Assembly (NCBI GenBank): GCA_012727955.1
Contig: JAAYGB010000028.1
Location: forward strand, 1-34,382
Direction: 5' to 3'
Source: Bacillota bacterium
GTDB taxonomy: Bacteria > Bacillota > Limnochordia > DTU087 > JAAYGB01
DNA length: 34,382 nt
A program made the position numbers and the translations under genes. Position 1 is the first letter of the stretch. Every line of letters begins with the position of its first letter. Positions 1-34,382 of the stretch are shown here, in pieces. The notes beneath the pieces were generated by a model that worked only from the letters and a program-made list of their open reading frames with translations, was not told where the DNA came from and searched no databases.

Positions 1-68
1 ATCCTCGGTGGTTTTCTAACCCATTGCTTTATTTTGGTGACTCTAGATTTGACTCTTCCTTGAAAGAG

Positions 69-1424
69 CTAGATGATCGCCATAATCACAAAGTTGATGA
101 TAAAGAGTACTGTGGACACCGCCAGAATTGGGTGGATGTCCTTAGATTTGCCCTGAACAATCTTGACAAGGCAGTAGAAGATAAAACCGCCAGCAATACC
201 GTAGGAAATGCTGTAGCAGAGCGCCATGAATATTCCAGCGAAGAATGCCGGTACTGCTTCGCTGAAATCTTCCCAAGAGATTTCCTTGAAGGAAGACAGC
301 ATCATGATACCCACGATGATTAGAGCTGGGGCAGTTGCAGCCGATGGAACGGCACTAATCAAAGGTGCGAAGAAGGCACTTAAGGCAAACAAAAAGGCTA
401 CAACTACGCTGGTTAACCCAGTTCTTCCGCCAGCACCAATACCGGCAGCACTTTCCACGAAGGTGGTAGTGTTGGAAGTACCAAAGATGGCCCCGATGGA
501 AGTTGCTATAGCATCGGCAAAGAGGGCCTTATCCATCTTGGACTTAAATCCAGTACTGGTCTCCAGAGCAGCCTGGTCTTCAGCTGAGAAGATTCCGGCC
601 CTACGGCCTGTCCCGATAAAGGTTCCAATGGTATCGAAGGTGTCAGAAAGACTGAAGGCAAAAATGGTCATCAGGACAAGGGGAAGTTTGCTGATGTCAC
701 TGAAGAGAGACAAGAGACCAGGATTGCCAAAGGCTGCACCAAAGGTTGTCCCTAATTCGGAGAAAGCTTTAGTTAGGCTCATGGTCGAACCCAGTTGCGT
801 GACATTGAAAGGAATTCCCAGAAGGGTAGTGGCGATAATCCCGATGAAGATGGCACCCTTGACCTGGCGCACTAACAGAATTACAGTCAGAGCAAGGCCA
901 AAAAGGGTGAGTAGGATACTTGGGGTGTTGAGCTTCGCCAATTCCGGAATTCCAGCACCGAAGGATAGCAAACCTGCATTTTGAAAACCAATATAAGCAA
1001 TAAAGATACCTATACCGCCACCGATGGCATTTTGCAGGCTCTCAGGAATTGACTTGATAATCAACTTCCGGACCTTCGTTACGGTGATCAGGATATTGAC
1101 GACACCACAAACAAAAACCATAGCCAGGGCTTCTTGTCAAGTAAAACCTAGTCCGAAGACAACGGTAAACACAAAGAAGGCATTGAGACCCATACCAGGA
1201 GCCTGAGCATAGGGTACGTTAGCAAACAGGCCCATCACCAGTGTTCCAATGATTGACGCAGCGATCGTGGCCAGAAAGACTGCTCCCCAGGGCATTCCCG
1301 ATTGGGAGAGCATGTCAGGATTGACCATAATGATATAGGCCATAGCAAAGAAAGTAGTCAACCCCGCAATGACCTCGGTACGTATATTCGTACCATTCTC
1401 GTTCAGCTTAAAAAACTCTTCCAT
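69..1424 (-). pseudogene. NCS2-family guanine/hypoxanthine permease interrupted by an in-frame TGA
   Basis: This encodes an inner-membrane purine permease of the AzgA/PbuG branch of the nucleobase:cation symporter-2 family. The N-terminal part (95 codons, 1137-1424) and C-terminal part (69-1121) lie in one reading frame and are separated only by a TGA at 1137-1139. Translated through, they give a 451-codon protein of normal family length. Family landmarks are visible: NPDMLSQSGMP near the N-terminus, QAPGMGLNAFF before the break and ESLQNAIGGGIGIFIAYIGF after it. The TGA sits where the family usually has Trp (Trp-Gln-x-Ala-Leu), so a single TGG to TGA change explains it. An AAAGGT-type site precedes the ATG. 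A guanine riboswitch and terminator lie upstream, which supports guanine/hypoxanthine as substrate. The gene is either a fresh nonsense mutant or a base-call error; reading TGA as Trp is unlikely because TGA is a normal stop elsewhere here. Confidence 0.85.
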
Positions 1425-1474
1425 TTCTACCTTTTCCTCCCTCTGTAATCCCTTACCAACCTTGCCGTTATATT

Positions 1475-1492
1475 AAGAGACCCGGGTCTCTT
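1475..1492. repeat. Perfect 18-bp palindrome in the permease leader
   Basis: AAGAGACCCGGGTCTCTT reads identically on both strands. It lies between the riboswitch terminator and the permease start. It has no loop, which suits a dimeric protein operator better than an RNA hairpin, but no regulator is identified. Confidence 0.5.
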
Positions 1493-1499
1493 CAGCAAC

Positions 1500-1538
1500 A
1501 AAAACAAAAAAGCTTGCCGAGTGAGTGCTCGACAAGCT
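1500..1538 (-). terminator. Rho-independent terminator of the guanine riboswitch
   Basis: On the minus strand an 11-bp near-perfect stem (AGCTTGTCGAG with CTCGGCAAGCT, 6-nt loop, 1511-1538) is followed by a U-rich tract (TTTTTTGTTTTTG). It lies between the purine aptamer and the permease start, as in guanine riboswitches that switch transcription off. A copy of the AGCTTG arm sequence just upstream (about 1586-1592) could pair with the 3' arm as an antiterminator. Confidence 0.85.
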
Positions 1539-1598
1539 AAAAAGGAACGACAATAGAAACCCCTTCTGGAGTTCCCATTATCCCCAAGCTTATTGGGA

Positions 1599-1668
1599 CA
1601 CCCATAGCGTAGGCAATATAGGTTGCCACGTAGAAACTCCTGCACCAAATTTGCAGGCTTATATGAGT
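1599..1668 (-). ncRNA. Guanine-class purine riboswitch aptamer
   Basis: Read on the minus strand this matches the xpt-type purine aptamer. P1 forms from ACTCATA and TATGGGT. The P2 hairpin has arms CCTGCA and TGCAGG with loop AATTTGG. J2/3 has the invariant GTTTCTAC, the P3 hairpin is built on GGCAA/TTGCC with a CC-containing loop, and J3/1 reads CTATGGG. The GG of loop 2 and CC of loop 3 can make the usual loop-loop contact. The specificity base in J3/1 is C, which predicts guanine/hypoxanthine binding rather than adenine. J3/1 (CGCTATG rather than GACTATG) and a bulge in P3 depart slightly from consensus. It precedes a terminator and a purine permease. Confidence 0.88.
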
Positions 1669-1689
1669 CAGATATTCTTTTGTGCCCTA

Positions 1690-1718
1690 AACATAGCACA
1701 CGTCTGCTGGAAAGTAAA
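1690..1718 (-). promoter_or_regulatory. Likely sigma-A promoter of the riboswitch-permease transcript
   Basis: On the minus strand TTTACT (1713-1718) and TATGTT (1690-1695) are separated by 17 nt, each matching 4 of 6 consensus bases. The predicted start lies just before the aptamer at 1668. Promoter strength is not measurable from sequence. Confidence 0.45.
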
Positions 1719-1891
1719 GAAGTAACCTCTGGTCAAGAATCCTGTTCTGCGTCGAAGCAACGTCTGGCCAAATTTTCGAAAGCAGCGTTTAGCCTGAGAA
1801 ATCGGCTGGGGAGGCTGTCTTGATCGGAGACAAAGGTAAGGGTTCCATGATAAACTGCCAATAATTAACAATGAAAATCAGACTGTGAATC

Positions 1892-1920
1892 TTGCGAAGC
1901 AGGAATTATCGTGATATAGT
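1892..1920 (+). promoter_or_regulatory. Strong sigma-A promoter of the hydrogenase-maturation operon
   Basis: TTGCGA (1892-1897) and TATAGT (1915-1920) are spaced by exactly 17 nt; the -10 matches 5 of 6 bases. The predicted start is near 1927, inside the adjacent Rex-type operator, so a bound repressor would block initiation. Confidence 0.7.
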
Positions 1921-1922
1921 GA

Positions 1923-1940
1923 ACGTGAACAGTTTCACAA
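1923..1940. promoter_or_regulatory. Rex (NADH/NAD+) operator candidate
   Basis: ACGTGAACAGTTTCACAA matches the Rex consensus TTGTGAANNNNTTCACAA at all positions except the first two. The GTGAA/TTCAC arms are a perfect inverted repeat with 4-nt spacing. It covers the predicted transcription start, the usual place for Rex repression. Rex is known to control hydrogenase and fermentation genes in clostridia and Thermotoga, so Rex control of this operon is a reasonable inference. Confidence 0.7.
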
Positions 1941-2208
1941 TACCTGCTCAGTGGGCCATGGGCCGACTGAAAGGGGCGCGACAACGAACCCTGATTGCTT
2001 GGAAATAACGGCTGAAGAGTTGGTGGAACAAGCCACGGCAGCCGTCATTCTTCTGGGCTATTGGGGAAATCGTCATCAATGGGTATTATGACCCACTTTG
2101 ATGCCACGGCACCTAGCCATGGGTATTTATTCCTTTATTCTGGTTTTAGGGGCTTGGGGACTGTTGCGCATCGAAGTGGGATTTTTGTTTTTATAGGAGG
2201 TTGGGGCC
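1941..2208 (+). other. Long leader of the hyd maturation operon, with possible short ORFs
   Basis: About 270 nt separate the Rex site from the first recognised gene. No riboswitch or terminator was recognised here. In one frame a TTG at 1999 opens a 30-codon reading frame that stops at a TGA near 2089. In the same frame an ATG at 2119 opens a 25-codon hydrophobic peptide (MGIYSFILVLGAWGLL...) stopping at 2196, inside the ribosome binding site of the next gene. Neither has a clear Shine-Dalgarno site. They may be chance, a small membrane peptide, or remnants of one gene split by a stop. Confidence 0.35.
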
Positions 2209-2463
2209 TTGGCCAGTGGAGTTGGAGTTTTGGGTATTGTCATCGAGGATCGGGAAAGGGCAGCCCAGCGCGTAAATCAGCTGCTTAGTGAGTACGGCCA
2301 TCTAGTGGTTGGTCGAATGGGAGTGCCCTATAGAGAAGAAGGGGTCTTCGTGATTGCCCTCATCGTCGATGGCTCCTCCGATGAGATTGGAGCCCTCAGT
2401 GGTCGCTTGGGCTCGCTGCCGGGCGTTCGAGTGAAGAGCTCATTGGTGACCCGGCGGGACTAG
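2209..2463 (+). CDS. TM1266-type iron-only hydrogenase system putative regulator
   Basis: This 84-residue protein resembles the TM1266 family (putative iron-only hydrogenase system regulator), small ACT/NikR-C-like proteins found beside [FeFe]-hydrogenase maturation genes. Typical features are the N-terminal VGVLGIVIEDRERAAQRVNQLL strand-helix, the RMGVPYREEGVFVIALIVDG centre and the C-terminal LPGVRVKSSLVTR. There is no DNA-binding helix-turn-helix, so its regulatory role is by association; it probably senses a ligand or partner protein. The start is TTG at 2209, with TAGGAGG ending 8 nt upstream. It is first in an operon with hydE (38 nt downstream), hydG and hydF, behind a Rex-type promoter. 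Confidence 0.85.
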   Translation: MASGVGVLGIVIEDRERAAQRVNQLLSEYGHLVVGRMGVPYREEGVFVIALIVDGSSDEIGALSGRLGSLPGVRVKSSLVTRRD

Positions 2464-2501
2464 GCAGCTATTAAGCAAGGTTGGGATTAAGGGGTGATCC
2501 A

Positions 2502-3539
2502 GTGGAAACACAGACTCTCAAACAGCTGGCGGCGGGAGAAGAGTGCAGCAGAGAGCAGTTGCTTGCCCTGGTGGAAGCAGAGAGCCCTTTGCAGCAAGCC
2601 CTTTGGGCCCAGGCGGATCGGGTGAGGGCAAGGTTCCTTGGCCAGGAAGTTCACCTGCGAGCTCTCATTGAGATTTCAAATTATTGCTGCTGTCACTGTC
2701 TTTATTGTGGGCTGCGCTCAGCCAACGGGCGCCTGCAGCGATATCGCATGTCCCCGGAAGAGATCGTAGACACGGCCAAGGAGGCCCTGCAGTTGGGATA
2801 CAAAACTGTTGTCCTGCAATCCGGGGAGGACCCTTGGTATGATGGCGACAAGATTGCCGGGATTGTATCAGAGATTAAGAAGCTGGGTCTGGCGGTAACT
2901 TTGAGTCTCGGTGAGCGCCGTCCCGAGGAGCTGGCCCTATGGCGTCGGGTTGGTGCCGATCGGTATTTGCTTAGACACGAAACCATCGATCGGGAGTTGT
3001 ATCAAGGGCTCCATCCCGGCAGGAGTCTCGAGGCGCGACTGGAGACCCTGGAACAGTTGCGGAGATTGGGGTATCAGGTGGGTGCCGGTATGATGGTGGG
3101 CTTGCCGCAACAAAGGACTGAAACATTGGTGGAGGATCTGTTGTTCCTGCGTCGTTTGCCTGTGGATATGGCTGGAATTGGCCCCTTTGTTGCCAATGGC
3201 TCCACCCCCTTAGCCGATGCGCCCAGTGGCAGGGTCGATAGAACGTTGAATGTCGTCGCCCTAGCTCGTCTTTTGATGCCCTATGCCCACCTGCCAGCAA
3301 CGACAGCCCTGGGAGCCCTGGAGTCCCAGGGTCGCTGGGCCGCCCTGCAGGTTGGTGCTAATGTAGTCATGCCCAATATTACTCCCAGGGAGTATCGAGA
3401 CAAATATGAGTTGTATCCCAATAAAAATTCCATCCAAGGCTCTAATTCCGATGCCAGGGAGAACATCGAGAAGGTCTTACAGGGACTGAATAGACGGATA
3501 GGTCAGGGCTATGGTCATAGCCGCTTGGTGGGTGGATGA
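2502..3539 (+). CDS. hydE: [FeFe]-hydrogenase H-cluster radical SAM maturase HydE
   Basis: This is a cytoplasmic radical SAM enzyme that, with HydG and HydF, builds the 2Fe subcluster of the [FeFe]-hydrogenase H-cluster. The Cys-x3-Cys-x2-Cys motif binding the SAM [4Fe-4S] cluster is clear (ISNYC...CLYCGLR; C62, C66, C69 from this start). HydE-like blocks follow: VLQSGEDPWY, LSLGERRPEEL, LLRHETIDRELYQGLHPG, MMVGLPQQRTETL and the C-terminal PNITPREYRDKYELYPNK. The optional second C-terminal cysteine cluster found in some HydE proteins is absent; it is dispensable in studied members. GTG 2502 is preferred over the upstream TTG 2481 because AAGGGG at 2489-2494 is spaced 7 nt from it. Length (345 residues) is normal. 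It is co-transcribed with hydG. Confidence 0.93.
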   Translation: METQTLKQLAAGEECSREQLLALVEAESPLQQALWAQADRVRARFLGQEVHLRALIEISNYCCCHCLYCGLRSANGRLQRYRMSPEEIVDTAKEALQLGYKTVVLQSGEDPWYDGDKIAGIVSEIKKLGLAVTLSLGERRPEELALWRRVGADRYLLRHETIDRELYQGLHPGRSLEARLETLEQLRRLGYQVGAGMMVGLPQQRTETLVEDLLFLRRLPVDMAGIGPFVANGSTPLADAPSGRVDRTLNVVALARLLMPYAHLPATTALGALESQGRWAALQVGANVVMPNITPREYRDKYELYPNKNSIQGSNSDARENIEKVLQGLNRRIGQGYGHSRLVGG

Positions 3540-3572
3540 AGATACTGAAATAATGGCAGGGGGATGTTCAAA

Positions 3573-5054
3573 GTGGCTAAGCTAGTTGAATGGGAGAATC
3601 AAAGGCAACCCGTTGATTTTATCGATGATGAGGAGATTTGGAGCACGATTCATCGAGCCGAAACCCGCAAGTCTGATCCCGGGGTGACAAGGCAGCTGCT
3701 GGAGGCCATCGAAGCTGCCGCCCAGGGCAAAGCATTGCCCGGTTGGGCTGTGGCCGATCTGTTAGTCAACGATGATCCCGAGGTGGAACAGGCGGCCTTT
3801 GCAGCGGCAAGGCAAGTGAAGGAAAGCATCTACGGCAACAGAGTGGTGCTATTTGCCCCGTTGTATATCAGTAACTACTGTGTCAATGCCTGTACCTATT
3901 GCGGCTACAACTGCAAGAACAACCTGCAGCGACGGCGGTTGACATTGAAGGAGATTGCTGAGGAAGTGCGGATCCTAGAGGCCATGGGGCATAAACGTCT
4001 GGCCCTGGAGGCCGGGGAAGATCCAGTAAACTGTCCGATTGAATATGTCGTGGACGCGATTGAGACCATCTACGATACCCTTCAGGATAATGGTGCGATC
4101 CGCCGAGTCAACGTCAACATTGCTGCCACGGTAATCGAGGATTACGAAAAACTGAAGGCTGCAGGTATTGGCACCTATGTCCTTTTTCAGGAGACCTACC
4201 ATCGGCCAACCTATGAAGCCGTTCATCCTCGGGGGCCTAAGCATTGCTATGAGTGGCACACCATGGCGATGGATCGGGCCATGATGGGGGGAATCGATGA
4301 TGTCGGCATTGGAGTCCTGTACGGCTTGTATGATCATCGGTTTGAGGTTCTGGCTACCCTGCGTCATGTGCGCCATCTAGAAGAAGTCTTTGGCGTTGGT
4401 CCCCATACAATTTCAGTGCCTCGGTTGCGGCCCGCCGAAGGTGTCAGCCTAGACAATTACCCCTATCTGGTCTCCGACGCAGATTTCATGAAATTGGTGG
4501 CGGTGCTGCGCTTGGCCGTACCCTATACTGGACTAATTCTGTCAACTCGGGAAACTCCGAAGATGAGAAGTACTTTGCTGAATCTTGGGGTGTCCCAGTT
4601 GAGTGCCGGATCTAACACCGGAGTGGGAGGGTACCAAGAAGCCAGTCGTTCGAAGGCAAAGTCCCATAGTGGTTTGGAGACAACACCGGCATCAAGTATT
4701 GCCGACCCTCCTCAGTTTAGTCTCCATGATCACCGGAGCCTCGATGAGGTGGTTTGTAGCTTGGCTGAGTCTGGGTACTTGCCCAGTTTCTGCACTGCCT
4801 GCTATCGCCAGGGAAGAACAGGGGATCGCTTCATGGCTTTGGCTAAGAGCGGGCAGATTCAACATGTTTGTCAGCCCAATGCCCTCTTGACTCTACAGGA
4901 GTTTATCATGGACTACGGGAACGATGCTACCCGGCAGGCGGGGGAGCAGCTGATTGCCAAGGAGCTGGAGACCCTGTCCGGTACTGAAGTAGGCAAAAAA
5001 CTAGAGCAAGACCTTAAGGCCCTTCGCTGTGGGCGGCGGGATATCTATTACTAA
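3573..5054 (+). CDS. hydG: [FeFe]-hydrogenase maturase HydG (tyrosine lyase)
   Basis: HydG cleaves tyrosine by radical SAM chemistry, giving p-cresol, CO and cyanide, and delivers an Fe(CO)2(CN) synthon for the H-cluster. Two cluster sites are visible, numbered from the in-frame ATG at 3564. The N-terminal SAM motif is YCVNACTYCGY (C106, C110, C113). The C-terminal auxiliary site is C-x2-C-x22-C (C410, C413, C436; CTACYRQGRTGDRFM...HVCQPN), the hallmark separating HydG from ThiH. LEAGEDP, FQETYHRPTYEAVHP and the SAGSNTGVGGY segment also fit. GTG 3573 is preferred because AGGGGG abuts ATG 3564 but is 9 nt from the GTG; the ATG would add three residues. It is 33 nt downstream of hydE and 30 nt before hydF. 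Confidence 0.95.
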   Translation: MAKLVEWENQRQPVDFIDDEEIWSTIHRAETRKSDPGVTRQLLEAIEAAAQGKALPGWAVADLLVNDDPEVEQAAFAAARQVKESIYGNRVVLFAPLYISNYCVNACTYCGYNCKNNLQRRRLTLKEIAEEVRILEAMGHKRLALEAGEDPVNCPIEYVVDAIETIYDTLQDNGAIRRVNVNIAATVIEDYEKLKAAGIGTYVLFQETYHRPTYEAVHPRGPKHCYEWHTMAMDRAMMGGIDDVGIGVLYGLYDHRFEVLATLRHVRHLEEVFGVGPHTISVPRLRPAEGVSLDNYPYLVSDADFMKLVAVLRLAVPYTGLILSTRETPKMRSTLLNLGVSQLSAGSNTGVGGYQEASRSKAKSHSGLETTPASSIADPPQFSLHDHRSLDEVVCSLAESGYLPSFCTACYRQGRTGDRFMALAKSGQIQHVCQPNALLTLQEFIMDYGNDATRQAGEQLIAKELETLSGTEVGKKLEQDLKALRCGRRDIYY

Positions 5055-5084
5055 TCTATTCCTTGCAGAATGGGGTGAGGGAAG

Positions 5085-6272
5085 ATGAACAGGGCCCCCA
5101 AGGGAAACCGGCTGCATCTGGTGGTTGTGGGGCGCCGCAATGTCGGCAAGTCCAGCTTGATCAATTCACTGGCCAATCAAGAGGTGTCCCTGGTGTCCGA
5201 TGTCGCCGGAACCACGACAGACCCAGTAACCAAAGCTATGGAATTGGCTCCCCTGGGTCCGGTACTGTTAATTGATACCGCGGGAATCGATGATGTAGGG
5301 ACCTTGGGTGAAGCGCGGATGCGGCGGACTCGGGAAACCCTGGATCAAGCGGATCTGGTGATTTTGGTGACGGATCAGGTAGCGGAGCTGGGCAATTGGG
5401 ATCCCGTGCTGATGGAGCAAGTGGATCAGTTGGCGGTGCCATGGATAGAGGTGCTCACCAAGGTGGACAGCCTTTCTCCAGAGGAAAGGACCGCCATACC
5501 TCAGGAAGTGGTTGCCGTCAGCAACCTCACCGGCGAAGGGGTGGGAAAGCTTAAGGAGCGGCTGGCTGCAGCGCTGCCCAAAGGTGACAACGAACCAGCA
5601 ATCGTAGGGGATTTGCTCAAGCCCGGTGACATGGCAGTGCTGGTAATTCCCTTGGATAAGCAGGCTCCCAAGGGGCGTTTGATTCTTCCCCAGGTTCAAA
5701 CCATCCGGGACCTGATTGATCATGGCTGTCAGGCTCTAGTGGTCCGGGAAAAGGAGCTGGCCGCCACCATGGAAAGGCTGGGCTCAACACCGGATCTGGT
5801 GATTACTGATTCTCAAATCTTTGCCCAGGTGGCAGCCATGGTACCAGACCACGTACCCTTAACCTCCTTTTCCATTCTCTTTGCCCGGTACAAGGGTGAT
5901 CTAGCCCTGCTGCAGGCCGGCTGTGCTGCCTTGGAAACTTTGTCGCCAAGAGCTCGGATCCTCATCGCGGAAACCTGTACCCACAGGCCCACCGATGAAG
6001 ATATTGGCAGGGTGAAGATTCCCAACCTATTGCGGAAACGATTAGGTAACGGTTTGGAGTTTCACTGGTCCTCTGGCAACGATTTTCCCGCGGATCTAGA
6101 AGACTTTGATCTTGTGATCCATTGTGGAGGGTGTATGGTCAATCGGCAGACGGTGTTGTCCAGGTTGCGGAAACTCAGTGCTTTCCAGGTTCCCGTGGTG
6201 AACTATGGGATGCTGATCGCCCATGAACTGGGAATCTTGACCAGGGCATTGCAGCCCCTGTTAGCCCGTTAG
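5085..6272 (+). CDS. hydF: [FeFe]-hydrogenase maturation GTPase/scaffold HydF
   Basis: HydF is the GTPase scaffold that receives the 2Fe precursor from HydE and HydG and transfers it to apo-hydrogenase. The GTPase domain comes first: P-loop GRRNVGKS (16-23), switch-I GTTTDPV (42-48), DTAG (64-67) and TKVD (125-128). A middle dimerisation domain follows (about 170-275, GDLLKPGDMAVLVIPLDKQAPKGRLILPQ). The C-terminal cluster-binding domain carries Cys298-x-His300 and Cys347-x2-Cys350 (ETCTH and HCGGC). All HydF landmarks are intact and the length, 395 residues, is typical. ATG 5085 is preceded by a GTGAGGGAAG site. It is the last gene of the maturation set; the hydrogenase it serves lies outside the window. 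Confidence 0.95.
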   Translation: MNRAPKGNRLHLVVVGRRNVGKSSLINSLANQEVSLVSDVAGTTTDPVTKAMELAPLGPVLLIDTAGIDDVGTLGEARMRRTRETLDQADLVILVTDQVAELGNWDPVLMEQVDQLAVPWIEVLTKVDSLSPEERTAIPQEVVAVSNLTGEGVGKLKERLAAALPKGDNEPAIVGDLLKPGDMAVLVIPLDKQAPKGRLILPQVQTIRDLIDHGCQALVVREKELAATMERLGSTPDLVITDSQIFAQVAAMVPDHVPLTSFSILFARYKGDLALLQAGCAALETLSPRARILIAETCTHRPTDEDIGRVKIPNLLRKRLGNGLEFHWSSGNDFPADLEDFDLVIHCGGCMVNRQTVLSRLRKLSAFQVPVVNYGMLIAHELGILTRALQPLLAR

Positions 6273-6307
6273 CTTCCCTGCAGAAAGAAGGCTCCTTTGC
6301 GGTGAAA

Positions 6308-6373
6308 ATCTTCCCTTTGTGGGTAAGAATAAACCGACGGGGTTAATTATCTGAATTGATCCCAAGGGAAGAT
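6308..6373 (+). repeat. Long-loop inverted repeat in the leader of the DUF438 gene
   Basis: The arms ATCTTCCCTT (6308-6317) and AAGGGAAGAT (6364-6373) are perfectly complementary. An extra GGG/CCC pairing (6321-6323 with 6361-6363) lies inside, leaving a 37-nt loop. No U-tract follows, so it is not a terminator. The 3' arm ends about 20 nt before the GTG start, so it could influence mRNA stability or translation, or be a paired operator. Confidence 0.4.
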
Positions 6374-6392
6374 AGCAGAGGGGGATTTTGCC

Positions 6393-7622
6393 GTGAGCGA
6401 ATTAATTAACAATCGGGAGTATCGGCAGCAGGAGTTAAAGGAGATCATCAAGGACCTGCACCGGGGGAAGTCTGTGGATGAGGTGAAGGAGCGCTTTCAA
6501 AGACTAATCAAGGACATAGGACCTAGCGAGATTGCTCTCTTGGAGCAAAGACTCATCGATGAGGGCCTTCCCGAAGAGGAGATTACCCGGTTGTGTGATG
6601 TCCACGTCAGCATCTTCAAAGACGCCTTGGATCTGCAGCCGGAACCGGAGCATATCCCGGGTCATCCCCTGCATACCTTTCGGGCGGAGAACGAAGTAAT
6701 CCGTAAGTTGTCCACTGAAATTCGCCAGCTAGTGCAGCAGCTAAAGGATTCTGAAAGGGTCACCGAGGAAGAGCTGGACAAGTGGCGCCAGCTGCACACC
6801 CAGCTATTGGAGATCGAAAGGCACTATAGCCGCAAGGAAAACATCCTCTTTCCCTATCTGGAGAAAAACGGGATCAGCGGCCCTCCCAGTGTGATGTGGT
6901 CGATTCACGATGAGATCCGTGGCGGTCTCAAGGAGATCACTAGGCTGCTGGAGGCTGCTTCTCCTGGGGAATCCGCCGAGCTACAGCAGGGGATCCCGTC
7001 GGTTGTTTTGCCTACCTTGCAGGCCATCGATGACATGGTCTATAAGGAAAACAGTATCCTGTTTCCCATGGCCCAGGAAACCCTTACCGAGGATGAGTGG
7101 AAGGAGATCTTTGATCAAAGCGATGAGATCGGCTATACCCAAGTCACTCCCAGTCAAGAGTGGCGACGAAGGGAGGGGGCGGAGACTCGAGCCCTTAAGG
7201 CCCGGGCCCAGCACCCTGAGGGCGCCCTGGAGCTTCCGACGGGAGTTCTCACCTTGAAACAGATTGAGTTGATGCTCAACCACCTGCCGGTGGACATCAC
7301 CTTCGTTGATCAGCATGATACAGTGCGCTATTTCTCTCAGAGTGCAGAGCGGATCTTTCCCCGCACGCCCGCTATTATTGGTCGGAAGGTAGAAAGGTGT
7401 CATCCACCGGAGAGTGTCCATGTGGTAACCCAGATTGTGGAAGATTTTCGGGCGGGCACCAGGGATACCGCGGAATTCTGGATCAATATGAAGGGGAATT
7501 TGATTTACATCCGCTATTTCGCTGTGCGGGATGAACAGGGCGAGTATCAAGGGGTGGTGGAGGTGACGCAGAACGTCACTGCCATCAAGCAGCTGGAGGG
7601 AGAAAAGCGTTTGCTAGACTAG
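6393..7622 (+). CDS. DUF438 / hemerythrin-like / PAS domain sensor protein
   Basis: A 409-residue cytoplasmic protein with three recognisable parts. Residues about 10-80 are a helical DUF438 domain (LKEIIKDLHRGKSVDEVKERF). Residues about 88-235 are a hemerythrin-like four-helix bundle with candidate di-iron ligands H91/H94, H135, H144, E149 (HYSRKENILFPYLE), H172 (SIHDEIRGGL) and E219 (YKENSILFPM). Residues about 280-405 are a PAS domain of the PAS_10 type (FVDQHDTVRYFSQSAERIFPR...GNLIYIRYFAVRDEQGEYQGVVEV). Proteins of this architecture are thought to sense oxygen, NO or redox state or to help repair nitrosative damage; no output domain is visible. The GTG start has AGAGGGGG upstream. It sits 120 nt downstream of hydF, fitting a protective or sensing role beside oxygen-sensitive hydrogenase assembly. 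Confidence 0.88.
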   Translation: MSELINNREYRQQELKEIIKDLHRGKSVDEVKERFQRLIKDIGPSEIALLEQRLIDEGLPEEEITRLCDVHVSIFKDALDLQPEPEHIPGHPLHTFRAENEVIRKLSTEIRQLVQQLKDSERVTEEELDKWRQLHTQLLEIERHYSRKENILFPYLEKNGISGPPSVMWSIHDEIRGGLKEITRLLEAASPGESAELQQGIPSVVLPTLQAIDDMVYKENSILFPMAQETLTEDEWKEIFDQSDEIGYTQVTPSQEWRRREGAETRALKARAQHPEGALELPTGVLTLKQIELMLNHLPVDITFVDQHDTVRYFSQSAERIFPRTPAIIGRKVERCHPPESVHVVTQIVEDFRAGTRDTAEFWINMKGNLIYIRYFAVRDEQGEYQGVVEVTQNVTAIKQLEGEKRLLD

Positions 7623-7641
7623 ACTCTGGCTATCAGGGCCT

Positions 7642-7670
7642 TTGTCAGTGGACCAACTGCATGAAATATT
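7642..7670 (+). promoter_or_regulatory. Likely promoter of the MBL hydrolase gene
   Basis: TTGTCA (7642-7647, 5 of 6 consensus bases) and AATATT (7665-7670, 4 of 6) are spaced 17 nt. The predicted start near 7677 falls directly in front of a terminator-like hairpin, so the transcript would begin with an attenuator. Confidence 0.45.
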
Positions 7671-7679
7671 GACTTCGAT

Positions 7680-7730
7680 GCCGAAGTAGAAGGAGACCAA
7701 GCATGGATCCAGGACTACTTCGGCTTTTTG
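7680..7730 (+). terminator. Terminator-like hairpin ahead of the MBL gene
   Basis: GCCGAAGTAG (7680-7689) pairs perfectly with CTACTTCGGC (7715-7724) across a 25-nt loop and is followed by TTTTTG. The loop holds an AAGGAG site and an ATG (7703) in frame with the MBL gene. The 5' arm can also pair with ACTTCG at 7672-7677, a mutually exclusive small hairpin. It may simply end the DUF438 transcript, or act as an attenuator for the next gene. Confidence 0.65.
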
Positions 7731-7753
7731 TTGTACCAGTGGAGGTGACAATT

Positions 7754-8584
7754 TTGCAATTACTTCTGTCCGGTGGAATCGCGGTATTCCGCAGCCACTT
7801 CCTGATGACCAACTCGGTGATTATCAGGGGGCGGGACTTTATCGCACTCATTGACCCAGCCTATTATCCCGATGAAGTGGAAGTTTTGGGTGAGGTGGTG
7901 GCGAGATCCAACAAGCCAGAGACCTACTGTTTATACACTCATTTCGACTACGATCATGTAGTGGATCCCCGCAATCTTCAGGCTTATCGCGTTGCGTCTC
8001 AGGCCGTCTTGGAGAGAGACTTAGAAGGTGAAGTCAGACTGTGGCAGGAAATGGATCAACGGCTATATGTGGAGCGTGAAGACTATACAATGCCAGAGCC
8101 CGATTACCTGGTGGCAGGCCGAAGGGAGACCATTGACCTTGGAGAGGAAGAGCTGGTGGCGGTGCCGCTGCCGGGACATACCGCCGATGGCTTGGTCTTC
8201 ATATTCCCCGCTCGGCGGGTAGCTGTGGTGGGAGATATGCTGTCGGACAAAGAATTTCCCTTTGTCAACGATAGCCTAACGGCATATCGACAGTCCCTTC
8301 TAACCCTGCGGCGACTGGTGGAGAAATATCAGATCGACCTGGTTATCCCTGGTCATGGAAACGTCGCCCAGGGTAGTGAAATAGAGCAGCGGATTGAAGC
8401 CGACCTTCAATATCTTGCGGCGCTGTCCACTGCGGCCCAGGTTTCTGCCGGCAGGTCAGAGACAGAAATCGCTGTCCTATGTGGGGAGATTAGGTACAAG
8501 AACCGACCAATTCCTTCGTGGCAGCAAGAGGAACACCGCAACAATCTGCTGAGGGCAATCTGTGAACATAATACAGAAAAGTGA
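7754..8584 (+). CDS. Metallo-beta-lactamase-fold hydrolase
   Basis: A 276-residue MBL-fold protein. From the TTG start, the metal motif reads T-H63-F-D65-Y-D67-H68, where the family's usual HxHxDH has Asp in place of the second His. The later ligands are present: PLPGHTADG, VVGDMLSD and VIPGHGN. No membrane or extra domains are seen; the substrate is unknown and the protein is probably cytoplasmic. TTG 7754 is chosen because GGAGGTG lies 7-8 nt upstream and the 5' region holds a terminator-like hairpin. The in-frame ATG 7703, with its own AGGAG, would add 17 residues translated across that hairpin. A role in thioester or lactone hydrolysis or detoxification cannot be told apart from sequence. 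Confidence 0.85.
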   Translation: MQLLLSGGIAVFRSHFLMTNSVIIRGRDFIALIDPAYYPDEVEVLGEVVARSNKPETYCLYTHFDYDHVVDPRNLQAYRVASQAVLERDLEGEVRLWQEMDQRLYVEREDYTMPEPDYLVAGRRETIDLGEEELVAVPLPGHTADGLVFIFPARRVAVVGDMLSDKEFPFVNDSLTAYRQSLLTLRRLVEKYQIDLVIPGHGNVAQGSEIEQRIEADLQYLAALSTAAQVSAGRSETEIAVLCGEIRYKNRPIPSWQQEEHRNNLLRAICEHNTEK

Positions 8585-8690
8585 GGCTTGCCAGATAAAT
8601 AAAAAGGAGTTATCGCCAGGATAGTGAATATTTAGAGTGGATTTGTGCGCTCACCAGGCTTTCTATTACGCATGGAGGGGAGACGGTATA

Positions 8691-9665
8691 GTGAAGATCA
8701 AGGTTGGGTTTGTAGGTTGTGGCGGTATCGCTCGGTGGCATGTCAGTCATCTGGAGAAGATGGATGACGTAGCTATCGTTGCAGCCTGTGACGTGATCCC
8801 TGAACGGGCCGAGGCCTTGGCAAAGCCCTTTGGAGCTAGGACCTATACTTGTCACAATGACATGTATGAAAATGAAGATCTGGATGCCGTTTTCATCTGT
8901 ATTCCTCCGGACCAGCATACCGATACTGAAACTGCAGCAGTGGCTAGGGGATTTCACATCTTTGTCCAGAAGCCAATGGCGCTGTGCATGGAGAAAGCCC
9001 ATGAGGTTGCCGATGCCATTGAGAAAGCCGGGGTTGTCTCTGCCGTTGGGTTCCAGGATCGCTACCTGGATATCAGCGACAGCCTAATCGAGTTTTTGAA
9101 AGACAAGAAGGTGGGTCTCTTTACCGGTGCCTGGGTCGGGGGCGTTCCCGGTGTTCCCTGGTGGCCGATCAAGGCCCAGTCGGGAGGACAAGTGGTGGAG
9201 CAGACCATCCACCTCTACGATATGGCCCGCATGTACTTCGGTGAGGTTGAAACCGTATACTGTGCCTCCGGTAAGGGGATTGTGCAGGGCGTCGAAAACT
9301 ACGATGTTGAGGACTATTCTTCTGTCACCATGACCTTTGCCAATGGTATCGTAGGTACAATCACCACTGGTGACTACCTAACCGAGGCTGCTCCCCGTAA
9401 CGGACTGGAGATCTATACTCCCGAGGTAAGAATTGAGTACGAACTCCGCAGTGCCGTTCGCTATTATTCTCGGACTCGATCCTGGGAAGAGCGACGGGTA
9501 AGAGATCAGGGCTACGACTGTGACCGAGCCTTTATCGACGCAGTCAAGGCCAAGGATCCCACCGCGGTGCGCTCACCCTATAAGGATGCTTTGCGGTCCC
9601 TGGCTGTGACCTTGGCAGCCAACAAGTCCATGGAGACAGGGCAGGCTGTAAAGGTTGAGTATTAG
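8691..9665 (+). CDS. Gfo/Idh/MocA-family NAD(P)-dependent oxidoreductase
   Basis: A 324-residue sugar or inositol dehydrogenase-like enzyme. The N-terminal Rossmann fold starts with VGFVGCGGIARWH (GxGGIA dinucleotide loop). It is followed by CDVIPERAEALAKPFG, FICIPPDQHTD and FVQKPMAL, which is the family EKP motif with Gln for Glu but the catalytic Lys kept. The C-terminal domain carries GGQVVEQTIHLYDMARMYFG with the His and Asp expected near the active site. GTG 8691 is preferred, with GGAGGGG about 10 nt upstream; an upstream in-frame GTG (8637) has no site. It is followed 56 nt later by a TIM-barrel isomerase, a common pairing in sugar acid or inositol-like catabolism. The actual substrate is unknown. 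Confidence 0.88.
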   Translation: MKIKVGFVGCGGIARWHVSHLEKMDDVAIVAACDVIPERAEALAKPFGARTYTCHNDMYENEDLDAVFICIPPDQHTDTETAAVARGFHIFVQKPMALCMEKAHEVADAIEKAGVVSAVGFQDRYLDISDSLIEFLKDKKVGLFTGAWVGGVPGVPWWPIKAQSGGQVVEQTIHLYDMARMYFGEVETVYCASGKGIVQGVENYDVEDYSSVTMTFANGIVGTITTGDYLTEAAPRNGLEIYTPEVRIEYELRSAVRYYSRTRSWEERRVRDQGYDCDRAFIDAVKAKDPTAVRSPYKDALRSLAVTLAANKSMETGQAVKVEY

Positions 9666-9721
9666 GGTCTGACAAGGCTCTTTCCTAAGCCCATTTCTTA
9701 ACTACAAGGGAGCGATATCCC

Positions 9722-10483
9722 GTGCGGTTATCAGCCTGTATTGACATAATGATGCGGGACCTATCCATACCGGAACGTATTGCCCAGGTCAAGGCGGCGG
9801 GGATGGACGGCGTGGAGTTTTGGAGCTGGGAAAACAAGGACACAGCCGAGCTTAAAGACGGGGCAAAACAGCATGGTATTGAGATAGCTGCCTTCTGTAC
9901 TCGGTTCTGCTCCCTAGTGGATCCTCAAAGGCGAGCGGAATATCTCGAGGGTCTGAAGGCTTCGATTCCAATAGCTCGAGAGTTAAACTGTACCAACCTG
10001 ATTACTCAGACCGGTGCGGAACTCCCTGACGTAAGTCGGGAAGACCAGAAGGAGTCTCTCATTGCCGGGCTGAGGGAGTGTGTACCTTTATTGGAGGAAA
10101 ACGGCATCACCCTGTTGGTGGAGCCCCTTAATATCCTCGTGGATCACAAGGGATACTTTTTGTACCGCTCAGAGGAAGCCTTTGAGATTATCCGAGCTGT
10201 GGATAGTCCCTATGTGAAAGTGCTGTATGATGTCTATCATCAGCAAATCACCGAGGGCAATCTCATCCCAACGATTCAGGAGAATATCGACCTAATTGGA
10301 CATTTCCACGTTGCCGATCATCCCGGCCGGACAGAGCCCGGAACCGGTGAGATCAACTACCGTCGGGTATTTGAGGCTATCGCGGAGACGGGGTACGATG
10401 GATGGGTAGGGATGGAGTTTCGGCCGACGATAGCAGCCGTCGATGCCCTCAGACAGGTAGTGGCCTTGGCTGAAGGCCTGTGA
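9722..10483 (+). CDS. Hydroxypyruvate isomerase-like TIM-barrel sugar isomerase/epimerase
   Basis: A 253-residue xylose-isomerase-like TIM barrel (AP_endonuc_2 fold) close to the Hyi group. The metal and substrate residues expected are visible: Glu in LLVEPLN, Asp in VLYDVYHQQ, His in FHVADHPGRTEPGTGEINY and Glu in VGMEFRP. The GRTEPGTGEINYRRVFEAI block is characteristic of hydroxypyruvate isomerase relatives. The enzyme probably interconverts a keto and an aldo form of a small sugar acid or sugar, after oxidation by the upstream dehydrogenase. GTG 9722 is preceded by AAGGGAG. Transcription ends at a hairpin 18 nt after the stop. Substrate identity is inference. Confidence 0.85.
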   Translation: MRLSACIDIMMRDLSIPERIAQVKAAGMDGVEFWSWENKDTAELKDGAKQHGIEIAAFCTRFCSLVDPQRRAEYLEGLKASIPIARELNCTNLITQTGAELPDVSREDQKESLIAGLRECVPLLEENGITLLVEPLNILVDHKGYFLYRSEEAFEIIRAVDSPYVKVLYDVYHQQITEGNLIPTIQENIDLIGHFHVADHPGRTEPGTGEINYRRVFEAIAETGYDGWVGMEFRPTIAAVDALRQVVALAEGL

Positions 10484-10500
10484 TGAAGTGAGAAGAATAG

Positions 10501-10526
10501 AGCCCGGAGCGAGAACGCTCCGGGCT
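10501..10526. terminator. Bidirectional terminator hairpin between convergent operons
   Basis: AGCCCGGAGCG and CGCTCCGGGCT form a perfect 11-bp stem around AGAA. It sits between the plus-strand isomerase gene and the minus-strand oppF-like gene. The U-tracts are short on both sides, so termination may lean on the very strong stem. Confidence 0.7.
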
Positions 10527-10536
10527 ATTTATGTCT

Positions 10537-11601
10537 CTAGCCAACTTGATCCATAAACAGTTCGTGTTTGGCCGCGGGTTTGAGTTCCAACTCCTGATAC
10601 CGATGGCAAGCGACAAAATGGTCGGTAGTTCCCTCGGCTAGGCTCAGTTCCGGGACTTCGTCGACACACCGCTGTACCCGATAATGACAGCGGGTGTGGA
10701 AGGGGCAGCCGCTGGGCGGGTTGGCGGGACTTGGCACGTTCCCGGTAAGCAGCAGCTCCCGGTTGAGCTTGATATCTGGGTTAGGAGAGGGAATGGCGGC
10801 CAGCAGTGCCTCTGTATAGGGGTGTAGGGGTTGGTCGAAGAGTCCGCCTACATCAGCCAGTTCTACCACCTTCCCTAGATACAGCACCGCAACCCGATCG
10901 CTAATATGCTCAATGACACTGAGGTCATGGGCAATGAAAATGTATGTGAAGTCATATTTCTCCTGCAGTTCTTCCAAGAGATTGATCACCTGGGCCTGTA
11001 CAGAAACATCTAGGGCTGACACTGGTTCGTCGCAGATGATAACTCGAGGCTTCACCGATAGGGCCCGGGCAATCCCGATTCGCTGTCTTTGGCCTCCGCT
11101 GAATTCATGGGGATAGCGATCAAGGTAGGCCCGGGATAGTCCCACATTTTCCAGCAGGGCAGCCACGGTTTCTCTTCGTTCCTCCGGTGTCCCGATGTCG
11201 TTGACCACCAGCGGTTCGCTGACAATCTCCTCAACGGTCATCCGAGAGTTTAGGGAGGAGAAGGGATCCTGGAAAATCATCTGGATTTCCCTTCGATAGG
11301 GTTTCAGCTCCTGCATGGTCATGGGCGCCAGGTCGATGATTCCATCGTGACGGCTGCGGTACAGGACCTCTCCCTCCGTGGGTTCCAGGAGGCGAATAAT
11401 ACACCGACCTAGAGTGGTTTTGCCGCACCCGCTTTCGCCCACCACTCCCAGGGTTTCTCCGGATCTGACAAAAAGATCCACCCCATCGACGGCCTTGACA
11501 TGGCCCACCACTCGGCGCAGGAGGCCCTTATGGATCGGAAAGTATTTCTTCAGTTTGCGGACCTCGAGGATGACATCCTCGTCCCGATAGATATCTGGCA
11601 C
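10537..11601 (-). CDS. Opp/Dpp-family ABC transporter ATPase, OppF-type (operon 1)
   Basis: A 354-residue cytoplasmic ATPase that powers import by the operon 1 permease together with the OppD-type partner. Walker A is GESGCGKT (55-62), the signature is [15 protein letters not shown], Walker B is [14 protein letters not shown], and the switch His is in IAHDLS. The C-terminal oligopeptide-transporter extension carries four Cys (GCPFHTRC...RC...C), like the segment that binds a [4Fe-4S] cluster in some DppD/DppF proteins. The GTG start uses GAGGTG, which overlaps the oppD stop region; the gap is 7 nt, so translational coupling is likely. It is the last gene of the operon, ahead of a shared terminator. 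Confidence 0.92.
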
Positions 11602-11608
11602 TGGATTT

Positions 11609-12661
11609 TCACCTCACTGTATACAGCCAGCATTTGACGTCGTGGCCGTCATCTATTGTTACTGTCGGTGGTTCAGTTTTGCATCTGTCCATGGCATGGG
11701 GACAGCGGGGCTCGAAGAGACAGCCCGACGGCAAATCATAGGGGTCAGGCAGGGCGCCAGCGATGGGTGTCAACTTGGATTTTCCCCTCATCCCGATCAA
11801 GGGAATAGAGCGAAAGAGACCTTGAGTGTAGGGATGTCGAGGCCTACGGAAAATCGTCCTGACATCGGCTTTTTCCACTACTTTGCCGGTGTACATCACC
11901 ACTACTTCGTCGGCCATTTCTCCGACTACACCCAGGTCATGGGTGATCAGCATAATGGTAGAGTTGAACTCCGACTGCAGGTCTTCCAACAGGGTCAGAA
12001 TCTGGGCTTGGATAGTTACGTCTAAGGCTGTGGTTGGCTCGTCGGCAATAAGAAAGCTGGGATTACAGCACAGTGCGATGGCAATCACAGCCCGTTGTCT
12101 CATCCCTCCACTCATTTGGTGGGGGTATTCCTTCACTCGAAGGGCGGGATCGGGAATCCCGACCTTATCCAGCATCTCTATCGCAAACTCCATCGCCTCT
12201 TTCTTGGTCATCTTCTCATGGGTCAGGAGTTTTTCGCAGATCTGATCTCCGATAGTGTACACCGGTGTCAATGAGGTCATAGGTTCCTGGAAAATCATCG
12301 CTAGTTCCTTTCCCCGCAGTTGCCGCATTTGGCGACTGTTGGGTCGTAACTGCGCAATGTTAACCGGTGACCCCTGCTCGGGGTAGTAGATGATGTTACC
12401 ACCTACAATCTTTCCCGGAGGTTGGGAGACAAGCTGCATGGTACTCAAGGCAGTAACGCTCTTGCCGCAACCACTTTCGCCGACTACGCCAACGACCTTT
12501 CCCCGCTTGAACTCGATACTGACGCCATCGACGGCCTTGACAACTCCATAGTCGGTATAGAAATAGGTTCGCAGATCCTCGATCTTCATAATTATGTCTC
12601 GGTCGCTTTGGGCTGCGGGACTTGTAACGGCGGTTGCTTGGCTTTGTAGGGGCATGCCCAT
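11609..12661 (-). CDS. Opp/Dpp-family ABC transporter ATPase, OppD-type (operon 1)
   Basis: A 350-residue ATPase, partner of the OppF-type protein. Walker A is GESGCGKS (61-68), the signature [15 protein letters not shown], Walker [14 protein letters not shown] and the switch His ITHDLG. The C-terminal extension has the Cys-rich [15 protein letters not shown] plus a later Cys. The first 22 or so residues ([19 protein letters not shown]) form a flexible extension before the conserved start at [14 protein letters not shown] is about 10 nt before the ATG. It is 30 nt downstream of the oppC-like gene. Confidence 0.92.
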
Positions 12662-12691
12662 CTTGGTGATACCTCCTTTTCGCTATTGGGG

Positions 12692-13789
12692 TCAAATATG
12701 CTTGCTGTAAGGATCAGCGGCATCTCTGAGACCATCGCCGACGAAGTTAAAGGCCAGAACTGCGAGAATAACAAAAATAGCCGGCGTCAGCAACCAAGGA
12801 TAGGTGTTGACCGCGGAAATATTCTGGGCTTGTTCCAGCAACACGCCCCAGCTGATCACCGGAGGCCGCAGGCCAATTCCCAAGAAGCTAAGGGCAGTTT
12901 CGCCCAGGATCATTCCCGGTACCGAGAGAGTAACGCTCACGATGACGTAACTGATAAAGGATGGGATCAAATGCTTGAATACGATCCTCATTTCACTGGA
13001 GCCGGCGGCATAGGCCGCTAAGACAAAGTCCTCCTCCCGTAGGCTGAGGAACCTACTTCGCACCACACGGGCAATATGGGTCCAGCCCAGCAGGGAGAGG
13101 ATGATGGTAATTCCAAAGTACACCTTGATGGGATCCCAGTTAGGGGGTAAAGCAGCACTGAGGCCCATCCACAAAGGAATTTGGGGAATCGAGCGGAGAA
13201 TTTCTATTATCCGCTGAGTAATTGCATCGAAGCTGCCCCCTCGCAGACCCGATATCCCTCCAACCAAAAGGCCAATGCCCAGGCTGATGGCAACTCCCAC
13301 CAACCCAATACTCAAGGAGATTCGGGTTCCATAGATAATTCGGGAGAGCATGTCTCTGCCCAGGTCATCGGTTCCGAGAAGGAACAGGTGTCCGCCTTCA
13401 TCGACGCCAAATAAATGAAGGTTAGTGGGAAACAGTCCCCACAGGCGGTAGCTGTGCCCCCGGACTAAAAACCGCAGGTAATATTTCTGGCTGGTGTCCG
13501 GGACGTAGATTCGGCGGAAAGTGGTCATGTCTAACTCAGACTTAATTCCGTAGACAAAGGGCCGAAGGGAGAAGTTACCCTCGGAGTCCACAAATCGCAA
13601 AGGAGTTGGAGGCGTATAAATATAGTTTGTGAAGCGATGCAAGGGATCCAACGGGGCCACAAACTCGCAGAAGGCACCCACCAAGTAGAATATGATGAGA
13701 ATGACTAACCCCACCATAGCCAGGCGGTGGCGAGTAAAGTGTCGCCACACCAGCTGAGCATGGGACAGTGAACGACTGGTTTCAGCCAT
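12692..13789 (-). CDS. Opp/Dpp-family ABC permease, OppC-type with large external insert (operon 1)
   Basis: An inner-membrane permease subunit of 365 residues, longer than the roughly 300 usual for OppC. One membrane segment (MVGLVILIIFYLVGAFCEFVAP) is followed by an extra segment of about 75 residues before the conserved LLGTDDLGRDMLSRIIYG. The insert contains FSLRPFVYG, RIYVPDTSQKYYLRFLVRG and GLFPTNLHLFGVD. Then come five further membrane segments and the EAA-type loop (AAYAAGSSEMRIVFKHLIPS). The start is ATG 13789 (MAETSR) with AGGAGG upstream; a TTG eight codons earlier overlaps that site. It lies 16 nt after the oppB-like stop. The operon 2 homologue has the same insert, so the insert is a family trait, perhaps docking the large binding proteins. 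Confidence 0.9.
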   Translation of the reverse strand: MAETSRSLSHAQLVWRHFTRHRLAMVGLVILIIFYLVGAFCEFVAPLDPLHRFTNYIYTPPTPLRFVDSEGNFSLRPFVYGIKSELDMTTFRRIYVPDTSQKYYLRFLVRGHSYRLWGLFPTNLHLFGVDEGGHLFLLGTDDLGRDMLSRIIYGTRISLSIGLVGVAISLGIGLLVGGISGLRGGSFDAITQRIIEILRSIPQIPLWMGLSAALPPNWDPIKVYFGITIILSLLGWTHIARVVRSRFLSLREEDFVLAAYAAGSSEMRIVFKHLIPSFISYVIVSVTLSVPGMILGETALSFLGIGLRPPVISWGVLLEQAQNISAVNTYPWLLTPAIFVILAVLAFNFVGDGLRDAADPYSKHI

Positions 13790-13805
13790 GATAGCTCTCC
13801 TCCTA

Positions 13806-14789
13806 CTACTCAAGTCTGATTCTCGGATCTAAAATTGCCAGGAGAAGGTCGGAGATCAATGTTCCGATTACGGTCAAGGTGCTGAGCATCAAGATGAAGC
13901 TGCCCGCCAAGAACATATCTTGGGCCAGCAGTGCCTGGAGAAGAATCGGTCCTGTAGTCGGCAGATTGAGGACTACAGCCACAATGGTACTGCCGGAGAC
14001 AATGTTGGGCAGCTCCCAACCAATGGTACTAACGATGGGGTTAATAGCTACCCTGACGGGATGTCTAAAGATTACCTTCCATTCAGGAAGGCCCTTAGAG
14101 CGCGCCATCTTGACGTAGTCTTTGCCCAGTTCATCTAGGGTGGTTGCCCGCATCGTGCGAATGATTCCGGCGGTACCGGCCATTCCTATGACGATCATTG
14201 GGACCCACAGATGGTCGAGCATGTCTTTGAACTTGGCCCAACTCCAAGCCGCGTCCCGCATCTCGGGAGAGAACAATCCTGAAACGCTGATACCAAAGAA
14301 ACGATAGAACCCAAACATGAAGAGCAAAGCCAATAGGAAGTTAGGGACAGATAATCCGATGAAGCCGATAAAAGTGGCAATATAGTCACCGATGGAATAC
14401 TGTTTCACAGCGGAGTAGATGCCGATGGGAATTGCCACTACGTATGTGAAAATCAGTGTGGACAGGGAAATTGTCACGGTCAGCGGCAGTCTTTCCCCGA
14501 TAATCTTTGCCACTGATTCGTTCCAGTCAAAGGACCGGCCGAAATTCCCCGTCAGGACACCACCCATCCATTTGAAATACTGAACGTACAGTGGCTTATC
14601 CAGACCATACTGTCGCTCGAGGCTGGCGATAATCGACTGATCGACTACATTTCCCGTTGAGGCTAATTGGGTGATGTAGGTCGTCAAGTAATCTCCTGGG
14701 GGAAGTTGAATGATCACAAAGGCAATCACGGAGATGCCCAGCAGTGTGATGAGCATATATCCGATTCTCCGCAGCATATAGGCACCCAA
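13806..14789 (-). CDS. Opp/Dpp-family ABC permease, OppB-type (operon 1)
   Basis: A 327-residue inner-membrane permease subunit. It opens with the OppB-like MLRRIGYMLITLLGISVIAFVIIQLPPGDYL, has about six membrane segments and an EAA-type loop (DYVKMARSKGLPEWKVIFRHPVRVA), and ends LLAILDPRIRLE. It is strongly similar along its length to the operon 2 OppB. The TTG start has AGGAGG about 8 nt upstream; an ATG four codons in is an alternative. The N-terminal external loop (TTYITQLASTGNVVDQ) is somewhat longer than in classical OppB. Confidence 0.92.
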   Translation of the reverse strand: MGAYMLRRIGYMLITLLGISVIAFVIIQLPPGDYLTTYITQLASTGNVVDQSIIASLERQYGLDKPLYVQYFKWMGGVLTGNFGRSFDWNESVAKIIGERLPLTVTISLSTLIFTYVVAIPIGIYSAVKQYSIGDYIATFIGFIGLSVPNFLLALLFMFGFYRFFGISVSGLFSPEMRDAAWSWAKFKDMLDHLWVPMIVIGMAGTAGIIRTMRATTLDELGKDYVKMARSKGLPEWKVIFRHPVRVAINPIVSTIGWELPNIVSGSTIVAVVLNLPTTGPILLQALLAQDMFLAGSFILMLSTLTVIGTLISDLLLAILDPRIRLE

Positions 14790-14819
14790 AGCGCATGCCT
14801 CCTTTTAGACAGATAGGAC

Positions 14820-14851
14820 CGGTACCGGACCCCGCTGGGGATCCGGTACCG
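14820..14851 (-). other. Stable hairpin between the SBP and permease genes of operon 1
   Basis: On the minus strand CGGTACCGGATCCCC pairs with GGGGTCCGGTACCG, giving 14 bp with one bulged T and a 3-nt loop. No U-run follows. Placed just after the SBP stop and before oppB, it probably works as a processing or 3'-protection element (or partial terminator) giving more binding protein than permease. Confidence 0.6.
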
Positions 14852-14867
14852 AAGCTTTTGGTCTTAC

Positions 14868-16784
14868 TTAGTCCTGAACGAAGAAGAATTGTTCTGGATG
14901 ATATGGATAGCCGAAATATCCATCCCAGCCCCACCATCCCGTTTCTGGAACGTTGCGGAGATTGTTCTTGACGATGATGACGAAGGGGGCGCTACCGACG
15001 GTGCCTAGAGTCCAGAGATTCTCGGCCTGCTGCCGGAGCAATTCCTTGCCCAGCTCGATGCGCTCGTCTTCGTCGGTGGTGGTTTGCATCCGCTCATAAA
15101 TGTCAATTAGATAGCGTACATGCTCCGGTGGTTCTTCACCCGCGGTACCGCCAGTGGTGTACCACTGGGCCCACAACGGCCAGGTGTTCTGCTCCCAACC
15201 GTATTGAATGGGGGCGTACCAGTAGGGCTCGGTGAAGAACAGCGGGTCGGTGGACCGGTCGGCATGGTGAATACCAACTTGAATTTGGTTGGCCATCGCC
15301 CGTTCTGATTCTAGAGTATTGCTAATCAGTTTTAGAGTGGTGTGAACTCCCACGGCATCCCAGTGAGCCTTGACCAACTCCAGGGTCGGAGTCTTGGGAG
15401 TATCGGCTTCACAGTACTCGATGACGATAGACATCCGCTTGCCGTCGGGCCGCAGCCGGAATCCCGCGGAGTCTCTCTTATCCAGGCCCAACTCGTCAAG
15501 GAGACGATTGGCCTCGTCGGGATCGTAGTAGGCATAGGACCGAGCAAACTCTTCCTCATAGGCAACGCTGTTGCTGAGGACACTGGTGTTGCGAGGTTCG
15601 CCTAGGCCAAAGTAGAGAGTATTGTTGATTTCGTCTCGATCGATGGCCAGCGACATAGCTCTGCGGAAGCGTACGTCTCGAGCTAGCTGCTGCCAGACGG
15701 GATCTTCCCAAGTTTGGTTGAACTGAATCAGAACTTCGGTACCAAAGGTGCCGTTGTACAGGAGAATGCGATAGTCGCCTTGCTCTTCGTACTGCTTATA
15801 GGTTGTGAGCTGCTGCAGACTGGTATGGAAGCCATTGAAGTCTTCCTCGCCGGTGATGATCTTGGCGTTAACGGTGGTGATATTCGATGCCTTATGCACC
15901 CGAACGCCATCGATGTAGGGAAGCTGATTACCCTCAGCGTCCACCTTCCAGTAGTAGGGGTTGCGCTCAAAGCGCAGCATTCCCGGCTCCCTCTCAACTA
16001 GCACGAAAGCGTCCAGAGTAGGACATCCGAGATCTAGCGAAACTGCGAAGTCATTCCGGGCTTTGTCCCAGAACAATTGATACCATTCGTCGAAGGCATC
16101 AGTGGCAGCTACCATCTTCTCAAGCTCTTCCATTGGAGTATACTTGGGATGGAACTGTTTCAGGTAGTGCTTGGGGAAATTGAGCATCGTCATACCGTGG
16201 CCATGGGCCAAGTTTCTCAGGATCAATGGGTGGGGCTTTGCGAAACTCAGCTCTATGGTGTAGTCGTCGATCTTTCTGACCTTCATCGGCTCTCCGCCCG
16301 GTTGCCAAACTCTGCGGTTAGGACCGGCGGGTCGAAGCTCTTCATTTAGCTCAACGTCTTCCCACCAAAAGAGGATGTCGTCAGCGGTAAAGGGGTGTCC
16401 GTCAGACCACTTTACACCTTTACGGAGATGGAGGACCAAGGTCATGGCATCATCGGACAATTCCCAGGACTCCGCCATATTGGGGACAATGGTGCTGTAG
16501 TCGGTGTCAGTGCGGAGCATACCTTCGCCCATCAAGAAGTTGTGGGGCCCAAGCAAGCTGTCCGCCGCAATACTGGAGGAATCGATGATCCCACCATAGT
16601 CACCAATTCTTTCTACTACCTGAACCACCTGAGGATTCTCTGGCAGCCTTTCCTCCACCGGTGGTAGGAGCCCTTTGGCTACCCGCTCTTGAAGCATTGG
16701 TGCTTCATTGTAAGCCAGGGCAACACTGGCGCCAAGGGCAATGGCCATCACCGCGATGAGAAGTGATAGGGCCAGTCTTTTCAT
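14868..16784 (-). CDS. Extracytoplasmic solute-binding protein, SBP_bac_5 family (operon 1)
   Basis: A 638-residue binding protein that captures substrate outside the membrane for the operon 1 permease. The signal peptide is MKRLALSLLIAVMAIALG..., with likely cleavage at ALA before YNEAPML; no lipobox Cys is present, so it would be free in a periplasm. Family motifs are LHLRKGVKWSDGHPFTADDILFWWEDV, NPYYWKVDAEGNQLPYIDGV, DVRFRRAMSLAIDRDEIN and EANRLLDELGL. It is about 100 residues longer than classical OppA. The YNEAPML and LPPVEERLP head is shared with the operon 2 binding proteins, but the middle is more divergent. ATG 16784 is chosen over an in-frame start nine codons upstream because GAGGAGGT lies 7 nt before it. 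Cargo could be oligopeptide or oligosaccharide. Confidence 0.9.
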   Translation of the reverse strand: MKRLALSLLIAVMAIALGASVALAYNEAPMLQERVAKGLLPPVEERLPENPQVVQVVERIGDYGGIIDSSSIAADSLLGPHNFLMGEGMLRTDTDYSTIVPNMAESWELSDDAMTLVLHLRKGVKWSDGHPFTADDILFWWEDVELNEELRPAGPNRRVWQPGGEPMKVRKIDDYTIELSFAKPHPLILRNLAHGHGMTMLNFPKHYLKQFHPKYTPMEELEKMVAATDAFDEWYQLFWDKARNDFAVSLDLGCPTLDAFVLVEREPGMLRFERNPYYWKVDAEGNQLPYIDGVRVHKASNITTVNAKIITGEEDFNGFHTSLQQLTTYKQYEEQGDYRILLYNGTFGTEVLIQFNQTWEDPVWQQLARDVRFRRAMSLAIDRDEINNTLYFGLGEPRNTSVLSNSVAYEEEFARSYAYYDPDEANRLLDELGLDKRDSAGFRLRPDGKRMSIVIEYCEADTPKTPTLELVKAHWDAVGVHTTLKLISNTLESERAMANQIQVGIHHADRSTDPLFFTEPYWYAPIQYGWEQNTWPLWAQWYTTGGTAGEEPPEHVRYLIDIYERMQTTTDEDERIELGKELLRQQAENLWTLGTVGSAPFVIIVKNNLRNVPETGWWGWDGYFGYPYHPEQFFFVQD

Positions 16785-17093
16785 GTGCAATACCTCCTCA
16801 AAGGCAAGCATGATTTTTCCCTATCCCTAGACAGTGCCTCGAAGACGACTTGGCAAGTAGTCAGGTATCACCCCCTTAGGGTGGAGTAGTGCAATTTCCC
16901 AAGGAAACAGAACCTTAACAAAGAGTCAATCTCATTGTTCGCCGGTACCAGTGATATTCCTGCAAAAATTTGACAAACTTGCGAAAATAGAGAATTGAGG
17001 GACAACTCTGACAGAGGGGGCTGGGCAGGTAAACCTGGGTTCGCAGAGAAAGTGGCAATATCGGAAAATCCATCCAGAAGGGACTGACGGCCA
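16785..17093. other. Divergent intergenic region between operon 1 and the M20 peptidase gene
   Basis: About 310 nt should hold promoters for both directions. A plus-strand TTGACA lies at about 16970 without a good -10 at 16-18 nt. No convincing minus-strand promoter pair was found. The one clear element is the minus-strand Shine-Dalgarno-like sequence at 16867-16877. Confidence 0.4.
16867..16877 (-). promoter_or_regulatory. Orphan Shine-Dalgarno-like element, leader of the operon 1 SBP
   Basis: Minus-strand AAGGGGGTGAT differs by one base from the perfect anti-16S sequence AAGGAGGTGAT, but lies 82 nt upstream of the SBP start. It belongs to a set with elements at 24898, 29378 and 32062. Confidence 0.45.
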
Positions 17094-18299
17094 GTGTTGT
17101 GCATGCTAACTTTGCTGGTGGTTCTAGTTACGGTAGTACTGCTGACCAAGCCCGTTGGCGCGGCCCAAGGAGAAGCTGAGGAACGGGCTCTAGAGTATGT
17201 TGATGAGCATCAAGAGGAGATCCTGGCGCAATGGCAAGAACTTGTTCAGATCCCGGGTCCCTCGGGACAAGAGGAGGCCAGGGCTCGGTGGGTCCAGCAG
17301 GAAATGAAGGAAATTGGACTAGATGGGGTCCATATCGATGGCAAAGGCAATGTGATCGGCGTGCTGCCGGGAAGTGACCATGGTCCTAACATAGTGTTTT
17401 CAGCCCATATGGATACGGTGTTTCCCATGGACACCGAGCTGTCGATTTCCGTTAAAGATGGATGGCTTCACGTTCCCGGTGCTGCCGACGATACCGCTGC
17501 GGTGGTTGCTATGCTGCACGGGGCCAGGGCCATCAAATCCAGTGGGGTTTCCCTGAAGGCAAACCTAATCTTCTTGGCCAGCGTCCAGGAAGAGACCGGG
17601 CTTGCCGGTGCCAAATACTTTCTCGATCACACTTCCCGCCCCATCGACATGTTTGTTGCCGTTGATGGTACCCTAGGCCAAGTGGTGTGTGGGGCCCTGG
17701 GGATTCAGTGGTGGACAATTACCTATGAGGTAGAGGCGGCCCATACCTTGGCCAGTAGGGGTAAGCCCAACGCTGCGGTGGCCCTGAGCCAGTTGATTCA
17801 ACGGTTGTACCAAATTCAACTTCCGGAAAAACCCTTAACCGTTTTGAACGTCGGAACCATTGGTGGGGGAACAGCGACCAATGCTGTCTGTGCTGAGGCG
17901 AAGTTGACGGTGGATCTCAGATCCCAATGTCCCCGGGAGTTAAATAACCTGGTTAATCAAGTGCTAGGGCAGGCTTACCTCACCGCTGCTGAGTGTGAAG
18001 CCAAGGTGACCCTGGAGTGTGCCAATGCCATCGAGGCCGGCATGATTGAGGATGCTGACAAGCACATTCTCACACAGATCGCCATGGGAACCCTTCGGGA
18101 TCTTGGGATCGAGCCGGAGTTGAGCACACTGGGTGCCACCGACGCTAATCCCGCTATTACCAGAGGCATTCCGGGTATCGCGATTGGTGTGGTCAAAGGT
18201 CGGCGGGTGCACTCCTTGGAGGAAGCAGCTAAGATCTCCAGCCTATATCCCGGCGTCAAGCAGCTGATTTTGCTGGCACTCCGGCTGGGCAATATCTAG
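17094..18299 (+). CDS. Exported M20-family metallopeptidase (peptidase T-like)
   Basis: A 401-residue zinc-dependent exopeptidase or deacylase of the M20 family. Two-metal residues are visible: H105-x-D107 (SAHMDTVF), the bridging Asp at 132/133 (GAADDTAAV), E166/E167 (VQEETG), D191 (VDGT) and C-terminal H373 (GRRVHSLEE). A lid/dimerisation domain lies between roughly 205 and 310. The N-terminus is a 20-residue hydrophobic segment ending KPVGAAQ, consistent with export or membrane anchoring, though its n-region lacks a positive charge. GTG 17094 follows AAGGGA by 10 nt and is the first start after a TGA at 17085. The next gene starts 14 nt later, so the two form an operon. It may trim peptides or acylated amino compounds outside the cytoplasm before uptake; this is inference. 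Confidence 0.85.
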   Translation: MLCMLTLLVVLVTVVLLTKPVGAAQGEAEERALEYVDEHQEEILAQWQELVQIPGPSGQEEARARWVQQEMKEIGLDGVHIDGKGNVIGVLPGSDHGPNIVFSAHMDTVFPMDTELSISVKDGWLHVPGAADDTAAVVAMLHGARAIKSSGVSLKANLIFLASVQEETGLAGAKYFLDHTSRPIDMFVAVDGTLGQVVCGALGIQWWTITYEVEAAHTLASRGKPNAAVALSQLIQRLYQIQLPEKPLTVLNVGTIGGGTATNAVCAEAKLTVDLRSQCPRELNNLVNQVLGQAYLTAAECEAKVTLECANAIEAGMIEDADKHILTQIAMGTLRDLGIEPELSTLGATDANPAITRGIPGIAIGVVKGRRVHSLEEAAKISSLYPGVKQLILLALRLGNI

Positions 18300-18313
18300 G
18301 AGGCGAGAGGGAG

Positions 18314-19336
18314 ATGGAAGTAAAACCGATGCCCGTTGGCATCGACAGCTACTGCTTGGTATCCCAGGATCTCAATTCCTTTGAAATTCTGCAGTGGACA
18401 AAGGCCCGAGGCGGGGCAGGGGTACAGTTCACCGCGCTCCCGGAGTATTCAGAGCCTGGGCAGGAGATTGACCTTGGGTTTCTCAGGGAATTGGGGGAGT
18501 TTGCCCGGGCGGAGAACATGTACATTGAATGGGGGCGGGCCCGTCATATTCCCTTTGATTTGTCCAGTGGCTGTTGGCAACCGGTTCTAGATTCCATTAT
18601 TACCGCTGTTTTGGAGGCTAAGGAGTTGGGAGCCACAGTGGTGCGCTCCTGTTCTGGGGGTTTGATGCGATGGCATAATCGTTTGCCTGCCACCGAAGTG
18701 ATGCTAGAGGAAATGGTGGAGCAGTTGCGGCAAGCGGTACCGATTCTGCAGGATCATGGAGTAACTTTAGCTATCGAAACCCACTTTGAGTTCACCACCT
18801 TTGAGCTGTTGCGGGTGTTTGAACAGGTAGGGGTTAACCCTGGCGAAGGGCTGGGTATTTGTCTGGATACGATGAATCTGTTGACAATGTTGGAAAACCC
18901 GGTCTGGGCAACCCGTCGAGTGTTGCCCTGGGTGGTGGCCACCCATGCTAAGGATGGTTGTATTCGACTCCACGAGGAGGGATTTGAAACCTTTACCACC
19001 CCCATAGGAAGGGGTTCAGTGGATTGGCAGGCCATTATCCCGATGCTGGCCCGCCTTACGCCAGGGGTTAAGTTATCCATAGAGGATCATGGTGGCTCCT
19101 TTGTCCTTCCGTATTTTCGTTCCACTTTTCTGTCTCGCTTTCCCGACTTAACGGGACAGGAGCTGGCTAGCCTCCAACAACTGGCAATGGAAACGGAAAT
19201 CCGAATCCAACGGGGTGAGGTAGCGCCGGTGGAACGGGCCAACTGGTCAGAAATCTGCCAGGTCCGGGTAACGGAAAATATCAAGAACCTGAAGGAGATT
19301 CAAGAACAAGTACTAGGAGCTACCCTCCCAGGGTAA
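18314..19336 (+). CDS. Xylose isomerase-like TIM-barrel sugar isomerase/epimerase
   Basis: A 340-residue AP_endonuc_2-fold enzyme. The metal-binding positions expected of the fold are present: Glu in LAIETHFEF, Asp in GICLDTMN, His in VATHAKDG and Glu in LSIEDHGGS. A C-terminal helical tail of about 60 residues (LASLQQLAMETEIRI...) is longer than in the 9722 paralogue, to which it is only distantly similar. ATG 18314 follows AGGAGG, which overlaps the peptidase stop. Its 3' end overlaps the convergent prenyltransferase gene by 17 nt. Substrate unknown; an epimerase or isomerase of a sugar or cyclitol is likely. Confidence 0.82.
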   Translation: MEVKPMPVGIDSYCLVSQDLNSFEILQWTKARGGAGVQFTALPEYSEPGQEIDLGFLRELGEFARAENMYIEWGRARHIPFDLSSGCWQPVLDSIITAVLEAKELGATVVRSCSGGLMRWHNRLPATEVMLEEMVEQLRQAVPILQDHGVTLAIETHFEFTTFELLRVFEQVGVNPGEGLGICLDTMNLLTMLENPVWATRRVLPWVVATHAKDGCIRLHEEGFETFTTPIGRGSVDWQAIIPMLARLTPGVKLSIEDHGGSFVLPYFRSTFLSRFPDLTGQELASLQQLAMETEIRIQRGEVAPVERANWSEICQVRVTENIKNLKEIQEQVLGATLPG

Positions 19337-19982
19337 CATCCTGAGTCTGATACCACTCTAGGGCTTGATAGAAATGTTCTGGGACAAAGTCCGGCCAATA
19401 GGCGTCGACCACATAGAAATCGGCATAGATCGACTGGACGGGAAGAAATCCCGACAGCCGTCGACGGCCACCCCAGCGAATGATCAGATCCACCCGGGAG
19501 ATGTCTGCCGAGGCAATGTTATCCACCAGTCTGCCGCCGTGGATTCTCTGCCGCTCTAGACCCCAGTCTAGGTCCCAGCGCCAGCCGTAGTTGACTAGGA
19601 AGTTGACTTTGATGGAACCGGGTCCAAATACTTGACGGGTTCGGTAGGGGATTAGCTCCTTGGGAAAGAGAGGAGAATCGCTGTTGCCGATGACCAGCAA
19701 CCTGGCATCCAGGTGGCTGAGGATTTCCACGGACTTGACGCAGGCCCGTTGGAAGGCTCTAGTCTGAACGGCAGGCCTTTTGGTGTTGTCCTGGGTAAAT
19801 CCATAGAAGGTGACTTCCTCGATCCCAAGCTCTCGGCACAGGTTGTAGAGTTGTACTCCTGGGGCAATACCATGATCATAGCCGGCGTGTTTGGGTAGCC
19901 CCTGGGCTTCGGCCCAGCGGCGATTGCCATCGGGAATGATCCCAATGTGTTGCGGAAGTCGGGTGAACTGTCTAGGTTTCAT
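19320..19982 (-). CDS. Divergent cis-prenyltransferase (undecaprenyl diphosphate synthase-like)
   Basis: A 220-residue member of the UppS/cis-prenyltransferase family. Landmarks are HIGIIPDGNRRWAEAQGLPKHAG (D18, the diphosphate-site Asp), FTQDNTKRP, FLVNYGWRW and DLIIRWGGRRRLSGFLPVQSIYADFY...WPDF. Several catalytic positions differ from E. coli UppS. The Glu of RTGGEHR (E198) is Arg173, the Mg2+-binding Glu213 is Asp188, and the Trp of ENW is Thr. Other conserved Arg and Ser residues are kept. It may make another polyprenyl chain length or have lost the standard activity, so uppS is not assigned. ATG 19982 follows GAGGTG by 6 nt; an upstream in-frame TTG is less likely. It appears monocistronic, with its stop inside the end of the convergent isomerase gene. 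Confidence 0.82.
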   Translation of the reverse strand: MKPRQFTRLPQHIGIIPDGNRRWAEAQGLPKHAGYDHGIAPGVQLYNLCRELGIEEVTFYGFTQDNTKRPAVQTRAFQRACVKSVEILSHLDARLLVIGNSDSPLFPKELIPYRTRQVFGPGSIKVNFLVNYGWRWDLDWGLERQRIHGGRLVDNIASADISRVDLIIRWGGRRRLSGFLPVQSIYADFYVVDAYWPDFVPEHFYQALEWYQTQDVTLGG

Positions 19983-20073
19983 CGCACTCACCTCTGATGG
20001 TAACACTACTTCTTGGTCTGGCAACCAACTTTGGTTAGTATAACCGGGAAGGCTAGAGGAATACGAGGATAGG

Positions 20074-20106
20074 AAAACACCGGGTCAAAGGGACCCGGTG
20101 TTTTTT
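20074..20106. terminator. Rho-independent terminator (bidirectional), 3' of the dpp-like operon
   Basis: AAAACACCGGGTC and GACCCGGTGTTTT make a 13-bp perfect stem around a 5-nt loop. U-runs occur in both directions, six T on plus and TTTT on minus. It lies 42 nt after the minus-strand SBP gene that it most likely terminates. Confidence 0.85.
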
Positions 20107-20147
20107 GGACTGGTTTGGAGGTTGTAATTTTAATCTAAGTTGTATTT

Positions 20148-21659
20148 CTATCGAACGTCGACGGGGTAGAGCTCCCAGTCGGCAGTGGGACCTTGGATAA
20201 GTCCTGTGACTCGTTCACGCATGGCAATGGTATTCACTTGATGCCACAGAGGTACCATAGCCACGTCTTCCATCAAGAATAGATTTGCCTGGTGCAGCAG
20301 TTCCAGACGCTCGTCTTGGTCAATGCTCAGCTGACTTGCCTCAATGAGTTTGTCCGCTTCTGGATTTCGATAGAAGCTCCGGTTTGAGGCTCCGGCGTTG
20401 GCACTGTGCAGGTTAGGATACAGCATTCCGCTGCCATCCTGGGTTAGGTTAGACCATCCCAGCAAGAACATGTCGGTTTCGCCGGTCAGGGTCGCATCGA
20501 GATAGGCGCCCCAATCCAGTATCTTTAGATCAGCCTGAATGCCTACTTGTCTCAGCTGTGCCTGGATGATCTGGGCAGCCCTGACGTAGTCCTCAGAACT
20601 GTTGCTGGCCCAGAGGGTGGTTCTGAAGCCATTGGGGAATCCAGCTTGAGCCAGCAATGCCTTACTCTTCTCAGGATTGTACTCATAGCCGTGCTCTTCA
20701 GCTTCCGGCTTATAGCCAAAGACCTGGGGTCCGATGATGCTGTCGGAGCGGACAGCCAAACCATCGAAGGTACTGACGAGAGCATCGATGTCCAAGGCAT
20801 AGGCGACGGCTTGACGGACCAGTTTGTTCTTCCAGGGCTCTTTGTCAAAGTTGAAGCTTAGGTAGCGAATCGGAGTTCCAGTACTGGTCTGGACTCTGAT
20901 ATCGGGGTTAAACTGCAGTCTCGGCAATTGCTCCGGTGGGATGTTGTCGATAAAGTCAACCTCACCGGTCTCCAACATCGCGATCCGAGTGGCTGCCTCG
21001 GGGATTACCCGGAAGACGATCTTATCCAGTTTGGCCGGGGTGCCCCAATAATCATCGTTGCGAACCATGGTCAAGGAATCATTGGTTACCATACTCTCAA
21101 ACTTGAAGGGGCCCGTTCCCACGGGGTTCTGCATCAAGTTGCCATACTTAGCGACCGCGGTGGGGCTGACGATGGCAGAGTTGTCATGGGTCAGGTTAGC
21201 CAAGAAGAGACCATCGGGCCGCTTAAGTTTGATGACCACGGTATGTTCATCGGCTACCTCAACGGATTCCACACTTTCCCATAGGCTTGCTCGGGGGGAA
21301 GCGACGGCAGGATCCATCATGCGCTCAATGGTAAACTTGACTGCGGCAGCGTTAAAGTCGGTGCCATCGTGGAACTTCACGCCCTCCCGGAGTTTGATGA
21401 CATAGGTGGTGTCGTCGGGGTTTTCGTAGGAAAGGGCTAATAGTGGTTCGATTTCGTTGGTCTCATAGTTACGGCGAAATAGCGTCTCATACATCTGCGA
21501 GTTAGCATTGGAGGACGCGGAGTCATTGGTTAGGCTCGGTGACAAACCAACGGGACCGGCAGCGGCTCCATAGACGAGTACCTTCTCTGCCATGGCGGTA
21601 CCAGCAACGCTAAGGACTAACAACGCGACGGTGATTAGGACAACTAACCTCTTTTGCAC
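20148..21659 (-). CDS. Dipeptide-type solute-binding protein, SBP_bac_5 family
   Basis: A 503-residue extracytoplasmic binding protein of usual DppA/OppA length. The signal peptide (MQKRLVVLITVALLVLSVAGTAMA) ends in an AMA site before EKVLVYG, without a lipobox Cys. Motifs are YVIKLREGVKFHDGTDFNAAAVKFTIERMMD, NPVGTGPFKFE, VRQAVAYALDIDALV and NPEKSKALLAQAGFPNGF. The GTG start follows an AAGGAG region. It is last in a dppB-dppC-SBP operon and is not closely related to the YNEAPML binding proteins of the two opp-type operons. Likely cargo is a peptide, but nickel, sugar or opine relatives exist in the family. Confidence 0.92.
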   Translation of the reverse strand: MQKRLVVLITVALLVLSVAGTAMAEKVLVYGAAAGPVGLSPSLTNDSASSNANSQMYETLFRRNYETNEIEPLLALSYENPDDTTYVIKLREGVKFHDGTDFNAAAVKFTIERMMDPAVASPRASLWESVESVEVADEHTVVIKLKRPDGLFLANLTHDNSAIVSPTAVAKYGNLMQNPVGTGPFKFESMVTNDSLTMVRNDDYWGTPAKLDKIVFRVIPEAATRIAMLETGEVDFIDNIPPEQLPRLQFNPDIRVQTSTGTPIRYLSFNFDKEPWKNKLVRQAVAYALDIDALVSTFDGLAVRSDSIIGPQVFGYKPEAEEHGYEYNPEKSKALLAQAGFPNGFRTTLWASNSSEDYVRAAQIIQAQLRQVGIQADLKILDWGAYLDATLTGETDMFLLGWSNLTQDGSGMLYPNLHSANAGASNRSFYRNPEADKLIEASQLSIDQDERLELLHQANLFLMEDVAMVPLWHQVNTIAMRERVTGLIQGPTADWELYPVDVR

Positions 21660-21705
21660 TTACCTTCATCTCCTTTTCCTTCTGTGATTATGAAGTTCTA
21701 TCCCA

Positions 21706-21729
21706 TAAGGTGCAGCTGATGTCACCTTA
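21706..21729 (-). other. Small intra-operon hairpin between dppC-like and SBP genes
   Basis: TAAGGTG and CACCTTA can form a 7-bp stem around a 10-nt loop, just after the permease stop. No U-tract follows, so it may stabilise or process the mRNA. The stem is short and could be chance. Confidence 0.35.
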
Positions 21730-21750
21730 CAGTTCAAACAATGACCTTGA

Positions 21751-22653
21751 TTAGACATCGGACAGGTTGGGATCCAGGGCATCCCGTAGTCCATCGCCCA
21801 ACAGGTTAAAGCCAAAGACCACTATGGCAATGGCAAATCCCGGCACAATGGCTATGTGTGGAGCGTTGTACAAGAAGGCTCGGCCTTCGGCAATCATTGC
21901 GCCCCACTCCGGTGTGGGAGGCTGCGCCCCAAGGCCCAAGAAGCTCAAAGTGGCCGTGGACATAATGGATGATGCTATTCGCATCGATGAATACACAATC
22001 ACCGGTGCAAGACAGTTAGGTAGAATATGCCTGAACAGAATTCGGTAGTCTCTGCAGCCAATGGCTTTGGTTGCAGTCACATACTCCTGACTCTTGACGG
22101 CAAGCACTTGACCTCTGACCACCCTAGCGAAGGTGGGGATCGACCAGATTCCGATGGCGATGACTACATTCCAGGTGCTTGGACCCAACGCGGCCACAAT
22201 CGCGATGGCCAGTAAGACACCGGGAAAGGCCAGCAGCACATCGATGAAACGCATGATAATGTTATCGGCCTTTGGGTAGTATCCAGCTATGAGGCCTAAA
22301 GTGACTCCAAAGACAAGTCCCAACCCTACGGAGGAGACTCCCACCACCAGTGAGATTCTGGAACCGTGAATCACTCGGCTTAAGATATCCCGGCCAAAGG
22401 CATCGGTTCCCAATAAATGTCCTGGAGTTCCAATGGGTTTGAAACGGTTAATCAGATTTTGCTCGAGAGGATCGTAGGGTGCGAGCCAATCGGCAGAAAT
22501 TGCGGCAAACACCAAGAGAAAAAGAACTAGAAGTCCAAACATTGCCGATCTGTTGCGTCGCAGGCGTCGCCACGCCCGTCGGCCTTGGCTAATGCTTTCA
22601 TATTGATCCTCTGTTTGTGCCCTATTCTGGTTGAGGACGACATCCGTTGACAT
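21751..22653 (-). CDS. Dipeptide-type ABC permease, DppC-like
   Basis: A 300-residue inner-membrane permease of ordinary DppC length, without the long external insert seen in the two OppC-type proteins. It has a cytoplasmic N-terminus with RRAWRRLRRNRSAMFG, a first membrane helix, then DPLEQNLINRFKPIGTPGHLLGTDAFGRDILSRVIHG and the EAA-type loop (ATKAIGCRDYRILFRHILPN). It ends LLGDGLRDALDPN. AAGGAGGTGA lies close upstream of the ATG. It is 14 nt from the dppB-like gene. Confidence 0.93.
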   Translation of the reverse strand: MSTDVVLNQNRAQTEDQYESISQGRRAWRRLRRNRSAMFGLLVLFLLVFAAISADWLAPYDPLEQNLINRFKPIGTPGHLLGTDAFGRDILSRVIHGSRISLVVGVSSVGLGLVFGVTLGLIAGYYPKADNIIMRFIDVLLAFPGVLLAIAIVAALGPSTWNVVIAIGIWSIPTFARVVRGQVLAVKSQEYVTATKAIGCRDYRILFRHILPNCLAPVIVYSSMRIASSIMSTATLSFLGLGAQPPTPEWGAMIAEGRAFLYNAPHIAIVPGFAIAIVVFGFNLLGDGLRDALDPNLSDV

Positions 22654-22667
22654 GACTAGTCACCTCC

Positions 22668-23609
22668 TTAGTCATAGCGAATTCTGGGATCTAGGACCGC
22701 ATACATTACGTCAACCAACAGGTTCATGAGGACGAAGGTAGAAGCCACCAGCAGCACAGCTCCCTGAACCACGGGAAAGTCCCGGGAAGTAATGGCCTGC
22801 ACCATTGTCCGTCCAACACCGTTAATGGCGAAGACCGACTCCGTTACTACGGTACCACCCAGGAGACCGCCGAAGTTAATTCCAATCACGGTGGCAACGG
22901 GAATGAGGGCATTGCGAAATACATGCTTGCCAATGGTCACCATTTGGCTCAGCCCCTTGGCTCGGGCGGTGCGCACAAAATCCGCACGCATCACTTCGAG
23001 CATAGAAGAGCGGGTAATCCGTGCGAGCAAGGCTGCGGTCTGAACTCCCAGGGTGATGGCTGGTAACGTCAATTGTTTGATTCCAGTAACCGTCCACCAC
23101 TGGCCGTTGTAACCCGCGACGGGAAACCAACGAAGGCGCACGGCGAAAATCAGCATCAGCATCAAACCGAGCCAGAAGTTAGGCAAGGAGATTCCCAAGA
23201 GGGCTGTGACCATACTGGCTGAGTCAAAGACCGAACCCTTTTTCACGGCGGCAATGATGCCGCTGGTAAGTCCAATGATCATGGCGACAATCATTGCTGC
23301 CACCGCCAAGGCAACGGTGTTGGGAAAGCGTTGGGCCAACATGGCTGATACCGACTCACCGGACTGAACTGACTCTCCCAAATCCCCTCGCAGCGCATTA
23401 CTAAGGAAGCGCCAGTACTGCACATAGATTGGCTCATTGAGTCCCAGCTTCTCACGAATAGCTGCAATCTCACTGGCCGTTGCCGTTGGGCCTGCCAAAA
23501 TGAGGGCTGGATCTCCAGGGGCTAGATGCATTACCAGAAACACGATAACTGATATCCCCAGAAGAACCGGCAGCAACATCAAGAGCCGGCGCTGAATGTA
23601 CCTCAACAA
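22668..23609 (-). CDS. Dipeptide-type ABC permease, DppB-like
   Basis: A 313-residue inner-membrane permease starting MLRYIQRRLLMLLPVLLGISVIVFLVMHLAPGDPA, the standard DppB/NikB head. The EAA-type loop (DFVRTARAKGLSQMVTIGKHVFRNALIPV) and the tail VDVMYAVLDPRIRYD are intact. The start is TTG with AAGGAG about 9-10 nt upstream. It is first gene of the operon, and no ATPase gene accompanies it. The complex must use ATPases encoded elsewhere, possibly shared with the neighbouring opp-type operons. Confidence 0.93.
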   Translation of the reverse strand: MLRYIQRRLLMLLPVLLGISVIVFLVMHLAPGDPALILAGPTATASEIAAIREKLGLNEPIYVQYWRFLSNALRGDLGESVQSGESVSAMLAQRFPNTVALAVAAMIVAMIIGLTSGIIAAVKKGSVFDSASMVTALLGISLPNFWLGLMLMLIFAVRLRWFPVAGYNGQWWTVTGIKQLTLPAITLGVQTAALLARITRSSMLEVMRADFVRTARAKGLSQMVTIGKHVFRNALIPVATVIGINFGGLLGGTVVTESVFAINGVGRTMVQAITSRDFPVVQGAVLLVASTFVLMNLLVDVMYAVLDPRIRYD

Positions 23610-24014
23610 TGTCTTCCACTCCTTACGTCAACAGTTCCTAACGGATAAATATATGAATTCATTTTATGTCTGTATATTCTACCACTGTTTGGTGAGCTTG
23701 GGAAGGTACGTAACTAGAACTTTACACTTGAAAGGGCCGGAAAGTGTCGAAGTTCGATAAGAAGCAGGTATAACGATGCGAAAAGGGACACCGCGGGGCC
23801 GTGGACAGCAAGGGGGAGGCTGTATGTTTATTGTATACAGTATGCATATCCATGCATAAATTGACAAAGTATGCCAGTTCTTGAGCCAGCGAGGAAGGCT
23901 TTACTTCGCCAGCAAAGAAGGACAAAGTATTTGCCTTTCGAACAAGAAGGGATAGACAGTAAGTGACAACAACCAAAGAACGTTTCGTGAGGATTTTATT
24001 GACAAAGGGTTGGG
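23610..24014. other. Divergent intergenic region between the dpp-like operon and the HAM1-like gene
   Basis: About 400 nt with no supportable gene. A possible minus-strand promoter is TTCCCA (23699-23704) and TAGAAT (23676-23681) with 17-nt spacing. A perfect inverted repeat lies at 23841-23858. TTGACA motifs at 23861 and about 24000 on the plus strand lack good -10 partners. Confidence 0.4.
23841..23858. repeat. Perfect inverted repeat, candidate operator
   Basis: TATGCAT and ATGCATA are perfectly complementary with 4-nt spacing, and a TGTATACA palindrome lies just to the left. Paired AT-rich palindromes of this kind are common operators of GntR- or LacI-like dimers. Which flanking gene it serves is unclear. 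Confidence 0.4.
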
Positions 24015-24620
24015 ATGAGGATGTCTACTAGATGTGTTTTGCTAGCCAGCAAGAATCCCGGAAAGATTAGAAACTTCACCATGGCCTTTGCAGAATTGGG
24101 CATTGCCTGTCGGCCAGTGGACAGCGTCACTGCCCTAAAGATTGAGGAGCACGCAGTTACTCCCGAAGAAAACGCGTTGCTGAAAGCTAGGGCCCATTGG
24201 CAGCCAGGCACTATTGTCCTCGGCGATGATGCCGGTCTTGAGATTGATGCCTTAGGTGGAGAGCCGGGAATACAGGCCCGGCGGTGGAACGGTCGGTTTC
24301 CCGATACCGTTGACGATGATACCTGGTTAGATTATTTGTTGAAGCGACTTGAGGGAGTGCCCCTGGAAAAGAGGACGGCAAGATTTGTTTCCGGTTGGGC
24401 TTTGATCGGTCCCAATGGAGAATCCGATGTCATGCGCTATGAACAGCCCTTCATAATTGCCGAAAAGAGGATTCGGCCGATGAAGCCTGGTCTGCCAATG
24501 ACGGCAGTAACCATTGAACAAGTGACCAAAGCGCCCCTTCCCCTCCCCCAAGCCTTGGCGGCCTGGCCCTTCTTGAGAAGGGTACTACAGATTGACCTGG
24601 TTGCCACAGGTAATGCATAA
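24015..24620 (+). CDS. Divergent HAM1/RdgB-like non-canonical purine NTP pyrophosphatase
   Basis: A 201-residue protein related to the ITPase/RdgB house-cleaning family, which hydrolyses (d)ITP and dXTP to monophosphates. The N-terminal half fits well: LLASKNPGKIRNF, TPEENALLKARAHW and VLGDDAGLEIDALGGEPGIQARRW (catalytic DD-x-GL-x-(V/I)DAL). The C-terminal half is unusual: the GFGYDP and SHR motifs are not seen, and the segment RPMKPGLPMTAVTIEQV stands in their place. It may therefore have a different nucleotide preference. The ATG at 24015 or the one at 24021 could be the start; AAAGGG lies upstream. A strong terminator follows. Confidence 0.78.
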   Translation: MRMSTRCVLLASKNPGKIRNFTMAFAELGIACRPVDSVTALKIEEHAVTPEENALLKARAHWQPGTIVLGDDAGLEIDALGGEPGIQARRWNGRFPDTVDDDTWLDYLLKRLEGVPLEKRTARFVSGWALIGPNGESDVMRYEQPFIIAEKRIRPMKPGLPMTAVTIEQVTKAPLPLPQALAAWPFLRRVLQIDLVATGNA

Positions 24621-24667
24621 TTATAGAGGCAGAGTATTTAAATAATTAGAAGAAATAAGACAATTAG

Positions 24668-24710
24668 GCCCATCCATAGGGAGTTAGAGCCCTACGGATG
24701 GGCTTTTATT
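24668..24710 (+). terminator. Rho-independent terminator of the HAM1-like gene
   Basis: GCCCATCC...AGGG pairs with CCCT...GGATGGGC around a short loop (24668-24703), followed by TTTTATT. It lies 48 nt after the stop codon and isolates this gene from opp-type operon 2. Confidence 0.88.
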
Positions 24711-24979
24711 GTTGGATAAACCTGAAGGGTGTGACAATATAAAAAGCACGAAAGAATGGGAAGAAAAATGAAAATAAAAAAGAGGGAATTGTCAGAGGAG
24801 GGAAAACCAAATAGTTAGGGGTTAAAACTTTGTTACTGACGAGCAAATATTTGGTCTCGTTGCGTCGGAAACCCTGAACACAACTGGGGCCAATATGAAG
24901 GGGGTGCAGTTCCGTTCGAGGTTAGCTAGTCCTAGCAATGGATGCAAAAGATTCTTGAGAAAAGAGGTGGAGATTGACA
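24711..24979 (+). other. Leader region of opp-type operon 2
   Basis: About 270 nt, purine-rich at first. A TTGTCA at 24789 lacks a good -10 17 nt downstream, so the promoter is not located. The one clear element is the Shine-Dalgarno-like sequence at 24898-24906. Confidence 0.4.
24898..24906 (+). promoter_or_regulatory. Orphan Shine-Dalgarno-like element, leader of operon 2
   Basis: AAGGGGGTG lies 73 nt before the oppB start, well outside initiation distance. An internal GTG opens a reading frame out of phase with oppB. It has the same form and distance as elements before three SBP genes. Confidence 0.4.
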
Positions 24980-25963
24980 ATGTTAGCCTTTATCGCCCGT
25001 AGGGTACTATACATGATCCCAACGCTGCTCGTGATTTCGCTTATCTGCTTCATCTTGATTCAGTTGCCGCCGGGTGACTACTTGTCAAGTTACATCGCTC
25101 AATTGTCGCAAAGTGGTGACGCCGTGGACGCAGCATTGGTTGAAGCCTTAAGAAAACAGTATGGCTTGGATCAACCATGGTACCTGCAATACTGGAAGTG
25201 GATTACCGGGGTTTTGCGTGGCAACTTCGGTTATTCCTTTGAGTGGAATCAGCCTGTTTCCAGTCTGATTGGCGAGCGTCTGGCGTTGACTATGGTAGTG
25301 TCCATCAGTTCATTGCTCTTTTCCTGGGTGGTGGCGCTGCCCATCGGGATTTTCTCAGCGGTGAGACAGTATTCCGCCTTCGACTATATATTTACCTTCA
25401 TTGGGTTCTTAGGCTTGTCGGTTCCCGGATTCATGTTGGCCTTAGTATTAATGTATTTTGCCAATCGATACTTTGGCCTAAGCGTCGGTGGACTGTTTTC
25501 ACCGGAATACGTCGATGCTCCTTGGAATTGGGATAAGGTCGTTGACATGCTCCGGCACCTGATTATTCCGATGATCATCATTGGTATGGCCAGCACTGCC
25601 GGGTTGATCCGGACCATGCGTGCTAACTTGCTCGACGAACTACGCAAGCCCTATGTTGAGACAGCTCGGGCCAAGGGTCTGAAAAATTACAAGGTAATTC
25701 TCAAATACCCTGTTCGGGTAGCCCTAAACCCCTTTGTCAGTACAATCGGTTTTGTTCTTCCGCAAATTGTATCTGGGTCTACTATCACATCGGTTGTTCT
25801 CAGTCTGCCTACCACGGGTCCCTTGCTCTTGCGAGCACTTTTGAGCCAGGACATGTACCTGGCGGGAAGCTTCCTCTTAATGCTGGCAAGTTTGACGGTG
25901 ATAGGTATGTTACTATCCGACATTCTCTTGGCTTGGCTTGACCCAAGGATTAGATACGACTAA
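24980..25963 (+). CDS. Opp/Dpp-family ABC permease, OppB-type (operon 2)
   Basis: A 327-residue inner-membrane permease, closely similar to the operon 1 OppB over its whole length. Shared blocks include IQLPPGDYLSSYIAQL, KQYGLDQPWYLQYWKW, FSYSFEWN-like, RTMRANLLDELRKPYVETARAKGL and the tail LLAWLDPRIRYD. It has about six membrane helices and an EAA-type loop. ATG 24980 has GAGGTGG 9 nt upstream; an in-frame TTG two codons earlier is less likely. It is first gene of operon 2, 42 nt before oppC. Confidence 0.93.
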   Translation: MLAFIARRVLYMIPTLLVISLICFILIQLPPGDYLSSYIAQLSQSGDAVDAALVEALRKQYGLDQPWYLQYWKWITGVLRGNFGYSFEWNQPVSSLIGERLALTMVVSISSLLFSWVVALPIGIFSAVRQYSAFDYIFTFIGFLGLSVPGFMLALVLMYFANRYFGLSVGGLFSPEYVDAPWNWDKVVDMLRHLIIPMIIIGMASTAGLIRTMRANLLDELRKPYVETARAKGLKNYKVILKYPVRVALNPFVSTIGFVLPQIVSGSTITSVVLSLPTTGPLLLRALLSQDMYLAGSFLLMLASLTVIGMLLSDILLAWLDPRIRYD

Positions 25964-26005
25964 GAACACGTGACTATGAGTTTATTACAGGGGAGTGAAT
26001 AAGTC

Positions 26006-27178
26006 ATGGCAACAGATCGTCCAGTTGGAAATCCGGCAACGCAACCTAATCCCAATCCTGTGGAAAAGGATACTGCTGTGGTTTCGGCGGAAGAGCGGGT
26101 TTTTGTCGCCTCGCAGTGGAGGTTGATGTGGTGGAAGTTCCTGCGTCATAGGGCTGCCGTAGTTGCTGGCGTGGTGGTTATTCTCCTATACATGTGTGCT
26201 CTCTTTGGCGACTTTATAATTCCCTTTGATCCTCACCTCCGGACGGGAAAACCCTTCGCACCGCCGCAGTTGCCAAAATTCGTCGATGAAGATGGCTTCT
26301 CGTTGCGTCCCTTTGTATACGGAATGAAGAGCCAGCTAGATATGAAAACCTTCCAACGTACTTATGTTCTGGACAAGAGTCAAAAGTATCCCATATATTT
26401 CTTTGTCAGAGGACATGAGTACAAGTTGCTGGGACTGTTTAAGACAGACTTGCACCTCTTTGGAACGGAGGATGGTGGAGCTCTATTCCTGATGGGAACT
26501 GACCAATTGGGAAGGGATTTGTTCTCCCGGATCATCTATGGCGCTAGGGTGTCGCTGTCCATTGGACTGGTTGGTGTGTTCCTGTCACTGCTCATCGGTA
26601 TTATCATGGGCGGTATTTCCGGGTACTTTGGCGGCACCGTTGACCTAGTGGTGCAAAGAATGATTGAGATCATCAGGGCCTTTCCCCCGATTCCTCTTTG
26701 GATGACACTGGCAGCGGCGTTGCCGGCGGATTGGTCCCCGTTGCTGGTGTATTTTGGAATCACGATTATTCTGTCCTTCATCGGGTGGACCAACCTAGCC
26801 CGAGTTGTTCGGGGACGGTTCTTGTCCCTGCGCAGTGAGGACTTTGTGATGGCGGCAAAATTGTCGGGGGCGTCGGAAGCTAGAATCATCGGTAGACACT
26901 TGCTACCTTCCTTCTTGAGTCATATTATCGCTTCCGTAACGCTGTCGATCCCCAACATGATTTTGTCGGAAACATCGTTGAGCTTCCTTGGCGTAGGTTT
27001 GCGGCCCCCCGTGATTAGTTGGGGAGTGTTACTGCAGGACGCCCAGAACATCCATGCTGTAGCGTTGGCACCGTGGCTGATGTTCCCGGCCCTGTTCGTT
27101 GTCTTAGCTGTCCTCGCCTTCAACTTCGTGGGTGACGGATTGCGAGACGCAGCGGATCCTTACTCCACTGCCACCTAA
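26006..27178 (+). CDS. Opp/Dpp-family ABC permease, OppC-type with large external insert (operon 2)
   Basis: A 390-residue permease with a polar N-terminal tail of about 45 residues, one membrane helix (about 50-75) and an extracytoplasmic insert (about 88-160). The insert contains FSLRPFVYGMKSQLDMKTF, YVLDKSQKYPIYFFVRGHEYKLLGLF and TDLHLFGTEDGG. The conserved LMGTDQLGRDLFSRIIYG and the remaining helices follow. The insert aligns with that of the operon 1 OppC, so it is conserved between paralogues. The tail NFVGDGLRDAADPY is typical. ATG 26006 has GGGGAGTG upstream. Confidence 0.92.
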   Translation: MATDRPVGNPATQPNPNPVEKDTAVVSAEERVFVASQWRLMWWKFLRHRAAVVAGVVVILLYMCALFGDFIIPFDPHLRTGKPFAPPQLPKFVDEDGFSLRPFVYGMKSQLDMKTFQRTYVLDKSQKYPIYFFVRGHEYKLLGLFKTDLHLFGTEDGGALFLMGTDQLGRDLFSRIIYGARVSLSIGLVGVFLSLLIGIIMGGISGYFGGTVDLVVQRMIEIIRAFPPIPLWMTLAAALPADWSPLLVYFGITIILSFIGWTNLARVVRGRFLSLRSEDFVMAAKLSGASEARIIGRHLLPSFLSHIIASVTLSIPNMILSETSLSFLGVGLRPPVISWGVLLQDAQNIHAVALAPWLMFPALFVVLAVLAFNFVGDGLRDAADPYSTAT

Positions 27179-27211
27179 TACGGGAAACGAGGATACGAAG
27201 GAGTGTGGGCT

Positions 27212-28255
27212 ATGCAGCAGGAAAAGTTGTTGTCTGTTCACGACCTGCATGTACACTTTACCACCCGTGAAGGAACAGTGCGGGCCCTGAACGGAGTAGA
27301 TATGGAGTTGTATCGGGGTGAAACCCTGGGTTTGGTGGGAGAAAGTGGTTGCGGTAAGAGTATGACCGCCAGAGCGATCATGCAAATGGTTCCCTTCCCT
27401 GGCAAGATTGTCAAGGGTGAGGTGCATCTGTATCGCCGGGAGGAATCAGGAGTCAGGGATATTAATATCACTGCTTTGCATCCCGACAGTCCCGAAATTC
27501 TCGACATTCGGGGCCCAGATATCGCGATGATTTTCCAAGAACCGATGACATCTTTGAGTCCCATTCATACCATCGGCGATCAGATCGGAGAAGCGGTTCG
27601 GTTGCACCAAGATGTAACCAAGGAAGAAGCTAGGGAACGGGCCATTGAGATGTTATACTTGGTGGGCATTCCCGATGCGAAGACCAGGGTAGATTCATAT
27701 CCCTTTGAAATGAGTGGGGGTATGCGGCAAAGGGCAATGATTGCTATGGCTCTGTCCTGCAACCCTAGTATATTGATCGCCGACGAGCCGACCACGGCAT
27801 TGGACGTGACTATTCAGGCGCAGATTCTGGAACTAATTCAGCGGTTACAGCAACAGTTGAATATGACGGTGTTGATGATTACCCATAACCTGGGCGTGGT
27901 GGCTGCCATGTCCCATCGAGTAGCGGTGATGTATCTGGGCAAGATTGTGGAGCTGGCTTCGACTGATGATATCTTCCACAATCCAAAGCATCCATATACC
28001 CAGGCCTTGCTCAAGTCGGTTCCGAGAGTGGGCGAGAAGACCGGTGAACGTCTCTATGCCATTAAGGGTAGCATTCCCGATCCCTTTGTGCAGGTGCCGG
28101 GATGTTCCTTCCATCCTCGCTGCCCACAGTTTGTGAAGGGTGTTTGCGATCGACAGGTTCCCCGCCCGGTTCAAGTGTCGGAGGGGCATCAGGTCAGCTG
28201 CCTGTTGTATTCCACCGGTACTGATTCTACTGCGGAAGGAGTGGCTGGCCGATGA
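27212..28255 (+). CDS. Opp/Dpp-family ABC transporter ATPase, OppD-type (operon 2)
   Basis: A 347-residue ATPase. Walker A is GESGCGKS (43-50), the signature [15 protein letters not shown], Walker [14 protein letters not shown] and the switch His ITHNLG, with Asn where most relatives have Asp. The C-terminal extension carries the Cys motif [15 protein letters not shown] plus a later Cys. ATG 27212 is preferred over GTG 27203, which overlaps the AAGGAGTG site. Its stop overlaps the next start by 4 nt (ATGA), so the two ATPases are translationally coupled. Confidence 0.92.
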
Positions 28256-29301
28256 AAGGGACCCGCGAATATCTGCTTGAAGTAAAGGACTTGAAAAAAT
28301 ACTTTCCTATTCGCAGAGGAGTTTTCCGCAAACACGTCGGCGATGTGAAGGCCGTTGATGGCGTGACCTTTGAAGTCCGCCATGGTGAGACTCTAGGCTT
28401 GGTGGGCGAAAGTGGTTGTGGAAAAACCACCACCGGGCGGACGATCCTACGGGCTATCGAGCCGACGGGTGGGGAAATTCTCTACCATACTGCCGACGGC
28501 TCAGTAGTGGACATCGTGGAATTGGACCGGGTTGAACTGCGAGAGATGCGAAAGCACATGCAGATGATCTTCCAAGATCCCTACTCCTCGCTAAATCCCC
28601 GGATGACAGTAAAGGAGATTATCTCCGAACCCTTGGTGTGCTACAACATCGGCAGTGCTCAAGAGCGGGAAGACCGGGTAGCAGAGCTGCTGAAGGTGGT
28701 TGGTCTCGATCCCCGTTATATGGTTCGCTATCCCCACGCCTTTAGTGGAGGGCAGCGGCAGCGGATTGGGATTGCCAGGGCCCTGGCTTTAAATCCGGAA
28801 TTGGTGATTGCCGACGAGTCGGTTTCGGCTCTAGACGTGTCGATTCAGGCCCAGGTGCTCAATCTGCTGCAAGACCTGCAGGAGCAGTTTAATCTGACCT
28901 ACATCTTCATTGCCCATGACTTGGGCGTAGTTGAACATATCTGTGACCGAGTGGCAGTGATGTACGTTGGCAAGATTGTGGAAGTGGCTGAAACTGAAAC
29001 GCTATTCCACAGTCCAAAGCATCCCTACTGTGAAGCCTTGTTGTCGGCGGTTCCCCGTCCCGATCCCAGATACAAGCTGGAGCGGATGATTCTTGAAGGC
29101 GAGGTGGCTGACCCCTCCAATCGCCCGACGGGATGTGCTTTCCATCCTCGCTGCAAGTATGCGCAAGCGAAGTGTCGAGAAGAGGAGCCGCCGTTGATTA
29201 ATGTCGCGGATCCCGGTGAATTGCCTCATACCGTAGCTTGTCACTTTGCTAGGGAACTAGAGCTGCAGGGTGTCGGTCGGGAGCTGGAGCGGGGTGCATA
29301 G
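28252..29301 (+). CDS. Opp/Dpp-family ABC transporter ATPase, OppF-type (operon 2)
   Basis: A 349-residue ATPase. Walker A is GESGCGKT (52-59), the signature [15 protein letters not shown], Walker [14 protein letters not shown] (Ser where most relatives have Pro after DE) and the switch His IAHDLG. The C-terminal Cys-rich extension reads [14 protein letters not shown] plus a later Cys. It overlaps oppD by 4 nt. A hairpin and an SBP gene follow. Confidence 0.92.
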
Positions 29302-29310
29302 TGCAAATGG

Positions 29311-29344
29311 TGGTGGGAGTGCAAGTTGAAAGGTACTCCCACCA
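29311..29344 (+). other. Stable hairpin between oppF and the first SBP gene of operon 2
   Basis: TGGTGGGAGT and ACTCCCACCA form a perfect 10-bp stem with a 14-nt loop just after the oppF stop. No U-tract follows. Together with the Shine-Dalgarno-like element 34 nt downstream it may mark an mRNA processing or stabilisation point before the SBP cistron. Confidence 0.55.
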
Positions 29345-29377
29345 TACCTGAGATAAGTTTGGGAGTTTAGTAACAAC

Positions 29378-29388
29378 AAGGAGGTGAT
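29378..29388 (+). promoter_or_regulatory. Orphan perfect Shine-Dalgarno sequence before SBP gene 1 of operon 2
   Basis: AAGGAGGTGAT is fully complementary to the 16S rRNA 3' end, yet lies 70 nt before the likely SBP start. The GTG and ATG inside or next to it are too close to be initiated by it. It could be a ribosome-protected 5' end (STAB-SD type). Confidence 0.55.
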
Positions 29389-29458
29389 GGGGAGAAGCAA
29401 GCGGCTCATCCTCAACTGCAATTGTCAGACAATACAGAAGGGAGAGAAAGCAGAAACA

Positions 29459-31330
29459 ATGAGAAAAAGTATCCTACTGTCTCTGATTCTAGTATTGGCA
29501 TTTACAACCGTAGCCTTTGGCTATAACGAGGCCCCGATGTTGGCGGAATTGGTGAAGCAAGGCAAGCTACCACCAGTTGAGGAGAGATTGCCGAAAGAGC
29601 CTTTGGTTGTAGAGGTCCTTGAGGAAATTGGTCGGTATGGTGGAACTTGGCGGCGAGCAGCCATTGGCCCCACCGATGTACAGTTCGTGGCCCGCTTGGC
29701 CTATGAGGGACTAGTCAGATGGAATGCCGACGGTTCTGACGTGGTTCCTAATATCGCCAAGAGCTGGGACATCAGCGAAGACGGTCGTATTTTTACCTTT
29801 TATTTGCGAGAAGGGATGAAGTGGTCCGATGGGCATCCCTTCACCGCCGATGATTGGGAGTTCTACTGGAATGATGTCATTCTCAACGAAGAATTGACCC
29901 CGGCGATTCCCGAATGGCTTACTATCAATGGGCAGTTGCCGGAGTTCCGTAAGCTCGATGATTATACCATCCAATGGGAGTTCCCGTCTCCCTACGCACT
30001 GTTTATTCGTCAGTTGGCCTTCCGGAGCGAAGAGATGGTGGCCTGGTATCCTGGGCACTATCTCAAACAGTTCCATCCTAACTATGTAGGGGTGGAGAAA
30101 GCTAACGCTCTGGCTAAGGAGGCTGGCTTGGAGCTGTGGTTCCAGAACTTCAATGCTAAACGGGATTCGAGATTCAATCCCGAGTGTCCGGTGATTTGGG
30201 CTTGGAGAATTACGGTACCTTCCCCAGCTACCACCATCGTAGCGGAGCGTAATCCCTACTACTGGAAGGTAGACCCTGAAGGCAACCAGCTGCCCTACAT
30301 TGACCGGGTGACCCACGACATTGTGGACAACATCGAAGTGCTCAATCTCAAGGCCGCGGCCGGAGAGATTGACATGCAGTTGCGTCATATTCTGTGGGAC
30401 AACTTGCCGGTCTTTGCCGACAACATGGAGCGGAACAACTACCGCATCCTGATGTGGCAGGCTGCTGAGCCCAGTAACTTCGCAATTTACTTCAATCCCT
30501 TTATTGAGGATGAAGCGCTACGGAGCCTATTCCGAGACGTTCGCTTCCGTCGGGCAATGTCCCTGGCCATTGATCGAGAAGAGATGAACGACTTGGCCTA
30601 TCTCGGTCTTGGACGCGCCCGTCAAGGTGGAGTTATCACCAGTTCTCCCTTCCACGTCGAAGGTAGTGAATTGTACTACACCGAAAGGGATCTGGCCGAA
30701 GCCAACCGCTTGCTCGATGAAATCGGACTAACTCAGCGGGATTCCGAGGGCTATCGTCTGCGTCCCGACGGTAGGCGGTTAACCATCAACTTCACCATTA
30801 CTCCTGCCTTTGGTCCTTGGACGAAGGCCGCGGAGCTGCTGGTTGACTACTGGAAGGATATTGGTGTTCGCGTTGTGATTTCCGTCATCGAAAGAACTCT
30901 GTTCCAGGAAAGAGCTATGGCGCTAGACTTTGAGATGTCAGCCTGGACCAACGACCGGGGACTCACCCCTGACGTTGAGCCCTTGCTGTTGCTCCCAGGT
31001 CGAGGACAGTCGGTAGACTCTCCCTGGTTCAACTGGTTCTACACGAATGGAGTCCGCGGCGAGGAGCCTCCGGCGGGTCCTGAGCGGCGAGCCTATGACA
31101 TCTATGCTCAGGTGAAGAACTCCTCCGACGTTGACGAGATTGCCGAGTTGATGCGGGAACTGATCCTTCTGAACATGGAAAACCTCTGGTACATCGGCAC
31201 CGTTGGTGACCTACCCCACGTTGTGATTGTCAGCAACAAGATGCGCAACGTACCGGAAGTGGCAGTTTCCGACTGGTTGCAGAAGACTCCGGGCAACACC
31301 TGGATTGAGCAATACTTCTTCGCCGAGTAG
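29459..31330 (+). CDS. Extracytoplasmic solute-binding protein, SBP_bac_5 family (operon 2, copy 1)
   Basis: A 623-residue binding protein with signal peptide MRKSILLSLILVLAFTTVAFG, cleaved before YNEAPML, and no lipobox Cys. Conserved blocks are LPPVEERLPKEPLVVEVLEEIG, FTFYLREGMKWSDGHPFTADDW, NPYYWKVDPEGNQLPYIDRV, DVRFRRAMSLAIDREEMN and EANRLLDEIGL. It is very similar to copy 3 (32146): 8 differences in the 84 residues from NPYYWKVD onward. ATG 29459 begins the signal peptide. The in-frame GTG 29384 would add 25 polar residues and is rejected. GGAGAG lies 12 nt upstream. It delivers substrate to the operon 2 permease. Confidence 0.92.
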   Translation: MRKSILLSLILVLAFTTVAFGYNEAPMLAELVKQGKLPPVEERLPKEPLVVEVLEEIGRYGGTWRRAAIGPTDVQFVARLAYEGLVRWNADGSDVVPNIAKSWDISEDGRIFTFYLREGMKWSDGHPFTADDWEFYWNDVILNEELTPAIPEWLTINGQLPEFRKLDDYTIQWEFPSPYALFIRQLAFRSEEMVAWYPGHYLKQFHPNYVGVEKANALAKEAGLELWFQNFNAKRDSRFNPECPVIWAWRITVPSPATTIVAERNPYYWKVDPEGNQLPYIDRVTHDIVDNIEVLNLKAAAGEIDMQLRHILWDNLPVFADNMERNNYRILMWQAAEPSNFAIYFNPFIEDEALRSLFRDVRFRRAMSLAIDREEMNDLAYLGLGRARQGGVITSSPFHVEGSELYYTERDLAEANRLLDEIGLTQRDSEGYRLRPDGRRLTINFTITPAFGPWTKAAELLVDYWKDIGVRVVISVIERTLFQERAMALDFEMSAWTNDRGLTPDVEPLLLLPGRGQSVDSPWFNWFYTNGVRGEEPPAGPERRAYDIYAQVKNSSDVDEIAELMRELILLNMENLWYIGTVGDLPHVVIVSNKMRNVPEVAVSDWLQKTPGNTWIEQYFFAE

Positions 31331-31344
31331 AAGTGGGCAGAACT

Positions 31345-31383
31345 CTGGGCGGAAGTGGCGGGGCAACCCGCTGCTTCCCCCAG
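31345..31383 (+). other. Long hairpin with GCAA loop after SBP copy 1
   Basis: CTGGG and GGAAGTGGCGGG pair with CCCGCTGCTTCC and CCCAG, about 17 bp with two wobble pairs and one bulge, closed by a GCAA tetraloop. It starts 15 nt after the stop. No U-run follows, so 3'-end protection or weak termination is more likely than a classical terminator. Confidence 0.6.
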
Positions 31384-31490
31384 TTAACCACGTTGTACAA
31401 TTATCTAAAGTGTTCTAGTTTGTCAGGTGGCAGGAAAGAAGAGCGTATTTTTTTCCGCTAAAATGTCGGAACATTCCGAAGGGAGACAAG

Positions 31491-31955
31491 ATAGCGAAAA
31501 GAGTAGTGTTCTTTGCCCAAGCTCTAGTGTTGGCCCCTTCAAGAGTGGCATTGGGCTATAACGAGGCCCCGATGTTAGCGAGATTGGTGGAGCAGGGTAA
31601 GCTGCCGCCCGAGGAGGAAAGACTGCCCAAGGAACCCCTGGTAGTTGAGTTGTCGATAAGATCGGCCGATATGGTGGAACTTGGCACCGCGCTACCATTG
31701 GACCTACCGGCGTTTCTTAACAAAGAATTGACTCCAGTGCCTCCGAATTGGCTGATCATCAGCGAGCTGTTACCGGAGTTCCACAAGCTGGATGACCATC
31801 CATCCAATGGGAGTTTCCCTTTCCCTACTCCTGTTCCTGCGGCAATTGGCCTTCACCGGTGAGTTGATGGTAGGTTATCAAAAGCACTATCTCAAGCAAT
31901 TCCATCCTAACTTAGCAGCTAAGGCTGGCTTGGAAGTGTGGTTCAAAGGAAGATT
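31491..31955 (+). pseudogene. Decayed copy of the operon 2 solute-binding protein gene
   Basis: This is a remnant of a tandem SBP copy. From an ATA codon at 31491, where the flanking copies have ATG or GTG, it encodes a signal-peptide-like stretch and then YNEAPMLARLVEQGKLPP and EEERLPKEPLVVE. A 1-nt loss after this shifts frame; DKIGRYGGTW can be read in the next frame. About 200 nt, corresponding to roughly 70 residues, is then missing. Homology resumes at LNKELTPVPPNWLIISELLPEFHKLDD, another 1-nt loss follows, and LRQLAFTGELMVGY...HYLKQFHPN reads on with a further roughly 33-nt deletion. Similarity is firm to about 31950; a weak trace may reach 32060. GAAGGGAG still precedes the lost start. 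Confidence 0.88.
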
Positions 31956-32061
31956 AGGTGAGACAGTAGGAAGCCTTTGGGGTGTGATCAATGGAATAGT
32001 GGCGACCAGCTGTTATTCCCACTCACCCCTGGCAGCTATAGTGTTGATACACCGGATAGTT

Positions 32062-32072
32062 AAGGAGGTGAT
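32062..32072 (+). promoter_or_regulatory. Orphan perfect Shine-Dalgarno sequence before SBP copy 3
   Basis: AAGGAGGTGAT lies 73 nt upstream of the GTG start, the same distance class as before copy 1. The adjoining ATG opens only a 15-codon frame ending at 32118. The surrounding leader differs from that of copy 1, so the element stands out as conserved. Confidence 0.5.
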
Positions 32073-32145
32073 GCAAAGGAGTAGGGAGGAAAAGGCATTT
32101 TTTTCAGGTAAGTTATGAGAAAAATCCGAAAGGGGGAAATATTAA

Positions 32146-34014
32146 GTGAGAAAAGCTTTATTCTTTGCTCTGGTTCTAGTGCTGACATTTTCCGCCGTTG
32201 CCCTTGGGTATAACGAGGCACCGATGTTGGCAGAACGGGTAAAGGAAGGCAAGTTGCCACCCGTTGAGGAGAGACTGCCGAAGAAACCCTGCGTAGTTGA
32301 TGTGGTCGATGAGATTGGCCAGTATGGTGGAACCTGGCGCAGGGCTGCCCTTAGCCCAACGGACATACAGACTAATGCCAGACTCACATACGAGACCCTG
32401 GTGCGCTGGAACGCCGATGGCTCCGACGTAATTCCCAACGTGGCCGAGAGATACGAGATTAGCGAGGACGGTCGGACCTTTACCTTCTACCTGCGGGAGG
32501 GTATGAAATGGTCCGATGGCCATCCCTTCACCGCCGATGACTTTGAATTCTGGTGGAATGACGTAGTTCTCAATCCCGAGCTAACTCCAGTGTATCCCGA
32601 ATGGCTCACGATCAATGGACAGCTGGCGGAATTTCGCAAGCTGGATCAGTATACAATCCAGTTTGAATTCCCGTCTCCCTATGCTCTGTTCATCCGGCAG
32701 ATGGCCTATCAGGGAGAAGGAGTTACGCAATATCCGAAACATTATCTCAGCAAATTCCATCCCAACTATGTGGGCTTAGAAAAGGCCAATGCACTAGCGG
32801 TGGAAGCTGGTTTGGAGATGTGGTTCCAGAACTTCAATGCAAAGCGGGATCCAAGGTTCAATCCTGAGTGTCCCGTGATCTGGGCTTGGATCATCACCGT
32901 ACCTTCTCCGGCTACCACTGTCGTAGCGGAGCGGAATCCCTATTACTGGAAGGTAGATGCCGAAGGTAATCAACTACCTTATATTGATCGCATCACCCAC
33001 GATATTGTAGATAACATCCAAGTACTCAACTTGAAGGCAGCAGCCGGCGAAATTGATATGCAACTGCGTCATTTGCTTTGGGATAACTTGCCGGTCTTTG
33101 CCGACAACATGGAGCGGAACAATTTCCGTATCCTGATGTGGCAATCTGCTGAGCCCAGCAACTTCGTGATCTATTTCAACCCCTGGTGCAAAGATGAGGG
33201 TCTCAGGGAACTGTTCATGGACGTTCGGTTCCGCCGGGCCATGTCCTTGGCCATAGATCGGGAAGAGATGAATGAACTGGCCTATCTCGGTCTGGGTCGG
33301 GCTCGCCAAGGCGGCGTCATCCCCAGCTCGCCCTTCTTTGTTGAGGGCTCTGACCTCAACTACGTTGAGCGTGATGTCGCCGAAGCCAATCGACTCCTCG
33401 ATGAAATTGGCCTGACTAGACGGGATTCCGAGGGATATCGCCTGCTTCCCGATGGTCGACGCCTGACCATCAACTTCACCCTCACTCCTGCCTTCGGGCC
33501 TTGGACTAAGGCAGCAGAACTGGCCGTCGACTACTGGAAGGACATCGGCATTCGGGTCATTGTTTCGGTCCTGGAACGGACTCTGTTCGAGGAAAGAGCC
33601 AATGGGCTAGACTTTGAGATGTCGCCTTGGACCAACGACCGAGGACTTACTCCTGACGTCGATCCCTTATTCCTGCTGCCGGGACGGGGTCAGGGTGTAG
33701 ATTCCCCCTGGTTCCGCTGGTTTGTCACTCAAGGTAGAACTGGAGAGGAGCCTCCCGCAGGTCCAATTCGGCAAGCCTATGACCTGTATGGTAAGGTGAA
33801 GAACGCTGCCGACGTAGACGAGATCGCTGGATTAATGCAGGAGCTGGTAAAGCTCAACAATGAGCAGCTCTGGTACATTGGTACCGTTGGCGACCTACCC
33901 CACATTGTGATTATCAGCAATCGGATGCGGAACGTACCGGAGGTAGCAGTCTCCGACTGGCTGCAGAAGACTCCGGGCAATACGTGGCCGGAGCAATACT
34001 ACTTGGCCGATTAA
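32146..34014 (+). CDS. Extracytoplasmic solute-binding protein, SBP_bac_5 family (operon 2, copy 3)
   Basis: A 622-residue binding protein, closest relative of copy 1 at 29459. The signal peptide (MRKALFFALVLVLTFSAVALG) is cleaved before YNEAPML, again without a lipobox Cys. It keeps all family blocks: FTFYLREGMKWSDGHPFTADDFEFWW, NPYYWKVDAEGNQLPYID, DVRFRRAMSLAIDREEMN, EANRLLDEIGLTRRD and SDWLQKTPGNTWPEQY. GTG 32146 follows GAAAGGGGG by about 10 nt. Differences from copy 1 are spread along the chain, with some in likely cleft-facing segments, so the copies may bind related ligands with different affinity. It is the last gene of the operon before a hairpin. Confidence 0.92.
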   Translation: MRKALFFALVLVLTFSAVALGYNEAPMLAERVKEGKLPPVEERLPKKPCVVDVVDEIGQYGGTWRRAALSPTDIQTNARLTYETLVRWNADGSDVIPNVAERYEISEDGRTFTFYLREGMKWSDGHPFTADDFEFWWNDVVLNPELTPVYPEWLTINGQLAEFRKLDQYTIQFEFPSPYALFIRQMAYQGEGVTQYPKHYLSKFHPNYVGLEKANALAVEAGLEMWFQNFNAKRDPRFNPECPVIWAWIITVPSPATTVVAERNPYYWKVDAEGNQLPYIDRITHDIVDNIQVLNLKAAAGEIDMQLRHLLWDNLPVFADNMERNNFRILMWQSAEPSNFVIYFNPWCKDEGLRELFMDVRFRRAMSLAIDREEMNELAYLGLGRARQGGVIPSSPFFVEGSDLNYVERDVAEANRLLDEIGLTRRDSEGYRLLPDGRRLTINFTLTPAFGPWTKAAELAVDYWKDIGIRVIVSVLERTLFEERANGLDFEMSPWTNDRGLTPDVDPLFLLPGRGQGVDSPWFRWFVTQGRTGEEPPAGPIRQAYDLYGKVKNAADVDEIAGLMQELVKLNNEQLWYIGTVGDLPHIVIISNRMRNVPEVAVSDWLQKTPGNTWPEQYYLAD

Positions 34015-34045
34015 ACAGCCAGGTGGATCGATAATGTAACGGAAC

Positions 34046-34078
34046 GAAAGCCGTCTCGCAAGTTGCGGGACGGCTTTC
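34046..34078. terminator. Terminator-type hairpin between convergent genes
   Basis: GAAAGCCGTCTCGC and GCGGGACGGCTTTC pair over 14 bp (one G-U) around a 5-nt loop. It lies 31 nt after the last SBP gene and 36 nt from the minus-strand fragment, so it can serve both. The U-tract is weak. Confidence 0.65.
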
Positions 34079-34114
34079 ACCCCTTCTGTACATAGCCTAT
34101 CAGTTCGATGTTCT

Positions 34115-34360
34115 TTACTCTACTATGATCTCAACGGCACTCTCCCACAGACCGTGGATGTTGCAGTACTCAATGGCATATACCGTGGAGGTGCTGGATA
34201 ACTTCATCGGGAAAGTCACCTTTGGATCTCCATAAGTAGGACCAAAATCGAAGGTGCCAACATGGACTACTTGACCTTTGCTGTCCTTGGCAAAGACCTG
34301 GATCCACTTAATATGGGTGAATATAATACAGTTATTGTGAATTTTGACATTATAGGAAAA
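34115..34360 (-). pseudogene. Superoxide reductase (neelaredoxin)-like fragment without a visible start
   Basis: An open minus-strand frame of 81 codons ends at a TAA (34115-34117). Its C-terminal part (STSTVYAIEYCNIHGLWESAVEIIVE) fits the neelaredoxin/desulfoferrodoxin ferrous site, where the Cys and His of CNxHG bind the catalytic iron. THIKWIQVF matches the conserved HHIxWI strand. The upstream His-Pro-Asn motif is not intact (HNNCIIF instead), an in-frame TAG lies at 34361-34363, and no ATG, GTG or TTG occurs before the conserved core. It is a truncated or frameshifted gene, or a variant whose start is disguised by an error near the window edge. An intact enzyme would reduce superoxide to peroxide. 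Confidence 0.6.
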
Positions 34361-34382
34361 CTAGAAAACCTAGAACACATAA

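Follow-up and report, generated by a model that had tools for sequence, protein, structure and literature searches.

A likely intrinsic terminator in the tandem gap between a DUF438 gene and an MBL-fold gene of a Bacillota bacterium

The vmlR leader of Bacillus subtilis, as described in the available part of its report, is 219 nt long, contains four stem-loops and carries an SD sequence before a tripeptide uORF, the elements named being the uORF, an antiterminator and a terminator (PMC9226507). For Escherichia coli, the accessible text of another report states that a test terminator lying more than about 30 bp past a stop codon works at near maximal efficiency, about 0.9, that an active start codon 30 bp ahead of a terminator lowers its efficiency by only about 10% compared with a silenced one, and that pause sites can couple the ribosome and the polymerase in special leaders (PMC4824070). 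A further system for comparison lies in the DNA analyzed here, a stretch of 34,382 nucleotides referred to below as the window. On its minus strand, at 1718-1511, a purine riboswitch (RF00167, 52.4 bits) with an upstream promoter-like site and an 11-bp terminator hairpin stands ahead of a permease gene. The permease frame behind it (69-1424, minus) is in two pieces, 1137-1424 and 69-1121; the latter, the sole piece searched, matches Xan_ur_permease beginning at profile position 96. This suggests an interrupted gene or an assembly error.

The hairpin studied here lies between a DUF438 gene and an MBL-fold gene (Table 1). It resembles the intrinsic terminators that stand between tandem genes of operons, with a GC-containing perfect stem, a U-tract, a stop codon nearby and the next gene close, and eight other such hits were found in a sample of the same genome. 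It differs in a 25-nt loop that holds an SD-like motif and an ATG. The purine riboswitch attenuator (1686-1511, minus), whose terminator hairpin served as the positive control, is similar in the size of its hairpin, in its TTTTTGTT tail and in its upstream promoter-like site; however, it places an aptamer of 102 nt between the promoter-like site and the terminator, where the studied hairpin has nothing. With a vmlR-type leader the locus shares a terminator before the gene and possibly a tiny ORF on the 5' arm, but, set against the described part of that leader, there is here neither room nor an SD sequence before 7678 (PMC9226507). The frame in question, ATG-CCG-AAG-TAG at 7678-7689, has three codons and no ribosome-binding site and probably arose by chance.

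We read the hairpin and its U-tract as an intrinsic (Rho-independent) terminator of the ordinary kind, placed in a tight gap between tandem genes, with the MBL-fold gene beyond it reached by readthrough, and we give this reading a probability of about 0.72. Judged from its position and shape, the terminator would close the transcription of an apparent hydE-hydG-hydF-DUF438 unit 57 nt past the DUF438 stop codon, a distance within the near-maximal-efficiency range given in the accessible text on E. coli, which counts for an end-of-unit terminator (PMC4824070). The MBL-fold gene would be transcribed through an incomplete terminator, perhaps with some addition from a weak promoter at 7642-7670, and would be translated from TTG 7754 with GGAGGTGA in front, a step supported by comparison with relatives. 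The AAGGAG and ATG of the loop and the ACTTCG complement would most likely be incidental. Constant and regulated readthrough are indistinguishable from sequence, and there is little support for a regulated switch or for a gene start inside the hairpin. If the terminator reading is right, the consequences are small: the likely MBL-fold start codon moves to TTG 7754, and a unit boundary falls between the hydrogenase-maturation genes and the MBL-fold gene.

Table 1. Features of the gap and its flanking genes, in window coordinates
Feature	Position	Strand	Basis or remark
DUF438-hemerythrin-PAS gene, last of the apparent hydE-hydG-hydF-DUF438 unit	6393..7622	+	Pfam PF04282, PF01814, PF13596; TAG stop 7620-7622
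Possible sigma-A promoter, TTGTCA-17-AATATT, TG before the -10	7642..7670	+	good for the gap, chance-level for the window
TTGACTTCG, holds ACTTCG	7669..7677	+	possible relic; letters 1-8 identical to the -35 region in the tRNA-Val operon promoter of same-order relatives
Putative intrinsic terminator hairpin	7680..7724	+	10-bp perfect stem, 25-nt loop
AAGGAG (7690-7695) and in-frame ATG (7703) in the loop	7690..7705	+	probably not the main start
U-tract TTTTTGTT	7725..7732	+	tail matches the terminator hairpin behind the window's purine riboswitch
Ribosome-binding site GGAGGTGA and likely TTG start codon of the MBL-fold gene	7741..7756	+	relatives, motif count
MBL-fold hydrolase gene, 276 residues from TTG	7754..8584	+	Pfam PF00753; relatives

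The anatomy that an earlier note had described for this DNA is real. The arms GCCGAAGTAG (7680-7689) and CTACTTCGGC (7715-7724) form ten perfect pairs, six of them G-C, with a stability of -20.8 kcal/mol, and TTTTTGTT follows directly after the stem; AAGGAG and an in-frame ATG are present in the loop, and ACTTCG upstream has its complement. Could such a hairpin act otherwise than as a terminator? The stem starts about 3 nt past the transcription start predicted below, and a hairpin at the extreme 5' end of the MBL mRNA might guard it against decay while terminating poorly. We regard this as very unlikely, as the T5 in the tail and the GC-rich base of the stem adjoining it are terminator features and the terminator hairpin of the riboswitch bears the same tail.

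The RNA of 7677-7740 (64 nt) folded at -22.0 kcal/mol with a z of -3.07, and none of 200 shuffles was equally stable; for 7671-7740 the z was -3.11 (2 of 200 shuffles equally stable), and the whole leader, 7625-7756, was unremarkable (z = -1.30, 22 of 200). With three mismatches allowed, the exact hairpin pattern occurred once in the window against 0.02 expected, in a test made generous by drawing the pattern from the tested sequence itself. Terminator-like stems of at least 10 bp numbered seven in the window, one symmetrical hairpin being taken on both strands, as compared with 0.87 in Markov shuffles, and between 2481 and 10500 this hairpin is the sole plus-strand terminator-like site with a stem of at least 8 bp. 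A simple terminator scan that permits loops of 8 at most, as against 25 nt here, returned no sites. Rfam covariance models at a permissive threshold gave only two chance-level matches, to a lncRNA family and a microRNA family (best E 1.6), and no second copy of the 201 bases around the hairpin was found in its own genome. The perfect stem, the U-tract and the stability beyond chance uphold the view that a credible intrinsic terminator precedes the MBL-fold gene.

The habits of the genome were surveyed in a sample of 294,382 bases, made up of the window and 13 stretches and amounting to about 13% of the genome. It yielded 69 terminator-like hits, symmetrical hairpins counting twice, of which 49 were intergenic. 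The crude gene finder used picks the longest ORFs, and three of the hairpins (this one, L068 531 and L072 4412) overlap a called start. Loops of at least 16 nt were found in 16 of the 49 intergenic hits, and nine of the 49, this hairpin included, stood in tandem gaps, flanked on each side by a same-strand gene no more than 100 nt away, as counted by eye; neither the loop length nor the position is therefore odd here.

Upstream of the hairpin, TTGTCA (7642-7647) and AATATT (7665-7670), with a 17-nt spacer, make a possible promoter candidate, from which, given the usual distance to the -10, transcription is predicted to start at about 7677. Consensus counting gave a match of 9 out of 12 letters and 3 sites in 2.5 kb as compared with 1.8 expected, which is chance-level. 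When scored with an approximate matrix, the site reached 12.45; three sites on the plus strand (this one included) and one on the minus strand scored as high or higher, against 1.9 per strand in shuffles. By the same matrix the site ranks fourth when both strands of the window are taken together, and of the three that score higher two lie inside genes. When the 131-nt gap was shuffled, 0.9% of the resulting sequences scored as high. Past the hairpin we found no plausible sigma-A-type promoter, the best score there being 1.5, a value equalled or exceeded at 4% of all positions; the MBL-fold gene is therefore probably reached through the hairpin. To this extent the proposal of a terminator ahead of the gene, passed by readthrough, is borne out.

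A promoter that scores well for its gap, followed by a terminator, is an attenuator-like arrangement and stands against our reading. RNA from the 7642-7670 promoter could stop at the hairpin unless a signal, be it a protein, stalled ribosomes or nucleotide levels, prevented the hairpin from forming, and the MBL-fold gene would in this way be switched. The rarity of the promoter score in shuffled gaps, the lack of a plausible promoter past the hairpin and the strength of the terminator all favor such a regulated attenuator, but the stretch from the start at about 7677 to the stem at 7680 leaves no room for a leader, an aptamer or an antiterminator, whereas the riboswitch of the window has its long aptamer at just this place. 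Rfam gave no match beyond chance, and the leaders of the 14 distant MBL-fold relatives are unlike one another. We consider a regulated attenuator unlikely.

The switch had also been thought to work by competing hairpins. ACTTCG (7672-7677) is complementary to CGAAGT (7682-7687) on the 5' arm; a 6-nt complement upstream of the arm appears in 3.1% of upstream gaps after shuffling and in 3.8% of random 40-mers. The alternative helix has -5.4 kcal/mol as compared with -20.8 kcal/mol for the terminator. In RNAs starting at 7660 or 7671 its probability was 0.95-0.98 up to a 3' end at 7718, 0.89-0.95 at 7720 and 0.00 at 7724, and in RNA from 7623 it varied from 0.10 to 0.97; over the longer RNAs together it was 0.89-0.96 at 7720. 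All of these are equilibrium figures only, which a bound factor could alter. RNA from the predicted start lacks 7672-7676 and keeps only the last base of ACTTCG, so the predicted promoter and the competing hairpin are mutually exclusive; in longer RNAs the complete terminator wins. An antiterminator that beats the terminator within the same RNA was not found, and the competing hairpins find no support as a switch.

The terminator could conceivably sense where an RNA began, with RNAs read in from the hyd-DUF438 unit carrying ACUUCG and locally started ones lacking it. In the former, ACUUCG and the 5' arm would quickly form a 6-bp hairpin and delay the terminator until its last bases emerge; in the latter, transcription from the local promoter would end immediately. 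The MBL-fold gene would in that case be tied to transcription of the hyd unit instead of to its own promoter, which would be a simple, sensor-free coupling of a gene to its neighbor's transcription. This is the least probable of the ideas weighed here.

The DUF438 gene is preceded by two radical-SAM genes (2481-3539 and 3564-5054) and a hydF-like gene. From the radical-SAM domains and the gene order we take the first two to be hydE and hydG, and the four genes look like a hydrogenase-maturation unit. A literature search joining DUF438, hemerythrin, MBL and hydrogenase maturation brought nothing useful among the matches listed. The DNA following DUF438 was compared in 28 relative loci out of 54 match rows (30 fetched, minus our own locus and L025, which has no downstream DNA). 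The same-order matches comprised eight rows in 7 of 11 genomes, the second match in G003 standing outside the comparison; a contig scan with the DUF438 protein gave 13 further loci (L047-L059), also outside it. A terminator-like hairpin within 110 nt past DUF438 was present in 10 of the 28 loci, where shuffles gave 0.95 of 28 on average: 8 of 17 same-class loci, 2 of 5 same-phylum loci and none of the 6 same-order loci, one of which (L023) has a weak 7-bp hairpin at 132-149 after DUF438. Because such a hairpin is absent from all six same-order loci, the one studied here is not an inherited end of the DUF438 unit.

In these six same-order loci (L018-L023), DUF438 is followed by a strong promoter-like site and a tRNA operon, and in our window the MBL-fold gene takes the place of the tRNA. 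All six carry TTGACTTC as the -35 region of the promoter-like site, with TATAAT following, and tRNA-Val was called in five; the contig of L020 ends within tRNA-like sequence. TTGACTTC occurs once in the window, both strands counted, and here has no -10. The window holds no tRNA genes, the tRNA-Val genes found in this genome are on other contigs, and the pattern TTGACTTC-N8-18-TATAAT has no match in the genome. ACTTCG may stem from a relic -35 of the tRNA operon promoter that follows DUF438 in the same-order relatives.

Where does translation of the MBL-fold gene begin? The frame from ATG 7703 to TTG 7754 is open over 51 nt, or 17 codons, and the earlier note had suggested that ribosomes starting at the loop ATG break the hairpin and make a protein 17 residues longer. 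In favor of this, AAGGAG lies 7 nt before the ATG, no stop intervenes up to 7754, and in one relative, L003, an ATG in frame likewise stands 38 residues before the end of a TNS-like motif, albeit without SD. On the other side, 10 of the 14 relatives (L003-L010, L012 and L015) have an ATG, GTG or TTG exactly 21 residues before the motif end, as has TTG 7754; in the others start codons stand at 20 (L011, L016), at 24 (L013) and at 19 and 23 (L014). Several relatives have further in-frame start codons upstream. An extension from ATG 7703 shared by relatives was seen neither in the protein alignment, which takes in 11 of the 14 (L013, L015 and L016 left aside), nor in the start codons of all 14. 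In a predicted structure of the long form, residues 1-20 have a pLDDT below 50, which counts weakly in that the stretch is covered by no relative in the 12-sequence alignment. By our reckoning of the geometry, a ribosome on 7703 needs RNA to about 7718, when RNA polymerase would already be near or after the termination point, and the finding for E. coli, as given in the accessible text, that terminator efficiency depends only slightly on a start codon 30 bp upstream also speaks against translation opening the hairpin (PMC4824070). We hold the longer protein and a terminator opened by translation to be extremely unlikely.

The likely start is TTG 7754. The motif GGAGGTGA-N3-8-TTG has a single match in the window, where 0.13 would be expected, and non-ATG starts were chosen in 15 of the 25 other listed genes, a count inflated by the longest-ORF choice. 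Against our reading of the loop motif stands that AAGGAG with an ATG at good spacing is uncommon; the window has five such sites as compared with 2.7 expected, a number attained in 14 of 100 shuffles, and of the four besides this one at least two coincide with called gene starts. We also considered a recurring class of terminators with an SD sequence and an ATG in the loop and rejected it: AGGAG-N4-10-ATG-N8-32-TTTTT gave 12 matches in the genome, this site and one doubled site among them, against 11 in the reversed control. At the 10 other loci with this pattern only L081 (-23.0 kcal/mol) and L086 (-20.9 kcal/mol) fold strongly, the rest ranging from -3.0 to -10.5 kcal/mol; the ORF of L086 has 14 codons, and the hairpin of L081 is within an ORF of 199 codons.

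A search of 100 genomes, our own included, found one other match to the MBL-fold protein, outside the class; none of the 99 other genomes was from its own family. At E <= 1e-20 none of the 11 same-order and none of the 60 same-class genomes of that search had the gene, which was therefore probably acquired by this lineage or else lost from the others. Among 398 genomes of the phylum (own included) there were 14 other matches, 31-39% identical. A contig scan with the protein gave no close relatives, no close relative with the same leader was found, and a plasmid search gave eight weak relatives. When the distant leaders were scanned with the stem limit relaxed to 6 bp, at least one terminator-like match was present within 250 nt upstream of 6 of the 14 genes (L006, L007, L008, L012, L014 and L015), all different. 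By comparison with PDB and NCBIfam the protein belongs to the MBL superfamily. Metallo-beta-lactamases head the PDB matches with an E of 6e-7, and none of the 21 NCBIfam matches attains its cut-off; on these figures a beta-lactamase identity was not adopted. The MBL-fold gene is followed by genes for a GFO/IDH/MocA-type oxidoreductase and a xylose-isomerase-like protein (8637-10483), which may have arrived together with it, and then by a symmetrical terminator-like hairpin at 10501-10526.
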